A stretch of DNA of 64,000 nt from Paludibacteraceae bacterium (GTDB lineage: Bacteria > Bacteroidota > Bacteroidia > Bacteroidales > Paludibacteraceae): assembly GCA_017478725.1 (NCBI GenBank), contig JAFVDD010000012.1:114884-178883 (forward strand), written 5' to 3'. The stretch's first letter is position 1, and every line of letters starts with the position of its first letter. The notes beneath the pieces are model-generated. The model saw only the letters and a program-made list of their open reading frames with translations, was not told the origin of the DNA and made no database searches. A program made the position numbers and the translations under genes. Shown here one piece after another: positions 1-64,000 of this stretch.

Positions 1-206
1 TCGACACCGCTACCCTCGCCCGTCTGAAAGCCATGGAGGCCGATCTGACACCGGATTTCCGTGAAGCTGTTGCACGCAACAAAGAGGAAGTAAAAAATCT
101 GCTTGGCAGCGAGATAGTGCTTCGTTATTACTACCAGCGCGGCCAAGCAGCCTATCAGTTGCGCTACGACAAAGAACTTCACCGCGCACTACAGGAGTTC
201 AAGTAA
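1..206 (+). CDS. C-terminal end of an S41-family (carboxy-terminal processing) protease, 5' truncated by the window
   Basis: Only the last 67 codons are present (frame starting at base 3, stop TAA at 204-206). The end reads EIVLRYYYQRGQAAYQLRYD followed by KELHRALQEFK. An EIV-RYY--RG---Y-L--D pattern close to the C-terminus is typical of the tail of Bacteroidetes S41 peptidases, periplasmic serine proteases with a Ser/Lys dyad. The catalytic and PDZ domains would lie upstream of the window and cannot be checked, so the family call rests on the tail alone. The gene converges on hppA, with only 37 nt between the two stop codons and no clear hairpin terminator. Confidence 0.6.
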   Translation, partial: DTATLARLKAMEADLTPDFREAVARNKEEVKNLLGSEIVLRYYYQRGQAAYQLRYDKELHRALQEFK

Positions 207-243
207 TACGCCGTCTGTCCGGTTGTCCTTCCCTGCTCTTGGA

Positions 244-2457
244 TTAGAGTAAGTGATAGCTGACCGTCAAACCGGCCATGACGATGCTTACCATCGACAT
301 CAGTTTGATCAATATATTCAAACTCGGTCCGCTCGTATCTTTGAACGGGTCACCTACGGTGTCACCAACTACGGTTGCCTTGTGGCAGTCGCTGCCCTTG
401 CCGCCGAAATGACCTTCCTCCACATACTTCTTCGCGTTGTCCCACGCACCGCCGGCGTTCGCCATGAACACTGCCAGCACAAACCCCGTGGACAATCCGC
501 CGATCAGCAATCCCAATACGCCTGCTACGCCGAGCACCAAACCGGTGATAATCGGTACGATAATCGCCAAAATACTCGGCAGCAGCATCTCATGCTGCGC
601 ACCGCGGGTGGAAATCTCCACGCAGCGTGCGTAGTCGGGATCAGCCTTGCCTTCCAATATACCCTTTATTGTCTGGAACTGACGGCGCACTTCCTCCACC
701 ATCTTCTGCGCCGCACGGCCTACTGCGTTCATCGTCAGACCGCAGAACAGGAACGCCATCATCGAGCCGATGAAGATACCTACCAGCACGATCGGGTTCA
801 TCAGATTGACGTTATACGCATCCATGAAATCCACCAGCGTTGCCTTGGCAGCCTCTACGCCGTTAGGCAGTGCCTCGCCGGTGCGGATCAACGCAATCTT
901 GATTTCCTCTACATACGAAGCCAACAAAGCCAATGCCGTCAGAGCAGCCGAACCGATGGCAAAGCCCTTGCCGGTAGCAGCAGTCGTGTTTCCGAGTGCA
1001 TCCAGCGCGTCCGTGCGTTGGCGTACCTCTGCCGGCAGACCGCTCATCTCCGCATTACCGCCTGCATTGTCGGCTATCGGACCGTAAGCATCTGTGGCAA
1101 GCGTGATACCAAGCGTCGAGAGCATGCCGACTGCCGCGATACCTATGCCGTACAAACCCATACTGAGGTTGGCGGCGCTGAACTCTACATGGAAACCGTT
1201 GGCGCACAAATACGCCAAAATAATCGCCACACCTACCGTAATCACAGGAACAGCCGTACTCAGCATACCTAATCCTAAACCGCTGATAATCACCGTTGCA
1301 GGACCGGTCTGCGAACTCTCGCTCACTTTCTGCGTCGGCTTGTAACTCTGCGAAGTGTAATACTCAGTGCTCTGACCGATGATGACACCGGCAAGCAAAC
1401 CGACAACCACCGAAAGACTAACCTGCCACCACTGGCTTGTTTCCGTGCCGAACAGCCACGCGAAAATACCGAACGTAGCCACGGCTATCAGGCAAGCCGC
1501 CGTGTTGGTGCCTATGCTCAGCGCACGCAGCAACTCTTTCATGCCGGCGCCCTCTTTCGTCTTCACCAGATAAATACCTATTATACTCAGCAGCACACCG
1601 CAAGCCGCTATCAGCGATGGCGCCAGAACGGCTTTCAACTGCATACCTTCTACCGCCGCACCCGCAAAGGCAGATGCGCCCAAAGCCATCGTCGCTAAAA
1701 TACTGCCGGCGTAACTCTCATACAAATCGGCGCCCATACCGGCTACGTCACCTACGTTGTCACCCACATTATCCGCAATCGTGGCAGGATTACGCGGATC
1801 GTCCTCCGGGATGTTATACTCGGTCTTACCTACCAAATCGGCGCCCACATCAGCAGCCTTGGTGTAAATACCACCGCCTACACGGGCAAACAGAGCCTGG
1901 GTCGAAGCACCCATTCCGAAGGTCAGCATAGTGGTCGTGATAGTAATAAGGTCCGCGTCTGCGCCCACGAGCGCGAGAAGACCCGTTTTCTGCAAAATCA
2001 GGAACCATCCCGCGATGTCCAGCAGCGCCAGACCTACCACCGTCAGACCCATTACGGCACCTGAACGGAAAGCCACCTGCAGACCTGCGTTCAGGCTCTG
2101 ACGAGCCGCATTAGCAGTACGCGCGGACGCATAAGTCGCGGTCTTCATGCCGAAGAAACCTGCCAGACCGGAGAAGAAACCGCCGGTAAGGAAAGCGAAC
2201 CAGACGATTCCGTTCTGCAAATTGAAATAAGCCATTACGGCGAACACGGCAGCCAGCACAACGAAAACAATCGTCACTACTTTGTACTGCTGTTTCAAAT
2301 ACGCCATCGCACCCTGACGGACATGCGATGCAATCTTCTTCATCAATTCGGTGCCTTCGTCTTTGCCCAGCATCGAACGGTAGAAATAGTACGCGAACCC
2401 CAACGCCAATACCGACGCCGCCAGTACTACGTACATCAATGTAGTTAAGTCAGTCAT
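244..2457 (-). CDS. hppA: Membrane-bound, ion-pumping inorganic pyrophosphatase
   Basis: This 737-aa integral membrane protein hydrolyses cytoplasmic PPi and couples it to Na+ and/or H+ export. Many hydrophobic segments are spread over the whole length, as in the 16-helix family. Substrate motifs are intact: [18 protein letters not shown] and [19 protein letters not shown] near residues 195-240, with a second acidic cluster ([19 protein letters not shown]) near the C-terminus. GNTTAA near residue 500 carries Ala where K+-independent enzymes have Lys, so the enzyme is predicted to be K+-dependent, the class that includes Na+ pumps. The pumped ion cannot be decided by eye. The gene is divergent from ppdK, and its own promoter and a repeat-rich leader lie upstream. 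Confidence 0.97.
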
Positions 2458-2486
2458 AATTATTTTGTGTTTTTATGGTTGATATA

Positions 2487-2618
2487 TCCTTTTGGAAGAA
2501 AGCACATCCTCTTTTTCGTGGGAACTTGTACCCTTTTTCGGAGGAACACCTACCCTTTTTCGGGGGAACTTGTACCCTTTTTCGGAGGAACACCTACCCT
2601 TTTTCGGGGAAGCCTGTG
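2487..2618 (-). repeat. Tandem 22-bp repeats forming an array of small hairpins in the hppA leader
   Basis: About five and a half units of 22 bp stand in tandem. Intact units lie at 2531-2552, 2553-2574 and 2575-2596, and degenerate ones at 2509-2530, 2597-2618 and 2487-2508. Two unit types alternate, giving a 44-bp super-repeat. In the hppA sense strand each unit holds CCCCGAAAAAGGG or CCUCCGAAAAAGGG, where CCC can pair with GGG around a loop of CGAAAAA. The array lies between the predicted transcription start (about 2624) and the hppA start codon (2457), so it should be transcribed. Confidence 0.85.
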
Positions 2619-2629
2619 CAATCAGTCTG

Positions 2630-2660
2630 CAAAGATACAACAAAATTTCTACATACACAA
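2630..2660 (-). promoter_or_regulatory. Promoter of hppA
   Basis: On the minus strand TTG (2660-2658) is followed after exactly 20 nt by TATCTTTG (2637-2630), the Bacteroidetes housekeeping -33/-7 pattern. Transcription would start near 2624. Confidence 0.8.
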
Positions 2661-2696
2661 ATTTTCCTCTAATTTTTATATTTTTTACACATATAC

Positions 2697-2727
2697 TTGC
2701 ATATATGATTTTTTTTTTGTACCTTTG
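2697..2727 (+). promoter_or_regulatory. Promoter of ppdK
   Basis: TTG (2697-2699), 20 nt, TACCTTTG (2720-2727). The predicted leader runs from about 2732 to the start codon at 2941, roughly 210 nt, and contains the 11-nt periodic repeats at 2790-2844. Confidence 0.8.
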
Positions 2728-2789
2728 CACTCGAATTGTTCGCTGACTTCCCTTGCGGCAATTTCAAACACGCCAGAATCAGTTCGGGA

Positions 2790-2844
2790 GCGCATCGGGC
2801 TCGCCTCGGAAGCGCATCGGGTCCGCATCGGGTCAATATCGTAT
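2790..2844. repeat. Degenerate 11-nt tandem repeat in the ppdK leader
   Basis: Successive units begin TCGG every 11 nt (TCGGGCTCGCC, TCGGAAGCGCA, TCGGGTCCGCA, TCGGGTCAATA). The same unit type recurs at 23290-23339, and a related 11-nt array lies inside valS. It is one of the short-period repeat families found throughout the window. Confidence 0.6.
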
Positions 2845-2940
2845 CATACCCAACCTTATAATATACATAGTATATTATCCCGTGATTTTAGAAAAACACC
2901 TTAAAAATGTCTAATATTTAACTCATTAATATATATTAAA

Positions 2941-5670
2941 ATGGAAAAGAAGAAAAGAGTTTATACCTTTGGCAACGGTAAAGCCGAGGGTAATGCACAA
3001 ATGCGCGAGCTGCTGGGCGGCAAGGGCGCTAACTGTGCCGAGATGAACCTCGTAGGCGTTCCTGTGCCTCCCGGTTTCACCATCACTACCGAAGTTTGTA
3101 ATGAATACTACCAGGTTGGTCAGGAGAAAATCGTTGCTGAACTGACAGAAGAAGTAGAAGCAGCTGTTAAGCATGTAGAGGAACTGATGAACTGCAAGTT
3201 CGGCGATCCGAAGAACCCGCTGCTCGTTTCCGTTCGTTCGGGTGCACGTGCATCCATGCCGGGTATGATGGATACCATCCTCAACCTCGGTCTGAACGAC
3301 ACCGTAGCTGAAGGTATGGTGGCTAAGACCAACAACCCGCATTTCGTATATGACTCCTACCGCCGTTTCGTACAGATGTACGGCGACGTCGTGCTGGGCA
3401 TGAAGCCGGTCAACAAGACCGACATCGATCCGTTTGAGGCGATCATCGAGGAAGTAAAAGCCATCCGTGGCATCAAACTGGACAAGGACCTCAACGTAGA
3501 TGAGCTCAAGCTCCTCGTAGCCCGCTTCAAAACGGCTATCAAAGAGCAGACGGGCAAGGATTTCCCGAACGACCCGATCGAGCAACTCTGGGGTGCCATC
3601 TGCGCAGTATTCCGTTCTTGGATGAACGAGCGCGCTATCCTCTATCGTAAGATGGAAGGAATTCCTGACGAGTGGGGAACCGCCGTTAGCGTTATGGCAA
3701 TGGTCTTCGGTAACATGGGCGAGACCTCCGCTACCGGTGTTTGCTTCTCTCGTGACGCCGCTACGGGCGAGAACCTCTTCAACGGCGAGTATCTTGTCAA
3801 CGCACAGGGCGAAGACGTGGTAGCCGGTATCCGTACTCCGCAGCAGATCACCCTCGAGGGCAGCCGCCGTTGGGCAGCGCTCCAAGGCATCAGCGAGGAA
3901 GAGCGTGCTACCAAATATCCGTCTATGGAAGAGGCTATGCCGGCGCTCTACGCCGAACTCAACGCCATCCAGCAGAAACTCGAGGACCACTACCGCGACA
4001 TGCAGGATATGGAGTTTACGGTGCAAGAAGGAAAGCTCTGGTTCCTCCAGACTCGTAACGGCAAACGTACCGGTACTGCCATGGTGAAGATTGCTATGGA
4101 TCTCGTTCGCGAAGGTGTTATCTCCGAGAAGGAGGCCATTCTTCGCTGCGAACCGCAGAAACTGGATGAACTGCTCCACCCTGTTTTCGACAAGGACGCT
4201 TTGAAGAAAGCCAAGGTCATCACCCAGGGTCTGCCCGCTTCGCCGGGTGCAGCTTGCGGCCAGATCGTCTTCCATGCGGACGATGCACAGGAATGGCACC
4301 AGAACGGTCACAAGGTAGTGATGGTACGTATCGAGACCAGCCCTGAAGACCTCGCAGGTATGTCGGCAGCCGAGGGTATTCTCACCGCTCGCGGTGGTAT
4401 GACCTCGCACGCAGCTGTGGTAGCTCGTGGTATGGGTAAGTGCTGCGTTTCCGGCGCAGGTGCTATCCAAGTGGACTACAAAGCCAAGACCGTTAAGATT
4501 GAGGGCGTTACCTACAAAGAGGGTGACTACATCTCTCTCAACGGTTCGACAGGACAAGTTTACGCAGGTGAGATTCCGACCAAGGCTGCTGAGCTTAGCG
4601 GTGACTTCAAGGACCTCATGGACCTCTGCGACAAATATACACACCTTCAGGTGCGTACCAATGCCGACACACCGCACGACGCTGCTGTCGCACGTGCTTT
4701 CGGTGCCAAGGGTATCGGTTTGACACGTACCGAGCATATGTTCTTCGACGACCAGAAGATTATCGCTATGCGTGAGATGATTCTTGCCAAGGACAGCGAG
4801 GGCCGCGAGAAAGCACTCGCCAAACTGCTGCCCTACCAGAAGGCGGACTTCAAGGGTATCCTCGAGGCGATGGACGGTTGTCCGGTCAATATCCGTCTGC
4901 TCGATCCTCCTTTGCATGAGTTCGTACCCCATGATCTCGCAGGCCAGCAGGTGATGGCTAAGGAGATGGGCGTTTCCGTAGAAGAGATTCAGACACGTGT
5001 TGCTCAATTGGCAGAGAACAACCCGATGCTCGGTCACCGTGGTTGCCGTCTGGGTATCACCTTCCCGGAGATCACCGCTATGCAGACCCGCGCTATCCTC
5101 TCCGCTGCTTGCGAACTCAAGAAAGAGGGCAAGAACCCGATGCCGGAGATCATGGTACCGCTGATCGGTATCCTCTATGAGTTGAAACAACAGAAAGAGA
5201 TCATCCAGCGCGTGGCGAAAGAAGTATTCGCTGAGTATGGCGTAGAGGTAGAGTTCGAGATCGGTACGATGATTGAGATTCCGCGTGCAGCCCTGACTGC
5301 TGACCGCATCGCTACCGAGGCACAATACTTCTCCTTCGGTACCAACGACTTGACGCAGATGACCTTCGGTTACAGCCGTGACGACATCGCTTCGTTCTTG
5401 CCGGCTTATCTGGAGAAGAAGATTCTGAAAGTCGATCCGTTCCAAGTGCTTGACCAGAATGGTGTTGGCCAGCTCATTAAGATGGCGGTAGAGAAAGGTC
5501 GTGCCGTTCGTCCGGGACTCCGTACAGGTATCTGCGGCGAGCACGGAGGAGAACCCTCCAGCGTCAAATTCTGTGCCCGCGTCGGCATGAACTACGCCTC
5601 CTGCTCACCCTTCCGCGTCCCCATCGCCCGCCTCGCCGCCGCCCAGGCAGCTGTCGAGGATGATAAGTAA
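2941..5670 (+). CDS. ppdK: Pyruvate phosphate dikinase
   Basis: This 909-aa cytoplasmic enzyme interconverts pyruvate + ATP + Pi and phosphoenolpyruvate + AMP + PPi. Order of domains: N-terminal ATP-binding domain (GGKGANCAEM near residue 25, SVRSGARASMPGMMDT near 100), central swivelling phosphohistidine domain with GGMTSHAAVVARG (catalytic His near residue 490), and C-terminal PEP-binding barrel ending with CGEHGGEPSS (catalytic Cys near 865). Length matches bacterial PPDK. In anaerobes it often works glycolytically, using PPi. The divergent neighbour hppA also handles PPi. A strong hairpin terminator follows 20 nt after the stop codon. The start ATG lies in an A-rich context without a clear Shine-Dalgarno, usual for this phylum. 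Confidence 0.98.
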   Translation: MEKKKRVYTFGNGKAEGNAQMRELLGGKGANCAEMNLVGVPVPPGFTITTEVCNEYYQVGQEKIVAELTEEVEAAVKHVEELMNCKFGDPKNPLLVSVRSGARASMPGMMDTILNLGLNDTVAEGMVAKTNNPHFVYDSYRRFVQMYGDVVLGMKPVNKTDIDPFEAIIEEVKAIRGIKLDKDLNVDELKLLVARFKTAIKEQTGKDFPNDPIEQLWGAICAVFRSWMNERAILYRKMEGIPDEWGTAVSVMAMVFGNMGETSATGVCFSRDAATGENLFNGEYLVNAQGEDVVAGIRTPQQITLEGSRRWAALQGISEEERATKYPSMEEAMPALYAELNAIQQKLEDHYRDMQDMEFTVQEGKLWFLQTRNGKRTGTAMVKIAMDLVREGVISEKEAILRCEPQKLDELLHPVFDKDALKKAKVITQGLPASPGAACGQIVFHADDAQEWHQNGHKVVMVRIETSPEDLAGMSAAEGILTARGGMTSHAAVVARGMGKCCVSGAGAIQVDYKAKTVKIEGVTYKEGDYISLNGSTGQVYAGEIPTKAAELSGDFKDLMDLCDKYTHLQVRTNADTPHDAAVARAFGAKGIGLTRTEHMFFDDQKIIAMREMILAKDSEGREKALAKLLPYQKADFKGILEAMDGCPVNIRLLDPPLHEFVPHDLAGQQVMAKEMGVSVEEIQTRVAQLAENNPMLGHRGCRLGITFPEITAMQTRAILSAACELKKEGKNPMPEIMVPLIGILYELKQQKEIIQRVAKEVFAEYGVEVEFEIGTMIEIPRAALTADRIATEAQYFSFGTNDLTQMTFGYSRDDIASFLPAYLEKKILKVDPFQVLDQNGVGQLIKMAVEKGRAVRPGLRTGICGEHGGEPSSVKFCARVGMNYASCSPFRVPIARLAAAQAAVEDDK

Positions 5671-5693
5671 TCCTTAAAGTCCTTATTCACAAA

Positions 5694-5731
5694 ATCAACG
5701 CACTCTCAATCTGGAGTGCGTTGATGGTTTT
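5694..5731 (+). terminator. Intrinsic terminator of ppdK
   Basis: Perfect 12-bp stem ATCAACGCACTC (5694-5705) / GAGTGCGTTGAT (5714-5725) with an 8-nt loop, flanked by an A run upstream and GGTTTT downstream, so it may act in both directions. Bases 5732-5864 up to the next (convergent) gene hold only a short 11-nt-periodic stretch around 5743-5778. Confidence 0.85.
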
Positions 5732-5864
5732 ACCCGTCGCTTACGAGCGACATACGGGACGGATACGAGACGATAATGGAATGTTGGGATTATTGATTCC
5801 CTATACCGAAAGCAAGCAACCTATGGCCGCTTGCTTTCGCTTATTGTACATCACTCTTCGTACT

Positions 5865-8800
5865 TTACCTCACTTCTTGTCCTTGCATCGTATAGGTCTT
5901 GTCGCCGCGGAGGATATAGATTTGACCGTTTACTACTATTTTGCGTGGAGATGAATCAATTGTCTGGTTAATCAAATCAGTCGAAGCGTCCTCACCTGTA
6001 GAGAAAGACCCCTCTTGAGATTCGATGACTTCATTATTATCATCTAAAGCAGTCCAATCATAATAGTATATATTATTAGGATCCAATCCGGTTATAGTGA
6101 ATAGCAGTCCCGTTTGACCTTGAGAGGTTACCTCCTCATCTGCGGCTCGTTTCATCGGAGCGTGTGAACGAGCAGGAGCATGATAATACGACTCAAAGTC
6201 AATATTCAGTAGAATACCTGCCGCACTAAACGTGAGTGTACAAATACGTTGCGTATGATATATATCCGCCCAAATAGTTAGCTTGTAAGAATAGGAGCCA
6301 AAGATTATCGGCCACAAGAACGTTGCAGAAGTTGGCGTGACGGATACTTCTACATTCTCCTGAGGGGTTGTTGTGCAGTCGTTATACTTGATTCTAAAGA
6401 TATCCACGGAATCACACCCATAATACATGGTATCTGTAGTAGCTGCGTAATAAATATTCTCTTTGTAAACAAACGCTTCACCTTGACACATTTCAAACTC
6501 ATGTCTCAATGTATCTGGTTTACCGACTTGGATGGTAAATGTGAAATCATCTGGCTCATATAACACAAACGGACATTCTTTATGAGCATAAATCCTTGCT
6601 TGAACATTATAAGTACCTGCATGCACGTAGGTATGCGCTGTTTGAATATAGCCATTCTCAATTTGCGTACCATCATCGAAATTCCAATCTATTCTATCTA
6701 TGATATTTGTTCCAATTTGTGCGTTGAATACAAGCGGCTCATCAACACAGAAACGATTATCCACGCTTGCATCATCCACAACTGTTTGTGTTCCGACCTC
6801 AATTCCTTGGGTAATGGCCGCGGCTCCAACAGCATAAGAGTAACTCTCATCGTAGCCATGACCATAAACATGCGCAATAAAGCCGTTCTCGTTCGTTAGA
6901 CGGAATACTTTCTCGCTCATGGGATTCGTATCATCGGCTAAGAATTTCCGCGCGTATGAATATTGCGGATTACCAGGCACAGGAGCGAACTCCAAAGAAA
7001 TATCGTGTTGCAGCGCAGACGAAAGTTTAGTGAGTGGCGCATCTTCCGTGCGGCAAACCACATTGACAAAATGACGTGTTGTTTTATCCGTTCCGCAAAT
7101 ACCAAATGTAATATCTTTCATCCGTTGCTCTATCGGAGAAATCCACACCATAGCTGGATCTCCATAGGATTTTGAAGAATCACCTGATACAGGAATAGAT
7201 TCTGACTCTTGAGCTTGATACTTACATCCCACATCGTATAAATATACAGCAACAGGGCAAGTACTTTCAAGATAGGAAGCATTTTGCTGGACGACAGCGG
7301 GAATAGGTTTTCCTAGATTGTTGTATGTCCTGGTCATATCCCCTATACTGAGTTCAAACTCAAATGTTTCCCCTCTATTGATAGTAGCCATGTATAATCC
7401 ATCAATGCTCAATTCTGTGCCATCTTCCTGCGCCATTACACGTATACGATTTGCATCTTTTTGGAGCGAACGCGTAATTACAAATTGAGTTCCCCAATAG
7501 TCAAGCGGCATAGCTTGTTCATAGAGACAGTCACGATTTCCTCGTCCTCCATTGGGGATGCGAGTGAAGGTATTTCCTTGGAAAACTGCTATCTTCTTAC
7601 CATTTTGCGCTATGACATGACTTCCTGCTAGTGAGTTTTCACTCTTAGAAAGAACATAATATGTCTGTCCTTTATTTAACGTTACTACGTATTTTTCGTT
7701 CTCAATGTGATTATCTGCAGTTGTAGATGTAGGAGTAATTTCGATGTTTGTATCATCTTCAGTGGCAAGGATTGTAAACTCTGTATAAGAGGAACCATTA
7801 TTATTGAAAGGAGGATAGTCCTGTGTATAATATTCAGATTGAAGAACTGGTGTGGGGAGAACAAATGCCGCATCATATGAATAAGGTCTTCGCTGGGCTG
7901 CAAACACTGAAACATCTTTGTCCGTAGTCAGATGAATACCCAAATCGAGCGTCTTTCCAGCAATTGATTCCACCGCAGAGAATGAATTTGAATGCGTGGG
8001 ATACCAATAGTTCAATGGAATGTCATCCGTTGTAAACATTATCCACTCATTTGCCCCGACTTCTCGACGTATTTCCCAATCTGGGATATTTGGATTGTTA
8101 ATCGTAATTGTAGTTTGCTCTTTCGTAGAAACAGCAATAAACGGAGTAACAGCACCACTAGCATCGGGATCTACAGCCAATGTGAGTGCCACCCAGAAAT
8201 CGCGTCCTTCAGTGGATAGCTGCGAGGACGCATAATGTTGCTCTGTTTCTCTCCTATGCACAAGGAAAGTATCTGCAAACACATCCCCACACTCTGTGAC
8301 CGCACTATATTTCACCCATGCAGAAGTGTATTCTCCGGAAGGTAAGAATTCCGATGACACATAGGTATTCGCCGTTTTGTCTATTCCTATTGAATATGAC
8401 CATTTTATAGAAGTAATTTCAGGTGCGAAACGATTTGCATCTGCAAATGCCTTTTGTAAAGCCTTTTCTGCATTCACATAATAGATTCTACCAGCTTGCA
8501 TAATTGGGTAGTCCGACTCTGCAAGCGTTGGTCGCATGTTCGTTTTTACAAACAAATAATATTTGCCGATTACTGTATCCTTCGTAATGACATATTCCTG
8601 TCCATCTTCTGGAGATACAAATGCTTCTCCTTTACATACAATTCTTTTCACGCCCTCAATGTATTCCGGGACAACCTCAAAGTGATTGCCTTCTACCAAT
8701 TGTACTGTACGAGGGTTATCTATATTGCCGTCACTCCATTGAGTGAAGAAGTATCCAGCCCGTTCTTCGGCTTGGAAGATAAGAGTACTATTATTCAGAC

Positions 8801-10040
8801 AAGTAGGTTCTTGTGAGACAAATGCATCGCCCACAGAGTAATCGAAAGCGCCTCCGACGGGTGTCCAGTATTTCCAGATATACGCAGTAGTATATGCCTG
8901 CTCGGAGCCACACGGTACATGCAGGGCAAAGTTATATGAGCTAGTAAAGAAACGACTCTCGCGCTCGTTAGTTGGCGGGACAACGGCATAGCAGGTCACA
9001 GTAGATAAGTTTGCACAATCATAAAACGCACTCGCTTCTATCGTCGTAACGCTGCTTGGGATGGTTAAAGAAGTGATTGCCGCACGTCTGAATGCCTCTT
9101 GTCCGATACTGGTTAGCGTATTCGGCAAATAGATAGAAACTATCGTGCTACAGTTTCTAAATGCATAATTCCCGACCCTTGTTACTCCTTCTTCTATCAC
9201 AACAGAGCGGATAGGCAGATATCCTTTTGCTCCCATGTGACTATCGTTATTATACCAAGGTGTGTTTTTCTCGCTGCCATAGTCCGCCATTGCACCTTTT
9301 CCGCTGATAGTCAGCACTCCGTCACAATCAAGCGACCAATTCAGGCTGTCTCCGCAAGTGCCTGTTTTAGGTTCTTGAACTCCGAAATTAGCTATCAACT
9401 CTACATCGCTAGTTATTCTGTAACTACGAGAAACAGAACCTTGGCAGAAATATCCATTACCATCGCTCCAGCTGAGAACCGAATATCCTTCTTTTGCGAC
9501 AGCCTCCAAATTCACATAGGTTCCATATTCATATTCTCCATTTATTTCAGTATTTACAGTTCCTTTGGTTTCATCGGAAGAGGAAATTGTAAGTGTGTAT
9601 ATATTCGGAGCGAACTCCGCTGTAAAAGTAGTGTCTTGAGTCAATACTATCGTACGCGGATTATCCGTCACACTATCCAACCATTGTACAAAATGATAAC
9701 CATTATATGGAAAAGCTTCAATAGTAATCGTTGAGCCTTCTTGATAAAAGCCACTTCCGTTGATATAGCCATTCCCGTTTGTATTCAAAGAAACAGTTCT
9801 GCAATCGTACATCAGCGTAAGTGCCAATTCATATACCGAATCGCAGCCTTCCACCGTCTTCAGACTATCGTAATATACACTGTCAATTGAATAATAATTG
9901 CCACGCCAATAATAGCTGTTTCCCTCGCAAATAAATGCTTCTTCTTGAAACAAATAGTCGTGGCATGTTGGCTCGTCATTAGCCAATAGAGTTCCTGCGC
10001 TCACGACAAGCATAATAAGAAGAGTACTGATTTTTTTCAT
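5865..10040 (-). CDS. Large secreted multidomain protein (InlB-type repeats, BspA-like leucine-rich repeats, IgGFc-binding-like region, PKD domain, C-terminal tail)
   Basis: The start chosen is the ATG at 10040, which gives a classic signal peptide (MKKISTLLIMLVVSAGTLLA) and 1391 aa; a TTG ten codons upstream is less likely. Seen in order: Cys-containing N-terminus; two InlB B-repeat-like segments (residues about 90-225, for example GYHFVQWLDSVTDNPRTIVL); BspA-type leucine-rich repeats (about 275-355, RVGNYAFRNCSTI, SIGQEAFRRAAI); a long stretch resembling IgGFc-binding protein N-terminal domains (about 640-990, TEFTILATEDDTNIEITPTS, YWGTQFVITRSLQKDANRI); a PKD-like fold (about 1150-1220, WNFDDGT and HTYVHAGTYNV); and the tail VNGQIYILRGDKTYTMQGQE shared with two other secreted proteins here. 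It is likely exported and surface bound, with an adhesion-like role; the ligand is unknown. It is monocistronic with its own promoter and a folded leader. Confidence 0.85.
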   Translation of the reverse strand: MKKISTLLIMLVVSAGTLLANDEPTCHDYLFQEEAFICEGNSYYWRGNYYSIDSVYYDSLKTVEGCDSVYELALTLMYDCRTVSLNTNGNGYINGSGFYQEGSTITIEAFPYNGYHFVQWLDSVTDNPRTIVLTQDTTFTAEFAPNIYTLTISSSDETKGTVNTEINGEYEYGTYVNLEAVAKEGYSVLSWSDGNGYFCQGSVSRSYRITSDVELIANFGVQEPKTGTCGDSLNWSLDCDGVLTISGKGAMADYGSEKNTPWYNNDSHMGAKGYLPIRSVVIEEGVTRVGNYAFRNCSTIVSIYLPNTLTSIGQEAFRRAAITSLTIPSSVTTIEASAFYDCANLSTVTCYAVVPPTNERESRFFTSSYNFALHVPCGSEQAYTTAYIWKYWTPVGGAFDYSVGDAFVSQEPTCLNNSTLIFQAEERAGYFFTQWSDGNIDNPRTVQLVEGNHFEVVPEYIEGVKRIVCKGEAFVSPEDGQEYVITKDTVIGKYYLFVKTNMRPTLAESDYPIMQAGRIYYVNAEKALQKAFADANRFAPEITSIKWSYSIGIDKTANTYVSSEFLPSGEYTSAWVKYSAVTECGDVFADTFLVHRRETEQHYASSQLSTEGRDFWVALTLAVDPDASGAVTPFIAVSTKEQTTITINNPNIPDWEIRREVGANEWIMFTTDDIPLNYWYPTHSNSFSAVESIAGKTLDLGIHLTTDKDVSVFAAQRRPYSYDAAFVLPTPVLQSEYYTQDYPPFNNNGSSYTEFTILATEDDTNIEITPTSTTADNHIENEKYVVTLNKGQTYYVLSKSENSLAGSHVIAQNGKKIAVFQGNTFTRIPNGGRGNRDCLYEQAMPLDYWGTQFVITRSLQKDANRIRVMAQEDGTELSIDGLYMATINRGETFEFELSIGDMTRTYNNLGKPIPAVVQQNASYLESTCPVAVYLYDVGCKYQAQESESIPVSGDSSKSYGDPAMVWISPIEQRMKDITFGICGTDKTTRHFVNVVCRTEDAPLTKLSSALQHDISLEFAPVPGNPQYSYARKFLADDTNPMSEKVFRLTNENGFIAHVYGHGYDESYSYAVGAAAITQGIEVGTQTVVDDASVDNRFCVDEPLVFNAQIGTNIIDRIDWNFDDGTQIENGYIQTAHTYVHAGTYNVQARIYAHKECPFVLYEPDDFTFTIQVGKPDTLRHEFEMCQGEAFVYKENIYYAATTDTMYYGCDSVDIFRIKYNDCTTTPQENVEVSVTPTSATFLWPIIFGSYSYKLTIWADIYHTQRICTLTFSAAGILLNIDFESYYHAPARSHAPMKRAADEEVTSQGQTGLLFTITGLDPNNIYYYDWTALDDNNEVIESQEGSFSTGEDASTDLINQTIDSSPRKIVVNGQIYILRGDKTYTMQGQEVR

Positions 10041-10101
10041 AATGTATATTGTTTTAAAGTTATTATACAAAAAATGGACGTTCCTTATCCATTTCGAGGC
10101 T

Positions 10102-10190
10102 GTGAGAAATGCCTATGTACCGATAAGTCACGTCCACGTTTGGAGTGGACGCTTGTGACTTATTATTGGTACATTCTCAAAACTTCTCAC
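10102..10190 (-). promoter_or_regulatory. Long structured element in the leader of the secreted-protein gene
   Basis: Nested inverted repeats: GTGAGAA (10102) with TTCTCAC (10184); GTACC (10117) with GGTAC (10168); ATAAGTCAC (10123) with GTGACTTAT (10155); GTCCAC (10132) with GTGGAC (10145) around a 7-nt loop. Twenty-seven base pairs are stacked in one rod with small internal loops. Two smaller hairpins follow, GCTGCA/TGCAGC at 10237-10252 and GCGTC/GACGC at 10251-10281. All lie inside the predicted 280-nt transcript leader (about 10325 to 10041), so a cis-regulatory RNA or a stability element is plausible. No known riboswitch was recognised. Confidence 0.6.
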
Positions 10191-10329
10191 ATTCCGAAAT
10201 GCCAATAAATCGCAACGCGTATATTTCAATTATGTAGCTGCACACCTGCAGCGTCTCTATTTTCCGTCCGAAGTAGGACGCTATTATTCTTTATGCATGC
10301 AATTTACATATGCATGACTATTTTGCCTG

Positions 10330-10360
10330 CAAAATTACTATATTTTTTTGACATGTGCAA
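10330..10360 (-). promoter_or_regulatory. Promoter of the large secreted-protein gene
   Basis: Minus strand TTG (10360-10358), 20 nt, TAATTTTG (10337-10330). Upstream, 10361-10509 has no other recognisable signal except a direct repeat CGAAATTATG (10380s and 10400s). Confidence 0.75.
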
Positions 10361-10509
10361 GATTTAGAGCCTATTTCTGCCGAAATTATGTTTTTCTTAC
10401 GAAATTATGCACTAATCTGTATGTTGCCGGAATGGTAGTATCCTGTTATTTTGACCTATCTATAACTTGACCATCACGGGACCATCTCCCGAGAACGATT
10501 TAAGGACTT

Positions 10510-11133
10510 TTAGCGAATAAAAGACATCGCCTGCCGTTCTTCCCTTTTGGGCACCGCAGGTGCATGCTCGCTGCGCAGCCCCTTGAGCATCCATGCCATG
10601 TTATGGGCGAGGGTGCGCATGGTCTGCATGCCTTCGGCATCCTGCGCCGCCTCACCGGCTTCGCGGCCGTAAGCGATATTCCAATACTGGGACGTCACTA
10701 CCGGCATATTCATCATCTGGAGCGGCATCTGGAGACATTGGAAAGCAGCCGTGGCACCGCCGCGACGGCATATTGTAACAACAGCGGCGGGTTTGTTCTG
10801 CACCTTGGCGCCGTTGGAGAAGAAAGCACGCTGGATAACCGCCATGAGCGCGCCGTTAGGCTGGCCGTAATAAACAGGCGAGCCGAACACAAAGCCGTCC
10901 GCCTCAGCGAATTTCTCAGAGATACGGTTGCATACATCATCGTCAAAGACGCACTTGCCGTCGCCGTTGGCGATGCATCGTCCGCAGGCTATACAGCCGC
11001 GAACAGGCTTGTTGCCGATCCATACGATTTCCGACTCGATACCCTCGGATTGAAGGGTATTGGCGATTTCACTCAATGCAATAAACGTGTTGCCCGATTT
11101 ACGCGGACTACCATTGATCAAAAGAACTTTCAT
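10510..11133 (-). CDS. Flavodoxin-like NAD(P)H-dependent oxidoreductase (FMN reductase family)
   Basis: This 207-aa soluble protein has the FMN-phosphate loop near the N-terminus (LLINGSPRKSGNT, residues 4-16), the cysteine motif GCIACGRCIANG near residue 47, and FGSPVYYGQPNGALMAVIQR near 85. This is the iron-sulfur-flavoprotein/NADPH-dependent FMN reductase family, which transfers electrons from NAD(P)H to quinones, flavins or metals; the physiological acceptor cannot be told. It is a single gene, divergent from the CDF exporter, with a 77-bp core region holding both promoters. The ATG at 11133 fits the fold start exactly. Confidence 0.88.
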   Translation of the reverse strand: MKVLLINGSPRKSGNTFIALSEIANTLQSEGIESEIVWIGNKPVRGCIACGRCIANGDGKCVFDDDVCNRISEKFAEADGFVFGSPVYYGQPNGALMAVIQRAFFSNGAKVQNKPAAVVTICRRGGATAAFQCLQMPLQMMNMPVVTSQYWNIAYGREAGEAAQDAEGMQTMRTLAHNMAWMLKGLRSEHAPAVPKREERQAMSFIR

Positions 11134-11159
11134 AGGACGTATTTATAGAAATTACGCTG

Positions 11160-11190
11160 CAAAGTTACAAAAAAAAATGCATATACACAA
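11160..11190 (-). promoter_or_regulatory. Promoter of the flavodoxin-like oxidoreductase gene
   Basis: Minus strand TTG (11190-11188), 20 nt, TAACTTTG (11167-11160); start codon at 11133. Confidence 0.8.
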
Positions 11191-11211
11191 ATAAATAATT
11201 ACTTTTAGGTA

Positions 11212-11242
11212 TTGCATATGTAATAAAAAACAACTAATTTTG
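11212..11242 (+). promoter_or_regulatory. Promoter of the CDF exporter-queH unit
   Basis: TTG (11212-11214), 20 nt, TAATTTTG (11235-11242); start codon at 11263. It lies back to back with the oxidoreductase promoter. Confidence 0.8.
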
Positions 11243-11262
11243 CACCAAAATTCGCAACAACC

Positions 11263-12174
11263 ATGAGTCATCATCATCATCACCATGAGCATGCAGCGCC
11301 CCAAACATCCGACAAGAGGATGCGCAGCATATTGATTATCAGCATTGTACTAAACCTGTTGTTTGTTATTATCGAAGCCGGAGTAGGAATATGGAAGGAC
11401 AGTCTGTCGCTGCTGAGCGACGCCGGACATAACCTGAGCGACGTGTTTTCGTTGGCGTTGGTGCTCGTAGGGTTCTACCTGGCGCAGCGCGCCGCCAGCA
11501 GCCGTTACACCTACGGTTACAAGAAATCCACTATCCTGATCTCGCTGCTGAATGCGTTGCTGCTGCTGGTAGCGGTAGGTATCATCATCGCCGAGAGTAT
11601 CCACAAACTGCGCACACCCGTAGCTATCGACGGCGCGGCTATCTCATGGACGGCGGGAGTGGGCATTTTAGTGAACGGCATCACTACCCTGCTCCTCATG
11701 CACGGCCAGCAGAATGACCTGAACGTCCGCGGGGCATTTCTGCATATGGCGGCAGACACACTGGTGAGCATAGGCGTGGTCATCAGCGGCATCATCATCG
11801 CCGCTACCGGGTGGTATATCATCGATCCGGTCATCAGTCTGGTGATTGCCCTTGTCATTCTTGTCAGCACATGGGAGCTTTTGCACGACAGCGTGCGGCT
11901 GGCCCTGGACGGAGTGCCGGAGAACGTGGAGATAAACCATCTGCGCGAACAGATCGAGCAAACGCCCCACGTATTAGACGTGCATCATATCCATGTATGG
12001 GCAATGAGCACGACGGAGAACGCGCTCACGGCGCATATCGTAGTGGATGACCTGAGCAACGCCCATGAGGCTGTACATACTATCAAGCACCAACTGGCGG
12101 AGCAAGGTATCTGCCACGCTACTATCGAGACCGAATTGCCGGACGACGACTGCGATGAAAAAGAGTGCCATTAA
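11263..12174 (+). CDS. Cation diffusion facilitator (CzcD/ZitB-type zinc exporter)
   Basis: This 303-aa inner-membrane antiporter exports divalent metals, probably Zn2+, in exchange for protons. The N-terminus is a natural histidine-rich stretch (MSHHHHHHEHAA), then about six hydrophobic segments. The first metal site LLSDAGHNLSDV (Asp53, His56, Asp60) and the second (HMAADTLVSIGVV near residue 165) are intact. The C-terminal 90 residues form the cytoplasmic dimerisation domain (HHIHVWAMSTTENALTAHIV) and end in acidic and His/Cys residues (DDDCDEKECH), a possible metal sensor. It overlaps queH by 20 nt in another frame, so the two are co-transcribed. The substrate is inferred from the family. 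Confidence 0.93.
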   Translation: MSHHHHHHEHAAPQTSDKRMRSILIISIVLNLLFVIIEAGVGIWKDSLSLLSDAGHNLSDVFSLALVLVGFYLAQRAASSRYTYGYKKSTILISLLNALLLLVAVGIIIAESIHKLRTPVAIDGAAISWTAGVGILVNGITTLLLMHGQQNDLNVRGAFLHMAADTLVSIGVVISGIIIAATGWYIIDPVISLVIALVILVSTWELLHDSVRLALDGVPENVEINHLREQIEQTPHVLDVHHIHVWAMSTTENALTAHIVVDDLSNAHEAVHTIKHQLAEQGICHATIETELPDDDCDEKECH

Positions 12175-12763
12175 CATACCGGAAGGCTGTACGCGTGTGC
12201 TGCTGCACGCCTGCTGCGCGCCGTGCTCGTCAGCTATCGTGGAATGGTTGCTGGCGCATGAGATAGAGCCTGTCATCTATTACTACAACCCGAACATCTA
12301 CCCGCGGGAGGAATACGAGATCCGCAAGAATGAGAGCAAGCGCCACGCGGAGAGTTTAGGGGTCAAATGGATAGACGGCGACTACGACCACGACGGATGG
12401 CGATGCGCGGTGAAGGGACTGGAGAAAGAGCCAGAGCGGGGCAAGCGATGCGAGATGTGTTTCTATCACCGGCTACTGGCTACCGCCCGCAGGGCGCAGG
12501 AAGCGGGAATCCCGTTTTTTGCCACCACCCTCGCCTCTTCGCGCTGGAAAAACATCGACCAGGTGAACACCGCCGGAGAACGGGCGGCGGTAATGGCGAA
12601 TGGCGAAAGGCGAATGGCGGATGTTTCCGTCCGTTTTTGGGCGCAGAACTGGCGCAAGGACGGATTACAGGACCGCCGCAACGCCTTGCTAAAAGAATAC
12701 GGATTCTACAACCAGCTCTATTGCGGCTGCGAGTTCTCCGCGCGTCCGGCAATCTCGCAATAA
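12155..12763 (+). CDS. queH: Epoxyqueuosine reductase QueH
   Basis: QueH reduces epoxyqueuosine to queuosine in tRNA wobble position 34; it is the non-orthologous alternative to cobalamin-dependent QueG. The ATG at 12155, inside the end of the CDF gene, gives 202 aa starting MKKSAINIPEGCTRVLLHAC. The iron-sulfur and substrate cysteines are visible: HACCAPC near residue 16, CEMC near 93 and YCGCEF near the C-terminus. An odd stretch near residues 146-156 (VMANGERRMAD) is encoded by four 7-nt repeats (12593-12620) and lies where family members are shorter. The family core seems intact on both sides, so the protein is probably functional. Confidence 0.9.
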   Translation: MKKSAINIPEGCTRVLLHACCAPCSSAIVEWLLAHEIEPVIYYYNPNIYPREEYEIRKNESKRHAESLGVKWIDGDYDHDGWRCAVKGLEKEPERGKRCEMCFYHRLLATARRAQEAGIPFFATTLASSRWKNIDQVNTAGERAAVMANGERRMADVSVRFWAQNWRKDGLQDRRNALLKEYGFYNQLYCGCEFSARPAISQ

Positions 12764-12765
12764 AC

Positions 12766-15051
12766 TTAGAGTTTCAGACTGAGGCCTACGAAATATGTAC
12801 GGGGCTGCGAGGGACCGTAGATATAATCGGCATCGCGGTCAACTCCTTTGTCCAAGTCCGTTTGGTATTGGTCCAGCAGATTCTTGACTCCTGCGCTCAC
12901 CTCAAGACAATAGTGCTTATAGAGGTGGATATCATACGCCAGCCTGATTCCCATATCCCAGAACACAGGCGTCGTCACTTCCTCGTCCTGCGCAATATAT
13001 CCTGCAAGGTGCGGCACCAGCATCGATCCTGTCAGTTTGCCGTTGAGCGAAATCGTGAAATCCTTCACCGGCTCCACATCCACCAGTACATAGGCATAAT
13101 GATCGGGCGTGCGGAGGATCTTCTTTTGCGGGGCTACGGTCTTGCTCCAGGCCTGCGGCTCCACGTAACGGCTCTGCTGCCACGTATAACCCAGTTGGAG
13201 CGAGAACATAGAGGTATAGTTGATCTTAGCCTCGGCGTTGATACCGCCTACCCAGGCGCCGGCTACGTTGGTACGCGTGAAATGCAGGTTACCGGCAAGG
13301 TCGGTGCTGTCCTCGCGCAGAAAAAACACATCCTTCAGATACGTATAGAAACCTTCTACCGTAAAATTGGTCTCCCATTTGCCGAACGAGTGATAGTAAT
13401 CCACACTCAGCGTAGCGGAGTGCGAGGTCTCGGGTTTAAGGTTTTTATCCAGCGTAATGAGCGATACGCCGCCGCCCACCGCCGCTACGTGCAGATCCTC
13501 GTCATAGGCCTGCGGCGGACGGTAACCGCTGCTATAGCCGGCACGGACAACCAGTCCGCCTATCGGCGTATAACGCACCGAAGCCCGCGGCGTGCAGACG
13601 GGTTGGGCAAGCAGATTATGCTTCTCCAACCGCGCACCGACGAGCACACTCCATTGGTCGTTCTTCCATTCGTTTTGCGCATAAGCGCCCGCAAGGTGAA
13701 TCTGCTGGTTCATATCGCGGTTGTAGCCCAGCATCTTGTCCTGCAATCCGTTGTATGTATATTCAGCTCCTACGGTCAGGTCTCCGTCCATCCGTCCGCA
13801 GGGATAAGAGAAACGGTACTGGAGGCCGGTAGTGGACGTGATGTCCTTGCTGCGCCCGTAGGCGAAAGGATCCTTGCCGGCGCCGAAATAGCTCTCACGT
13901 CCGATATGCTGAAGGGCTGAGTAGGCGGACACGAAATGGCGGTTGTCCTCAGAGAACCAGTCGAACGCCACCGAACCGGCATCTATATTATGCCGCAGTT
14001 GCTCGGCGATGTCCGCCTCGTGGGGTTCAAGCTCGTAATGATTGCCTCCGCGGCGGTAGTCGGTCGTGTGATGGTATTCCAGCGATAGCTTGCTATAGGC
14101 GCTAGTCTTGAAATAGAGCCGTGCACCCGCCGTCGTGGTACGCAGCAGCGGCAGGTCGCTGAATCCGTCATCGTCGCGGTCGTAAGGGCTGCGTGTACGG
14201 TGGCTTGCAAACAGATAGGCACCTATCTTGCGGTTCTCGCTCATGACCGATGCATTGAGGTCGGTATTGATGTCATACGTCCCTTTCTCGGTCACGGCAG
14301 AGGTATTGGCTATGTTGACGAAATTGCGCACAGGCTCCTTGGTGATGATATTCACCACGCCGGCGATGGCGTTGGCGCCGAACAGGGCCGAACCGCCGCC
14401 GCGGATGACCTCAATGCGGTCAATCATCGCCGATGGCACCTGCTCCAGGCCATAGACCGAAGCCAGCGAACTGAACACCGGCCGGCTGTCCATCAGTATT
14501 TGGCTGTACTGCCCTTGCAGGCCGTTGATACGCAGTTCGGTCTTGCCACAGTTGGTACACGTGTTCTCTACGCGCAAGCCAGGCTGGTAATTGAGCGCAT
14601 CAGCCACACAGCACACCGCCGCTGTCTCAAACAACTTGGGTGAGAGCACATTGACAATCGACACGGCTTCCTGGCGTTTGGTAGCATACCGGTTGGCCGT
14701 AACGACTACGTTGTCCAGCAGCTGGGATATCTCGTGTATCACAGCCTTGAGTTCAACGGTCTTGTCCTCCACAATCGTCACCGGCAGCTCCAAGGTCTCA
14801 TAACCCGTATAGGAGAAAATGATGGTCTGGTGGCCGACGGGCAGGTCCTTCAATAGATAGTGACCGCTCTCATCGGTGACGGTGCCTATATTCGTACCTT
14901 TGAGTTGGACTGTCACAAACGGCATATGTTCGCCCGTAGCCTCATCCAGCACATGGCCTGTGAGGTGGGCGTCGTAATCATACGAAGCCCTGACAGCCGT
15001 TGCGAAGCCAAGGAAGAGTAAGCAGATAAAATAAAATAGCGATTTTCTCAT
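12766..15051 (-). CDS. TonB-dependent outer-membrane receptor with carboxypeptidase-like N-terminal domain
   Basis: The ATG at 15051 (MRKSLFYFICLLFLGFA, signal peptide) leaves 19 nt after the upstream gene and gives 761 aa. Residues about 30-110 are a CarboxypepD_reg-like domain (GHVLDEATGEHMPFVTVQLK). The plug follows (IDRIEVIRGGGSALFGANAI) and then the beta-barrel, ending in the aromatic strand TYFVGLSLKL. The plug carries four cysteines (AVCCVADAL, ENTCTNCGKTELRI) that recur in part in the receptor at 25064. It is the last gene of a four-gene unit with an ABC ATPase, a permease and a DUF4857 protein, suggesting uptake or homeostasis of one small ligand such as a metal complex. The ligand is not identifiable from sequence. 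Confidence 0.93.
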   Translation of the reverse strand: MRKSLFYFICLLFLGFATAVRASYDYDAHLTGHVLDEATGEHMPFVTVQLKGTNIGTVTDESGHYLLKDLPVGHQTIIFSYTGYETLELPVTIVEDKTVELKAVIHEISQLLDNVVVTANRYATKRQEAVSIVNVLSPKLFETAAVCCVADALNYQPGLRVENTCTNCGKTELRINGLQGQYSQILMDSRPVFSSLASVYGLEQVPSAMIDRIEVIRGGGSALFGANAIAGVVNIITKEPVRNFVNIANTSAVTEKGTYDINTDLNASVMSENRKIGAYLFASHRTRSPYDRDDDGFSDLPLLRTTTAGARLYFKTSAYSKLSLEYHHTTDYRRGGNHYELEPHEADIAEQLRHNIDAGSVAFDWFSEDNRHFVSAYSALQHIGRESYFGAGKDPFAYGRSKDITSTTGLQYRFSYPCGRMDGDLTVGAEYTYNGLQDKMLGYNRDMNQQIHLAGAYAQNEWKNDQWSVLVGARLEKHNLLAQPVCTPRASVRYTPIGGLVVRAGYSSGYRPPQAYDEDLHVAAVGGGVSLITLDKNLKPETSHSATLSVDYYHSFGKWETNFTVEGFYTYLKDVFFLREDSTDLAGNLHFTRTNVAGAWVGGINAEAKINYTSMFSLQLGYTWQQSRYVEPQAWSKTVAPQKKILRTPDHYAYVLVDVEPVKDFTISLNGKLTGSMLVPHLAGYIAQDEEVTTPVFWDMGIRLAYDIHLYKHYCLEVSAGVKNLLDQYQTDLDKGVDRDADYIYGPSQPRTYFVGLSLKL

Positions 15052-15070
15052 CTTAAAAATCAGATGTACC

Positions 15071-16180
15071 TTAAAAATCATCATTGAGGGATGGTTTGAC
15101 CATCTGTGTCTGCCATGAAGTGAAATGCAGACGCAGCGGCAACAGCCAGCGCATCAGCCGTTGCGAAAGCGGCTCCTGCGGATCGGGAACCACCTCTGCC
15201 GCCACCAGATGGAAATCATCGGCATCGACAGCATAATAACGGCTGTCGGTGGCGGTATAGAGCGTTACAGTCCAATGGAGGAGGTCACCCACTATGGTAA
15301 TCTGCATCTCCTGTGGATTGTAAGACAAAGTACCAAAGGACGATGTACAATGTACGAAAGATGTGTCCTGTATTCCTATCTCGGCAAGGGTGGCATCGGA
15401 GCGGACGGCAAAAAGACGATTGTCTTCGCTGACCGCCAAGCCGATCAGCTTGCGGTTGGCGGGTTCAAGAGTGAAGACATTTTTCCATTTTACTATTTCC
15501 GCATTTTCACATTTTCGGACATAAGGCATGCCTTTGACCATTTTGAGTTGGAAGAGTTGATCGTTGGCATCGGTCAAGAGAAAACCATTATCGTAGTCCT
15601 TGCGTGTAGAGCCGTTGCCCCAGATGAGGCGCACCGGGAAGATGAAACCATGCTTGGTCAGTTCGCGGGAAAAAGAGAGCGACTTGGCACGATTGACCGT
15701 ATTGGTCTCGCAATCAACAAACTCGATGCCGTCCTTTGTCAGTCTGAACACATCCGGCGGAAGGGTCAAGTCCACATTGCCCGATGCCGATTCGAACATC
15801 GTATAGAGCCCCACGGCGGGTTTGTTGAGCTGCTTGGGTGATGTTTTGAAATGGAACGCGTTCTGCTGAATCAGCTTGGGCGTCAGTGCGATACCATAGA
15901 GCGAATCCGGCAAACGTCCCTCGGCTAAGAGCTGGCGATAGGAGAACAGGGGCAAAAGGCTGTCCGCCTCGGCTTTGCTGAACTCCCTGCCACGAAAATC
16001 CACATAACGCATCTGCTTGTTCTCCTGCGACTCAAAACGAATAAACGTGCTATCCAGACACGAATAGATGACAAAAGGCGGACGGTAGGCGTAGGGCAAC
16101 AACAACTGACAGAACGCCGGCAGCAGCCATGCGGCTACAATGACAGCCAAGACTATAACCAGGTATTTCAGATTCTTCAT
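15071..16180 (-). CDS. DUF4857-like membrane-anchored protein
   Basis: 369 aa. One N-terminal hydrophobic segment (residues 5-24) is followed by a soluble, presumably periplasmic domain with repeated short beta-like segments (KPAVGLYTMFESASGNVDL, YDNGFLLTDANDQLFQLKMV). The layout and partner genes fit DUF4857, a Bacteroidales family of unknown function found beside ABC transporters; the assignment is from memory of the family. It overlaps the permease gene by 4 nt (ATGA), so translation is probably coupled. A role as an accessory subunit of the neighbouring transporter is inference. Confidence 0.65.
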   Translation of the reverse strand: MKNLKYLVIVLAVIVAAWLLPAFCQLLLPYAYRPPFVIYSCLDSTFIRFESQENKQMRYVDFRGREFSKAEADSLLPLFSYRQLLAEGRLPDSLYGIALTPKLIQQNAFHFKTSPKQLNKPAVGLYTMFESASGNVDLTLPPDVFRLTKDGIEFVDCETNTVNRAKSLSFSRELTKHGFIFPVRLIWGNGSTRKDYDNGFLLTDANDQLFQLKMVKGMPYVRKCENAEIVKWKNVFTLEPANRKLIGLAVSEDNRLFAVRSDATLAEIGIQDTSFVHCTSSFGTLSYNPQEMQITIVGDLLHWTVTLYTATDSRYYAVDADDFHLVAAEVVPDPQEPLSQRLMRWLLPLRLHFTSWQTQMVKPSLNDDF

Positions 16181-16848
16181 AGTCCTTTCCCGAGTTTGAA
16201 ACGATAGACACTATAGAACGGCAGCCATATGACGGCGACAAGCAGCAGTACAAGCCACGGCAGCATGGTGGTATAGCATGCCGGCTGGGCTGTAAGGAAA
16301 CAGAGCGCCACCAGCGGCAGCCCGATGAGTCCGTTCAGGCATCGCATGGACCATTGCGGTTCAAGGATGCACCATGACGTCACGATGTAGCCCAACAAGC
16401 CCGCCATATACCACGGCAGACATGTGAGGAACGTACGCCAGACGAGTTCGCGCGGCAGCCATAACTGTTCTACTACAGCCAGCAATCCGGCATCGAGCGC
16501 AAAGAGCGCACAGAGACAGACAAGACTGCTGCCCAGCATTGCGCCTACAGTACGCGTATAATCCATCGGCAGATGGAGCGTGAGACGGATACGTTTCTGC
16601 TGCATCTCCTCCAGCCACTGACAAAGAGCGACCGCCACGCCGGTGATTACCGGCAGATACATGAGCAGATTGACCATCAGCACATCGCGCCCGATCATCG
16701 TAGCCCACACTTCCACAACGCCCGAAGCCATCAGCGTGCTGCGCAGCGAGAGCAGCAGATACACCACCACCGCCACATGCGCTGCCAGCGCAATCATCCA
16801 GCACAACCGCAGCTTGAGCCATTCCTTATAAAAAATTGCCTGAAGCAT
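16177..16848 (-). CDS. ABC transporter permease-like membrane protein
   Basis: 223 aa, almost wholly hydrophobic with about six predicted membrane segments, starting MLQAIFYKEWLKLR, the amphipathic N-terminus common in ABC-2-type permeases. It lies between the ATPase gene and the DUF4857 gene and overlaps the latter by 4 nt. The transported substrate is unknown. The 41 nt separating it from the ATPase gene hold a 7-nt-periodic AATTA-type repeat (16854-16888). Confidence 0.78.
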   Translation of the reverse strand: MLQAIFYKEWLKLRLCWMIALAAHVAVVVYLLLSLRSTLMASGVVEVWATMIGRDVLMVNLLMYLPVITGVAVALCQWLEEMQQKRIRLTLHLPMDYTRTVGAMLGSSLVCLCALFALDAGLLAVVEQLWLPRELVWRTFLTCLPWYMAGLLGYIVTSWCILEPQWSMRCLNGLIGLPLVALCFLTAQPACYTTMLPWLVLLLVAVIWLPFYSVYRFKLGKGL

Positions 16849-16889
16849 TTTGGAATTACGAATTATGAATTAAAATTAAAAATTACAAA

Positions 16890-17609
16890 TTAGTATTTTC
16901 CTGTGAGGTCGATAAACGTGTCCTCCAATGTTTTCTCCGGCGTAATGAGTTCGGAAACAGGGCATTGCCTGAGAATACGCCCATAGTCCATAATGATACA
17001 ATCGTCCACGAGTCGTTCCAGATCCTGGATGATATGCGAAGTAAGGAAAACGGTTTTCTCTCCGCGCTTGCAGAAATCCCGCAGGTATTCCACGAACAGC
17101 CGCCTATAACCGGGGTCGAGTCCCAAGGAAAAATCATCAAGGATGAGCAGCTCGGGGTCCTGCGCCATCAGCAGACCGAGCGCGACCTGCGAACGCTGTC
17201 CGTTAGACATCTGGCTCAGATGCTGGTAGTCCTGCACCTTCAGCAGCCGCATCAGTTCGTAGTAGGCCTCTTTGTTCCATTTCGGGAAGAACGGCGCATA
17301 GAAACGCTCTATCTGAGCGATTGTCATGAACGGGTACTGCACATGCCCCTCCAGCAAGAGCCCGATGCGCGCACGCTCTTTAGCAGGCATCGTGCGTGTG
17401 TCGTAACCCAGCAGCCGGCACGATCCGGCATAAGGACGGATAAAACCCGAGAGGATATTGATGGTGGTTGTTTTGCCTGTGCCGTTCTTGCCCAGCAACC
17501 CTAAAATCCGTCCGCGCGGTACGACAAACGACAGATCTTCATAGATCAGGCGCTTGCCATAATAGTGCGTCACATGGTCAAATTCAATGAGATTTTCGCA
17601 TTCTTGCAT
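16890..17609 (-). CDS. ABC transporter ATP-binding protein
   Basis: The start is placed at the ATG at 17609 because AAAGGA lies 8 nt upstream and the fold begins at once (MQECENLIEFDHVTHYYGKR); an ATG at 17642 would add 11 residues. 239 aa. Walker A is GKNGTGKTT; the signature is MSNGQRSQ instead of LSGGQ; Walker B is LLILDDFSLGLD, with Asp where the catalytic Glu normally stands; the His switch is LTSHII. First gene of the unit ATPase - permease - DUF4857 - TonB receptor, read from the promoter at 17655-17685. The direction of transport cannot be told. Confidence 0.9.
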   Translation of the reverse strand: MQECENLIEFDHVTHYYGKRLIYEDLSFVVPRGRILGLLGKNGTGKTTTINILSGFIRPYAGSCRLLGYDTRTMPAKERARIGLLLEGHVQYPFMTIAQIERFYAPFFPKWNKEAYYELMRLLKVQDYQHLSQMSNGQRSQVALGLLMAQDPELLILDDFSLGLDPGYRRLFVEYLRDFCKRGEKTVFLTSHIIQDLERLVDDCIIMDYGRILRQCPVSELITPEKTLEDTFIDLTGKY

Positions 17610-17654
17610 CTTACTGTTTCCTTTATCGGCTCGTTGAGCCATTCATTTGCCGTG

Positions 17655-17685
17655 CAAAATTACAAAAAAAAACGCACATACGCAA
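17655..17685 (-). promoter_or_regulatory. Promoter of the ABC-DUF4857-TonB receptor unit
   Basis: Minus strand TTG (17685-17683), 20 nt, TAATTTTG (17662-17655). It is divergent from the next promoter. Confidence 0.8.
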
Positions 17686-17716
17686 ACACTAATAGCAAAA
17701 TCCCAATAAATAGGGG

Positions 17717-17747
17717 TTGTTTTATTGCAAAAAAAGCAGTAATTTTG
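17717..17747 (+). promoter_or_regulatory. Promoter of the TonB receptor-DUF4876 unit
   Basis: TTG (17717-17719), 20 nt, TAATTTTG (17740-17747). Only 4 nt separate the -7 box from the GTG start codon at 17752, so the transcript may be leaderless. Confidence 0.8.
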
Positions 17748-17751
17748 CAGC

Positions 17752-20295
17752 GTGAAACAAATCATAGGACTCATCATTGTTTTCGGCATCCTACCGTTAG
17801 CTGTTCCGCTGCAGGCGGCACAGCGTGATTCGCTGCGCCTGGATAGCATACAACAGGCCTTGGTGGACAGCATAGAGCGGATGTTCACGTTGCAGGAAGT
17901 GGTGGTGACAGCAGAGGAGAAAACAAGTCAGAGCAGTGCATCGGTCATCGGCAAAGAGGCGATGCAGCACCTGCAGCCATCCTCGTTCACGGATATATTA
18001 CAGACCCTGCCCGGCGGCACGACCAAAGACCCTAACCTGACGCAGACCAACACCATCCGCCTACGCGAAGCCAGCAACGGGTCCGGCAGCAGCGAGTATG
18101 ACGCATCGTCGTTAGGCACATCGTTCGTAGTGGACGGCGCTCCGGTGAGCACCGACGCCAACATGCAGTACGTACAATCGGATGTGAGCGGCGCAGACGC
18201 CAAACGCAGCAGCGTAGGAGCCGGAGTGGATATGCGCACCATATCCACGGATGACATCGAGAAAGTGGAAATCATCCGCGGCATAGCAGGTGCCGAATAC
18301 GGCGATGTGACTTCGGGCGTGGTGAAGATTGAGCGCACCAGCAAACCCACTCCGTGGCGCGCCCGTTTCAAAGCTGACGGGTTCACCAAACTGTTATTCT
18401 TCGGCAAAGGTATAGGCTGGAGCGACAACCGGACCGTGCTCAATTTCGGCGTGGATTACCTGAATGCCAAAGCCGACCCGACCAACACGCTGGAGAACTA
18501 CCAGCGTATCACCGCCTCGGTGCGACTGCAGCAACGATGGGAAGCAGCGGATTTCCGCGTGCGGTGGCAGAGCCATTGGGATTACACAGGAAGCATTGAC
18601 AATGAGAAGATTGACCCAGACATCCACAACAACCGCGAGGACAGTTACCGCAGCCAATATCACAAATTAGGATGGAACAACACGGTTGTACTAAACCAGG
18701 CAGGCGTAGAATGGTGGCGGCTGAGCGTGCAGGCGAATATATCCGGCGAGATTGACCGTATCGACCAGACGCGGTTTGTGCAACTGACGACTCCCAAGAA
18801 CCCCGCAATAGACAACATGCAGGAAGGCGAGGCGACAGTAGGGCTGCTGCCCTACAAATACACGGCATGGCATACCGTGGAGGGTCTGCCGATGAATGTG
18901 TTTGTTCGTCCGAAAGCGGAGTTCTATTTTAACACATGGCGGCTGGAACACAAAGCGAACATCGGCATCGAATGGCGGTATGCGAAGAACTTCGGCCGCG
19001 GACAAGTGTATGACCTGAGCCGGCCGCTGAACTATAGTTCGCAGCTGCGTCCGCGTGCCTATTACGACATCCCTGCTACGAACCAGTTGGCATGGTATAT
19101 ACAGGACGAGATCAAAATACAATTTACGAAAGACGATGTACGATGGGTGCCATATATAGACCTCAATATCGGTCTGCGCGGAACATCACTGTTAGGGCTT
19201 GGGAGCGAGTATGCCGTCAGCGGCAAGTGCTACCTGGACCCGCGTGCAAACCTGACGGTCAATTTCCCGTTCGCGAAAGGCAAGGTGTATATAGCCGGAG
19301 CCGTGGGGCAGCACACCAAGATGCCGACGCTGCTGCAACTGAGTCCCAACCTGCTGTACATGGATTTGCAGGCTCCTGACAAGTCAATCTCGCCTACCGA
19401 CGAGACCATGCAGATATACACTCACATCGTCAATCCCGCCAACTACTCGCTACAGCCGGCGCGGAACCTGAAATGGGAAGTGCGGGCGGGTCTGGACATA
19501 CAGAAACACCGACTCAGTATCACCTATTTCGAGGAAGACATGCGTGACGCGTTCCGCGGTATGCTACAAGTGGAGCCATTCCGCTACAGCATTGACGGAA
19601 ACACCTACAACCGCCTGCTCCCCTACTCCACTATCGCCAACGGCAGCCGCATCCACAAACAAGGCGTGGAATGGCAATACCAGAGTCCGCGTATTCCCGT
19701 TATCTGCACCCGTTTCACGCTCAACGGCGCATGGCTCAGAACCACCTATAGCAACAGCGAGCGGATGTATTCCACCGAGAAAAGTGCCGGTATCGTCAAC
19801 GGCGTCAACGTGCAGGACCATTATATCGGTCTGTACGACTGGACGGAGGGTTATATCCGCGAGAGCCTGAACAGCAACCTGGTGGCAGACGTGTATATCA
19901 GGAAAATCGGCCTGACGGTCAGTGCGACATTGGAGACAACCATATATACTGCATCGAAGACGTTGGAGAAGAACGGCATGCCGGTAGCGTATATATCATC
20001 GGAGGACGGTCAGTTGCATCCCTACGGCGCCGCAGAAGCGCAGGACGCGATACTCAAGACACTCATCTTCGACTACAACACCGGCCAGTTCATCCGCCGA
20101 GTGGTGCCGTTTGAGGGGTATCTGAACCTGCGCGTGCAGAAAAGCATCACACGGTTTGCATCTATTGCGCTGTATGTCAACCGGTTGCTGGATATCCTGC
20201 CGGACTACCAAGTGAGCGGCGCTAACGGCGGACAGGTGACCATCCACCGTACATCAAGTCCGTATTTCGGAATGGAAGTGAATCTGAATATATAG
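17752..20295 (+). CDS. TonB-dependent outer-membrane receptor
   Basis: 847 aa from a GTG start; the following residues form a signal peptide (KQIIGLIIVFGILPLAVPLQA) and no other start would keep it. A short N-terminal segment, LQEVVVTAEEK (TonB-box-like), precedes the plug (SSFTDILQTLPGG, VEIIRGIAGAEYGDVTSGVV) and a long barrel ending SSPYFGMEVNLNI. It lacks the carboxypeptidase-like domain of the other two receptors in the window. The stop codon overlaps the first unit of a 7-nt tandem repeat. Downstream are a DUF4876-like lipoprotein, a beta-barrel protein and a small lipoprotein, so the four products probably form one outer-membrane system. The ligand is unknown. Confidence 0.93.
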   Translation: MKQIIGLIIVFGILPLAVPLQAAQRDSLRLDSIQQALVDSIERMFTLQEVVVTAEEKTSQSSASVIGKEAMQHLQPSSFTDILQTLPGGTTKDPNLTQTNTIRLREASNGSGSSEYDASSLGTSFVVDGAPVSTDANMQYVQSDVSGADAKRSSVGAGVDMRTISTDDIEKVEIIRGIAGAEYGDVTSGVVKIERTSKPTPWRARFKADGFTKLLFFGKGIGWSDNRTVLNFGVDYLNAKADPTNTLENYQRITASVRLQQRWEAADFRVRWQSHWDYTGSIDNEKIDPDIHNNREDSYRSQYHKLGWNNTVVLNQAGVEWWRLSVQANISGEIDRIDQTRFVQLTTPKNPAIDNMQEGEATVGLLPYKYTAWHTVEGLPMNVFVRPKAEFYFNTWRLEHKANIGIEWRYAKNFGRGQVYDLSRPLNYSSQLRPRAYYDIPATNQLAWYIQDEIKIQFTKDDVRWVPYIDLNIGLRGTSLLGLGSEYAVSGKCYLDPRANLTVNFPFAKGKVYIAGAVGQHTKMPTLLQLSPNLLYMDLQAPDKSISPTDETMQIYTHIVNPANYSLQPARNLKWEVRAGLDIQKHRLSITYFEEDMRDAFRGMLQVEPFRYSIDGNTYNRLLPYSTIANGSRIHKQGVEWQYQSPRIPVICTRFTLNGAWLRTTYSNSERMYSTEKSAGIVNGVNVQDHYIGLYDWTEGYIRESLNSNLVADVYIRKIGLTVSATLETTIYTASKTLEKNGMPVAYISSEDGQLHPYGAAEAQDAILKTLIFDYNTGQFIRRVVPFEGYLNLRVQKSITRFASIALYVNRLLDILPDYQVSGANGGQVTIHRTSSPYFGMEVNLNI

Positions 20296-20335
20296 TTGAA
20301 AGTTGATAGTTGATAGTTGATAGTTGATAGTTGAA
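20294..20335. repeat. Perfect-to-near-perfect 7-nt tandem repeat (AGTTGAA/AGTTGAT, six copies)
   Basis: Six heptamers in register: AGTTGAA, four AGTTGAT, AGTTGAA. They span the receptor stop codon and the space before the next start (20343). The same heptamer family occurs inside the FemAB-like gene (59508-59541) and the lipoate ligase-HAD gene (28800-28841). Confidence 0.9.
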
Positions 20336-20342
20336 AGAAGTT

Positions 20343-21545
20343 ATGAAGATAAAAGTAAAGAGTTTATTATTGGCACTTATCGGAGTACTGTGTATCAGCC
20401 TGTTAGCCGGCTGCGAACAGCAGGCCGTGGCTCCCACCGCACGCCTGACGGTTTCGCTGCACGCCGATGGTATAGCCTCGATGACAGACATCGAACTCAC
20501 GGCGCATGACATTAACATGAACAAATATTATACCGACACCACGTTGACTACTACTCTGCCCTTGGGCTACTATGACATCTCGGTCACAGCCAAAGGCGAC
20601 GGTCAGCCTATCCGTGCCTACAAACGCGGTGTGGGGTTCATTGAAGACCATGCGGTGGAACTCAATGCCTCGTTTGTCCCCTCCGGCGATGAGGACTTTG
20701 TGCTGGCGGAGATTTTCTTTGCCGGCACCGAGACACCCGAGGGCAAACGATATGTCGGCGACAAGTATTTCGTCATCTTCAATAACTCCGCCGACACGCT
20801 CTCAGCGGACGGGCTCATTCTGGTGGAAGCGGATCTGAACTCCGTGCAGAAATACGATTTGGGAGACCATGATTTCCGCGACCGCTATTTTGCCGTGGAC
20901 GCCATGTACAGCATCCCCGGCGACGGCCATACGTACCGCGTGGCACCCGGTCAAGCGCTGCTGATAGCCGACAATGCGATGAACCATACCGAGGCGAACG
21001 CCAACTCGTTCGACCTGAGCACGGCGGATTTTGAGTGGTACGACCTCTCATCCAGCGCAGGCGTGGCGGATGTGGACAACCCCGACGTGCCCAATATGGA
21101 CAAACTATATTGCTACACCTACACCATCTGGGTGCCGCACAACCAGGGACACAAGTCCTTTGGTTTGGCGCGATTTCCGGAAGGCGTGACGGCAGAGCAG
21201 TATTTTCAAACGGACTCCTTGTACGTGCAATACAACTACGAATTGGTTACTGCGGCAGGCACGTTCTCGCAATCAAAGAAAAGCTACATGATTCCCAACG
21301 AATGGATTGTGGATGCAGTCAATCTCGCACCCTCAGAGACTTTCCAGTGGCTCACGTTCAGCGACAAATTGGATGCCGGTTACACATACGTAGCGCCGAC
21401 GGGAAGCGACAAAACACGCTTCGGCAAGGCGGTGCGGCGCAAGACGCTGGCAGTGATGAACGAGCGGCGGCTGCTCAAGGACACCAACAACTCAACCGAT
21501 GATTTCGAGACGGCTGTGAGTGCCGATCCCTTCTTTTTCAAATGA
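20343..21545 (+). CDS. DUF4876-like outer-surface lipoprotein
   Basis: The ATG at 20343 gives 400 aa with a lipoprotein signal ending in LLAGC (MKIKVKSLLLALIGVLCISL then LAGCEQQ). The N-terminal part resembles a carboxypeptidase regulatory-like beta domain (LGYYDISVTAKGDGQPI). The rest (FAGTETPEGKRYVGDKYFVI, APGQALLIADNAMNHTEANA) fits DUF4876, a Bacteroidetes family normally encoded next to a TonB receptor. It probably sits on the receptor as a surface cap or ligand-binding partner; that is inference from position. It overlaps the next gene by 4 nt (ATGA). Confidence 0.75.
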   Translation: MKIKVKSLLLALIGVLCISLLAGCEQQAVAPTARLTVSLHADGIASMTDIELTAHDINMNKYYTDTTLTTTLPLGYYDISVTAKGDGQPIRAYKRGVGFIEDHAVELNASFVPSGDEDFVLAEIFFAGTETPEGKRYVGDKYFVIFNNSADTLSADGLILVEADLNSVQKYDLGDHDFRDRYFAVDAMYSIPGDGHTYRVAPGQALLIADNAMNHTEANANSFDLSTADFEWYDLSSSAGVADVDNPDVPNMDKLYCYTYTIWVPHNQGHKSFGLARFPEGVTAEQYFQTDSLYVQYNYELVTAAGTFSQSKKSYMIPNEWIVDAVNLAPSETFQWLTFSDKLDAGYTYVAPTGSDKTRFGKAVRRKTLAVMNERRLLKDTNNSTDDFETAVSADPFFFK

Positions 21546-22684
21546 AAATACTGCTTGCTATATTAACTGCGCTGGTGACGGACACCGCCCGTACCGACCT
21601 GACCCTCTCCGGCTCGTTCGGACAGGGCACACAGGTCATTGAGGGTACGCAGAGAGGCGGTTTTGCCGTAGAGGCACGCTCAGTGTATGACTTCAATGAG
21701 GTCAGCCGTGTGTTCGGCGAGGCATCGTACCGATGGGAGGACTGCAAGCAGACGCGGTACGTGGACAATGCGGATTTCCGGCTGACAGCGCCCTACCTGA
21801 CGGTGGACACACTGGGCGGCGACATGCGGCGCGAGACATACGCTTTCTATGGCGGCTACAGGATGCGCAAGAACCACATCGTATGGCACGCCGCCTTACA
21901 GTTCCGCGCCGAGCAGAGCTACAGGATGCGTGACCCGCGGGCGAAAAACAAAGTGTCTGACCTGCGCGTGGAAGCATCGATCGGCTATCAGTGGCAACGC
22001 TATGCGCTGAGCCTCATGGCGTATGGCGGCAGATACAAACAGAACAACGAAGTGCGGTTCTATTCAGAGCTGGGCGAGACAACCATCTACCATATGGCAA
22101 ACGACACGGAGCCGTACGCGCGGTTCTCGTCTAACAACAAGATCAGCTACTACAGCGGCTATCGTGCCGGCGTAGGGCTGCAGTTGTTGCCCGTCACAGG
22201 CTTCATGGCTGGGCTAAGCTACGACTGGATTCATCTGGCCAAAGAACTGACCATCAACACCCAAGTGCCTATTACCGGGCTGCGCACACATACCCTCTCC
22301 GCACAAGCGGGCTATGTGGCTGCCAGTTGGCGTGTACATGCTACAGCGGCACTCGAACTCAAACGCGGCGAGCAATATATCTACGGCGACAATGCCAACA
22401 ACTATTACCAACTGCTGCTCATCTCGCCCAATTACCGCCGCAACACCGTGCTGGCAAGCCTCTACGGCGACTACCGTCTGCCGCTGCCTGTAGGCGACAT
22501 GCTGTTTGCCGGAACGGTGGATTATGACGCCTTCATGCAGCATGTGCAGGAGTGCGTGCGTCTGCAATACACTTTCCCGCTGAAAGGCAAGTTCTCGTGG
22601 CTCGTAGGCGCCAACGCGCGGCTGCATCAATACGACAACGCCCACGCATGGCAGGTAGGCATAGAAACAGGATTGACCTTCTAA
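21542..22684 (+). CDS. Predicted outer-membrane beta-barrel protein (DUF6850-like)
   Basis: 380 aa, starting MKILLAILTALVTDTART (short signal peptide). The remainder shows alternating polar/hydrophobic strands with many Tyr, Arg and Gly residues (ETYAFYGGYRMRKNHIVWHA, YYSGYRAGVGLQLLPVTGFM) and a C-terminal aromatic strand (WQVGIETGLTF), the look of a monomeric outer-membrane barrel. A DUF6850-type protein commonly follows DUF4876 genes, which supports the call only moderately. Translation is coupled to the preceding gene by a 4-nt overlap. Confidence 0.7.
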   Translation: MKILLAILTALVTDTARTDLTLSGSFGQGTQVIEGTQRGGFAVEARSVYDFNEVSRVFGEASYRWEDCKQTRYVDNADFRLTAPYLTVDTLGGDMRRETYAFYGGYRMRKNHIVWHAALQFRAEQSYRMRDPRAKNKVSDLRVEASIGYQWQRYALSLMAYGGRYKQNNEVRFYSELGETTIYHMANDTEPYARFSSNNKISYYSGYRAGVGLQLLPVTGFMAGLSYDWIHLAKELTINTQVPITGLRTHTLSAQAGYVAASWRVHATAALELKRGEQYIYGDNANNYYQLLLISPNYRRNTVLASLYGDYRLPLPVGDMLFAGTVDYDAFMQHVQECVRLQYTFPLKGKFSWLVGANARLHQYDNAHAWQVGIETGLTF

Positions 22685-22736
22685 CCCGAAATCCGGAACT
22701 CCGGAAATCCAATAACCAACAAAACAACTATAAACA

Positions 22737-23177
22737 ATGAAAAAGATTCTTTTAATGATGGCAGTAGCGCTGGTAGCGTTTACTGCATGCACCAAACAAC
22801 CGACAGTCAGCGAACCCGTCTATACGGTGAGTGATGTGCTGACACAAGGCGACTCATTGATGAGCGACACTATTCTTGTAGAAGGCTACTGCATGCATCT
22901 GTGCAAGCACGGCGGCAAGAAAGCTTTCCTCAACGGCGGTGAGCAGGGTGTGTTCCTGCGCTGCAATGCCGTGGATTTTGAGGCGTTTGCACCCGAGTGT
23001 TTGAACAACACGCTCCGTGTGCGCGGTCTCGTTCGCGCCATTGACGTGCCTGTTGAAGGTCAACAGGTGGCTCAGGAAGAAGAGCATCACCACGAAGGCG
23101 GTGAGGCGTGCGGCTTCTGCTCCACAACGCGTAAGTATTACGTGGACGCCGTTTCCTATGAGATCATCACGGAGTGA
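22737..23177 (+). CDS. Small Cys/His-rich lipoprotein of unknown function
   Basis: 146 aa, with signal and lipobox MKKILLMMAVALVAFTAC. After cleavage the sequence is compact and beta-rich (YTVSDVLTQGDSLMSDTILV, LRVRGLVRAID), reminiscent of small OB-fold lipoproteins. Possible metal or heme ligands stand out: YCMHLCKHGG near residue 45, then EEEHHHEGGEACGFC near 118. Last gene of the receptor-DUF4876 unit, 52 nt after the barrel gene, followed by a strong terminator. A metal-handling role is suggested only by these residues. I do not recognise the family. Confidence 0.75.
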   Translation: MKKILLMMAVALVAFTACTKQPTVSEPVYTVSDVLTQGDSLMSDTILVEGYCMHLCKHGGKKAFLNGGEQGVFLRCNAVDFEAFAPECLNNTLRVRGLVRAIDVPVEGQQVAQEEEHHHEGGEACGFCSTTRKYYVDAVSYEIITE

Positions 23178-23185
23178 TAGAGTTT

Positions 23186-23217
23186 AACTAGTCAGCTAGT
23201 CAACTAGTCAACTAGTC
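23186..23217. repeat. 8-nt tandem repeat (AACTAGTC), four copies
   Basis: AACTAGTC, AGCTAGTC, AACTAGTC, AACTAGTC in register just after a stop codon. A decayed relative overlaps the end of alaS (about 31692-31714). Confidence 0.85.
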
Positions 23218-23227
23218 CTCAAGCATA

Positions 23228-23258
23228 GAAATGGCTCGCCAAATTGGCGAGCCATTTC
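23228..23258 (+). terminator. Hairpin terminator after the receptor-DUF4876 unit
   Basis: Perfect 13-bp stem GAAATGGCTCGCC / GGCGAGCCATTTC with a 5-nt loop (AAATT). The T tract is weak (GTTTATTAT). The next gene is convergent, so it may serve both strands. Bases 23290-23339 hold an 11-nt-periodic TCGG-type repeat like that of the ppdK leader. Confidence 0.8.
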
Positions 23259-23340
23259 GTTTATTATCAACTGTTTATATATATGTTATCGGGAGCAACT
23301 CGGAGTCGCATCGGAGGCATCTCGGAGGCAAGTCGGGGTT

Positions 23341-24912
23341 TTATTGCATGCTCACGCCCAGCACATTATAGGTCTTGCCGTCACGCAGGATATACAACTG
23401 ACCGTCGCGCAGCACTTTCGTACCCTGTGCTTTGCTCTCTTGTACTTCCTCAATAGCTTCAGTTTGGTCTTCGATGCTCAGCACAGCAATAACGCTGTAC
23501 CAGTTAGTCACGGAGGCAAAGTTCATCGGCTCCTCGTCTAAGAGGTTATAAGCAGCCGTTGTGCGAGCACGCAGACCTACAGCCGTCTTATTTCCATCAT
23601 TACTACGTCCGACTACGGATACGTTTGAACTACCTCCTCCGGTAGCAAGTGTATCTATGCTGACGAGGTTCATGTTCTCATCATAATTGAGAGCCGCGCT
23701 AATACCATTCAGAGTCTCATGATTATAGGCTACAAAGCCGTCACTAGTCGGATAGGCGGCTACCGTGATATTCAAAGCGTCGTTGGCTGCCGAACGAACT
23801 GCCGCATTCACTAACGAACCATCCTCCATACTCATGATATAGATGAGGCCATGATTGAAATTGCCGTTGGTGGCCAATGTCTTGTCACCCACCGTGATAC
23901 TGCCTTTCACGAGGCCGCCGCAAACAAAGATCTTACCGTCCGCAAACTTGGTCTGCTGGAACTGCAGTACACCGGTTATAGGATGATAAACAACATACTC
24001 ACGGTTGAGATCTGCGTCATAACGCGCTGCATAGATACCGGTCTCTGTGCCGTTGTTATACGTTCCGGCTACATACAATTTGCCGTTCTCATAGTGCAAG
24101 CCCAACGGACGATCGTAGGTCAAATCATCGCTATTGATGACTGCGTCAACATAGACTAATTTCTCAGTATTCAAGTTCACCTTGTATTTGAGAATAACCG
24201 TATTGCAGTTTTGGCTCAAATTGCCTTTAGTGTTCCATACTTTACGCGGCGCAATGGAGTCACTCCATGTAGGAAGTAAGGTATCGCCTTGCAAACCGGT
24301 AATATAAACGAAACTATCTTTCACTGCGATACCTGCCCACGAGAAAGCCTCTTTGCGCTTTACATTCTTGCCTTCTACAAGAATAGAATCATTATTGGTA
24401 AAAGACATGCTATTAGTAGCTACCAGTTTACCGCTTGCATCATAAGCATTGAAGAAACTCATGTACACGCCTTTACGAGTACGGAACTTATCCGCATAAA
24501 TAACGCCTCCGTCATTCGTGACTGCAATAGTGGTGTTTGCTAAGTCGTAGTCACCTGTGGTATCGGCTTTAGCCCAAAGCACATTGCCTTCGGCGTCCAG
24601 TTTGGCAAGGAACGAGTTGCGCATGTTGGTGAACTTCATATCACCATCACGTGAACCCCATTTGGAAGCCGTTGCTCCCTGATAGGTTGCGTCGCCAAAT
24701 TTAAGACCTGTTTCATCTGCTGAAGCAGTCTGGTACATCGCTAATGCATAAAGCGATCCGTCTGCCGCATAATCCAGTGCATACAGTTGAGTCGAACCTT
24801 TGGTTGCATCTGCTTGTTCGTCCACAAGCGTTTTGTAATAATCGAGCTCAATAGTTTGAGCCGTCATAGTTGCGCTGATTGCCAGCGCGGCAAAAAAGAA
24901 AATCTTTTTCAT
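23341..24912 (-). CDS. Secreted protein with beta-propeller-like repeats and shared C-terminal tail
   Basis: The ATG at 24912 gives 523 aa with a signal peptide (MKKIFFFAALAISATMTAQT). The mature part has recurring short blocks typical of propeller-like proteins (GSLYALAMYQTASADETGLK, FADGKIFVCGGLVKGSITVG, ENGKLYVAGTYNNGTETGIY), but no defined family was recognised. It ends with VLRDGQLYILRDGKTYNVLG, the tail shared with the proteins at 5865 and 42438, possibly a sorting signal for the type IX secretion system or for surface attachment. It has its own promoter at 24967-24997 and ends convergently to the receptor-DUF4876 unit. Confidence 0.8.
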   Translation of the reverse strand: MKKIFFFAALAISATMTAQTIELDYYKTLVDEQADATKGSTQLYALDYAADGSLYALAMYQTASADETGLKFGDATYQGATASKWGSRDGDMKFTNMRNSFLAKLDAEGNVLWAKADTTGDYDLANTTIAVTNDGGVIYADKFRTRKGVYMSFFNAYDASGKLVATNSMSFTNNDSILVEGKNVKRKEAFSWAGIAVKDSFVYITGLQGDTLLPTWSDSIAPRKVWNTKGNLSQNCNTVILKYKVNLNTEKLVYVDAVINSDDLTYDRPLGLHYENGKLYVAGTYNNGTETGIYAARYDADLNREYVVYHPITGVLQFQQTKFADGKIFVCGGLVKGSITVGDKTLATNGNFNHGLIYIMSMEDGSLVNAAVRSAANDALNITVAAYPTSDGFVAYNHETLNGISAALNYDENMNLVSIDTLATGGGSSNVSVVGRSNDGNKTAVGLRARTTAAYNLLDEEPMNFASVTNWYSVIAVLSIEDQTEAIEEVQESKAQGTKVLRDGQLYILRDGKTYNVLGVSMQ

Positions 24913-24966
24913 ACGCATTTTGTTTGTATATTTAACGATAATTAGGTATCCTTTCCAAAAACGCTG

Positions 24967-24997
24967 CAAAATTACTGCTTTTTTGTCAATTACACAA
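24967..24997 (-). promoter_or_regulatory. Promoter of the propeller-like secreted protein gene
   Basis: Minus strand TTG (24997-24995), 20 nt, TAATTTTG (24974-24967), with the extended upstream stretch AAAAAAGCAG found at several other promoters here. Confidence 0.8.
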
Positions 24998-25063
24998 TGC
25001 CAAATAATTGGTAATTTGCACAAAAAAGGCAGTATCAAACCGCCCTGACGTAACCAATTTTGG

Positions 25064-27382
25064 TTATTCTTTCTTCTCTAAATCATACCGGAAGCCCATA
25101 TACACTTTCCATCCCGTTATCGGCCCCCATGCCATCGATGCATCAAAATCCGATCCGTAAGGATTGAAACTATCCACTATAGGTCCTGCCTGACGGAAGT
25201 TGGTCATATTCTCTGCTCCGACGTAAAGGCTGCATGTGCGCCAGTATTTGGTCACCTGCGCCATCAGTTGCGGATACCATGTGAGCGGTTTGGGGTTAGC
25301 ATATCCTCCGTTGAGGTCGCCCATCGGCGTGAACCCGTCCGGCATACGGCTGATGCCGTTGAACTGCGCCGTTACGTCAAACTGCCATTTCTTGAGCGGC
25401 GTCTGATAGCTGGTAGTGACAACACCCTTGAACCGGCTGGTGAGCGGTTTGATCCGCGTACGGGCTGCTCCGCCGGAATCAATGGTGGTTTGCTCCACAT
25501 CCGTCCATCGGAAAGCGGCTGTCCATGTCCATCCGCGCAGCACCTCCATGCCGGCCTCCACTTGCGCGCTATGGGCAAACGAGCGACCGTTGATATCCCG
25601 CTGGTTGTAGATATACACGGCGTGCGGGTCCCGGTCAAGATCCACAATTACCGAGTTGATAAAATGCGTGTAGTAATACTCCGCCGAGAGTTGCAACTCA
25701 CGCGAACCCATCGGGATATGGAAGGTAGTGCTCAAGCCTGTATTGACCGCGCGCTCCTGCTGTATTCCCGTTCCCGCCAAGCCGTTAATCACCCTCGAAG
25801 ACGGCAGTATATTGGCATTGTCGGCGATAGCGTTCGGCGAGCGATACCCCATACCGGCAGAAGCCCTGATCACCCACCATTGCCACGGCGTGTAGCGGAT
25901 ATTCATGCGTGGTGTAACAAAAAAGCCATAGCGTGTAGAATAGTCGGCTCGCACACCGGCTACCAGCGACAGTTGGTCCGCATACGTGTAGCTGTACTCC
26001 GCAAAAATACCGGGTGTCAACTCATCTCTGTCAAGCACCAACGGAGTCTGTGACGACACGCCGAGGTTCAATACCTCGCCGTACTTGTCGTAATTGACAG
26101 AAAGACCCGTAGAGAGACGGTGGTCGTTGTCAATCAGCCCCCCACCCTCGAAATTCAGCTGGCAGATAGCATTGAGGTATGCGTTCAACTGGTCGGCTTT
26201 CCAGTTGCGCAGACCATATGTGTTATCCAGATTATGATAGCTGACCGCAGCAATAACCGCCACGCTGGAACCGGATTCTTCATCAAACACATAGCCGTTC
26301 TTCAGGAACCCCTCCACGCGCCATGTATTCAGATTGATATGATATGGATTCGCCATGGTACTATCCATGCCGTCCATATGCAATTGTCCGCCTCTGCGAC
26401 GGTCGTACAGACCGCGTACAAATGCCTGGAATGTATAATCGCCGCGCTTGTAGAACCATCGGTTGGCAAGGTTGGCATTCTGCGTTCTGGGCATATCTAC
26501 GAACGAGTCCTTGTTGTCATCCATCGCCATGAACCCATGCCCGTAGTGAGCCAGAATGCCCGTGTATAACGATTGATGATGGTTGAGAGGGATCTTCCAT
26601 CCGCCCATGATATTCGCCTCAGCCATCAGTTCGCTATTGAGCATGAGATTGACACTCAGCGGATTCTGAGTCTGTGGCTTGAGGAGCTCCACATTGATCT
26701 GGCCGGAAGTAGCTTCGTAGCCGTTGATGACGGACGAGGTGCCTTTGCTGACCTGGATACTGCTCATCCACGGACCCGGGATATACTCCATTCCGTATAT
26801 CTGGGCAAGCCCGCGTACAGCCGGGGTGTTCTCCTGAATCAGTTGCACATACGTGCCGCTCAGTCCGAGCAGGCGGATTTGTTTGGCACCCGTGGCGGCA
26901 TCAGCATACGCCACATCTACCGAGGCGTTCGTTTCAAAGGCTTCGCTGAGGTTGCAGCAGGCGGCGCGGCATAACTCCTCCGTACCGATGGTTTCCGTGT
27001 CGAAAGCAGAAGTGCGGCTTTTGAGCACTCCCTGTTTGCGTTCGGTGATGGTCACTTCATCCAGAACCGCCTCCTCCACCATCACGATAGTCAGCGGCTT
27101 GCGGTCAGTCACGACAGTCGTGTCGTTATGATATCCCACGAACGAAACGACCAGCACATTCGCCCCTTCGTACATCGTACTTCTGTCCTTCGTTCTTTTG
27201 ACAGGCATCAGCGTGAATTTGCCGTCTATATCTGTGGCGACACCCGTGCCGGTGCCTGCCCAATACACATTCGCGCCTATCATCGGGGAGCCGCTGTCGT
27301 CCAGCACCACGCCGGTAACCTGCGCACGACATAGAGACGCGCACACCAATAATAGAATAAATATTGCACCTGATTTCTTCAT
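25064..27382 (-). CDS. TonB-dependent outer-membrane receptor with carboxypeptidase-like N-terminal domain
   Basis: The ATG at 27382 gives 772 aa with a signal peptide (MKKSGAIFILLLVCASLCRA). The carboxypeptidase-like domain is at residues about 22-110 (VTGVVLDDSGSPMIGANVYW). In the plug, the region ELCRAACCNLSEAFETNASV and GPWMSSIQVSKGTSSVINGY are visible, then a barrel ending WKVYMGFRYDLEKKE. The -7 box ends 17 nt before the start codon, leaving a leader of about a dozen nucleotides. It is a single gene. Cysteines near the plug parallel those of the receptor at 12766, so both may belong to one subfamily. The ligand is unknown. Confidence 0.93.
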   Translation of the reverse strand: MKKSGAIFILLLVCASLCRAQVTGVVLDDSGSPMIGANVYWAGTGTGVATDIDGKFTLMPVKRTKDRSTMYEGANVLVVSFVGYHNDTTVVTDRKPLTIVMVEEAVLDEVTITERKQGVLKSRTSAFDTETIGTEELCRAACCNLSEAFETNASVDVAYADAATGAKQIRLLGLSGTYVQLIQENTPAVRGLAQIYGMEYIPGPWMSSIQVSKGTSSVINGYEATSGQINVELLKPQTQNPLSVNLMLNSELMAEANIMGGWKIPLNHHQSLYTGILAHYGHGFMAMDDNKDSFVDMPRTQNANLANRWFYKRGDYTFQAFVRGLYDRRRGGQLHMDGMDSTMANPYHINLNTWRVEGFLKNGYVFDEESGSSVAVIAAVSYHNLDNTYGLRNWKADQLNAYLNAICQLNFEGGGLIDNDHRLSTGLSVNYDKYGEVLNLGVSSQTPLVLDRDELTPGIFAEYSYTYADQLSLVAGVRADYSTRYGFFVTPRMNIRYTPWQWWVIRASAGMGYRSPNAIADNANILPSSRVINGLAGTGIQQERAVNTGLSTTFHIPMGSRELQLSAEYYYTHFINSVIVDLDRDPHAVYIYNQRDINGRSFAHSAQVEAGMEVLRGWTWTAAFRWTDVEQTTIDSGGAARTRIKPLTSRFKGVVTTSYQTPLKKWQFDVTAQFNGISRMPDGFTPMGDLNGGYANPKPLTWYPQLMAQVTKYWRTCSLYVGAENMTNFRQAGPIVDSFNPYGSDFDASMAWGPITGWKVYMGFRYDLEKKE

Positions 27383-27399
27383 TATCTCAAAATCAGGTG

Positions 27400-27430
27400 C
27401 AAAATTACTGCTTTTTGCAAGAACATACAA
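27400..27430 (-). promoter_or_regulatory. Promoter of the TonB receptor gene at 25064
   Basis: Minus strand TTG (27430-27428), 20 nt, TAATTTTG (27407-27400), again preceded by AAAAAGCAG. Confidence 0.8.
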
Positions 27431-27448
27431 TACCTAAAAATAGGGATA

Positions 27449-28636
27449 TCATCCGTTATACGCTTCAAGCGCCTTGCGGAGGACAATCATCGCCTTGCCC
27501 AAATCCTCTTTGTTGAGGATATACGCCATACGTACCTGATGACGGCCGTCATCAGGGTTGGTATAGAATCCCGACCCGGGCGCCATCATGATAGTTGCCC
27601 CCTCATAGGTGAAATCGGTCAGGCACCATTTGCAGAATTCCTCCGCATCATCCACCGGCAGCTCCACCATGACATAGAACGCACCCGTAGGCGCCGGCGC
27701 AAACACGCCGGGTATCTGGTTGAGTTGGTCAATGAGAAAATTACGCCTGCCGAGATACTCGTCATATACCTCCTGCATGTATTCCTCGGGGGTAGAGAGC
27801 GATGCTTCGGCTATAACCTGTCCTATCAGGGGCGGCGAGAGACGCGCCTGGCAGAATTTCATCACCGAGTCGCGGACAGCTTTGTTCTTGGTGATCAGCG
27901 CACCTATGCGTATGCCGCACTCCGAATAGCGTTTGGACACGCTGTCCACCAGAATAACGTTCTCCTCAATCCCCTCCAGATGGAAAGCTGAGATATACGG
28001 AGACTTGGTATAGATAAACTCGCGATACACTTCGTCGGAAATGAGGTAAAGATCGTATTTCTTGACCAAATCGCGTATCTGGCGCATCTCCTGTTTGGTA
28101 TAGAGGTAGCCCGTAGGGTTATTGGGGTTACAGATGAGGATAGCCCGGGTTTTGGAAGTAATCTGTTTCTCAAACTCCTCCACCGGCGGCAGTTTGAAGC
28201 CGTTCTTGATATCCGTTTTGACGGATTTGACCACCGCGCCGGCAGAGATAGCGAATGCCATGTAGTTGGCATAGCTCGGGTCGGTCACAATAATCTCGTC
28301 GCCGGGATTGAGAATGCTCATATAGGCGAACATGATTGCCTCCGAGCCGCCGGTGGTGATGATGATCTCATCCGGCGAAAGGTCAATACCATAGTCGGCA
28401 TAATAACTCACCATCTTGGTACGCAGCGATTTCAAGCCCTGCGAAGGCGAGTATTCCAGAATATCCTGGTTGTAGTTCTTCACCGCCTCCAGCGCTTGCG
28501 GAGGGGTCTTGATATCCGGCTGACCGATATTGAGGTGATAGACATGCACGCCGGCCAGTTTAGCCTCATCAGCGTATTTGGCCAGTTTCCTGATCGGGCT
28601 TTCCGGCATCGATTGAGCACGTAGAGAAATTTCCAT
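27449..28636 (-). CDS. PLP-dependent aminotransferase, class I (aspartate aminotransferase-like)
   Basis: 395 aa, cytoplasmic. Visible fold-type-I features: GGSEAIMFAYMSIL near residue 92, NPNNPTGYLYTK near 170, SDEVYREFIY near 200 and the lysine site VDSVSKRYSECGIRIG near 232. It transfers an amino group between an amino acid and a 2-oxo acid; aspartate/2-oxoglutarate specificity is likely but cannot be proved from the motif. It follows the lipoate ligase-HAD gene by 3 nt, so it is the last gene of the unit GtrA - guanine deaminase - ligase/HAD - aminotransferase. Confidence 0.92.
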   Translation of the reverse strand: MEISLRAQSMPESPIRKLAKYADEAKLAGVHVYHLNIGQPDIKTPPQALEAVKNYNQDILEYSPSQGLKSLRTKMVSYYADYGIDLSPDEIIITTGGSEAIMFAYMSILNPGDEIIVTDPSYANYMAFAISAGAVVKSVKTDIKNGFKLPPVEEFEKQITSKTRAILICNPNNPTGYLYTKQEMRQIRDLVKKYDLYLISDEVYREFIYTKSPYISAFHLEGIEENVILVDSVSKRYSECGIRIGALITKNKAVRDSVMKFCQARLSPPLIGQVIAEASLSTPEEYMQEVYDEYLGRRNFLIDQLNQIPGVFAPAPTGAFYVMVELPVDDAEEFCKWCLTDFTYEGATIMMAPGSGFYTNPDDGRHQVRMAYILNKEDLGKAMIVLRKALEAYNG

Positions 28637-28639
28637 AAA

Positions 28640-29950
28640 CTATTGTATAATATTCAGTAATTCGGCGGGTGTATCAATAATCTGCCGGCATCCGGCTTCT
28701 GCCAGTTTCTCGCGGGGAACAAAGCCCCAAGAGCATGCCACAAAAGGCAAACCGGCATTGGCGGCTGTATCGCAATCCACCAGACTGTCACCTATGTATA
28801 AGGTGAAAGGAGAAAGTTGAAATGAGAAAGTTGAAAGGATATCTTGCACGATCCGCGGATCGGGCTTGCGGGGAACTCCTACCCTCTCACCCAAAACAAC
28901 ATCAAACATACCGGGGAAGAAATGCGCGACGATCTTCTCGGTAGCCGCCTGATATTTGTTGCTCGCTACAGCAAGGTGCCAACCGCGTGATTTCAATTCG
29001 GCCAGCAGTTCCGGTATGCCTTCGTACGGACGCGTATAATCGCAGTTGTGCGCATCATAATAAGGAACAAAATGCGCACGCACGCGTTGCACAAGCGTCT
29101 CGGTGGCTTCGGACGAGGTCTTGAGTTCAGCCGGCAAAGCCCGCTCGATAAGCTTGTTGACGCCGTTGCCTACCAGCCGAGGGTATTCCTCGATTGCGTG
29201 CGTAGGAAAACCCTCCGCCGCCAAAGCATGATTGCAGGCATAGCCTAGGTCGTCTATTGTATTGAGAAGTGTGCCGTCCAAATCAAAAATGACAAGCGGG
29301 CATTCCACGGCCTGCTCACTGACGGGAGAGATATGTTGCATAAACTCTTTCTCCAATATCTGCCGGAACGATTCAATGTCTCCAAGATCACTTATCTCGC
29401 GGAGATTGCTGACGCGCTGGCGAACGGACTGTACGGCGTGTTTGGCCAGTTTGGCGGCAGAGGGTGTGATAGCCTGCTGCAAAGCATCCATATCCACATC
29501 ATACAGCATAGATGCGTGTACCACCGTGCCTGTCGGCGTAGTATAACACGCTGTGCCTGACACTTTCCTGCCGCCCACCAACACGTCATTATGAACGGTG
29601 GTCACAGCTTTATAGCCAAGTGCATTCAGAGCTCCGGCTAACAAGTGCAGGAACTCGTCAAACACCTCCTGCGAATGCGTAGAGGGCGAGATATACGACA
29701 CCATCAGATTGCCGCGGTCGGCATAGACACATCCGCCTCCGCTCTGGCGCTGTACGATACGTACACCATGAGCGGCACAGTAAGCCTCATTGACTTCCTG
29801 CTCCCGGTTCTGATGACGACCGTATATTACCGTAGGCGCAACAACCCATGTGAAGAACGTCGGCTCTTCTATGGTCTTTACCATCTCCGCCTCCATCTGC
29901 AGGTAATCCTCCAGCGGCAGATTTTCTATAGGACGAAAGAGTTTCATCAT
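28640..29950 (-). CDS. Fusion of a lipoate-protein ligase A-like domain and a HAD phosphatase (phosphoglycolate phosphatase-like)
   Basis: The ATG at 29950 gives 436 aa. Residues 1 to about 205 form the ligase: RQSGGGCVYADRGNLMVSY (the RRxGGG motif), VHNDVLVGGRKVSGTA and HASMLYDVD. From about 215 comes a complete HAD enzyme: IFDLDGTLLNT, LAVASNKYQAAT, RKPDP and LYIGDSLVDCDTAANAG, so all four HAD motifs are present. The ligase attaches lipoate to E2/GcvH proteins; the HAD half dephosphorylates a small metabolite, class by similarity to Gph. No stop or frameshift divides them. The link between the two activities is unknown. A 42-nt run of six heptamers (28800-28841) encodes STFSFQLSPFT just before the last HAD motif. 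Confidence 0.88.
   Translation of the reverse strand: MMKLFRPIENLPLEDYLQMEAEMVKTIEEPTFFTWVVAPTVIYGRHQNREQEVNEAYCAAHGVRIVQRQSGGGCVYADRGNLMVSYISPSTHSQEVFDEFLHLLAGALNALGYKAVTTVHNDVLVGGRKVSGTACYTTPTGTVVHASMLYDVDMDALQQAITPSAAKLAKHAVQSVRQRVSNLREISDLGDIESFRQILEKEFMQHISPVSEQAVECPLVIFDLDGTLLNTIDDLGYACNHALAAEGFPTHAIEEYPRLVGNGVNKLIERALPAELKTSSEATETLVQRVRAHFVPYYDAHNCDYTRPYEGIPELLAELKSRGWHLAVASNKYQAATEKIVAHFFPGMFDVVLGERVGVPRKPDPRIVQDILSTFSFQLSPFTLYIGDSLVDCDTAANAGLPFVACSWGFVPREKLAEAGCRQIIDTPAELLNIIQ
28800..28841. repeat. Six degenerate heptamers inside the lipoate ligase-HAD gene
   Basis: Plus-strand units AAGGTGA, AAGGAGA, AAGTTGA, AATGAGA, AAGTTGA, AAGGATA in strict 7-nt register; 42 nt keeps the reading frame. 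Confidence 0.8.
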
Positions 29951-29967
29951 CCAATACGTGTTAGTTA

Positions 29968-31248
29968 TCAATAAACGGGTTCGGTCAGTTCAACGCCGCG
30001 GCAGAAACGGCGTTTGATATCACGGTCATCACCCAGATACAGATACCGCTCAAGACGTTGCTCCAGCGTATAGTTGTCATAATTGAGGTAATGGTCGTCC
30101 ACCAGCAGGGCGTCAAACTCATACCCCGGTTCAAACGATCCGACCTTGCCGAAGAACAAGCCTCCGGCTTTGGTAGCGAGATAAAAGACTTCGCTCAGAG
30201 TCAGGAACCGTACTTCTCCGTGCGAAGCGGCATAATGCAGTTTGCTCACCTGGATAGCATACTGCATGGCGCGCAGCATCGACATGTTATGCCCTGCCGA
30301 CACATCGGTTCCCATCGCTACACGAACACCCTTCTCCAGATATGTGCGAATGGGGGCGATGCCGCTGCTGAGATTGCTATTCGACATCGGGCAGTGTACT
30401 ACGTACACTCCGTTCTGCTTCATCAGCGCTATCTCTTCTTCGCCGGAATAGCAACAATGCGCCATCAATGTAGGTGTCTGACCGAAGAGTCCGTAGCGGT
30501 TGTAGGCGTCGCCATAGCAAACGGAGTCAGGCTCCAGCTCTCTCACCCAGTCTATCTCCGAGCGGTTTTCCGACAGGTGGGATTGCACCGGCAGACCCGT
30601 TTCGGCAGCGTAGTTTCCTAATGCCGCAAGCATATCGGGCGTACACGACGGGATAAAGCGCGGCGTGATGATCGGGCTGACCAGACCGTTGTTGCCATGC
30701 TCATCCAGATGCGCCTTGAGCATCCGCATGCCTTCCATCAGGCTCTCCGTGGTGTTGCTCAGTATATCCGGACAATTGCGGTTCATGCCTACCAGGCCCA
30801 CACGGGCACCCATGCCTGCCTGGATGAACAAATCTGCCAGAATACGCGTAGCCTCCGGATGGATGGTACCGAATACGGCGGCACGCATCGTTCCCTGCAT
30901 CCACAACTCATGCACAAACCGGCGGTACATGCGTCTGGCATACTCAGGGTCGGCGTATTTGGTTTCCTCGGTGAATGTATAGGTATTGAGCCACGGCAGC
31001 AGCTCCAGATCCAAGGCCAGACCCAGGTTGCGGTACTGCGGAGCATGCACATGCAGATCGTTGAAGGCAGGGATAAGCAACTTGTCACCAAAATCAATGA
31101 CCTGGCGCCGCCAGTCCATGTTTTCCGGCAACTCGGTATATATGCCCTCTATCAGTCCGTTGGAACCTACTACTATATAGCCATGAGGAATAACCTCCAG
31201 TTTGTCCGGCGAAGGGGTAAAGATAATATTCGCTCTGTAGATTTTCAT
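29968..31248 (-). CDS. guaD: Guanine deaminase / amidohydrolase
   Basis: The ATG at 31248 gives 426 aa and overlaps the GtrA stop codon (TAATG). It converts guanine to xanthine and ammonia with a single Zn. Metal ligands and motifs: FNDLHVHAPQYRNLG near residue 65, PVQSHLSENRSEI near 220, MAHCCYSGEEE near 262, and MGTDVSAGHNMSMLRAM near 315. HVHAPQ is the guanine-deaminase version of the amidohydrolase HxH motif. The cytoplasmic product would feed purine salvage or ammonia supply. It is followed by the ligase-HAD gene, whose first ATG lies 17 nt beyond the stop codon. Confidence 0.88.
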   Translation of the reverse strand: MKIYRANIIFTPSPDKLEVIPHGYIVVGSNGLIEGIYTELPENMDWRRQVIDFGDKLLIPAFNDLHVHAPQYRNLGLALDLELLPWLNTYTFTEETKYADPEYARRMYRRFVHELWMQGTMRAAVFGTIHPEATRILADLFIQAGMGARVGLVGMNRNCPDILSNTTESLMEGMRMLKAHLDEHGNNGLVSPIITPRFIPSCTPDMLAALGNYAAETGLPVQSHLSENRSEIDWVRELEPDSVCYGDAYNRYGLFGQTPTLMAHCCYSGEEEIALMKQNGVYVVHCPMSNSNLSSGIAPIRTYLEKGVRVAMGTDVSAGHNMSMLRAMQYAIQVSKLHYAASHGEVRFLTLSEVFYLATKAGGLFFGKVGSFEPGYEFDALLVDDHYLNYDNYTLEQRLERYLYLGDDRDIKRRFCRGVELTEPVY

Positions 31249-31670
31249 TATTCTTTCTTTTTGAAAAAGGCCAAACAGATCAAGTAATTGACACACCCTC
31301 CGATAAAGATGACTAACAGACTGATCAGGTCATCGCGCCAGGAGGAGAAGAAAGCCAGTGCCAAAGGCAGCAATCCGAACTGAATAACCAGATTGATAGC
31401 CCGCGCAAACAGGAATCCGCCGGCATTCTTCTTATTCGGCCGCGTGTTGAAGGTGTATATGTTGGAGAAATAATAATTGGGTATCATTTCCAATGCATAC
31501 CCGATTGCAAATGCCACATAATACAGTGCCGTTCCTTTTTCCGGCTGCGACATGACGTACAACGCAGCCATGAAAAACCACGTCTGTACGAAAGCCCCCG
31601 TAGTGCCGACTATAAAGAATCGTACGGCACTACGGATTTTATCCGGCAAATATGAGGTTGGCAGTTTCAT
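31248..31670 (-). CDS. GtrA-like membrane protein
   Basis: 140 aa with four hydrophobic segments (about 18-38, 45-62, 85-105, 115-135), the GtrA/DPMS pattern: RFFIVGTTGAFVQTWFFMAA, then LEMIPNYYFSNIYTF. Members of the family help move lipid-linked sugars across the membrane or act beside polyprenol glycosyltransferases. No glycosyltransferase is adjacent, so the function here is open. It lies 31 nt after alaS and overlaps guaD by one base. Confidence 0.88.
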   Translation of the reverse strand: MKLPTSYLPDKIRSAVRFFIVGTTGAFVQTWFFMAALYVMSQPEKGTALYYVAFAIGYALEMIPNYYFSNIYTFNTRPNKKNAGGFLFARAINLVIQFGLLPLALAFFSSWRDDLISLLVIFIGGCVNYLICLAFFKKKE

Positions 31671-31701
31671 TGTATCACTGGTTGGCCGGCAGTCTGGTCA
31701 A

Positions 31702-34335
31702 CTAATCGACTAGATTATTAAACAACTCTTCCATGGCGGCATGGAGACCATTGACGTCACGTCCACCGGCGGTAGCCATCCACGGCTGTCCTCCGCCGCC
31801 GCCCTGAATCAGTTTGGCCGCAGCTTTGATCATAGCACCTGCGTTCTTGCCTTCATCTACCAGCGGCTGGCTGAGGAAGACGGCAATAGTAGGTTTGCCT
31901 TCCCATTCGGTAGCACCTACTACGGCAAACTTGACGTCGGTGAACCTGCCACGCAGCAGCGGCATGACGCCGCGGATCATGTTGGGATCCGCTTCGCCTT
32001 GCAAGCGCACTATTTTGATGCCGCCCATATCCTCTGCGCGGCTGATGAGTTCGTCGCGGAAGCGGGCAATTTTCTCTGCCATGAACTCTTCAATCTGTTT
32101 CTTGAGTCCCGCGTTCTCGTCTATGGACTTATGGATAGCCCCTGCCAGGTCGGGTGCGTTGTTAAAGAGCGCACGTAGATTGCCGAGCATGTCTTGCGCC
32201 GTATAGTAGAGTTCATCAGCCTTTGCCGCAGTCACCGCCTCTATACGGCGGACACCGGCAGCAACGGAAGTCTCCATAACGATGCGCACGGAGCCTATTT
32301 TGCCGGTAGAGGGCACGTGGCAGCCGCCGCATAGTTCGATAGACGGACCGTATTTGATGACACGCACATCGTCGCCGTATTTCTCGCCGAAGAGCGCCAT
32401 GGCACCCATCGCTTTGGCTTCGGCTATCGGCGTATGGCGGCTCTCTTCCAGCGGCATATCCTCGCGGATAAGCTTGTTGGCGAGACGCTCCACTTCGCGA
32501 AGCTCTTCGGGCGTCACTTTCTGGAAATGCGAGAAGTCGAAGCGCAGGCTGTCGGCTGTGACAAGCGAACCCTTCTGCTCGACGTGATTGCCGAGCACTT
32601 GACGCAAGGCATAATGAAGAATATGGGTAGCCGTATGGTTGCACATGATCGCCTGACGACGCTCGGCATCGACGGTGGCTATCAGCTCTGAGCCTTCAGC
32701 CGTCAGCCCTTGGGGCAACTCTGCCACAATATGAACGGGGAGATTATTCTCTCGCTTCGTATCTATAATCTGAATGCTGACGGCTGAATTCTGAAGGCAT
32801 AACTTTCCCGTGTCGCCTACCTCGCCACCCATTTCGGCATAGAAGGGCGTATGGCTGAGTACGACCTGATAGAACGTTTTGCCTTTCTGCGATACCTGAC
32901 GGTAACGGAGGATACGCGTCGGACAGGTCAGTTGGTCATAACCCACGAACTCCGTGTCGCCTTCAGCGAGCACCGTCCAGTCGCCAAGATCCTGTTTGTT
33001 GGCCTCGCGGCCCATGGATTTCTGGTGCTCCAGCGCGCGGTTGTATTCCTCCTCGTTGGTGGTAAATCCGTTCTCGCGGAGAATGAGCTCCGTCAGGTCA
33101 AGCGGGAAGCCGTAGGTATCTTTGAGCGTGAACACATCCACGCCGCTGATAACTGATTGCTGACGGCTGACAGCTTCTTGCATCAGTTTGTCCAGCAAGA
33201 CGATACCTTTGTCGAGCGTGCGTAGGAACGCCTCTTCCTCGGATTTGATGACGGGTACTATCTGCGATTGCTGTTTGATGAGCTCGGGATAAGCCTCGCC
33301 CATATCAGCGATGAGTTGCGGCACCAGCTGATAGAGGAAAGCCTCACGCATGTTCAAGAAGGTATATCCGTAGCGCACGGCGCGGCGGAGAATACGGCGG
33401 ATGACGTATCCGGCTTTCTCATTGGAGGGCAGCTGGCCGTCCGTGATAGCGAAGGCAATCGTACGGATATGGTCGGCAATAACGCGCATAGCGATGTCGG
33501 TCTTCTCGTCCTTGCCGTATTCGCAGCCGCAAATCTCGCCTATCTTCTTCAGCATCGGCTGGAAGACATCGGTGTCGTAGTTGGATGTCTTACCCTGGAT
33601 AGTACGTACGAGACGCTCAAAGCCCATGCCGGTGTCAATCACTTTCTTTGCCAGCGGCTCCAATGAACCGTCAGCCTTGCGGTTGAACTGCATGAAGACG
33701 ATGTTCCAAATCTCGATGACCTGCGGATGGTCTTTGTTGACCAACTCGCGTCCGGGCACTTGGGCGCGCTCTTCGGCAGAACGGCTGTCCACGTGAATCT
33801 CCGAGCACGGACCGCAGGGACCGGTCTCGCCCATCTCCCAGAAGTTATCGTGCTTGTTGCCGTTCAGGATATGGTCGGCAGGCAGGTGCTTCGCCCAGAT
33901 GGCAGCGGCTTCGTCGTCACGGGCAAGCCCTTCCTCGGGCGAACCTTCGAAGACGGTAGCATAGAGGTTGGCGGGATCAATCTTGAGCACATCAACGATA
34001 TACTCCCATGCGAAATCAATCGCCTCTTGCTTGAAATAGTCGCCGAACGACCAGTTGCCGAGCATCTCGAACATGGTGTGGTGGTAGGTATCATGACCTA
34101 CTTCCTCCAGATCGTTGTGTTTGCCGCTCACGCGCAGACATTTCTGGCTGTCCGCCACACGCGGATATTTAATGGGATCGTTGCCGAGGATGATTCCCTT
34201 CCAGGGATTCATACCGGCATTGGTAAACATCAGTGTAGGGTCATCTTTGATGACCATCGGCGCAGAGGGAACGACTTGGTGTCCCTTGGAGGCCATAAAG
34301 TCCAAAAAGGATTGACGAATTTCTTTACTTGTCAT
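31702..34335 (-). CDS. alaS: Alanyl-tRNA synthetase
   Basis: 877 aa. Catalytic core at the N-terminus ([35 protein letters not shown]), editing domain with metal-binding [13 protein letters not shown] and [12 protein letters not shown], and the C-Ala end with [14 protein letters not shown]. It charges tRNA-Ala and clears mischarged Ser/Gly. Two short stretches look foreign to the family: SRQQSVIS near residue 390 and [11 protein letters not shown] near 515. Both are encoded by GCTGACGG/TCAGCCG-type repeats (33150-33175, 32776-32796). The catalytic motifs are intact, so the enzyme must tolerate them. The gene begins 36 nt after pdxA, in a dense heptamer repeat. Confidence 0.97.
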
Positions 34336-34356
34336 ATCGTGTTATTGTTATCTGCT

Positions 34357-34412
34357 TTCAGAATTCAGCATTCAGTTTTCAGCGTTCTGATGGCTGACGG
34401 CTGATGGCTGAC
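34357..34412. repeat. Eight degenerate heptamers across the pdxA-alaS junction
   Basis: In exact 7-nt register: TTCAGAA, TTCAGCA, TTCAGTT, TTCAGCG, TTCTGAT, GGCTGAC, GGCTGAT, GGCTGAC. Two sub-families are joined head to tail. The array covers the spacer and the last codons of pdxA. Confidence 0.85.
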
Positions 34413-35484
34413 GGCTTACTGTGGTTTTGAAATCTATGAACTCACGCCGCGGCCGTCCCTCCCGGTCTTCGCGTTCGATGAACGGCAGCGGGTTGGCACG
34501 CAGTTCGTCATATTCGGCACGCGCTTTGAGCACATCTATCGCCATATATAGGGCGTTGCGCATACTGGAGTAGTCGGCGCAATCCTTACCGGCGATGTCG
34601 TACCCTGTACCGTGGTCGGGTGATGTACGGACTATACTGAGCCCTGCGGTGTAGTTCACGCCGCTCATGTCGAGGGTCTTGAAGGGAATCAGACCCTGGT
34701 CGTGATACATGGCCAGGATGGCGTCAAACTGACAGAAATGTCCGCTGCCGAAGAAGCCGTCGGAGGCATAGGGTCCGAACGCCCAGATGCCTTGCTCGTT
34801 GGCTTTGAGGATGGCGGGCGCGATAATCTCCTTCTCCTCCTTGCCCAGCAGACCGTTGTCGCCGGCATGGGGATTGAGCGCCAGGACGGCTATACGCGGT
34901 TTCTCCATTCCGAAATCGCGTTTGAGGGAATTGTTGAGCAGAGCCAGTTTGCCCAGTATCCGCTCCTCTGTTATTTGCGCAGGGATGTCTGCTATCGACA
35001 CATGGTTGCACACCAGCGCCACCCGCAGATTGCCGCTGCATAGCATCATCAGCGAATGACCGCCGAACTGCGTTTCCAGATACTCGGTATGTCCGCCGTT
35101 AAGCGCCTCTTTGTTGAGCGGAGCGGTCACCAATGCCTGCACCCTGCCCTCTTTCAAATCCTTGCAGGCACGGTCCAAAGCAGCCTTGGCGGCTTTGTTT
35201 GCCGCCTCGGAAGGGCTGCCCAAGGTAACAGGCGTATTGTCGGGATAGCAGGTAATGAGGTTCAGCCGGCCGTCCTTTGCCTGACGCGGGTCGTCGATGG
35301 CGTTCCACTGAATATTGCGCCATTCCTCGCCAAAAGTCTGGATATGTTGTTTGGCTACCACGGCGTTGCCGTATATAACCGGTTTCAGCAACTCAAACAT
35401 ATGCGCCTCCAGCAGCGCTTTGATGATTACTTCGTATCCTATGCCGTTGGTATCTCCGGCTGTGATGGCTATAGTTGGTTTCAT
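34372..35484 (-). CDS. pdxA: 4-hydroxythreonine-4-phosphate dehydrogenase
   Basis: 370 aa. PdxA oxidises 4-phosphohydroxy-L-threonine in the DXP-dependent pyridoxal phosphate pathway. Seen: IAITAGDTNGIGYEV at the N-terminus, VTAPLNKEALNGGHTEYLE near 120, LNPHAGDNGLLGKEE near 208, and AMYHDQGLIPFKTL with DHGTGYDIAGK near 265-300. The last 14 residues (VSRQPSAVSHQNAEN) lie beyond the family end and are written by heptamer repeats, so the array seems to have replaced the native C-terminus. No promoter of the usual type was found upstream (35485-35612). Confidence 0.96.
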   Translation of the reverse strand: MKPTIAITAGDTNGIGYEVIIKALLEAHMFELLKPVIYGNAVVAKQHIQTFGEEWRNIQWNAIDDPRQAKDGRLNLITCYPDNTPVTLGSPSEAANKAAKAALDRACKDLKEGRVQALVTAPLNKEALNGGHTEYLETQFGGHSLMMLCSGNLRVALVCNHVSIADIPAQITEERILGKLALLNNSLKRDFGMEKPRIAVLALNPHAGDNGLLGKEEKEIIAPAILKANEQGIWAFGPYASDGFFGSGHFCQFDAILAMYHDQGLIPFKTLDMSGVNYTAGLSIVRTSPDHGTGYDIAGKDCADYSSMRNALYMAIDVLKARAEYDELRANPLPFIEREDREGRPRREFIDFKTTVSRQPSAVSHQNAEN

Positions 35485-35599
35485 AATTCAAGTTACAATT
35501 TATAATTCTCAATGCACAAAAGGCTCTATTAGTTTAGTACAAAGTTTTAAGATACGTACTTTCTACTATGTTTGTACAAAAGTCGCCAGGACGCTTTGT

Positions 35600-35627
35600 A
35601 AATTGTGAATTGTTAATTGATAATTTT
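35600..35627. repeat. Four heptamers (AATTGTG/AATTGTT/AATTGAT) at the 3' end of the nitroreductase gene
   Basis: AATTGTG, AATTGTT, AATTGAT, AATTTTT in register. The array runs into the stop codon region of the nitroreductase gene, like the array behind pdxA. Confidence 0.7.
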
Positions 35628-36122
35628 TACCTTCTCATACAACAGTTTGTCGAGGTCATACTCCTTGCGTTCCTCGTCTTTGTATCCCAGCGAGATCACG
35701 CAGAGCACCGTCTTTTCTGCGGGAATGCCGCACAGACTCTTCACCAGTTGCTCGGCTCCTTCGCGCTGATAAACCTGGCACCAGCAAGCACCCAGTCCCT
35801 GCTCCTCGGCTGCCAGCAGGATGTGCGCCGCAGCTATGGATCCGTCTGCCAGCCACATGTCACCCAGCGTAGTATCCAGCGCCACTACGATAGCCGCCAT
35901 AGCCGTTTGGAACATACCGCTTCCGTAGGTTCGGCAACCCTCCATCGCACGCAGTTTCTGCTCGTCACGAACCACATAGAACTCCCACGGATTAGTCCGT
36001 TTGGACGACGGAGACATCAGTGCGCAACGCAATATATAGTCTATTTTCTTTTGCTCGACGGGCCGATTGGTGTACTTGCGGATCGACCGCCGTTTTTGGC
36101 ATAATTGTATGAATGAGTCCAT
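35613..36122 (-). CDS. Nitroreductase family protein
   Basis: 169 aa FMN-dependent NAD(P)H oxidoreductase. Hallmarks: CQKRRSIRKYTNRPVEQKKI (phosphate-binding Arg/Ser-Arg residues), ALMSPSSKRTNPWEFYVV, and GACWCQVYQREGAEQLVKSL; the length equals the short nitroreductase type. The natural substrate cannot be deduced. It is a single gene with its own promoter at 36142-36172, divergent from valS. Confidence 0.92.
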   Translation of the reverse strand: MDSFIQLCQKRRSIRKYTNRPVEQKKIDYILRCALMSPSSKRTNPWEFYVVRDEQKLRAMEGCRTYGSGMFQTAMAAIVVALDTTLGDMWLADGSIAAAHILLAAEEQGLGACWCQVYQREGAEQLVKSLCGIPAEKTVLCVISLGYKDEERKEYDLDKLLYEKVKIIN

Positions 36123-36141
36123 AATTCTCCAAATTAGGCCA

Positions 36142-36172
36142 CAAAGTTACTGCTTTTTTCTGATATATGCAA
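36142..36172 (-). promoter_or_regulatory. Promoter of the nitroreductase gene
   Basis: Minus strand TTG (36172-36170), 20 nt, TAACTTTG (36149-36142), preceded by AAAAAAGCAG. Confidence 0.8.
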
Positions 36173-36263
36173 GCGCGCGCGCTGATTTACCATAAAAAAT
36201 ATATTTTTTAGCGAAAAACAAAAACTTTTTTCATTCGCCTTTCGTCCTTTCGCCTTTTTTTTG

Positions 36264-36271
36264 TATCTTTG
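36264..36271 (+). promoter_or_regulatory. Probable promoter -7 box of valS
   Basis: TATCTTTG matches the -7 box; a good TTG at the right distance is missing (TTC at 36241-36243). The -33 region is occupied by a TTCGCC/TTCGTCC heptamer-type repeat (36234-36255), which may have altered it. Confidence 0.55.
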
Positions 36272-36326
36272 CATGTTTTTTGTGTCAAATGACAAAATTG
36301 TAAATGATTAAATCGTAAATATCTTT

Positions 36327-39041
36327 ATGGAATCCAAGTACAACCCTACTGACATTGAAGCCCGCTGGTACCAATACTGGCTGGACAACAAACTCTTTCA
36401 CAGCGAGCCGGACGGCCGCGAGCCCTACACGATTGTTATTCCGCCGCCCAATGTAACGGGTGTGCTGCATATGGGGCATGTGCTGAACGAGACGATTCAG
36501 GATATCCTTGTCCGCCGTGCGCGTCTGGAGGGCAAGAACGCCTGCTGGGTGCCGGGTACCGACCATGCGTCCATTGCCACCGAAGCGAAGGTTATCAAGC
36601 GCCTCAAAGAGCAAGGCATCAACAAGTCCGATTTGACGCGCGAACAGTTCCTCAAACATGCCTGGGACTGGACCGACGAACACGGAGGCATCATCCTCAA
36701 GCAGCTCCGCAAACTGGGTTGCTCTTGCGACTGGGACCGCACCTCGTTCACCATGGACGAGACGCGCTCCAAAGCCGTCATCCGTGTGTTCTGCGACTTG
36801 TATAAGAAAGGCCTCATCTACCGCGGTCTGCGCATGGTCAACTGGGATCCGGAGCGCCAGACTGCTCTCTCCGACGAGGAGGTTATCTATCATGACGAGC
36901 ACAGCAAGTTCTACTACCTGCGCTACAAAGTAGCGGAGCCGGGTGTCACCAATCCCGAGACAGGCGCCGACTATGCCGTTGTGGCTACCACCCGTCCGGA
37001 AACTATCTTCGGCGACATCGCTGTCTGCATCAACCCCAAGGAAGAAAAGAACCAGTGGCTCAAGGGCAAGCATGTCATCGTGCCGGGCGTGGGACGCGTA
37101 ATCCCTATTATAGAAGACCGTTACGTGGAGATCGGCTTTGGTACCGGTTGCCTCAAAGTGACCCCTGCGCATGACGTGAATGACTACGCCCTCGGTCAGA
37201 AATACAACCTCAAGACCATCGATATCTTCACGCCGGACGCCCATCTGAACATGGACACGGTAGAGGAAGAGTTGCAAGCCAACGTACGCAAGTACCACGG
37301 CATGGATCGTTTCGACTGCCGCAAGCAAATCGCCGAAGACCTCAAAGCGCTTGACCTCGTGGAAAAAGTCGAGGACTACGACAACAAAGTGGGTTATTCC
37401 GAGCGTACGAACGTGCCCATCGAGCCGCGGCTTTCGCTCCAGTGGTTCGTCAAGATGCAGCATTTTGCCGACATAGCCCTGCCGCCTGTCATGAACGACG
37501 ACATCGTTTTCTACCCCACCAAATACAAGAACACCTACCGCAACTGGCTGGAGAACATCAAAGACTGGTGCATCAGCCGCCAGCTCTGGTGGGGACACCG
37601 CATCCCTGCGTACTACGACGCCGACCTGCTGGCGCAAACAGGCCTTGAAGACTACCCCGAAGACAAGATTATTGTTTCGGAGACTGCGCCGGAAGGCAAC
37701 TATGTACAGGACGAAGGTGCGCTGGACACTTGGTTCAGTTCGTGGCTCTGGCCGATTAGTCTGTTCGACGGCATCGAGCACCCGGACAACAAAGAAATCA
37801 ACTATTACTACCCCACCGCAGACTTGGTAACGGGTCCGGATATCATCTTCTTCTGGGTGGCACGTATGATCATGGCGGGCTATGAGTACCAAGGCAAAAT
37901 GCCGTTCAAGCATGTCTATTTCACAGGTATCGTGCGTGACAAATTAGGTCGCAAGATGAGCAAGAGCCTCGGCAATAGTCCCGACCCGCTCGACCTCATC
38001 GAGCGTTACGGCGCGGACGGCGTGCGTATGGGTATTCTCCTCTCCGCCCCTGCCGGCAACGACATTCTCTACGATGATTCGCTTTGCGAACAGGGACGTA
38101 ATTTCTGCAACAAGATCTGGAACTGCTTCCGTCTCGTCAAAGGATGGGATGTTTCCGACGCCAATGCCAATGCCAACGCTCAAGCCATCGCATGGTTCGA
38201 TGCCAAGCTGCGTCAAACCGAGGATGAAATCGCCGACCTCTTCAGCAAGTACCGTCTCTCCGAAGCCCTCATGACGATCTTCAAACTCTATACCGACGAG
38301 TTCAGCGGCTGGTACTTGGAGATGATCAAACCGGCATACCAACAACCGATTGACCGTGCGACCTACGAGGCTACGCTTTCGTTCTTCGACCGTCTGCTGC
38401 GTCTGCTCCACCCCTTCATGCCGTTCATCACCGAGGAACTCTGGCAGAACCTCTACGACCGCAAACCGGGCGAGAGTATCATGGTTACTACGCAAAATCA
38501 GACTGGCGAGACACTATCGAGAGAGAATCGGATCGGGTTCAATTCGGGAGCGGATCAGGATCAATCCGAGTCTATCCTGAGCGAGGTAGAGACCCTCAAA
38601 CTCATCGTTTCCGGCGTGCGCAACATCCGTGCATCAAAAAACATCCCGCCGAAAGAGGTGCTCACCCTTTATTTCGACGGTGCCAATACCTACGCTTATG
38701 CCGACCTTCTCAAGAAACTCGCCAACGTGGAACTATCTTACAGCGAAGCGGTCCTACAGTCCGAAGGACAATCAGGTAGCTGTGCTACTTTTATCGTCGG
38801 CACGACCGAGTTCTCCGTCCCGATGGACAAGTTCATCAACGTGGATGAAGAACTCAAGAAACTGGAAGCCGACCTCGCTCACCAGCAGGGCTTCCTGCGC
38901 GGCGTAATGGCGAAACTTGGTAACGAGCGTTTCGTTGCCAATGCCAAGCCGGAGATCGTTGAACTGGAACGAAAGAAGAAAGCCGATGCCGAGGCCCGCA
39001 TCGCCGCTCTCGAACAATCCATCGCCGCCCTGAAAGGGTAA
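36327..39041 (+). CDS. valS: Valyl-tRNA synthetase
   Basis: 904 aa class I synthetase. Seen: [20 protein letters not shown] (HIGH-type motif), [13 protein letters not shown], editing domain ([13 protein letters not shown]), [10 protein letters not shown], and [16 protein letters not shown] (KMSKS). The C-terminal coiled coil ([15 protein letters not shown] and further heptads) is present. Near residues 730-750 the sequence [20 protein letters not shown] is written by an 11-nt-periodic repeat (38526-38580) between the anticodon-binding domain and the [17 protein letters not shown] segment. A strong terminator follows. The divergent region toward the nitroreductase gene holds both promoters. 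Confidence 0.98.
38526..38580. repeat. 11-nt periodic repeat inside valS
   Basis: Consecutive 11-mers ATCGGATCGGG, TTCAATTCGGG, AGCGGATCAGG, ATCAATCCGAG, TCTATCCTGAG. They resemble the TCGG-type arrays at 2790 and 23290 and cause a hydrophilic insertion in the protein. Confidence 0.65.
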
Positions 39042-39091
39042 GATGCCGCTATGAAAGCCTAAGATAGCCACCTATTGAGCTACCACTCCGC

Positions 39092-39133
39092 AAAACAAGC
39101 GACCGAAACACACAGTTTCAGTCGCTTGTTTTT
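39092..39133 (+). terminator. Intrinsic terminator of valS
   Basis: Stem AAACAAGCGAC / GTCGCTTGTTT extended inside by GAAAC/GTTTC around a 5-nt loop, ending in TTTTT. It also separates valS from the 3' end of the DGR. Confidence 0.88.
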
Positions 39134-39194
39134 AGCCTGTCATATCTGCGTTCGCAAGCCACATCCGAACTCTGTTACACCGTTTTGCACTATT

Positions 39195-40325
39195 CTATAC
39201 CTCAAACTTCTTTCTCACTCGTGCGTTGTAACCATGCGAAAGAATGCCCCGAAACGAAGCCAAGGCGGTTGCAATGCGCAGGAAAGGTAAGCGCCCTGTG
39301 CGGAAATTGGCATACTGGGCATCTCTTTTCCCCTTCATCCGTCGGATACTATCTCGGCTTACCGTCATTCGCCATGGTTTGAGAAACATCCCCAAGAACG
39401 ACACACCGTACTGGATGGGATAGATGGCATCCTTGCCGTCATGCAATGTGAGTTGCAACTCCGAATGTAAAAACGCCCGAACAGGAACGACCAGCGACCG
39501 CAGCCACTCTCTGTCAGCACTCACTACATAGAAATCGTCCACATAGCGGCCGTAGTGACGGCAATGAAGCGTGCGTTTCATGTACTGGTCGAGCACGTTG
39601 AGGTAGATATTTGAATAGAGCTGGCTGGTTAGGTTCCCTATCGGCAGACCGCAGCCGACAGGGCTGTTGAACAAACTCTTCTCGTGCGGCAGGTCGTCCC
39701 ACTCACTTTTATCGCCTACCACGTGGCAGTTCTCTATCGGGTCAAGTAGCACTATCTCGCGCGTCAGGTATTCCACGAAGTCCATATCTATCTTATCCTG
39801 CCATGTAACCGCCACATGTTTCAACACCCTGTGCGTCGCCATCTTGCGCAGCGAAGACAAACATATCTCCAACAGCCGCTCGCGGCTGATGTGCATAAAA
39901 TAACCGCGTATATCCATCTTGAGCACATAGCACGGACGGCTGTAATTACGGCCCTCCTGCCGTATATGTTGCTGCAAACGACCTATGCCGTAGTGTGTGC
40001 CGCGTCCAGGGATGCAACTATACGCATCTTGGATGAACGTGCGCTCAAACAACTCGTGCGTATAGTTATAATAGAGATGATGCACTACTCTGTCGCGAAA
40101 ATGAGCGGCAAACACTTCCCGCTTCTTTGGGTCGGTAATAATAAAGCAGGTACTTGCTTGCGCTTTGTATGTTCGGTTATACAAAGTATCGGCAAGTACC
40201 TGCAAGTTCTCATCCAACTGCGCTTCGAAATGTTGTACATATGGTTTGCTACTCTTGTGCCGTTTGGCATCTCGGTAGGCTTCGTGCAAATCGTTTAGCA
40301 ACTGCTCATGCGTTAGATGATACAT
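39195..40325 (-). CDS. Reverse transcriptase of a diversity-generating retroelement
   Basis: 376 aa, starting 23 nt after the template repeat. RT motifs are complete: KMDIRGYFMHI (residues 136-146, first catalytic Asp138), GLPIGNLTSQLYSNIYLN (226-243; the LPIGNLTSQ version is characteristic of DGR enzymes and differs from group II intron and retron RTs), and RYVDDFYVV (catalytic Asp pair 263/264). There is no maturase, endonuclease or thumb-X domain, in agreement with the short DGR type. It copies the TR transcript into cDNA with errors at adenines; the cDNA then replaces the VR. Last gene of the DGR unit, facing the valS terminator. Confidence 0.96.
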   Translation of the reverse strand: MYHLTHEQLLNDLHEAYRDAKRHKSSKPYVQHFEAQLDENLQVLADTLYNRTYKAQASTCFIITDPKKREVFAAHFRDRVVHHLYYNYTHELFERTFIQDAYSCIPGRGTHYGIGRLQQHIRQEGRNYSRPCYVLKMDIRGYFMHISRERLLEICLSSLRKMATHRVLKHVAVTWQDKIDMDFVEYLTREIVLLDPIENCHVVGDKSEWDDLPHEKSLFNSPVGCGLPIGNLTSQLYSNIYLNVLDQYMKRTLHCRHYGRYVDDFYVVSADREWLRSLVVPVRAFLHSELQLTLHDGKDAIYPIQYGVSFLGMFLKPWRMTVSRDSIRRMKGKRDAQYANFRTGRLPFLRIATALASFRGILSHGYNARVRKKFEV

Positions 40326-40348
40326 TGTGACGACAAAGGTTAATGCTG

Positions 40349-40528
40349 CAAACGGACAAGACGGACGGATTGACCGTTGTACCGATTGTTGTTGTTCATG
40401 TTGGCATTGCTCGAATTGAAGTTCAGGTAGTTCGCGTTGTTCTGATTGTTGTACGAAGCCGACCAGTAGTTGCCGTTCGAACCCACATTGTTCACATTCG
40501 TTCCGTTGCGGTTACCCGCAGCAGGCAA
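40349..40528 (-). other. DGR template repeat (TR)
   Basis: 180 nt aligning without gaps to the variable repeat at 41312-41491 (constant offset 963). On the sense strand it has 53 adenines, 31 of which differ in the VR; no other base differs. Read in the VR frame it encodes 21 asparagines, as AAC codons, which cannot become stop codons by adenine changes. It also forms a 63-codon open frame (40340-40531), which is a by-product and not a gene. The 153 nt upstream (40529-40681) are non-coding and include a stem ATACGG/CCGTAT (40563-40568 / 40594-40599), possibly part of the TR RNA. Confidence 0.96.
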
Positions 40529-40681
40529 CATCTATTTGCGTCAGCAACCCTTCTGATACACTATACGGCAAAAAATCCCCAATGGAAGTTATTCCGTATG
40601 ACACTCGCTCGCCCCACCGGGACGACGGGTTGCCTATGAATTAACCCTTGTTCGTTCTTGGCGGGAGTTTTCCACTGTCTC

Positions 40682-41200
40682 CTACAGAATCTCTATCAAC
40701 TGCCGCTGGATGTCGGAAACAAACTGCATACACTCTATGGGAGAATGTTGCTCCACTTTGTATTCCAACACCTTTTTCATCACCCCTGTCAGCGACACGG
40801 GACGATCGGCTAATGTCGGTAGAGGTTTTTCTACTGTTTGTGCCAACTGGATAGCACTTTTCCAGTCAGCATATTCCTTGCTATAATCTGCTCCTACAGG
40901 CATTAACGTTTCCGGTAAAAGCATTTCTATATGTCCCTCGGCTACTTCTTTCGGTGTTGCATTCTCCGGAGTGAACTTTGGCAAACTGGTTTGCGGGAAG
41001 CCAACAAACACCACATCCGTATTCAACGATTTGTTGTGCCGTTTGGTGGTTTGGAACTTGTTTATATACCTGCAACACAGCCATGCGCTCCATTCGTAGG
41101 CGCGATAGAACGAGCCGTCAGCAAACAAATGAACTCGATGCTGCTGCAACGCCTCAGCGCGATCGTTCTCCACGGCGAGGATGTCAACTAATTTTGCCAT
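40682..41200 (-). CDS. DGR accessory protein, MutS domain I-like
   Basis: 172 aa. The segment HLFADGSFYRAYEWSAW (residues about 24-40) resembles the mismatch-sensing N-terminal domain of MutS (LFRxGDFYExY); a lysine/arginine-rich stretch (KFQTTKRHNKSLNTD) follows. The C-terminal 50 residues look helical (LTGVMKKVLEYKVEQHSPIE). Position between VP and TR is where DGRs carry avd or one of several replacements, including MutS-like proteins. It would bind the TR RNA-RT complex or the priming duplex; this is inference. It is not the usual Avd four-helix bundle, since the first half is not helical-looking. Confidence 0.7.
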   Translation of the reverse strand: MAKLVDILAVENDRAEALQQHRVHLFADGSFYRAYEWSAWLCCRYINKFQTTKRHNKSLNTDVVFVGFPQTSLPKFTPENATPKEVAEGHIEMLLPETLMPVGADYSKEYADWKSAIQLAQTVEKPLPTLADRPVSLTGVMKKVLEYKVEQHSPIECMQFVSDIQRQLIEIL

Positions 41201-41218
41201 TTTTCTATTCCTACTCGG

Positions 41219-41270
41219 CTCAACTGTGCCTGCTTGCGTCCGTCATAGGACGCCTGCCAGCACAGTTGAG
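41219..41270. other. Inverted repeat (hairpin/cruciform) downstream of the variable repeat
   Basis: CTCAACTGTGC (41219-41229) pairs perfectly with GCACAGTTGAG (41260-41270); inside, GCGTCC (41236-41241) pairs with GGACGC (41248-41253) around the loop GTCATA. It starts 32 nt beyond the VP stop codon on the sense strand and lacks a T tract on either side. DGRs often need such a cruciform behind the VR for efficient retrohoming. Confidence 0.8.
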
Positions 41271-41302
41271 ATGTATGGGTTTCTGGATGCTCCGAACAAG
41301 GG

Positions 41303-42424
41303 TTATTCTGCCAAACGGACAAGACGGACGGATAGACCGCGGCACCGAATGCTGCCGTACATGCAGGCATCGCTCGAACCGAAGTACAGGTAGCCCGCGT
41401 CGTCCTGACTGCGGTACGAAGCCGACCAGTAGTAGCCGCACGAACCCACAGTGTACACAATCGTACCGTAGCGGTAACCCGCAGCAGGCAAGAAGACAGC
41501 ACCTACAGCTTCCATCGCACTCCATGCTTGCGGACCATACGTATTGGCGTCCCAGTCGTTGGTCTGATAGTTCCAGCTCAATCCTTCCGGCAACGTGAAA
41601 TCATCGGGTAGCAGCACATAACCATGCACGCCGCACACTGTGGCTTGCGAGCGAAGGTATTGTGCTAAATTACGGCCTGTGAGGATATAGTTCCACTCAT
41701 CATAAGTCAGTGTACGCCACAAGCCTGCTTGCCCGCCGCCATTCGTAATAGCGTTATATACTCCCCAGTCGTAATTGGCACTTGTGCCGGTGAGATCCTT
41801 ATCCGTCATATAAGTAGAAGGTCCATAGCCGTAGTAGTTATAATCGTCCGACTTGTAGGTACCGCCTCCAGTCCAAGTGGTGTCGCATTTACCTGTGATG
41901 GCTTGCATTTCACAATTGATGCTCTCAATCTCTGTTCCTTTAATCGTTTTGGTTTGACTAAGTTGCGCATAGCTTGTTGACCAGGGCTGGTAATTGACAG
42001 CAAACGGATCATTGGCCGTATTATCATAGCCGCTCGTACCCCAACCGAACAAATCAATCCACCCTTCGTAGATGTTGCTGGCATTGGCATTGGCGCTTCC
42101 GATAGCGTCATATTGGTTTTCTGCGAAACGCCAGGTGTTCGTGCTGGCTTGGTATCGCAGGTTGCCTTGCGAGAAGAACACTTGGTCGCCGTTGCTGTTG
42201 ATCGTAAACGCCTTCGCATGGGAATTGGGATTAGCAGGCGTGGTATCAGGCACCACAGGAGCAGGAGTAGTAATATCCACAAACACAATGCTGTCCAATT
42301 CAGCATAGTTCTGTTCAGCTATCACTTCATTTCCTTTGTAGAGACGCACTTTCTTAACTGTCTCTTGCGCACTTGCGCTCATTGCCATTATGGCGGCAAC
42401 AACCATAAGTAAAATCTTTTTCAT
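41303..42424 (-). CDS. DGR variable protein, secreted, C-type-lectin-like C-terminus
   Basis: The ATG at 42424 gives 373 aa with a signal peptide (MKKILLMVVAAIMAMSASAQ). Residues 22-50 form a short module (VRLYKGNEVIAEQNYAELDS) common in Bacteroidales secreted proteins, then a Pro/Thr linker, then a long domain with features of the C-type-lectin/FGE-like fold used by DGR targets (LWRTLTYDEWNYILTGR, YYWSASYRSQDD, SVRLVRL at the end). Residues about 312-371 are the VR: 23 positions differ from the TR translation, 21 of them template asparagines. It probably displays a diversified binding surface outside the cell. It lies second in the unit, 13 nt after the small secreted protein. Confidence 0.94.
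   Translation of the reverse strand: MKKILLMVVAAIMAMSASAQETVKKVRLYKGNEVIAEQNYAELDSIVFVDITTPAPVVPDTTPANPNSHAKAFTINSNGDQVFFSQGNLRYQASTNTWRFAENQYDAIGSANANASNIYEGWIDLFGWGTSGYDNTANDPFAVNYQPWSTSYAQLSQTKTIKGTEIESINCEMQAITGKCDTTWTGGGTYKSDDYNYYGYGPSTYMTDKDLTGTSANYDWGVYNAITNGGGQAGLWRTLTYDEWNYILTGRNLAQYLRSQATVCGVHGYVLLPDDFTLPEGLSWNYQTNDWDANTYGPQAWSAMEAVGAVFLPAAGYRYGTIVYTVGSCGYYWSASYRSQDDAGYLYFGSSDACMYGSIRCRGLSVRLVRLAE
41312..41491 (-). other. DGR variable repeat (VR)
   Basis: 180 nt at the 3' end of the variable-protein gene. 31 mismatches to the TR, all at template adenines: 16 A-to-G, 12 A-to-T, 3 A-to-C. The last 22 nt (41312-41333) are identical to the TR and end just before the stop codon, fitting the IMH initiation site; the 5' 15 nt (41477-41491) are also identical. 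Confidence 0.96.
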
Positions 42425-42437
42425 ACTAATATATTCA

Positions 42438-42812
42438 TTAATCATTATTTACTACTTCCACGCCCATGATCGTGTATTTCTTGCCGCTACGCAGAATATA
42501 TACCTGACCATTCTCTACAATCTTTACTGCGTCTGCATCTTTGACCAACGTTGTTGGGACAGCATTGGGAGCGGGCATTCCGTCAGTAAACTCCACACGC
42601 GCTATTTCTGCAAACGGCACGCTCAGCAGTACGGTTCCAGCGTTGTTCACTACGTCCACAGCATCTGCGGACAATACCAGTTTGCGCACGCTCTCCGTGG
42701 CAAACGCTTTGTCAGAACCGTTGTTGTTCACTACGCGCACAATCGGCTCTGCGCTCATCCCTGCCGCCACCAGCAGCAAGGAGAGAATAAAAATTCTTCG
42801 TTTTTTCTTCAT
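42438..42812 (-). CDS. Small secreted protein with shared C-terminal tail, first gene of the DGR unit
   Basis: 124 aa with a signal peptide (MKKKRRIFILSLLLVAAGMS then AEPIV). The middle (VRKLVLSADAVDVVNNAGTV, FAEIARVEF) resembles the short N-terminal module of the variable protein. The C-terminus KIVENGQVYILRSGKKYTIM is the tail also found on the proteins at 5865 and 23341. Only 13 nt separate it from the VP start, so they are co-expressed. The variable protein itself lacks this tail, so this partner might anchor or escort it; that is a guess from position. No known family recognised. Confidence 0.8.
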   Translation of the reverse strand: MKKKRRIFILSLLLVAAGMSAEPIVRVVNNNGSDKAFATESVRKLVLSADAVDVVNNAGTVLLSVPFAEIARVEFTDGMPAPNAVPTTLVKDADAVKIVENGQVYILRSGKKYTIMGVEVVNND

Positions 42813-42989
42813 AAGTTGGGTTATTATTAAGGGTTTATTATAGGGTCTTTAGGGTTTTTAAGGACTTTAAAGAATTTAGGGACAGGTCATTATATACAGA
42901 AAGCGACAGAGACACATCGTCCCTGCCGCTTATACAAGTGGCTGCTATATCTGTTGTCGTTTATACCTTCTGTCCGTTTAGCTCCATCC

Positions 42990-43052
42990 GCGCATTGCAA
43001 TGCGCTCTTTCGCGCGCTCCGCGCGCAGATAGATAGATAGATAGATAGATAG
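42990..43052. repeat. Palindrome, GC hairpin and (AGAT)6 microsatellite in the DGR leader
   Basis: GCGCATTGCAATGCGC (42990-43005) is a perfect 16-nt palindrome; CGCGCG pairs with CGCGCG at 43011-43025; six AGAT units plus AG follow at 43027-43052. All lie in the predicted 260-nt leader of the DGR transcript (about 43077 to 42813). The remainder of this leader shows a weak AAGCG/CGCTT hairpin near 42900-42932 and no ORF of note. Confidence 0.85.
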
Positions 43053-43081
43053 CGTCATGGTGCAATCATTCAATTTCGGCA

Positions 43082-43112
43082 CAAAGGTACAACAAAAATC
43101 CCATATATGCAA
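43082..43112 (-). promoter_or_regulatory. Promoter of the DGR unit
   Basis: Minus strand TTG (43112-43110), 20 nt, TACCTTTG (43089-43082). It would drive the small secreted protein, VP, accessory gene, TR and RT as one transcript. Between it and the flavodiiron gene (43113-43253) lie a hairpin TTGACC/GGTCAA (43195-43210) and a TTCGCC repeat near 43229-43246. Confidence 0.8.
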
Positions 43113-43253
43113 ATGTTTGTGGAATTTTTTATGGTAACTTGGTTATAGTGTCGTTATGTTGTCGTCGTAACGTGGTCCCGTGATGGTCGCGTTCTTGACC
43201 CGAAGGTCAATGCACAAGGGATGCCACTTTCGCCTTTCGCCATTGGGCCGTTA

Positions 43254-44402
43254 TTACGCCAACAGGGCATCGGCGAGGGCTTCCAGTTCTGCCACCTGGG
43301 CGGGCTTGAGGCTGCCGCGGATAGTGACGGTAGGTTCTACCACCTCCACGTTCTTGCAAGTGCTGAGCATCTCACGCATGACCTTCGCTGCCTGCGGCGC
43401 CCATGAGCCGTTCTCCACCAGTGCCACACGGCGGTTCTGGTAGCCTTTCAGGCGCAGCTTGTGCAGGAACATATGCATGGGCGGGAAGATGTCGCCGTCG
43501 TAGGTAGCACAGCAAAGCGCCAGCCTGTTCATACGGAACGCATCCTCAATCGCCTCCGCCATATCATCGCGGCTAAGGTCAGTTATAGCAACCTTGTTGG
43601 CACCTTTCGCCTTCAGTATCTCAGCCAGTTGCTCCGCGGCGCGACGGGTGTTGCCGTGGATAGACGCATACGCCACCAGCACACCGTCGGTCTCCACGCC
43701 GTAAGCGCTCCAGATAGAATAGAGCCGCAGCGCCTCGTCTTTCTTTTCGCCCTCCAGCACCGGTCCGTGCAGCGGGGCGATAGTCTTAAGCTCTTTGCCG
43801 GCCAGTTTCTTCAGCACATTCGATACCTGCATGCCGTATTTGCCGACAATATTGAAATAGTAGCGACGCGCCTCGCACGCCCAGTCGTCCTCATCCGCAT
43901 GATAGACACCGAACTTGCCGAAACCGTCGGCAGAAAAGAGCACTTGCTCCTCGGGACACCAAGTCATGATCACCTCCGGCCAGTGAACCATCGGCGCGGC
44001 AACGAACTGCAGCGTCAGGTCGCCGAGGTCGAGCGTACTACCCTCGCCTACTACCTCCACGTTCTCCGCCTCAATCATAAACTGGTTCATCATCACCACC
44101 GCCTGCTTGGAGCAAACAACGGCAGCCTCCGGATATTTCTTCAGGAACGCACCCATCGAGCCGCTATGGTCAGGCTCCATATGCTGGCAGACGAGGTAAT
44201 CAGGCCGACGGCCATTCAGGGCTTTCTCCACCTTAGCGAGCCACTCGTCGCAGCAACGCGCATCCATCGCATCCATCACTGCTGTTTTAGCGTCTCCTAT
44301 CAGCACATAACTGTTATAGCACATGCCTTCCGGCAGGGCGTACTGGCTCTCAAACAAGTCCAGATCGGCATCATCACAACCGACATAAATACATTTATTC
44401 AT
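43254..44402 (-). CDS. Flavodiiron protein (FprA-type A-flavoprotein)
   Basis: The ATG at 44402 gives 382 aa. The N-terminal metallo-beta-lactamase-like half has the diiron ligands HMEPDHSGS (His74, Glu76, Asp78, His79), PMVHWPEVIMTW and the late His in APLHGPVLEG. The C-terminal flavodoxin half binds FMN (VAYASIHGNTRRAAEQLA; ATYDGDIFPP). Such proteins reduce O2 to water and/or NO to N2O in anaerobes, taking electrons from rubredoxin or a reductase. It fits an anaerobic organism exposed to occasional oxygen. A single gene, divergent from HPF. Confidence 0.95.
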   Translation of the reverse strand: MNKCIYVGCDDADLDLFESQYALPEGMCYNSYVLIGDAKTAVMDAMDARCCDEWLAKVEKALNGRRPDYLVCQHMEPDHSGSMGAFLKKYPEAAVVCSKQAVVMMNQFMIEAENVEVVGEGSTLDLGDLTLQFVAAPMVHWPEVIMTWCPEEQVLFSADGFGKFGVYHADEDDWACEARRYYFNIVGKYGMQVSNVLKKLAGKELKTIAPLHGPVLEGEKKDEALRLYSIWSAYGVETDGVLVAYASIHGNTRRAAEQLAEILKAKGANKVAITDLSRDDMAEAIEDAFRMNRLALCCATYDGDIFPPMHMFLHKLRLKGYQNRRVALVENGSWAPQAAKVMREMLSTCKNVEVVEPTVTIRGSLKPAQVAELEALADALLA

Positions 44403-44435
44403 TCTATTATTCGTGTTAAATCTTAAATTTGAGCG

Positions 44436-44465
44436 CAAAGGTACAAAAAAATTTGCACATATCAA
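44436..44465 (-). promoter_or_regulatory. Promoter of the flavodiiron protein gene
   Basis: Minus strand TTG (44465-44463), 19 nt, TACCTTTG (44443-44436). It overlaps the divergent HPF promoter. Confidence 0.75.
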
Positions 44466-44483
44466 AATTTATTTGTATCTTTG
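44453..44483 (+). promoter_or_regulatory. Promoter of the HPF-metK unit
   Basis: TTG (44453-44455), 20 nt, TATCTTTG (44476-44483). The -33 region lies between the two elements of the divergent promoter, so the two may exclude each other. Confidence 0.8.
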
Positions 44484-44519
44484 CACCATAATTCAATTAA
44501 CCTATAAATCTTTTGTGCC

Positions 44520-44795
44520 ATGACACTTGCGATTAATGCTATCAACTTCGAGCCGACCAAGCAGCTCGAGGACTTTATTGACAAGAAAATGAACCGTTTC
44601 GGCCGTCACCTGAACGCCGATGACAGAGTGGAGATCCGCATGTCGGTGGTAAAGCCGCAGACCAACCTCAACAAGGAAGTGAAGGTACGTATCAACAGCC
44701 TCTTTGCCGAGAAAACCGCCGACACGTTTGAGGAAGGAATAGACGCGTGCCTCAATGCGCTGGAGAGCCAGCTGGAGCGCCGCAAAAACGCATAA
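44520..44795 (+). CDS. hpf: Ribosome hibernation-promoting factor (HPF/RaiA family)
   Basis: 91 aa, short form. INAINFEPTKQLEDFIDKKM and ENGVEIRM-like strand VEIRMSVVKPQTNLNKEVKV match the beta-alpha-beta-beta-beta-alpha fold; the long C-terminal dimerisation domain is absent. It binds the 30S decoding centre in slow growth and stabilises idle ribosomes. It lies directly upstream of the metK riboswitch without its own terminator, so readthrough from its promoter probably feeds the riboswitch. Confidence 0.9.
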   Translation: MTLAINAINFEPTKQLEDFIDKKMNRFGRHLNADDRVEIRMSVVKPQTNLNKEVKVRINSLFAEKTADTFEEGIDACLNALESQLERRKNA

Positions 44796-44802
44796 CAATA
44801 TT

Positions 44803-44868
44803 CGCGTTGCCGAACGCGGGAGGAAGGATTTGACTGCTTGCAACCTCGTAAAAAAATGCTAAAAACTT
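44803..44868 (+). promoter_or_regulatory. SAM-II-like riboswitch upstream of metK
   Basis: The core reads GATTTGACTGCTTGCA (44827-44842), ACCTCG, an A-rich linker, then GCTAAAAA (44858-44865). This is the order and identity of the conserved SAM-II (metA-type) elements: GAUUUG, UUGCA, P1 3' strand, GCUAAA. P1 can form between GAGG (44820-44823) and CCTC (44844-44847). A 6-bp hairpin CGCGTT/AACGCG (44803-44818) stands in front. The P1 5' strand is slightly irregular, with extra bases before GATTTG. It precedes the SAM synthetase gene, in line with feedback control. Confidence 0.78.
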
Positions 44869-44870
44869 GT

Positions 44871-44905
44871 GCCGCAAGCTGAAACAGTCGCTTGCGGCTT
44901 TTTTT
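44871..44905 (+). terminator. Intrinsic terminator between the SAM-II element and metK
   Basis: Perfect 9-bp stem GCCGCAAGC (44871-44879) / GCTTGCGGC (44890-44898), 10-nt loop, then seven T. It stands 14 nt before the metK ATG. The 5' arm GCAAGC can also pair with GCTTGC (44836-44841) of the riboswitch loop, a possible antiterminator. Confidence 0.85.
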
Positions 44906-44918
44906 ACAAAAAAGACAA

Positions 44919-46235
44919 ATGCACTATTTATTTACATCTGAATCGGTGTCGGAAGGACACCCTGACAAAGTGAGCGACCAGATTTCGGACGCTATATTGG
45001 ATAACATGTTGGCTCAGGATCCGCATGCCCATGTGGCCTGCGAGACGCTCTGCACCACCGGTCAGGTGGTGATTGCCGGCGAGGTCACCTGCAAGGGCTG
45101 GGTGGACGTACAGCAGATTGCGCGACGCACCATCGCCGAGATCGGTTACACCAAAGCCGACTATAAATTTGAGGCGGAGAGTTGCGGCATCCTGACCGCA
45201 CTGCATGCCCAGTCGCAGGACATCAACATGGGCGTCAGCCGCGCCAGCGAAGAAGAGCAAGGCGCCGGCGACCAGGGAATGATGTTCGGCTATGCCACCG
45301 ACGAGACCGACAACTATATGCCGCTGACGCTGGACCTCGCCCACACCTTAGTTTATACGCTCGCGCGCATACGCAAGGAGGGCAAGCAGATGACCTACCT
45401 CCGGCCGGACAGCAAATCGCAGGTCACCATCGAGTATGACCAGAACAACCACCCTGTCCGCATTGACACGATTGTTCTGAGCACCCAGCATGACCCGTTT
45501 AGAAATAATCGTTCAAGCGAGAGCGAGATAAGAACGGGAGCAGGTTCGCCATGCGTAGAGCCGGTCACCCCTGAGCAGATCAAGCAGGACATCATCGCTA
45601 TCCTCCTGCCGCGTGTAGCGACACGCGACTCGCGTTACGGCCATCTGCTGCATGCTTTTCTGGAGGACAAGAACGCCAAACTGCTGGTCAATCCTACCGG
45701 CAATTTCGTGATAGGCGGTCCCCACGGCGACACGGGTCTGACGGGACGCAAGATTATCGTGGACACCTACGGCGGCCGCGGCGCTCATGGCGGCGGTGCT
45801 TTCTCCGGCAAAGACCCCTCCAAGGTGGATCGCTCGGCTGCCTACGCGGCACGATGGATAGCCAAACATCTGGTGGCAGCCGGTGTGGCGCATGAGGCGC
45901 TGGTGCAGGTGAGCTACGCTATCGGCGTGGCAGAGCCGGTATCGCTCTACGTCAACACCTACGGCACCGCCCTGGTGCCGATGACGGATGCCGAGATAGC
46001 CCAACGGGTAAGCGAACTGTTCGACCTAAGGCCGGCAGCCATCATACGCGATCTCAACCTCACACAGCCGATGTATGAGGAAACCGCCAAATACGGACAT
46101 ATGGGCCGCACCAACGAAGTGGTCACCAAGACTTTCCTCGATGCGGACGGCAATGAATACACACGTCAAGTAGAATTATTCACATGGGAGAAACTCAATC
46201 GGATAGACGCAGTACGCGCCAAGTTTGGATTGTAA
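44919..46235 (+). CDS. metK: S-adenosylmethionine synthetase
   Basis: The ATG at 44919 gives 438 aa starting [20 protein letters not shown]. MetK makes SAM from methionine and ATP. Motifs: [15 protein letters not shown] near 119, [20 protein letters not shown] and [19 protein letters not shown] near 265-310. Near residues 195-215 there is an extra hydrophilic segment ([15 protein letters not shown]) written by an 11-nt-type repeat (45508-45551) between STQHDPF and [11 protein letters not shown], where relatives have a shorter loop. Regulated by the preceding riboswitch and terminator. Its 3' end overlaps lspA by 52 nt. Confidence 0.97.
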
Positions 46236-46753
46236 CAGCCATCGTACTGCTGGCGGTAGCAATCGACCAGACTATCAAGTTCCTGATAGCCGGACATTTC
46301 GCAGTGGGCGAGAGCCTGCCTGTGACCTCGTGGTTCTGGCTGTGCTATGTGGAGAACAACGGCATGGCGTTCGGCATCGAGTGGTTCAGCAAACTGGCAC
46401 TGACACTTTTCCGCCTCATAGCAGTGGGTCTGCTGGGGTATTACATCCACCTGCTGATCCACAAGCACCACGCCCGCACGGGCTATATAGCCACGATAGC
46501 GTTCATCATAGCCGGTGCGCTGGGCAACATCATCGATTGCATCTTTTACGGCAAGATATTCGGCTATGCCGGATGGATGTACGGACGGGTGATAGATATG
46601 TTCTATTTCCCGCTCATCCGCAACAGTGCCGGCGAGGTGCTCTTTTTCCGTCCTGTGTTCAACTTTGCCGACTCGTGTATCACCGTTGCGGTGGCGGTCA
46701 TTCTGCTGTTCTATCTCAAGGACCTGAATAGCACGCTGGATAAGAAGGAATGA
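46184..46753 (+). CDS. lspA: Lipoprotein signal peptidase (signal peptidase II)
   Basis: 189 aa with four hydrophobic segments. Aspartyl protease residues: [17 protein letters not shown] and [14 protein letters not shown]. It cleaves lipoprotein signal peptides after lipid modification in the inner membrane. The ATG at 46184 lies inside metK; no other start in frame retains the first membrane helix. An insertion between the two catalytic regions ([20 protein letters not shown]) is normal for Bacteroidetes. It overlaps the next gene by 4 nt. Confidence 0.95.
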
Positions 46754-47277
46754 GATATAGAATCTCAAATATAAAATTTCAAATACTGATACTGCTGCTT
46801 CTGTCAGTAGTATTAGCTTCTTGCCGTCCGCACGGCATACTCTCGTCGCGGCAGATGCGGCAGGTGCTGGTGGATCTGCACAAGACGGATGCGCTGCTGC
46901 AGGTCAGCGGTCTGATGCACGGGCATAACGAGGCGGAGGATATCTATTATGCCATGGTGCTGGAGCAGCATGGCATCACCCAGGCGGAGTTCGACAGTTC
47001 GCTGGTGTGGTACACCGCTCATCCGCAGCTCTTCGATAAAATCTATCCGAGAGTATTAAAACAGTTGGAGCATGAGCGTGAGACTTTTATAGCGATGCAC
47101 GAGGCGGAAATGAAGGCGGATCCATTGCCGGAAAAGCCCATTCGTCCGCAGATATCCGACGAACAGGCACGCCGCTACACGGATAGTATCACATGGACCA
47201 TCCGGCATGGCTATCCATTGCGCTACTGGCATGAATATCCGTCAGTGCATGATACGGTAAATCAGCTCTTTCCATAA
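46750..47277 (+). CDS. DUF4296-family lipoprotein
   Basis: 175 aa. A lipoprotein signal ends in VVLASC. The following SSRQMRQVLVDLHKTDALLQ and ITQAEFDSSLVWYTAHPQLF match DUF4296, a Bacteroidetes family usually found behind lspA. Mostly helical, periplasmic or outer-membrane attached, function unknown. Start ATG overlaps the lspA stop (ATGA). Its 3' end overlaps the convergent holA gene by 36 nt, so no terminator fits between them. Confidence 0.82.
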   Translation: MRYRISNIKFQILILLLLSVVLASCRPHGILSSRQMRQVLVDLHKTDALLQVSGLMHGHNEAEDIYYAMVLEQHGITQAEFDSSLVWYTAHPQLFDKIYPRVLKQLEHERETFIAMHEAEMKADPLPEKPIRPQISDEQARRYTDSITWTIRHGYPLRYWHEYPSVHDTVNQLFP

Positions 47278-48282
47278 ATCTGCGTCCTTGGCGGAAGGGT
47301 TGTTGATTCCCTTGAGCCGTGCGTCCGTGTCGCGGAAATAGCCGATGATGCGGAATGTCTTGCCTGCCGGATAGCGTCTGGCAGCCATGGCATAGTCCTT
47401 CACAAAATATGGATTGACACCTAATTCGCGTGCCACTACGGCATCGCTCTTGTCCGGCATATATTCGTACATCAGCAGGTTCTGAAAGAAATTGTAGAGC
47501 ACTGCCAGCTCGCGAACCATCGGATGGTCCTTGCTGGAGGCGAAATACCGGGTGATCTGGTTGGCGCGCAGGATGTCGCCTCGGATGATAGCCGACTGCA
47601 GTTCCAGAATATTATAATCCTTGGAGATGCCTATATTGCGCTCCACCAGTGCGGCATCGATGGTATTCACGCCTTCGGGGCGGCCGTCAATCAGCTTGCG
47701 TATGGCTCCTGCTATAGCGGACAGGTCTGTGCCCAGATGGTCTGCCAGCAGACTGGCTACCCGGGGATCAAAACTGACATTCGCCTCATTTCCCTTTCGC
47801 CATTCGCCGTTATTGACATAGCTGCTGATCCAGCGCTCCACCTGATAATCGCGCAGGCGGTCGCTCTGCATCCATACGCACGACCGGCTCTCTGCGGCTT
47901 TCTTCCATACGTTCAGCCTCTTGTCGGGCTTGCCGTTGTAGCAGATAAGCAGCACCGTGTTCTCCATAGGCACATCCAGATAGGCTGCCAAGGCATCCCA
48001 TTTCTTCACCGCCTGCGCCTCACGCACAATCACCACTTTCCTGCCGCCCATCATGGCGTAACCGCGTGCCGCACTGATCACCGGCGCGATGTCTGCGCCC
48101 TGCAGATCACGGCCGTACACCACCTGCTGGTCAAACTCACGGGCCATGTCGTCCAGGATCTGCGTGGATGCATACTGGTAAACCCGGTCGATATAATATG
48201 GTTCTTCGCCGCACAGGATATAAACCGGCGCGTAACTGCCTGCGCGCATATCGCGCATAATATCTTCGTATTTCTGTGTCAT
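47242..48282 (-). CDS. holA: DNA polymerase III, delta subunit
   Basis: 346 aa clamp-loader subunit. Visible: YAPVYILCGEEPYYIDRVYQ (residues 16-35, AAA-like start without Walker A function), VVIVREAQAVKKWDALAAYL, then IAGAIRKLIDGRPEGVNTID and FKNLLMYEY-type helices. Together with gamma/delta' it loads the sliding clamp at replication forks. Near residues 155-168 the stretch NNGEWRKGNEANVS is encoded by ATTCGCC-type repeats (47779-47812). Downstream of the sugar transferase gene by 20 nt. Confidence 0.9.
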   Translation of the reverse strand: MTQKYEDIMRDMRAGSYAPVYILCGEEPYYIDRVYQYASTQILDDMAREFDQQVVYGRDLQGADIAPVISAARGYAMMGGRKVVIVREAQAVKKWDALAAYLDVPMENTVLLICYNGKPDKRLNVWKKAAESRSCVWMQSDRLRDYQVERWISSYVNNGEWRKGNEANVSFDPRVASLLADHLGTDLSAIAGAIRKLIDGRPEGVNTIDAALVERNIGISKDYNILELQSAIIRGDILRANQITRYFASSKDHPMVRELAVLYNFFQNLLMYEYMPDKSDAVVARELGVNPYFVKDYAMAARRYPAGKTFRIIGYFRDTDARLKGINNPSAKDADLWKELIYRIMH

Positions 48283-48302
48283 CTTCTAACCTTTCGCCTT
48301 TA

Positions 48303-49844
48303 CTACGCCGAGTGCGTCTTCCTCGTCAGTATCGACCGCATCGTGAGGAAGAAATACTTGATATCCGTACGGATGGGGTGTGCCAGATACTCGGTCAGGT
48401 ACTTGTCTTCGCTGGCAAAGAGTTCGTCGAATGTCTCCGGATGGTCGATATAGAACGGCGGGATCAGCCCGGGGCGCACCAAGGTACGTTTGTCCTGCAG
48501 CCATTCGGGATAGGAGTTGAACATCGTCTGGCTCAACGGCCGCACGCCTACCAGTTTGACATCGCCCTTCAGCCAGTTCAGAATCATCGGCAGCTCGTCC
48601 AGCCAGTATTTGCGCATCACGCGTCCCCATGAGGTGATACGCCAGTCGTCGTTGGATTTGTCGGCTATATCCATTCCGCCGCGCGCGTCGAACACATATT
48701 TCTGGATATACTCGGCATAGGGGTGCATGGTGCGGAACTTGTAGAAATAGCGTATTTCCTTGTTCTTGCACACACGCGGCAGCTTGATCAGCGGACCATA
48801 GACCTTGATCTGCTCCTGGGGATAGGGCTGTGATTTGCGGTGGGCGAACACATATTCGATATGCCCCATCGGGATGATCTCGTCCACCTCGAATCCGCAG
48901 TAATAGAGCCGTCCGAGCACCTCGGTCTTGCTCAGCATGCGTTTCTTGCCGTGTGTCACATCGTAATACAGACGGCTGGTGAGCAGCATGCGCGGCAACA
49001 CGCGCTTGCGGAAGAAATAGAAGGTATATACCACCCACCGTATGACGGGCGGATACTGCCGGAGCAGTTTCTGTTTCATGTATTCCTGCGGACGGTAGCA
49101 GCACACGTATCGTCCGTCATCCGGCAGTTTACGGTTCACGATACAGAAGCGGCGGTTGATACCCTTGGCGTCGTTCAGCAAGGTCAGGTCCACCAGCGTC
49201 ATATACTGATAATCGGGTATTTGCAGAAAGGCGAACCGGTCGCGGTCGCATACCACTTTGGTTTGCCGCGAGTTCAGATGCGCTTTCTCGCAGAGCATGG
49301 CGTAGGCCTCCTCGTTCGTGACGGAGAGCACCGACTGGTGGATAGATTCTACCGACTCCGGGCTGCGCAGGACATCTTCGCGCTTGACCACAGCGTTCTC
49401 GCGCTGCTCTATCGTCATGGCCGGCACAGTCATGTTGGTAGCGTATTTCCAGTAATGCTCGCAGGCAATGATTACCGTGTCGATGGCTCCTACAATCAGT
49501 ACCATCCATATCGCCACAGTGGGCGACAGCGAAACCGACAGCAGCGGGATGCAGAAATGGCACAATATTATCTCCACCAGCGCCGTGCCTATCAGCGAGA
49601 GCAGCGACATTCGGAACGACCGCTCCTGATACGGCCGGTAGAGCAGCATGAGCCATCCGGTCATGACCCATACGGCTATCATGCCCGCGAAGAGGGCTAC
49701 GTAGGACCACACTTCGGATTTGTCGTCCAGCCATCGCCATAGGATGCACGCAACGATGGCTATCAGCCATACCACCACATCGCTCGCCATACGCCTGTAG
49801 TGCGTAGTGCGTCCGCGTTGTTGTATGTCCAGTATATCATCCAT
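48303..49844 (-). CDS. Polyprenyl-phosphate sugar-1-phosphate transferase (bacterial sugar transferase)
   Basis: The start is placed at the ATG at 49844 (MDDILDIQQRGRTTHYRRM) because AAAGG lies 4 nt upstream; an ATG at 49862 is formed by an ATTCGCC repeat. 513 aa. Four membrane segments in residues 20-145, a soluble middle region, and the catalytic domain at the C-terminus: YKFRTMHPYAEYIQ, KYWLDELPMILNWLKGDVKL and VGVRPLSQ. It starts a polysaccharide repeat by transferring sugar phosphate to undecaprenyl phosphate. It is unusual in that the lysine-rich start of the catalytic domain is reduced. It heads the surface polysaccharide region. Confidence 0.9.
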   Translation of the reverse strand: MDDILDIQQRGRTTHYRRMASDVVVWLIAIVACILWRWLDDKSEVWSYVALFAGMIAVWVMTGWLMLLYRPYQERSFRMSLLSLIGTALVEIILCHFCIPLLSVSLSPTVAIWMVLIVGAIDTVIIACEHYWKYATNMTVPAMTIEQRENAVVKREDVLRSPESVESIHQSVLSVTNEEAYAMLCEKAHLNSRQTKVVCDRDRFAFLQIPDYQYMTLVDLTLLNDAKGINRRFCIVNRKLPDDGRYVCCYRPQEYMKQKLLRQYPPVIRWVVYTFYFFRKRVLPRMLLTSRLYYDVTHGKKRMLSKTEVLGRLYYCGFEVDEIIPMGHIEYVFAHRKSQPYPQEQIKVYGPLIKLPRVCKNKEIRYFYKFRTMHPYAEYIQKYVFDARGGMDIADKSNDDWRITSWGRVMRKYWLDELPMILNWLKGDVKLVGVRPLSQTMFNSYPEWLQDKRTLVRPGLIPPFYIDHPETFDELFASEDKYLTEYLAHPIRTDIKYFFLTMRSILTRKTHSA

Positions 49845-49853
49845 AACCTTTAC

Positions 49854-49874
49854 ATTCGCCATTCGCCATTAACC
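49854..49874. repeat. Three ATTCGCC-type heptamers before the sugar transferase gene
   Basis: ATTCGCC, ATTCGCC, ATTAACC. The same family is inside queH, wecB and holA and at 36234 and 43229. Confidence 0.7.
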
Positions 49875-50342
49875 GATCACCTTGATCAGTTCTACCGTCA
49901 TCAGTCCGCAGCAGATCAGTTTGAGTATCGTGCCGAAGAGCAGTCCCACGAAACTGCCCCACCCGGCTCTGAGTGCTTCGCGTGCTTCTTTACCGCCGAG
50001 CAGTTCGCCTATGACAGCACCCGCCAACGGACCGATGATCACGCCCCATGGACCGGCAAACAGTCCCGCCAGCACACCTATCGTGCTGCCCCATACGCCG
50101 TAGCTGGTGCCGCCGTAGCGTTTGGTGCCCAATGCCGGCACCACATAATCGAGTATCGTCACCACCACGGTCACAATACCCCATATGAGCAGCACCTGCC
50201 AACTGAAATCCACACGCTCGGTGGCCTGCGCGATCCATAGGCCAAGATACGCTATCGGCGTTCCCGGCAACCCGGGCACGATGCATCCGATGATCCCCAC
50301 CACCATGCAGACGAACGCTAATATGAGTAAAAATATTTCCAT
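49869..50342 (-). CDS. DUF456-family membrane protein
   Basis: 157 aa, glycine-rich with about four hydrophobic segments: VVGIIGCIVPGLPGTPIAYL, then LDYVVPALGTKRYGGTSYG and GPWGVIIGPLAGAVIGELLG. These are the conserved blocks of DUF456, an inner-membrane family of unknown role with a glycine-zipper look. It has its own promoter at 50420-50450 and precedes the sugar transferase by 24 nt, so it may share transcripts with it. Confidence 0.88.
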   Translation of the reverse strand: MEIFLLILAFVCMVVGIIGCIVPGLPGTPIAYLGLWIAQATERVDFSWQVLLIWGIVTVVVTILDYVVPALGTKRYGGTSYGVWGSTIGVLAGLFAGPWGVIIGPLAGAVIGELLGGKEAREALRAGWGSFVGLLFGTILKLICCGLMTVELIKVIG

Positions 50343-50419
50343 TGTTTTATAGCTCTTTTGCCCGGTTATATATGTTTATCGGCACATAATTATTATCTGC
50401 TTTGTTTTAAAATCCGCTG

Positions 50420-50450
50420 CAAAGTTACAATAAATCTTTGATATGTGCAA
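50420..50450 (-). promoter_or_regulatory. Promoter of the DUF456-sugar transferase-holA unit
   Basis: Minus strand TTG (50450-50448), 20 nt, TAACTTTG (50427-50420). Confidence 0.8.
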
Positions 50451-50455
50451 AATTT

Positions 50456-50932
50456 TTATAAGATTCCGTCTATCCAATCGTCTATAAATTGAATGACATT
50501 ATCGGCATAGCGGATGGCTAAAGTGTCATAATACCCATCCTTTACATCTTTGACACTAAGATGCGGACAGGATGCCGGCACATAGTCACCGCCTTCTGTT
50601 TGGAAAAGTGCCTTCACGCTATCGAAGGTCTCACCTTTGGTACGGCAAGCACAGATGATAATATCACATGGATATTCTTTGAATTTCACAAGCGCATCCG
50701 ACAGAAACCTCCCGTTGGGGTCTCCCTCGCTCTCCAAACCAATGGACATGTTTCGGTATTGGAATATGACACCCAAGTCTTCCTTGTTAGTTATATCCGG
50801 CGAGCCGTGCAACAGTTGTTTGAGTTCGATCTGCCCTTTGCGTATATCCGTCAGCCGGAAAAACACCGCCTTGATAGCCTTCGATTTCCCCGTAGCGTGA
50901 TAACCCTTGTTGTATATGATGAGTTTTTGCAT
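50456..50932 (-). CDS. Small P-loop protein of unknown function
   Basis: 158 aa. The N-terminus holds a Walker A-like motif, GYHATGKS (residues 10-17). Later, YPCDIIICACRTKG resembles the strand with a terminal sensing residue of small NTPases. No Walker B Asp cluster or known family was recognised. It follows wecB by 12 nt on the same strand, but its role in sugar metabolism is not indicated. It could be a host-side kinase/GTPase-like protein or a remnant of a mobile defence gene; I cannot decide. Confidence 0.65.
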   Translation of the reverse strand: MQKLIIYNKGYHATGKSKAIKAVFFRLTDIRKGQIELKQLLHGSPDITNKEDLGVIFQYRNMSIGLESEGDPNGRFLSDALVKFKEYPCDIIICACRTKGETFDSVKALFQTEGGDYVPASCPHLSVKDVKDGYYDTLAIRYADNVIQFIDDWIDGIL

Positions 50933-50944
50933 GGCGTGTTTGGG

Positions 50945-52147
50945 CTATGCTAATTCACTAATCTCCAATAGTATATTTACAATCCGTTCGGCTGTATGCC
51001 CATCCCAAAGCGCGGGGATGGCTCCTTTTTTCCATTGGCCATTGAAAAGTTTATCCAATGCAGGCTTGATAGCTGCCGGATTTGTTCCTATCAGTTCATT
51101 AGTGCCTACCGTACAAGTTTCCGGACGCTCAGTATTATCACGCAATGTGATGCAGGGCACTCCCATCACCGTCGTTTCTTCGGTTATGCCTCCTGAATCG
51201 GTAACCACAGTTTTCGCGCGTTCCACCAGATAGTTGAACTCCAGATACCCCATCGGTTCTATGATATGCAGATTGGGAAACAACTCCGCTAACCGTGATT
51301 CGTCTCCCCATAGATTATAGAAAATCTTTGCTGTACGAGGATGTATCGGGAAAATAACGGGCAGTCCATGCACATTGGTAATAATCTGTTCCATCAATGA
51401 TTTGAGATGAACTTCTTCATCTACATTTGCCGGACGGTGCATAGTCATCACGATAAACTCTTTCTCTTTGAGATTCAAATCATCCCACACTTGCGGCTTG
51501 CGAAAACGTGCATGGTTAGCAAGCAGTGTATCAATCATCACATTCCCCACATGCCATACTCGCTGAGGTACGCGTTCGTAGGCATACTTATCTTCAGGCA
51601 GGATATTCGCTGTTGTACATTCGCCATTCGTCCTTTCGCCATTCGCCATGAACAATGCTCCTTGCCGAATTAAATTCCGGTTGGCAACATCCGAAGTCGT
51701 GAACATATAATCCGCCAGACTGTCTGTTACCATACGGTTGATCTCCTCCGGCATAGTCAAATCCCATGACCGGATTCCTGCTTCCACATGGCAGACCTTG
51801 GTATTCAGTTTCTTCGCCACAATGGAGCAGGCCATGGTGCTCGTCACATCGCCGACCACCAACACTATATCCATCGGATGCGCCATCAGGTCTTTCTCAA
51901 ACTCCATCATGATATGAGCTGTCTGCTCAGCTTGTGTGCCTCCGCCGCAACCGAGATTGACATCCGGTGCTGGAATTCCCAGCTCCTCAAAGAACGTGTC
52001 ACTCATGTTCTTGTCGTAATGCTGCCCGGTATGCACCAAGCGATAATGAATGTCTTTTCCGCCGGCCTCTGCCTGTTTTATGGCTTTTATAATCGGCGCC
52101 ACCTTCATAAAATTAGGTCTCGCCCCAGCAATCAATGTTATATGCAT
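50945..52147 (-). CDS. wecB: UDP-N-acetylglucosamine 2-epimerase, non-hydrolysing
   Basis: 400 aa. It interconverts UDP-GlcNAc and UDP-ManNAc for surface polysaccharide. Motifs: GARPNFMKVAPIIKAIKQA at the start, VCHVEAGIRSWDLTMPEEIN near 110, VVTDSGGITEETTVMGVPCI near 300, and LRDNTERPET. Near residues 160-178 there is an extra segment (FMANGERTNGECTTAN) written by ATGGCGA-type heptamers (51616-51650), directly before the conserved HVGNVMIDTLL. The catalytic residues lie outside it. It follows an AAA ATPase gene by 21 nt. Confidence 0.95.
   Translation of the reverse strand: MHITLIAGARPNFMKVAPIIKAIKQAEAGGKDIHYRLVHTGQHYDKNMSDTFFEELGIPAPDVNLGCGGGTQAEQTAHIMMEFEKDLMAHPMDIVLVVGDVTSTMACSIVAKKLNTKVCHVEAGIRSWDLTMPEEINRMVTDSLADYMFTTSDVANRNLIRQGALFMANGERTNGECTTANILPEDKYAYERVPQRVWHVGNVMIDTLLANHARFRKPQVWDDLNLKEKEFIVMTMHRPANVDEEVHLKSLMEQIITNVHGLPVIFPIHPRTAKIFYNLWGDESRLAELFPNLHIIEPMGYLEFNYLVERAKTVVTDSGGITEETTVMGVPCITLRDNTERPETCTVGTNELIGTNPAAIKPALDKLFNGQWKKGAIPALWDGHTAERIVNILLEISELA
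51616..51650. repeat. ATTCGCC/TTCGTCC heptamer array inside wecB
   Basis: Units of TCGCCAT/TCGTCCT with one 1-nt slip. It produces the extra MANGERTNGEC segment in the epimerase. Confidence 0.7.
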
Positions 52148-52168
52148 AGTATCAATACTTTCAATTCA

Positions 52169-53419
52169 CTACCTCATCGCCCACTTCCAGAACGGCATCA
52201 CATCTATCCCGATTCCTTCTTTTACCACGCGATCTTCATCCCATGTGATAATCTTGTAGTTGCTGCACTTCAACTCCTCCGCACACTCCAACAGCGACGT
52301 AACCTCACGACGCTCGGTCTTCGGCGAAGACATATCGTAGCTAACTTGCACCAGTTCGACCACCTTATTTCCTTTGCGCAACACAAAATCCACCTCTCTG
52401 TCATTACGTGACCGATAATAGAAAAGCGTCTTTCCTATCTCATAACCGCGTCGCAGCAGTTCAACAAACACCATGTTCTCCAGCAGTTTACCTAAGTCCT
52501 GCGACACGCCAAACGCTTTCGCCCTCACAAATCCCGTATCTATCATATACGATTTTCGCGCCGCTTTCTTCATCAACTGCAACTTATTATTAAACCTCGG
52601 CAGATAGTAATACAAGTACGAACTGCTTAGATAATCGCAGTATTTTTTCAGTGTCGTCTTACTCGACATTCCTAATTCTTCTGCTAATGAAGACACCGTA
52701 AACAACCCAGTCACATTGCTCACCAACCACTCGGCTACGTTATATAGGTCATCCGTATTATGTATCTTATAGCGTTGGATGATATCTTTCAGCAGCACCG
52801 TGTCATAAACCCCTTGCAGATACGTCTGTGTCAACGAACGACTCTTTACCACCTCCGCATAGCCTCCATATTGCATATAGTCATCCACCTCATGCATGAA
52901 TACACCTCGTTGCTCCGGAGTCTCACACTCGCGAGGAATAGCCAGGTAACTCAAATCTTCCTCTAACGAGAATGGCAGTATCTCTATCTTCAAAAACCTC
53001 CCGCTTAATACGGTGGATAACTCCGATGATAATAACTTCGCATTCGATCCGGTCAGTATCAGATTTGTTCCTCGCCTATATAACTTTTCTATCCATAGTT
53101 CCCATCCATCCAGATTCTGTATCTCATCCAACAATAGATAGTCATATCCGGGATATACCTCTTGCAACAATTGGGTCACAATGTCCTCATCAAATCCTTG
53201 CAGCAACTTACTGTCGTCAAAGTTCAGATAGGCATAGTTCGTCCCTTGCAGCATCTGAAGGCAAAATACAGATTTGCCGGCACGTCGTGCACCGCTCACC
53301 ACTTTGATTAGGGGGGATTGCAAATAGTCCTTTATGGGTATGTTCACATACCTTTGCTGATAGCTTTTCGCTGCCAGATAGTCACGTTCGTAACGATGTT
53401 GAAGGACGATGGACCTCAT
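52169..53419 (-). CDS. AAA-family ATPase with DUF4143 C-terminal domain
   Basis: 416 aa. Walker A VVSGARRAGKSVFCLQML (near 40), Walker B YLLLDEIQNLDGWELW (near 93), sensor LILTGSNAKLLSSEL, and the C-terminal DUF4143 block (DLGKLLENMVFVELLRRGYE, YRSRNDREVDFVL), which looks like a PD-(D/E)XK-type nuclease remnant (E-D-x-V). Such proteins are very abundant in gut Bacteroidales, often beside mobile or variable loci; the function is unsettled. Its promoter (53451-53481) overlaps an inverted repeat. A second, divergent relative is at 60047. Confidence 0.92.
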   Translation of the reverse strand: MRSIVLQHRYERDYLAAKSYQQRYVNIPIKDYLQSPLIKVVSGARRAGKSVFCLQMLQGTNYAYLNFDDSKLLQGFDEDIVTQLLQEVYPGYDYLLLDEIQNLDGWELWIEKLYRRGTNLILTGSNAKLLSSELSTVLSGRFLKIEILPFSLEEDLSYLAIPRECETPEQRGVFMHEVDDYMQYGGYAEVVKSRSLTQTYLQGVYDTVLLKDIIQRYKIHNTDDLYNVAEWLVSNVTGLFTVSSLAEELGMSSKTTLKKYCDYLSSSYLYYYLPRFNNKLQLMKKAARKSYMIDTGFVRAKAFGVSQDLGKLLENMVFVELLRRGYEIGKTLFYYRSRNDREVDFVLRKGNKVVELVQVSYDMSSPKTERREVTSLLECAEELKCSNYKIITWDEDRVVKEGIGIDVMPFWKWAMR

Positions 53420-53450
53420 AAGTTTTGTTCATTATTTTTATTAGACTGGA

Positions 53451-53481
53451 CAAAATTACTACTTTTTGTCCAATTATGCAA
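53451..53481 (-). promoter_or_regulatory. Promoter of the AAA/DUF4143 gene and wecB
   Basis: Minus strand TTG (53481-53479), 20 nt, TAATTTTG (53458-53451). It overlaps an inverted repeat, GGACAAAA / TTTTGTCC, at 53448-53471. Confidence 0.8.
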
Positions 53482-53572
53482 ATTGTTTTGACAAAAAATG
53501 CATTTTGCTTACAAAAAGATGTGTTTTTGTCAATAATTTGCTAATCGCAGGACTCTATTTACAGCCTTACCC

Positions 53573-54742
53573 TTATTTAAACTGCAACCAAAACTCATCA
53601 TCGGTACTCTTTCCTTTCACCTCTTTTGCCGATCGAGGATAGTTTTCTATAAACCACGTCAGGAATTTTGCACAATCAATCTTCTCTGACAACATTTTCA
53701 TTCGTCGTTGCTGATACAACACACGACGCTTTTCTGCATCCATTGTTACCAATTGTTCGACACGCTTATACAACGCCTCTACTCCACTCGGCTGTACGCA
53801 GCCATCAGCGCGCCTGATAGGGCTATCAGCTTCCAATGGCGTGGCGTGAATGCCATAGCCTAACTCATATTTATCTTCCAACTCGCGAAGGTAACCTATA
53901 CGACCGACAAAATCATTGAACCTTACAAAAGGAACACCAAGCACGCCGGATTCCGCTGCCATCGTTTGGCTATCTCCAATATAAAGAGATGCAAAAGCCA
54001 TCACATGATGCATATCCAAAGGATTGATGTGCAGCCTATACTGCTCGAATTGCGGTTCAAGTTCACGTTCGGATGTGATAAATATCTGCCCGTGAGGTGA
54101 CAGTATATCAATAATCTGTTGCGCAACTTCTGTTGATATCCCTTTCACTCCTTTGTCGTGATGAGCGTTGAGTTTTGCAAAACGTATTAAGAAATATGGT
54201 TTAAGATGATCTATTTTATATTTTGCCAATAACCCTATCTCAGGAGAAAACACATTGGGATGTAAATATGCCAATTTCCAAAAACCGGGGAAATGCACTG
54301 ATTTATTTTCTATAATTCCGTTATTACAACTATAAGGAGTTATCCGTATATCTACAAACGGCGCTATACTTTTAATATACATTGGCACAATATGCGCATC
54401 ATCTTCGCCTATGTTAATATTTGGCTTGCGTGTCAACCATCCTATGTGCGTTGTCTCTATTGTGGAGCCGGTAATCAAATCAATACGATGTCTAATTGCC
54501 AGTTTAAGCATACGAAAATCCCGAACTAACATATCATAAGCGACACCTATTTTGCCCCATTTTTTATGAGATATAGGACAAATATTTACGTAATCCAAGT
54601 CACTCTGCTGCACTACATTTTCCAGCAAATCTTTCGTTATGATAGCCACAATTACATTGTGTCCATTCCGTTTGAGGTTACTTATCGTATCTCTATAATA
54701 ATAGAAATGTGCCGGATGAACTAATTCAATTAATATATTCAT
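53573..54742 (-). CDS. DUF354-family glycosyltransferase-like protein
   Basis: 389 aa. N-terminal Rossmann-like start MNILIELVHPAHFYYYRDTI, then NLKRNGHNVIVAIITKD, and the GT-B-like C-terminal half with SLYIGDSQTMAAESGVLGVP, the usual DUF354 signature for nucleotide-sugar binding. Related proteins act in surface glycan assembly, perhaps as epimerase- or transferase-like enzymes. The specific reaction is unknown. It follows the DegT aminotransferase by 5 nt. Confidence 0.87.
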   Translation of the reverse strand: MNILIELVHPAHFYYYRDTISNLKRNGHNVIVAIITKDLLENVVQQSDLDYVNICPISHKKWGKIGVAYDMLVRDFRMLKLAIRHRIDLITGSTIETTHIGWLTRKPNINIGEDDAHIVPMYIKSIAPFVDIRITPYSCNNGIIENKSVHFPGFWKLAYLHPNVFSPEIGLLAKYKIDHLKPYFLIRFAKLNAHHDKGVKGISTEVAQQIIDILSPHGQIFITSERELEPQFEQYRLHINPLDMHHVMAFASLYIGDSQTMAAESGVLGVPFVRFNDFVGRIGYLRELEDKYELGYGIHATPLEADSPIRRADGCVQPSGVEALYKRVEQLVTMDAEKRRVLYQQRRMKMLSEKIDCAKFLTWFIENYPRSAKEVKGKSTDDEFWLQFK

Positions 54743-54747
54743 TATTT

Positions 54748-55908
54748 CTAATTAAGTGTATTTAAACAGTTTGCTATATAGTCTATTTCTTTATCTGTTA
54801 ATGCAGGAGAACATGGTATTGAGATAACATACGGGAAAATCTTTTCATAGTTCGATAACTCGGCGCGCCATGTGTGTGTGTGTGTGTGTAGGGGGGGGTA
54901 GAAACGGCCTAACACCTCATTCAGCCGCACATGCTCCTGATACGAATGCGTATAACTCTGCGTCAGATTATTCGCCGCAATTCCTTTCGCGCGTAGAGCC
55001 CCTATCACTTCCCGTGCCTCACGATGCAACGCCACCACTATCACTCTGTTCCGCGTACTTTCTCCTCCTTCCGGCACTTGCTGCAATCGATACTTCGTGC
55101 TATCTATCTGCGCTATCAACCGTTCTGCTTTCCGTGTCCGTTCAGCCTGTATTGCTTCTATCTGCCCCAATGCCGCACGTATCTCTTTCTCCACGTCCGT
55201 TGGCACCCGATGAATACAGTTTGCAAAACCATTTTCCTGTGTATCTTTCAGTTTTAATAATCCCCAATACGCTGCATTCCATATATTCCCTTTCCGTGCA
55301 TCTGCTCTTTTTTCCAACCACCTCTTCACATGCTTATAGACCATCAGTACCGGTCTAATTGTTTTTGATCCTTCAATTAATCTCGGGTCAATTGTTGGAC
55401 ATTTTTGACTAACCAATAATCCTCCACAAACCGCGTACAGATTCTTCACCGCACTCGCCACTGCAAACTCCCCAAATGTCCCGCACAACTGCCCTTTATA
55501 CGAAGCACCCAATGCTTGTGCACAATCCTCAATCACCACTACCCCATGTTTCTTTGCCCAATTCATCACTTTATCCATCCGCATCGGGTTTCCGCCTAAG
55601 TATATCGTCTGCACGGCATCAACATCCTCATGCGCCATCAGTGCCTCTTCTGACATATTCAGCGTCTCCGGGTCAATGTCCACGAATACCAGTGTATGTC
55701 CATTCGCCACTATTGGATAGATGGCTATGAAGCACGTCAACGGACTCACAGCCACTCGCAACGCACCCCGCTCCTCATATAGCAACCGATATATCCTACT
55801 CAGCCCTTCTCGTGACGAGTACGTTATCTCCATCCCTCGCTCTTCCCAAGGATGCGGTTTACCTGCACAGGTGGATTTTATATCATATGGACGATTTAAT
55901 GAAATCAC
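54748..55908 (-). CDS. DegT/DnrJ/EryC1-family sugar aminotransferase, with possible phase-variable tract
   Basis: 386 aa from a GTG start at 55908 (an ATG at 55833 would give 361 aa). PLP-fold features: VVVIEDCAQALGASYKGQLC, lysine site ASAVKNLYAVCGGLLV, and a C-terminal ISIPCSPALTDKEID. It would aminate a keto-sugar nucleotide for the polysaccharide. The region encoding FYPPLHTHTHTW contains C8 followed by TA and nine CA units (54871-54898); slippage in either would shift the frame about 37 codons before the end. At present it is in frame. Confidence 0.9.
   Translation of the reverse strand: MISLNRPYDIKSTCAGKPHPWEERGMEITYSSREGLSRIYRLLYEERGALRVAVSPLTCFIAIYPIVANGHTLVFVDIDPETLNMSEEALMAHEDVDAVQTIYLGGNPMRMDKVMNWAKKHGVVVIEDCAQALGASYKGQLCGTFGEFAVASAVKNLYAVCGGLLVSQKCPTIDPRLIEGSKTIRPVLMVYKHVKRWLEKRADARKGNIWNAAYWGLLKLKDTQENGFANCIHRVPTDVEKEIRAALGQIEAIQAERTRKAERLIAQIDSTKYRLQQVPEGGESTRNRVIVVALHREAREVIGALRAKGIAANNLTQSYTHSYQEHVRLNEVLGRFYPPLHTHTHTWRAELSNYEKIFPYVISIPCSPALTDKEIDYIANCLNTLN
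54871..54898. repeat. (TG)9 microsatellite plus G8 homopolymer in a coding sequence
   Basis: Plus strand: nine TG units (54871-54888), TA, then eight G (54891-54898), inside the DegT aminotransferase gene. Confidence 0.95.
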
Positions 55909-55961
55909 CTTTAATCGAAAATTATACTAATTACATACCAATTATATTAAGGATACTTGTG

Positions 55962-57413
55962 TCATCCCCAATACGGCACATACCGTCTGTTCCGAGGACT
56001 CTTCTCCTCAGGATTAGCTATCTTTATCAACGATGCATCCACCGCATCCTTCAGCAGCCGCGATATCATCGGATAATTCTTATCGTCTATCTGAAAACGT
56101 GCTCGCAAACTCTGATTCGTAGTCTGCTCGTTCGATACATATTTCAAGCACGTATGCTGATAACATGCCTGTATGCGCTCTTGCGGGGTCATGTCTCCCC
56201 ATGTCTTGTAGGACTCCATCGTCACGATCACGCGTTTATCGGTCGATTGGATACGTAGCGGAGGCAACTGATACGCCTCAATCTGCGTAATCACTTTGTC
56301 CAATCCACTACCTTTCTCCTCGCAAAATCCCATCCTGCGCATCACGTCTGCCAGTGCCTCGTTGCGTGATTGATACTCGTCTATGAATCGATCTACTTGC
56401 ACCAACGGCGTGCCGGGATTTGATATCTCTATTCGGTCTGCATATATCTCCACCATCGGACTGCCTAACTCGCTAAAATCTTGGTGAATGACCATATTGC
56501 CGATTAACTCACGAATCGACAACTGCGGATACATCGTCACGCTCTTACGCAATGTCTGCTCAATCACCTCATTGGCAGGTAATTGCCCCTTAATCCATTC
56601 CACTGCATTATCCAGACATACCGCGTAACCGTGCTCAAACACTTGCTCTCGTACCGTCTCTATCTTATTCTTGCCTTTGTAAACGATCACGCGTATTCCT
56701 TTACGTTTCAGCAGTCCAAAGTCTGCCAAGTTCTTAGCCAGCACCAGTGCGCCTAACTGCGTGATACTCCATCCCAACTCTTCATGTTTAATAAAGTGTT
56801 CTTGCTCCAAACGCTCGATTATTCCATCCAGCGTCTGAGGCATCGGCATGTTCATCAGGTTGTAATATGTTTCTACGCTCAATAACGACACCACCTCCTG
56901 CTTACTCAGCATCTCTTTTGCCATCAGTCCGGCTAAGTTCCTATTCGATGCCTTCTTCCATATCTTTGCCTCTTTGTCCGGATAGTTCTGCAAACGTGAT
57001 GTACTGCTATTCACGCGCACATACGCTACGTTCACGAACGAAACCGGTCTGTTTGTGGCTGCGGGAATACGGAATAAGCACACATGCCTACCGTTAGTGG
57101 CTGTAAAGTCATAGATCTCAAAGTCAATTCGCGGAGACAACCGATTGGTCAACCACATCTCCAAGTCCTCTCTCCCTACTCTGGCCTGCTTGCCGTAGAA
57201 TGTTGTCCCTAATACCTCATGAGTCCCATCTTCTACGCCGAACACCAAGTATCCGAAGGACTTATCCAATAGGCATGCACTATTCGATAACGCAGATATT
57301 CTCTCGCCTATTTCTTCTTCGGAGTGGAAATTATGTTTGAACTCCAACCACTCTGACTCATTCGGTTGTGCCACCAGCACCTCCAATAGCCTACTCAATT
57401 CCTGTTCTTTCAT
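55962..57413 (-). CDS. AlbA_2-domain ATP-binding protein (RecG-like/Schlafen-type transcriptional regulator)
   Basis: 483 aa. N-terminal AlbA_2 domain: ESEWLEFKHNFHSEEEIGER (residues 18-37) and FGYLVFGVEDGTHEVLGTTF. The middle is a HATPase_c_4-type region (IRELIGNMVIHQDFSELGSP, ISNPGTPLVQVDRFI, RMGFCEEKGSGLDKVITQIE). The C-terminal winged-helix part is SLRARFQIDDKNYPMISRLL. Members are DNA-binding regulators or defence components. It sits between polysaccharide genes without coupling. Upstream, 57423-57455 holds three 11-nt AGTTACAT-type repeats. Its autonomous insertion in the locus is likely. Confidence 0.9.
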   Translation of the reverse strand: MKEQELSRLLEVLVAQPNESEWLEFKHNFHSEEEIGERISALSNSACLLDKSFGYLVFGVEDGTHEVLGTTFYGKQARVGREDLEMWLTNRLSPRIDFEIYDFTATNGRHVCLFRIPAATNRPVSFVNVAYVRVNSSTSRLQNYPDKEAKIWKKASNRNLAGLMAKEMLSKQEVVSLLSVETYYNLMNMPMPQTLDGIIERLEQEHFIKHEELGWSITQLGALVLAKNLADFGLLKRKGIRVIVYKGKNKIETVREQVFEHGYAVCLDNAVEWIKGQLPANEVIEQTLRKSVTMYPQLSIRELIGNMVIHQDFSELGSPMVEIYADRIEISNPGTPLVQVDRFIDEYQSRNEALADVMRRMGFCEEKGSGLDKVITQIEAYQLPPLRIQSTDKRVIVTMESYKTWGDMTPQERIQACYQHTCLKYVSNEQTTNQSLRARFQIDDKNYPMISRLLKDAVDASLIKIANPEEKSPRNRRYVPYWG

Positions 57414-57422
57414 ATCACTTCA

Positions 57423-57455
57423 GTTACATGCTAGTTACATACTAGTTACATATAT
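57423..57455. repeat. 11-nt tandem repeat AGTTACATACT
   Basis: AGTTACATGCT, AGTTACATACT, AGTTACATATA in register, with another pair of GTTACATA elements near 57561-57577. They lie between the AlbA_2 and ATP-grasp genes; 57490-57550 also shows 7-nt periodic TTCATTC/TTTCACT units. Confidence 0.8.
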
Positions 57456-57608
57456 TTATTACTAGCTAAATTTACACGGATTCCTTTATTTTTCAGTCAT
57501 TTCGTTCATTCTTTCACTCTTTCAGTCCTTCATTCTTTCACCCCTTTTCCTTACTCCAGTTACATATGGGTTACATAAACGACTCTTTACAATTCACAAT
57601 TCACTATC

Positions 57609-58766
57609 TTAGTACCTCTTCACATATAGTATCGGACTCATTAGCACATACATAATCCCCGGTAAAGGGTCAGACCAACTCCATACTGCACTCTCATGCT
57701 TAATGCGATAGGAAGCACATGCATCCCTTAGACTCATCCTTCCATGTATCATTTCCTTGGCAATCACTGTCCAGTCTGTCAGACGTTCAACCCATCCTAC
57801 TTTTTTCATAGGCACGTCAACTGGTGTTTCGATGCCGTTGAAATAATCTATCATCGCTCCTATAAACGAGAATCCGAGCTGGTTACAAATCGTATGCCAT
57901 TTCCATGCACGCGTATTTATCTCCAAAAACTTATATTGCCTAACCTTCTCATCATACATCCATTCTATTTCTCCTAAACCGAAATAGTGTGTCAATTGCA
58001 GTAATCTCTCTGTTTGCTCTTGAATCTCTTGTATATTACAGGTGACAGCAAAGGTGGTAGAATTGCCAAAGTCCATAGGATTCTGCCTGATACGGTTAGC
58101 TTGCAATGAGACGATTGGTTTTCCATCTACGGACATCACTCCGCAGGAGTACAAATGTTTCGGTCCCCCGGACAAAAACTCTTGTATCAAGATGGCATTA
58201 AGAGGATATTGTTTTCCGTCAATCAGTTTATATATCGATAGCAATTCTTCCGGATTATTGCATCTAAAAGCCTTTTTACCGAACGTAGTGTGAAAACTAT
58301 ACATCACTGCCGGCTTCACCACTACCGGATATGGCAATATCTCCGCCAACTGCTCCACGTCCCGCATAGTATTCGGATACCAGCATTTCGGACATGGGAT
58401 ATTATTTGCTTCTGCGTATTGATAGGCTTTTCGTTTATTATTGAACAATGCTACTATATCGGGCTTAGGGATGCCCAATGCAAAACGAGTGTTGAAATCG
58501 ACGTAATGATTACACAGCAAATCTACTGCTTCGTCGTTGGTCGGGAACAGAAGAGTAGCTTGATTTGGCAAACATAAATCATTGATATATTGTATTTCCT
58601 CTTCTTCCGAGTTAAATATAATTGTTCGTTTTACTGCACGTGAATAACGAGCGACAGAATACCTACTCTCACTAAGGAGAACAACCTCTAACTCTTTTGC
58701 AGCAGCCTGCCTCGCTAATCCAAGTGCTTGAATATGTCCGCCTAATATGACTATTCGCTTAATCAT
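57609..58766 (-). CDS. ATP-grasp carboxylate-amine ligase-like protein
   Basis: 385 aa. N-terminal Rossmann-like part (IVILGGHIQALGLARQAAAK), then the ATP-grasp fold: NNKRKAYQYAEANNIPCPKC, LPYPVVVKPAVMYSFHTTFG, ILIQEFLSGGPKHLYSCGVM, and the metal site EIEWMYDEKVRQYKFLEINT with RAWKWH. It joins a carboxylate to an amine or similar nucleophile. Beside FemAB-like and DegT enzymes it may put an amino acid on a sugar. The substrates cannot be named. Confidence 0.88.
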   Translation of the reverse strand: MIKRIVILGGHIQALGLARQAAAKELEVVLLSESRYSVARYSRAVKRTIIFNSEEEEIQYINDLCLPNQATLLFPTNDEAVDLLCNHYVDFNTRFALGIPKPDIVALFNNKRKAYQYAEANNIPCPKCWYPNTMRDVEQLAEILPYPVVVKPAVMYSFHTTFGKKAFRCNNPEELLSIYKLIDGKQYPLNAILIQEFLSGGPKHLYSCGVMSVDGKPIVSLQANRIRQNPMDFGNSTTFAVTCNIQEIQEQTERLLQLTHYFGLGEIEWMYDEKVRQYKFLEINTRAWKWHTICNQLGFSFIGAMIDYFNGIETPVDVPMKKVGWVERLTDWTVIAKEMIHGRMSLRDACASYRIKHESAVWSWSDPLPGIMYVLMSPILYVKRY

Positions 58767-58834
58767 CTTACTATTTCTTTAACCATTTCACTCCCAGAGC
58801 GTTCTTCCTTCGGACTGGAAGAAGCGGCCTCCGC

Positions 58835-59890
58835 CTAAGATAGTTTCTTTAATATTTTCACACCAAGTGTTCCTATCTTATACATCATCGGCTTTGCCGT
58901 AAACAGCCATCGCCCATGCTCCACCAACTCCCCGCCGAACTCAGCCTTGAAATCCCTTACCCCGTACGGTTTATTAGGCTCACCGGCACCCATCATGTCA
59001 TATCTCGCGACACCTTGCATATGTGCATATTCCATTCCGGCATACGTGGCATTGACCGATGGATACTGCTCTCTATATTCCTTATTCAAACCGCATTCAA
59101 ACCATTCATAAACACTTTTCTCATCTTGCACAAGCATGCTGCCTCCAATCACTTTGCCCTCATGCTTCACCAACAGATATCTGCATATGTTCTGCTTATA
59201 CGCCTCCCAAAAGAACGACAGCGGAAACAAAGGCGTCTTTACTTTGGTTCGATATAGTTCCTGCAATATCTGATACCACTCTTTGATGTCTGTAATCTGT
59301 ATTCTGTCAGCGTAGCGGTCTGTATTCTGCGCTCTGCGCACCTGCCTCTTTCTATTCTCACTCAGCCGGTTCCACATTGACTCTCGGTCTCTGCAATCCA
59401 CATGAAAATTCAAATGCGGTTGATACTCAAATTCTGCTTTTTCAAAAGCTCCCTTCCACCGGCTGTAATCATTGAAATTACGCGTCTCAATGTAGATAGG
59501 ACTGGCAAGTTGAAAATTGAAAGTTGAAAGTTGAAAGTTCTCTTTTACCGCCGTCATCAGTGCGGTTACCTCCTCCTCCGTGGCATCATCCGCCAATGCC
59601 GGTCCGCCTATGATAATCGCTCTTCTGGTAAAGAACTGCTTGATCGGATTCTTCTCTACCGTCACATATCCCACGCATACCCCTCGCAACTTTTCTTCGT
59701 TCTCTGCCCCGGAATCTAATTCCGGTTTGCTGCTGACAGCAAATGCAAACGCCTTAAACAACTCCGGCTGCGATGCAAAGAAATCATATGCTTCCGGCGT
59801 CTGAAACCAGGTCCCTGTTCTGCTCTTCTGCACCAATGCACTCCATTGCACGCGGTCTATCTCGCTATTTGTCAGTATATAAAATATCAT
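58835..59890 (-). CDS. FemAB/GNAT-like aminoacyl- or acyltransferase
   Basis: The ATG at 59890 gives 351 aa (a TTG four codons upstream is less likely). The N-terminal half has KNPIKQFFTRRAIIIGGPAL; the second GNAT half has SMWNRLSENRKRQVRRAQNT, HEGKVIGGSMLVQDEKSVYEW and PYGVRDFKAEFGGELVEHGR, the hallmarks of FemAB-like proteins that put amino acids or acyl groups on cell-wall or polysaccharide sugars. Residues 116-128 (ENFQLSTFNFQLA) are encoded by AGTTGAA heptamers (59508-59541). A decayed copy of its first 20 codons lies at 61491-61562. Confidence 0.88.
   Translation of the reverse strand: MIFYILTNSEIDRVQWSALVQKSRTGTWFQTPEAYDFFASQPELFKAFAFAVSSKPELDSGAENEEKLRGVCVGYVTVEKNPIKQFFTRRAIIIGGPALADDATEEEVTALMTAVKENFQLSTFNFQLASPIYIETRNFNDYSRWKGAFEKAEFEYQPHLNFHVDCRDRESMWNRLSENRKRQVRRAQNTDRYADRIQITDIKEWYQILQELYRTKVKTPLFPLSFFWEAYKQNICRYLLVKHEGKVIGGSMLVQDEKSVYEWFECGLNKEYREQYPSVNATYAGMEYAHMQGVARYDMMGAGEPNKPYGVRDFKAEFGGELVEHGRWLFTAKPMMYKIGTLGVKILKKLS
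59508..59541. repeat. AGTTGAA heptamer array inside the FemAB-like gene
   Basis: AGTTGAA, AATTGAA, AGTTGAA, AGTTGAA and a partial AGTTCT in register, giving the repetitive peptide FQLSTFNFQLA. Confidence 0.85.
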
Positions 59891-59905
59891 GTATTCTACC
59901 AACCC

Positions 59906-60046
59906 TTATCTATCATTCCAATAGGTTTGGACGGAACTCCAGATAGCAGTATAATCCGATATATTATGAGTTACAACAGTCCCTGCTCCAATGATACTAA
60001 ACCATGCAAACCTATCCCTAAGCACATTACAACCATTGCCTACCAC
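59906..60046 (-). pseudogene. C-terminal remnant of a hexapeptide-repeat acyltransferase
   Basis: Directly behind the AAA/DUF4143 stop codon an open stretch of 46 codons reads VVGNGCNVLRDRFAWFSIIG then AGTVVTHNISDYTAIWSSVQ and TYWNDR before TAA. SIIGAGTVVTHNISDY is the end of the left-handed beta-helix of NeuD/WbbJ-type acyltransferases (compare [20 protein letters not shown] in the intact gene at 61688). No start codon or N-terminal part remains. It appears that the AAA gene's insertion or a deletion removed the front. Confidence 0.75.
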
Positions 60047-61357
60047 TCATTTAAAGTCACGCGTCAACCACTCCTCAATTCCAATGACCTCAATCCTATA
60101 TCCCTCCTCCTCGATTGTCTCTCTCCGCTCGCGTGTCACGATAGTAAGGTTCTGGCACTTAGTGCCTCTTGCAGCCTCCTTTATTCCGTCTATCTCGCGC
60201 TTGCGAGTTTCCTCATCGGCCATATCCCATGTGGCCTGTATCAGTTCTTCCACGTGATCTTCCCGTTGAACCACAAAGTCACACTCACGTCCGTCTTGCC
60301 AGTAGTACATTTTCCTGTCTGCTCCGCGACGACGGAACAACTCTAACGCCACAATGTTCTCCAGCAGTTTGCCTTTATCCTCCGATTGTGGCATCAATAC
60401 GGCCTGGCGCATTCCTGCATCTATCACATAGTACTTGCGCAACGACTGGTTCTCTTTTACCAGCGATGGACTGTATTTCGGATAACGCACAAACATATAC
60501 GACTCTACTGCCCAGTCTGCCCAGTTATAGAGATCATCTTTTGTTACCGACACACCACTGGAACGCATGTCATTCACTATAGCATTAATAGATGTTGTCT
60601 TCGTTATGTTCAGCATCACGCGTTTCAAGAAATACCGCAATGCCTCAATGTTTTTTATCTTATGACGCTCTGCCAAATCCCTGAAAAGCATTGTATTAAA
60701 ATACCCTTGCAGCAAACGCAGTTTCATCAATTTATCGCTCGCCAGTACTACTTTCGGGAATGCACCACCATATATATACTCCTCCATTGCGGCATAACGC
60801 TTGGCCTTGTCACTTTCCAGATAACTATGTGCATCTATCGCCTTGAATCGGCAGAACTCACGGAAACTCAACGGCAACATTTCATAATCAAGCGTCCATC
60901 CGCGCAAAGCGGTGGAAATCTCGGACGATAGCAATTTGGCGTTGCTACCCGTCACATATACATGCTGGCAATATGACTTAAACACGCGCAGCACAAACAA
61001 ATCCCACCCGACGATGTTTTGAATTTCATCAAAGAACATATAGACATCTTTCAGGTCTATCTCCGGATACATCTCCCGATAGGCTTGCAGTACTTCATCC
61101 AGTTCTTCCGTAGGCATTCCGCCAAGACGTTCATCGTCAAAATTCACCCATAGTATCTGGTCGCGTTTTACTCCGGATGCCAAAAGTTCATTAACTGTTA
61201 ACATCAACAACGAAGACTTACCGGCACGCCGCACACCGGGAACCGTTATTATCAGTTCCGGCTGCGCAGGCAGGACAGTCTCACGTTCTATCCGTTCAAA
61301 CGGCAACTCTGCCTGACTCAGAGCGATTAATGATTTGAATAACTCTTTCCTTGCCAT
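60047..61357 (-). CDS. AAA-family ATPase with DUF4143 C-terminal domain (second copy)
   Basis: The ATG at 61357 gives 436 aa. Walker A ITVPGVRRAGKSSLLMLTVN, Walker B DVYMFFDEIQNIVGWDLFVL, VYVTGSNAKLLSSEISTALR, and DUF4143-type end KGKLLENIVALELFRRRGAD, DGRECDFVV. Clearly of the same family as the protein at 52169 but divergent in sequence. It is flanked on both sides by remnants of polysaccharide genes, so it was probably acquired later. It has its own promoter (61428-61458). Confidence 0.92.
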   Translation of the reverse strand: MARKELFKSLIALSQAELPFERIERETVLPAQPELIITVPGVRRAGKSSLLMLTVNELLASGVKRDQILWVNFDDERLGGMPTEELDEVLQAYREMYPEIDLKDVYMFFDEIQNIVGWDLFVLRVFKSYCQHVYVTGSNAKLLSSEISTALRGWTLDYEMLPLSFREFCRFKAIDAHSYLESDKAKRYAAMEEYIYGGAFPKVVLASDKLMKLRLLQGYFNTMLFRDLAERHKIKNIEALRYFLKRVMLNITKTTSINAIVNDMRSSGVSVTKDDLYNWADWAVESYMFVRYPKYSPSLVKENQSLRKYYVIDAGMRQAVLMPQSEDKGKLLENIVALELFRRRGADRKMYYWQDGRECDFVVQREDHVEELIQATWDMADEETRKREIDGIKEAARGTKCQNLTIVTRERRETIEEEGYRIEVIGIEEWLTRDFK

Positions 61358-61427
61358 AATGAGTGCATTTAGTCTCAAGAAAAAGAAAACTTTTTATAAT
61401 CTTTCCTTATTTTTAGGAAATCCTCCG

Positions 61428-61458
61428 CAAAATTACAGTTTTTTACTGATATATACAA
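61428..61458 (-). promoter_or_regulatory. Promoter of the second AAA/DUF4143 gene
   Basis: Minus strand TTG (61458-61456), 20 nt, TAATTTTG (61435-61428). Confidence 0.8.
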
Positions 61459-61490
61459 ATATTTTCACGCTTTTTTGTGAATTTTACTTA

Positions 61491-61562
61491 TTATCCCTCG
61501 TTTTGCACCAATGCGCTCCATTCCTCGCGGTCTATCTCGCTATTTGTCAGTATGCGCAACAT
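61491..61562 (-). pseudogene. N-terminal remnant of a FemAB-like gene
   Basis: A 23-codon frame MLRILTNSEIDREEWSALVQ then NEG and stop. It aligns to the start of the intact FemAB-like protein (YILTNSEIDRVQWSALVQKS); about 46 of 50 nt are identical between 61503-61552 and 59829-59878. The rest of the gene is absent. Confidence 0.78.
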
Positions 61563-61687
61563 TTGCTCTTACTTTATATCATATTCCCCTATTAACTATA
61601 ATTTACTGCCCTGAATATTGATATAGTTATGAATTTTGCTATTATTTCATTCTTGGATGTCTTAAGCACAAATCATAATAATCCGTA

Positions 61688-62233
61688 TCACTTTCTCATA
61701 CGAATTATTTTGGCGGGATTCCCACCTACTATAGCATAGTCTGGAACATCCTTTGTTACCACAGCTCCCGCACCTATAATTGAATGAGCACCAATGTGTT
61801 TACAACCAGGTAAGACAATAGCACGAGAGCCTATCCATACATCTTTGCATATCTCCAATGGTGTTTCTGGAAGATTTCCCTCCGAACCAATCGGGACATC
61901 AGGATTTTCATACTTATGCCCTCCTCCTAGAAAAAGGACATTCTCTCCCATCATTAGCTGACCATGAAAAGTTATTATTCTATTGTGAGTTATAAAATTT
62001 TTTCCGATTCCGACTCCATCTCCGAGTACGTATATTTTCCCCCCATTCCCGAAGTATGCTCTGGATTCTAAATTGACATATCCTTTGCATTCTGCAAATA
62101 AATGTTTAGCACATTTATAACGACTCCATCGTGAAAACTTACCTATAATCGGTACGGTAGATTTCGGTAAATGTCTAGCACAGCAATAATATAGAAACAG
62201 GAAAAGCCACTTCATGATATTAATGTTTCTCAT
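61688..62233 (-). CDS. Hexapeptide-repeat acyltransferase
   Basis: 181 aa. An N-terminal hydrophobic helix, then left-handed beta-helix repeats: [60 protein letters not shown], ending [20 protein letters not shown]. It acetylates (or otherwise acylates) a sugar of the polysaccharide, by family. The start ATG overlaps the stop of the GT4 gene (ATGA), so translation is coupled. Confidence 0.9.
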
Positions 62234-63177
62234 TTAGGATGTGTTTTCTTTACAACTTCTTGATATATCATAACCAACCTTTGAGCTACCATACGATTAT
62301 CCAATCCGGATTCAACAATCCGCTCGCGCCCGACAGTCCGTCCCTCGAAAGATAACGCCTTTTCTATTAATTCGGCTATCTCTTTTGGTTCTCGTGTCTT
62401 CGCCACATAGCAGCCGTCGATTCCATCTATTCGTTCCTTTACATCCCCTACGTCCACACTCACTATCGGACAACCACAGGCCATCGCTTCTTTAATCACT
62501 TGCGGAGATCCCTCGGTCTTACTAGTCAATAACAGGCAATTCGCTGCGCACATCAATGTGTTCACCTCCATTCGCGTATAGCCTTTCAATTCAACTAATT
62601 CCAAATTGGGAATCACTAAATTCATATCTTCGATTACTCGTTTGGCCAGTTGCGAGTCCTTCACAGGGTTGTCAAATGCTCCTGCAAAAAGAACTTTCAC
62701 ATCACTTTTTTTCCAGTCCAATTGTTTTCTGGCATCCTCTCGCGGAATCAATTGCGTCTCCGACAAATCCACTCCGCATGGCAACAATTCATATCGTTTC
62801 TTGGGTTTCGCTATATCCAGAGTTCGCTGGCTAACAAATATGTTCCACGCAGAAAGATTCATCGCCCTTTTAGAAAAGGGAAGCACTCGTCTATCATTAA
62901 TGTCACTCCCGTGATAAGTAGAAACAACAGGCACACGGCGTGTCGCAAGGTTGGCGAGCAGGCAACTTAATCCATAATGTGCATGAATCACATTTGGTGC
63001 ACATTCATTTATTTTCCTTCGCAATCGGGGCAGTTCCTTTATATATCCCAAGAGACCTTTTTTAGTAATGCCGAACCACTCCACCTTGCAACCTTGTTTC
63101 TCTAACGCTGTCACTTGCTCTTTAACAAATGGAGAGAAACGATTGGCATTATATGATGCCACTATCAATATTCTCAT
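62230..63177 (-). CDS. Glycosyltransferase family 4
   Basis: 315 aa. GT-B fold: [20 protein letters not shown] (acceptor domain), [40 protein letters not shown] and the nucleotide-sugar site [20 protein letters not shown] with [10 protein letters not shown]-type residues after it. It adds a sugar to the growing glycan at the cytoplasmic face. First gene of the leftward unit with the acyltransferase. Its promoter lies at 63197-63227, giving a short leader of about 15 nt. Confidence 0.93.
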
Positions 63178-63196
63178 ACCTTTACAATTTTCCGCG

Positions 63197-63295
63197 CAAA
63201 GTTACTACTTTTTTTGCATATCTGCAAGTTTTAGACGAAAATTCTTCATTATGCATGCTATTTGAATCAAAAAAAGACGCCCCAAAGCGTCTTTT
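63197..63295 (-). repeat. Direct repeat copy 1: promoter plus terminator module
   Basis: About 98 nt nearly identical to 63396-63498 (offset 199). It holds the GT4 promoter, TTG (63227-63225), 20 nt, TAACTTTG (63204-63197), and upstream of it on the minus strand an intrinsic terminator with stem AAAAGACGC/GCGTCTTTT (63272-63295) and a T7 tail. Confidence 0.88.
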
Positions 63296-63392
63296 AGAAT
63301 TCACAATTACCAATTTATTTTCAGCATTTTATGCCATACATATGCAAAATTACCAGAAATCAATTACCAAAAACCGGTAAAATTCATTTCGC
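63269..63392 (-). ncRNA. Candidate small RNA between the two repeat copies
   Basis: The copy 2 promoter (63426-63396) points left; transcription would start near 63392 and stop at the copy 1 terminator (63295-63269), giving an RNA of roughly 120 nt. The stretch contains no ORF worth noting and repeats the motif GGTAATT several times. It is predicted only from the promoter and terminator. Confidence 0.45.
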
Positions 63393-63395
63393 CTG

Positions 63396-63498
63396 CAAAG
63401 GTACTACTTTTTTTGCATATCTGCAAGTTTTAGACGAAAATTCTTCATTATGCATGCTGTTTGGACAAAAAAAAGACGCCCGAAAGCGTCTTTTTTTT
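63396..63498 (-). repeat. Direct repeat copy 2: promoter plus terminator module
   Basis: TTG (63426-63424), 20 nt, TACCTTTG (63403-63396), and terminator stem GACGC/GCGTC with A8 on one side and T8 on the other (63467-63498), so it can act in both directions. About six differences from copy 1. Confidence 0.88.
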
Positions 63499-63500
63499 GC

Positions 63501-63618
63501 CATGTCGCCATGTCGTCATGTCATCATGTCGTCCTGTCGAGGCTTTCGGCTTCTGAAGGCTGACGGCTGACGGCTGACAGCTTTAACCCTTTGTTAATTG
63601 TTAATTGTTAATTGTACA
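63501..63618. repeat. Three consecutive short-period repeat arrays
   Basis: 63501-63540: five 8-mers CATGTCGT-type. 63541-63582: six 7-mers (GGCTTTC, GGCTTCT, GAAGGCT, GACGGCT twice, GACAGCT). 63591-63618: four 7-mers (TTGTTAA three times, TTGTACA). Together they fill almost the whole 130-nt space before the last gene and show three repeat families side by side. Confidence 0.85.
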
Positions 63619-63629
63619 TTGCCGGGCTT

Positions 63630-63989
63630 TTAACCCTCATAGGCTTCGGATTCGAGCGCCCAGAGGTACTGACGGAAGGTGGTGTAGGTGTTCTGCGCCT
63701 TGAAAGCCGCCTGATCCTGCGGCAGCTTCGTCAGGTCTTTCATACGCGTGCTGACCGCCTTGCTGACCGCGGCGAACTTGTTGCGGATCAGCTGCTCGTC
63801 CTGCGTCGGTTCGGTCGTACGTTTGACCGCCTCACGCAGGTAGATGCGGTTGCAGTCTTTCGAGGTGGTGGGCGCTACGCGGTGCGTCGCCAGAAGCATC
63901 TTCGTACAGCTGTGCTGACCGCTTTTGCCGGGTTTTGCCAATGCGCCGGATATATGGTCGATACCCGGACTCCATACAACTTTTGCCAT
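63630..63989 (-). CDS. Conserved hypothetical protein
   Basis: 119 aa, basic, no signal peptide or membrane segment. It starts MAKVVWSPGIDHISGALAKP and contains QHSCTKMLLATHRVAP and CNRIYLREAVKR; the end is TFRQYLWALESEAYE. It has the look of a small conserved Bacteroidales protein that I recall but cannot name. The ATG at 63989 is 12 nt from the window edge, so the promoter is out of view and a longer operon is possible. Confidence 0.7.
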   Translation of the reverse strand: MAKVVWSPGIDHISGALAKPGKSGQHSCTKMLLATHRVAPTTSKDCNRIYLREAVKRTTEPTQDEQLIRNKFAAVSKAVSTRMKDLTKLPQDQAAFKAQNTYTTFRQYLWALESEAYEG

Positions 63990-64000
63990 AATAGTTAAGG

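Follow-up and report, generated by a model that had tools for sequence, protein, structure and literature searches.

The replacement of a variable repeat (VR) by adenine-mutagenized information from a template repeat (TR) is an established process in other diversity-generating retroelements (DGRs). In the EBS-IBS interaction of group II introns, it is the retroelement RNA that pairs with the target DNA beside the integration point. DGRs of the MSL type (MutS domain I-like) were reportedly described by Wu et al. in 2018, and MSL (PF01624) is named as a type of DGR accessory protein in the account given in PMC10053308. For the DGR of the Bordetella phage BPP-1, passages of a 2026 study (PMC12875486) report that reverse transcription is terminated by a motif of the RNA located 5' of TR; the same passages call the entry of DGR cDNA into its target unknown.

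The element considered here is a chromosomal MSL-type DGR of an uncultured gut Bacteroidales bacterium. It lies within the window, i.e., the whole stretch of 64,000 nucleotides that was analysed. What appears to be new in this locus is an RNA fold with a guide 5' of TR, which matches the flank of VR.

Organization and class of the element

A complete DGR had been predicted at positions 39195-42812, and all of its parts were indeed found. All lie on the minus strand, like every feature of the window described below, in the order small secreted ORF, variable protein (VP) gene, VR, hairpin, accessory gene, TR and reverse transcriptase (RT). The comparison covers 47 of 49 relative loci, L072 and L073 being excluded for their very short RT matches. 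The window has the order VR-accessory-TR-RT on one strand in common with 30 of the 36 relative loci in which both repeats were found.

The RT (376 residues, 39195..40325) shows the expected LPIGNLTSQ and YVDD motifs in its translation, and matches RVT_1 (E 1e-10) and the reverse transcriptase family phrog_1423 (E 3e-91). The closest solved structure is 8ub7 (E 2.1e-31), which corresponds to the BPP-1 DGR RT, with BPP-1 brt aligning over its full length (E 4.5e-230). In a tree of 59 RTs, whose outgroup comprises only two group II intron RTs and no retron RT, the window RT falls inside the DGR part, apart from the group II introns, as the original prediction implied. Among the NCBIfam models, the highest score comes from a group II model, at 98.6 bits for a cut-off of 300, and the retron St85 model reaches 40.9 bits (cut-off 235). 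An Rfam scan of the window found neither group II intron RNA at the gathering score nor retron RNA. The identity of a group II intron is thus ruled out by the RT tree, the sub-cut-off NCBIfam score and the lack of an Rfam match to intron RNA.

The accessory protein (172 residues, 40682..41200) matches Pfam MutS_I with an E-value of 0.002 and 18.8 bits, just below the cut-off of 20.6. It is at the level of the accessory family, 15 of whose 37 members match MutS_I at E up to 0.01 (best 4.7e-7), that the element belongs to the MSL-type DGRs. No bAvd or S23 domain was found in this protein, which does not fit an Avd-type DGR, and the accessory ORF was the sole match in the window when the MSL-Avd fusion protein of DGR2 was searched by phmmer. 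The presence of a MutS-like accessory in place of Avd had been rightly observed, but it is not unusual, since this type is described as MSL and occurs in 39 of the 47 relative loci. Accessory and VP profiles gave no match in the PDB at E up to 1.

The VP gene (41303..42424) codes for 373 residues from the ATG at 42424, with the VR domain at the C-terminal end. Its ORF opens at 42445; the ATG at 42424 is the likelier start, followed by an N-terminus that looks, by eye, like a signal peptide. No family match was obtained for the window VP itself; of the 11 VPs that were aligned, four match Lcl_C and two Fib_succ_major. An exported lectin-like protein, as initially proposed, is a plausible diversified target, the lectin-like character being suggested by these aligned proteins and the export by the signal peptide judged by eye.

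The gene in front of it encodes a small secreted-looking protein (124 residues, 42438..42812), whose C-terminal tail is also found in large secreted-looking proteins. No homologue was detected in the 47 relative loci, more than 600 nucleotides before the VP being available in only 22 of the 36 loci with a VR. That the secreted partner is a general DGR part is thus not supported. Its absence from these 22 checkable loci is what remains of the gene set once called unusual, the MutS-like accessory being a published type. Within the genus, however, the small protein does pair with VP-like ORFs in several genomes: six of its seven further close homologues lie directly before a VP-like ORF, and the window's own genome has the small-VP cassette a second time, in trans. 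This pairing within the genus, together with the lack of homologues in the relative loci, makes the pair look like a genus-level module.

The consensus of the Bacteroidetes-type promoter is TTTG-N20-TAccTTTG. The promoter of the original prediction could not be distinguished from chance, given that its single, weak match (43082..43113) follows a pattern which, as used, occurs nine times in the window; a sigma-70 scan gave 2 sites, versus 5.8 in shuffles.

Template and variable repeats

TR (40349..40528, 180 nucleotides including 53 A) is colinear with VR (41312..41491), which forms the 3' end of the VP gene. The two repeats differ at 31 of the 180 colinear nucleotides, and all 31 mismatches are at a TR adenine (hypergeometric P 7e-21), with 16 changes to G, 12 to T and 3 to C. 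All but one of them (30/31) affect codon positions 1 or 2. TR/VR pairs were found in the window and in 36 of the 47 relative loci, where 867 of 895 mismatches are at TR A, a figure biased because the search demanded A-only runs. The same search keyed to G, T or C retrieved pairs in 1, 3 and 0 of the 47 loci, respectively. The VR of L032 in this search and the repeat end of L034 were set by hand. The differences between VR and TR at A, seen in these 36 loci and the window, exclude at the between-species level a VR that is invariant throughout the related genomes.

Both repeats are followed by flanks related to the guide described below. The IMH-like VR 3' flank (GAATAACCCTTGTTCG, 41293..41308) includes the VP stop codon and is complementary to the guide; the IMH*-like TR 3' flank (CAGCATTAACC..., 40331..40348) is partly complementary. 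The predicted hairpin downstream of VR (41219..41270) is also present, with 23-nucleotide arms that are 83% complementary and a 6-nucleotide loop. None of 60 shuffles was as good (p ~0.016, the floor of this test), and a closely similar hairpin occurs in a second genome of the genus (L120). As a feature common to all loci it was rejected, only 12 of 37 VRs having a hairpin better than shuffles at 0.05.

A second RT of the same genome, 43% identical, was rejected as a copy of the window RT. It is part of another DGR, with its own TR and VR and an accessory protein joining MutS_I and bAvd-like domains. A trans VR related to that of the window lies on contig C38, with 25 of its 35 mismatches at TR A. 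Within this VR, 50 of 51 third codon positions agree with the cis VR, whereas the VP body agrees at 198 of 251 (Fisher P 4e-4); the copy was thus homogenised once it had been duplicated, either by homing or by gene conversion. The 3' end of this copy has diverged and lacks the guide site and flank; it is doubtful, judging from its sequence, that it serves as a present-day target.

A structured RNA and its proposed guide

The first reading of the sequence missed a conserved structured RNA (40516..40665) between the accessory gene and TR, which overlaps the first TR bases and has a guide at its 5' side. RNAalifold analysis of 25 loci gave compensatory changes at all 19 predicted pairs, and paired cells amount to 89.7% of the alignment, versus 68.7% after shuffling (0/500 as high) and 38-54% when it is slid. 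This alignment, A3, takes 25 of 29 loci and leaves out L032 and L054 (near-duplicates) and L049 and L056 (divergent), for which the covariance model R1 later gave scores of 116, 87, 40 and 15 bits, respectively. The window RNA, itself in the training set, scores 75 bits. It has no Rfam match and, folded alone, is no better than shuffles (z -0.78), which is uninformative.

The guide (40638..40659) consists of 14 locus-specific nucleotides plus GTTAATTC, and its segment 40638-40654 is complementary to the VR 3' flank at 16 of 17 nucleotides. It overlaps a conserved motif, GTTAATTCATAGG (40633..40645), which follows the clade consensus G[TC]AA[AG]TTCA[TC]AGG at 12 of 13 positions. This motif is found at at least 11 of 13 positions in 28 of 37 loci, and at at least 12 of 13 in 23 of 37, versus 12 of 740 random windows.

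The complementarity is locus-specific. When the core and the 14 nucleotides were scored over 25 loci, the own VR flank reached 11.26, versus 6.68 for the flanks of other loci (0/20000 permutations), and it ranked best in 15 of the 25. Without the motif, the values were 5.64 and 4.25, with again 0/20000 permutations. These permutation tests cover 25 of 37 loci, nine with the motif below 11/13 and three near-duplicates being left out. Four of five extra loci agree with this match, other flanks being as good in 0/25 cases for L119 and L026, 1/25 for L120 and L123, and 13/25 for L048; for L026, L120 and L048, the VR flank was read by hand at the VP stop, once the best match was known. Other measures are less sharp. 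For a parallel-complement control, no more than 98/20000 permutations attained its value, and for three scrambled-extension controls of a gapped test the numbers were 0, 0 and 1 of 20000, because the core itself covaries (6.8-8.0 versus 5.7-6.1). Per-locus shuffles gave a combined P of only 6e-4, with 5 of 25 loci below 0.05, and there is little match in L034, L046, L050 and L048. Duplex energies compared with shuffles at 0.05 gave a weak signal (VR 6/37, TR 1/37), and this test was superseded by the in-register one.

In 19 of 25 loci the guide fits the own VR flank better than the own TR flank, and in one it fits both equally. For the TR flank, too, the match to its own guide exceeds that of swapped pairs (0/20000), so that VR is set apart from TR by degree. 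Among the 15 VRs of 12 DGR loci from phages or plasmids, BPP-1 included, none had its own flank in first place. A thirteenth, L082, was dropped, TR missing from the expected layout, and the test says little for L084, where the repeat taken as TR is beyond the RT. The dispersed VR-like copies L096-L099, L138, L139 and L141-L143 showed no match to the guide tested. In the L032 genome, no TR belonging to the dispersed copies was recognised, so that the guide test carries little weight for them.

Proposed targeting and comparison with known systems

The reading we favour, with somewhat more confidence than doubt, is that of an MSL-type DGR whose folded template RNA presents a guide docking the retroelement on its target. 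Reverse transcription of TR RNA would be error-prone at adenines, and the resulting cDNA would replace VR at the 3' end of the secreted, lectin-like VP gene, thereby altering the binding surface. The template RNA would also carry the folded RNA 5' of TR, presenting a guide of about 17 nucleotides. This guide would pair with the coding strand directly 3' of VR, beside the expected cDNA annealing site, and dock the RT-RNA-cDNA complex onto the correct gene. The weaker pairing of the TR 3' flank would favour copying from TR to VR and not the reverse. What the sequence comparisons lead us to infer is the pairing itself, its RNA-to-DNA nature and its role in target choice.

The guide and flank could alternatively form a stem within a polycistronic VP-accessory-TR-RT transcript of an ordinary MSL-type DGR, tuning expression or processing. 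The one-strand order seen in 30 of 36 loci would allow both halves to be on one RNA, and the window duplex reaches -33.1 kcal/mol. However, the complementary site is fixed to the VR edge, and it is retained for VRs with another placement. The second VR of L033 belongs to another gene beyond the RT, 5.7 kb beyond TR, and its flank differs from the first one, yet scores 11.0 with the guide, none of 27 other flanks being as good. The flanks of the second VR of L032 and of L140, the latter on another contig, likewise match the guide; these two resemble the first flank beyond the guide site, and their match may therefore have been kept by descent. An intra-transcript stem thus appears unlikely. Slightly less likely again is a guide that is itself the cDNA end, reverse transcription passing through TR into the 5' RNA so that the 3' end of the cDNA equals the coding-strand sequence of the VR flank and serves for strand invasion or templated repair. 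The geometry is consistent with this possibility, as is the BPP-1 motif that stops reverse transcription 5' of TR (PMC12875486, in the passages cited above), but the guide motif lies 101-204 nucleotides 5' of TR, with the conserved fold in between. That the match is a relic of an inactive element is very improbable, the window ORFs being open and the TR-VR differences confined to TR A, even if in the same-genus genome G032 (L120; 62% complete), with the same gene order, the TR match stops after 48 nucleotides and no RT was found.

Docking by the guide could hold more widely, and we consider it an even bet that cellular DGRs with MSL and without Avd form an RNA-addressed clade, in which the guide, part of a folded module of the template transcript, recognises what directly follows each target gene, and guide gain accompanies Avd loss. 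If so, a gene would become a target by gaining about 15 nucleotides of flank that match the guide, and extra targets of a DGR would be predictable from sequence. Guide and IMH would jointly explain the TR-to-VR direction and the use of multiple targets, and a locus-specific pairing rule would help to explain why VR is rewritten and TR spared. The mode of cDNA entry would become testable by matched base swaps, and the targeted diversification of proteins would gain a programmable address.

Like the BPP-1 DGR, the window element combines an RT and a TR with a VR that occupies the 3' part of its target gene; in both, most differences are specific to adenines, the 3' junction is not the same for TR and VR, and a hairpin lies downstream of VR (for BPP-1, as given in passages of PMC3240598). 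It differs by its MSL accessory, in place of Avd, and by the position of its structured RNA, 5' of TR instead of 3' (for BPP-1, as given in the passages of PMC12875486); guide-VR complementarity is not significant in BPP-1, 85 of 200 shuffles being as good. The Rfam RT-15 RNA (RF03018) is likewise a structured RNA directly 5' of TR, in two phage DGRs (L075 and L076), although its covariance model detected nothing in 40200-41600, even with E allowed up to 10, and had no match in the nine MSL-type loci scanned. With the MSL-type DGRs, the window shares the accessory protein family; its RNA fold and guide are not mentioned in the passages of PMC10053308 cited here. The parallel with the EBS-IBS interaction of group II introns concerns the presumed pairing of RNA with target DNA next to the integration point, with the differences that in the window this pairing would lie 3' of the site and that, in the tree, the RT is separate from both group II RTs.

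The element, its reverse transcriptase and its relatives

The minus strand carries at 39195-42812, in the direction of transcription, a small secreted-looking ORF, a variable protein (VP) gene with the variable repeat (VR) at its end, a hairpin, an accessory gene (product of 172 aa), the template repeat (TR) and the reverse transcriptase (RT). TR (40528-40349) and VR (41491-41312) form a gap-free alignment of 180 nt; their 31 differences all fall at TR adenines, of which there are 53 (P 7e-21), and 30 of the 31 at codon positions 1 or 2. The complete diversity-generating retroelement (DGR) put forward in the original prediction is thus confirmed, all its parts being present, with A-only TR/VR differences and an RT whose closest PDB match is that of the Bordetella phage BPP-1 DGR (8ub7, E 2.1e-31), followed by a group II maturase (E 1.4e-9). 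Its top NCBIfam match is a group II model (98.6 bits, below the cut-off of 300), and a DGR model is absent among its NCBIfam matches. The RT tree proposed at the time as a check was built from 59 RTs, and the enzyme falls with the DGR RTs, which are split from the two group II intron RTs with a support of 0.91. Its sister (support 1.00) is the RT of locus L025, from a MAG titled Paludibacteraceae.

Scanning species genomes returned 49 loci. Most come from MAGs whose titles place them in Bacteroidales or one of its subgroups, many of them from herbivore guts; L052 (Bacilli) and L071 (Fibrobacter) stand apart by title. Of the 47 analysed, 36 contain a TR and a VR that differ at A alone along 60 nt or more, and the control search on the other bases returned one locus for G-only, none for C-only and three for T-only mismatches. 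Relative loci and window together, 867 of 895 mismatches lie at a TR A. The VR-accessory-TR-RT order is found in 30 of the 36 loci having TR and VR, and 15 of 37 accessory proteins match Pfam MutS_I. The MutS-like accessory had been considered unusual: it is indeed present here and in 39 of the 47 relatives, but PMC10053308 names the MutS domain I-like accessory (MSL, Pfam PF01624) beside Avd and HRDC, and this type was therefore already known.

About 125 kb away, the contig of the window element bears a second, different DGR (L008, G000:C23:24000-36000). Its RT is 43% identical to that of the window, its 182-nt TR/VR pair shows mismatches at 16 A and one other base, its target is a lipoprotein-like protein of 692 aa, and its accessory joins MutS_I (30.5 bits) to bAvd (32.2 bits, under the cut-off of 40). 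Another DGR target, L032:5079-6761, contains the protein kinase motif HRDIKPSN with a VR domain at its end; a Pkinase match (3.6e-47) is seen in one of the 11 VPs aligned. At least seven VR-like matches, on several contigs, are present in each of the genomes of L032 (G179/G519) and L029 (G571). Four copies in the former share the flank CAGAA..AAYCT..GTTCTCC, and an own TR was not recognised for these four.

A structured RNA and its proposed guide

Between the accessory stop and TR, the motif G[TC]AA[AG]TTCA[TC]AGG is found at 11 or more of its 13 positions in 28 of 37 loci, and at 12 or more in 23 of 37, versus 12 of 740 random windows. In all 28 an MSL is present and a further Avd-like ORF was not found; among the 30 loci of this description, the only shortfalls are L056 and L058 (10/13). 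In the seven loci that have Avd or an MSL-Avd fusion or lack MSL (L060, L061, L063-L067), the motif does not exceed 10/13. Folded jointly, 25 of the 28 share 19 pairs, each of them with compensatory changes; 89.7% of cells are paired, a value reached by none of 500 shuffles (68.7%), and sliding gives no more than 54%.

The derived covariance model matches loci outside its training set, clearly in L032, L054, L055, L026, L048 and L049 (40-116 bits) and weakly in L051 (28 bits) and L056 (15 bits); it did not find the RNA in L058, L059 and L069, all with MSL. Matches of 16 bits lie just 5' of the own TR in L060 and L061, with a further one elsewhere in L060 (24 bits), and phage locus L079 gives 18 bits on the other strand. 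Matches occur in five of 178 genus genomes, including two new loci (G009 and G032), and in five of 393 genomes of the order sample, twice in one of these. Rfam does not match the RNA in the window or in nine MSL-type loci. The RT tree places loci that have Avd or an MSL-Avd fusion outside the group of MSL-only loci with a guide; since the node joining the MSL-only loci has a support of only 0.45, a gain of the guide as Avd was lost is a suggestion.

This guide lies just 5' of the motif, in a stretch that differs between loci. The reverse complement of the stretch and of the first eight motif bases matches the DNA immediately after VR: in the window, 40654-40638 (CGAACAAGGGTTAATTC) fits the VR flank at 41308-41293 (GAATAACCCTTGTTCG) at 16 of 17 positions, with one bulge. 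Over 25 representative loci and 20000 permutations, the own guide/own flank score is 11.26 versus 6.68 for swapped flanks (reached by none), the own flank ranking best of 25 in 15 loci; with the conserved motif omitted, the scores are 5.64 and 4.25 (again 0/20000). The controls are not perfectly clean. In the ungapped test on the VR flank, 98 permutations of 20000 reach the value for the parallel complement, 7059 for direct and 13559 for reversed sequences. Three scrambled extensions served as controls in the gapped test; they score 6.8-8.0 versus 5.7-6.1, values attained by 0, 0 and 1 permutations of 20000, an effect of covariation in the core.

The TR flank also fits the own guide better than swapped ones (8.38 versus 6.27, 0/20000). 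The VR flank scores above it in 19 of 25 loci, equally in one and below in five, and per-locus shuffles, when combined, yield P 6e-4 on the VR side and 0.19 on the TR side. Outside the tested set, the number of other flanks (of 25) doing as well is 0 for L119 and L026, 1 for L120 and L123, and 13 for L048, whose own flank is not matched. In L033, a second VR located 5.7 kb past TR, within another gene, equals VR1 with a score of 11.0 despite differing flanks, and 0 of 27 other flanks do as well. The flanks of L032 VR2 and L140 also fit, which may be due to descent; the match is absent from further dispersed VR-like copies. The test was also run on 12 phage or plasmid DGR loci with 15 VRs; an Avd or four-helix-bundle gene is annotated in several of these loci. 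The own flank ranked first in none, and BPP-1 tested alone gave no significant match.

The small secreted gene

The ORF before VP (42438-42812, minus strand) had been described as an unusual secreted partner. The pair does recur in the genus, but a homologue is found in 0 of 47 relative loci, 22 of which hold more than 600 nt before VP; in 14 loci with VR, the site where it would lie is wholly or almost wholly outside the contig. Among the 178 genus genomes, seven others encode nearly full-length homologues (at least 45% identity), six with a VP-like ORF directly 3'. Four of these six end in a VR-like domain, and in L127 and L128 the likeness is limited to the N-terminal part. L120 (on G032:C40) keeps the order small gene-VP-hairpin-accessory-RNA-TR; its TR match stops after 48 nt inside another ORF and an RT was not found in it, so that it looks like a decayed sister of the window element.

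The genome of the window also holds, on contig C38 (L007:5010-6499), a trans cassette of small gene and VP, VR included, with no RT, TR or accessory found in the 12 kb read. Nucleotide identity to the window is 83% for the small ORF, 74% for the 5' part of VP and 89% for its body, with unrelated flanks; the differences of its VR from TR are A-biased and its 3' end has diverged.

The small protein ends in a tail that is also seen at the C-terminus of large secreted-looking ORFs and across many of the genus genomes; in the two such ORFs of the window (23341-25038 and 5865-10070, both minus strand), the similar tail reads GQxYILR..K.Y...G. It is perhaps a sorting tail, maybe common in the genus. 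Our guess is that the partner carries it in place of VP, which must end in VR and therefore could not.

Upstream of the small gene, a GATA tetranucleotide run (about 43028-43052), possibly of variable length, separates it from a promoter-like site. Elsewhere in the window, a SAM-II riboswitch (44814-44872, plus strand, 58.8 bits) precedes an ORF (44892-46235) that by eye looks like an S-adenosylmethionine synthetase.

Proposed working of the guide

The antisense cDNA could pair with the coding strand of VR, and the guide would bind this strand at the adjoining site. It might thereby keep the RNP at the spot where the 5' end of the cDNA has to be placed; alternatively, it could open the duplex beside VR for target-primed synthesis. 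Such guide-like pairing is unmentioned in the passages of the literature consulted. Rfam RT-15 occupies the same place in two phage DGRs, whereas the window RNA has no Rfam match. For BPP-1, PMC12875486 calls the integration step unknown, reports no effect of primase activity altered by overexpression, and proposes that the cDNA anneals to a transiently single-stranded target. PMC3240598 reports that efficient homing depends on 24 bp that follow VR and contain inverted repeats.
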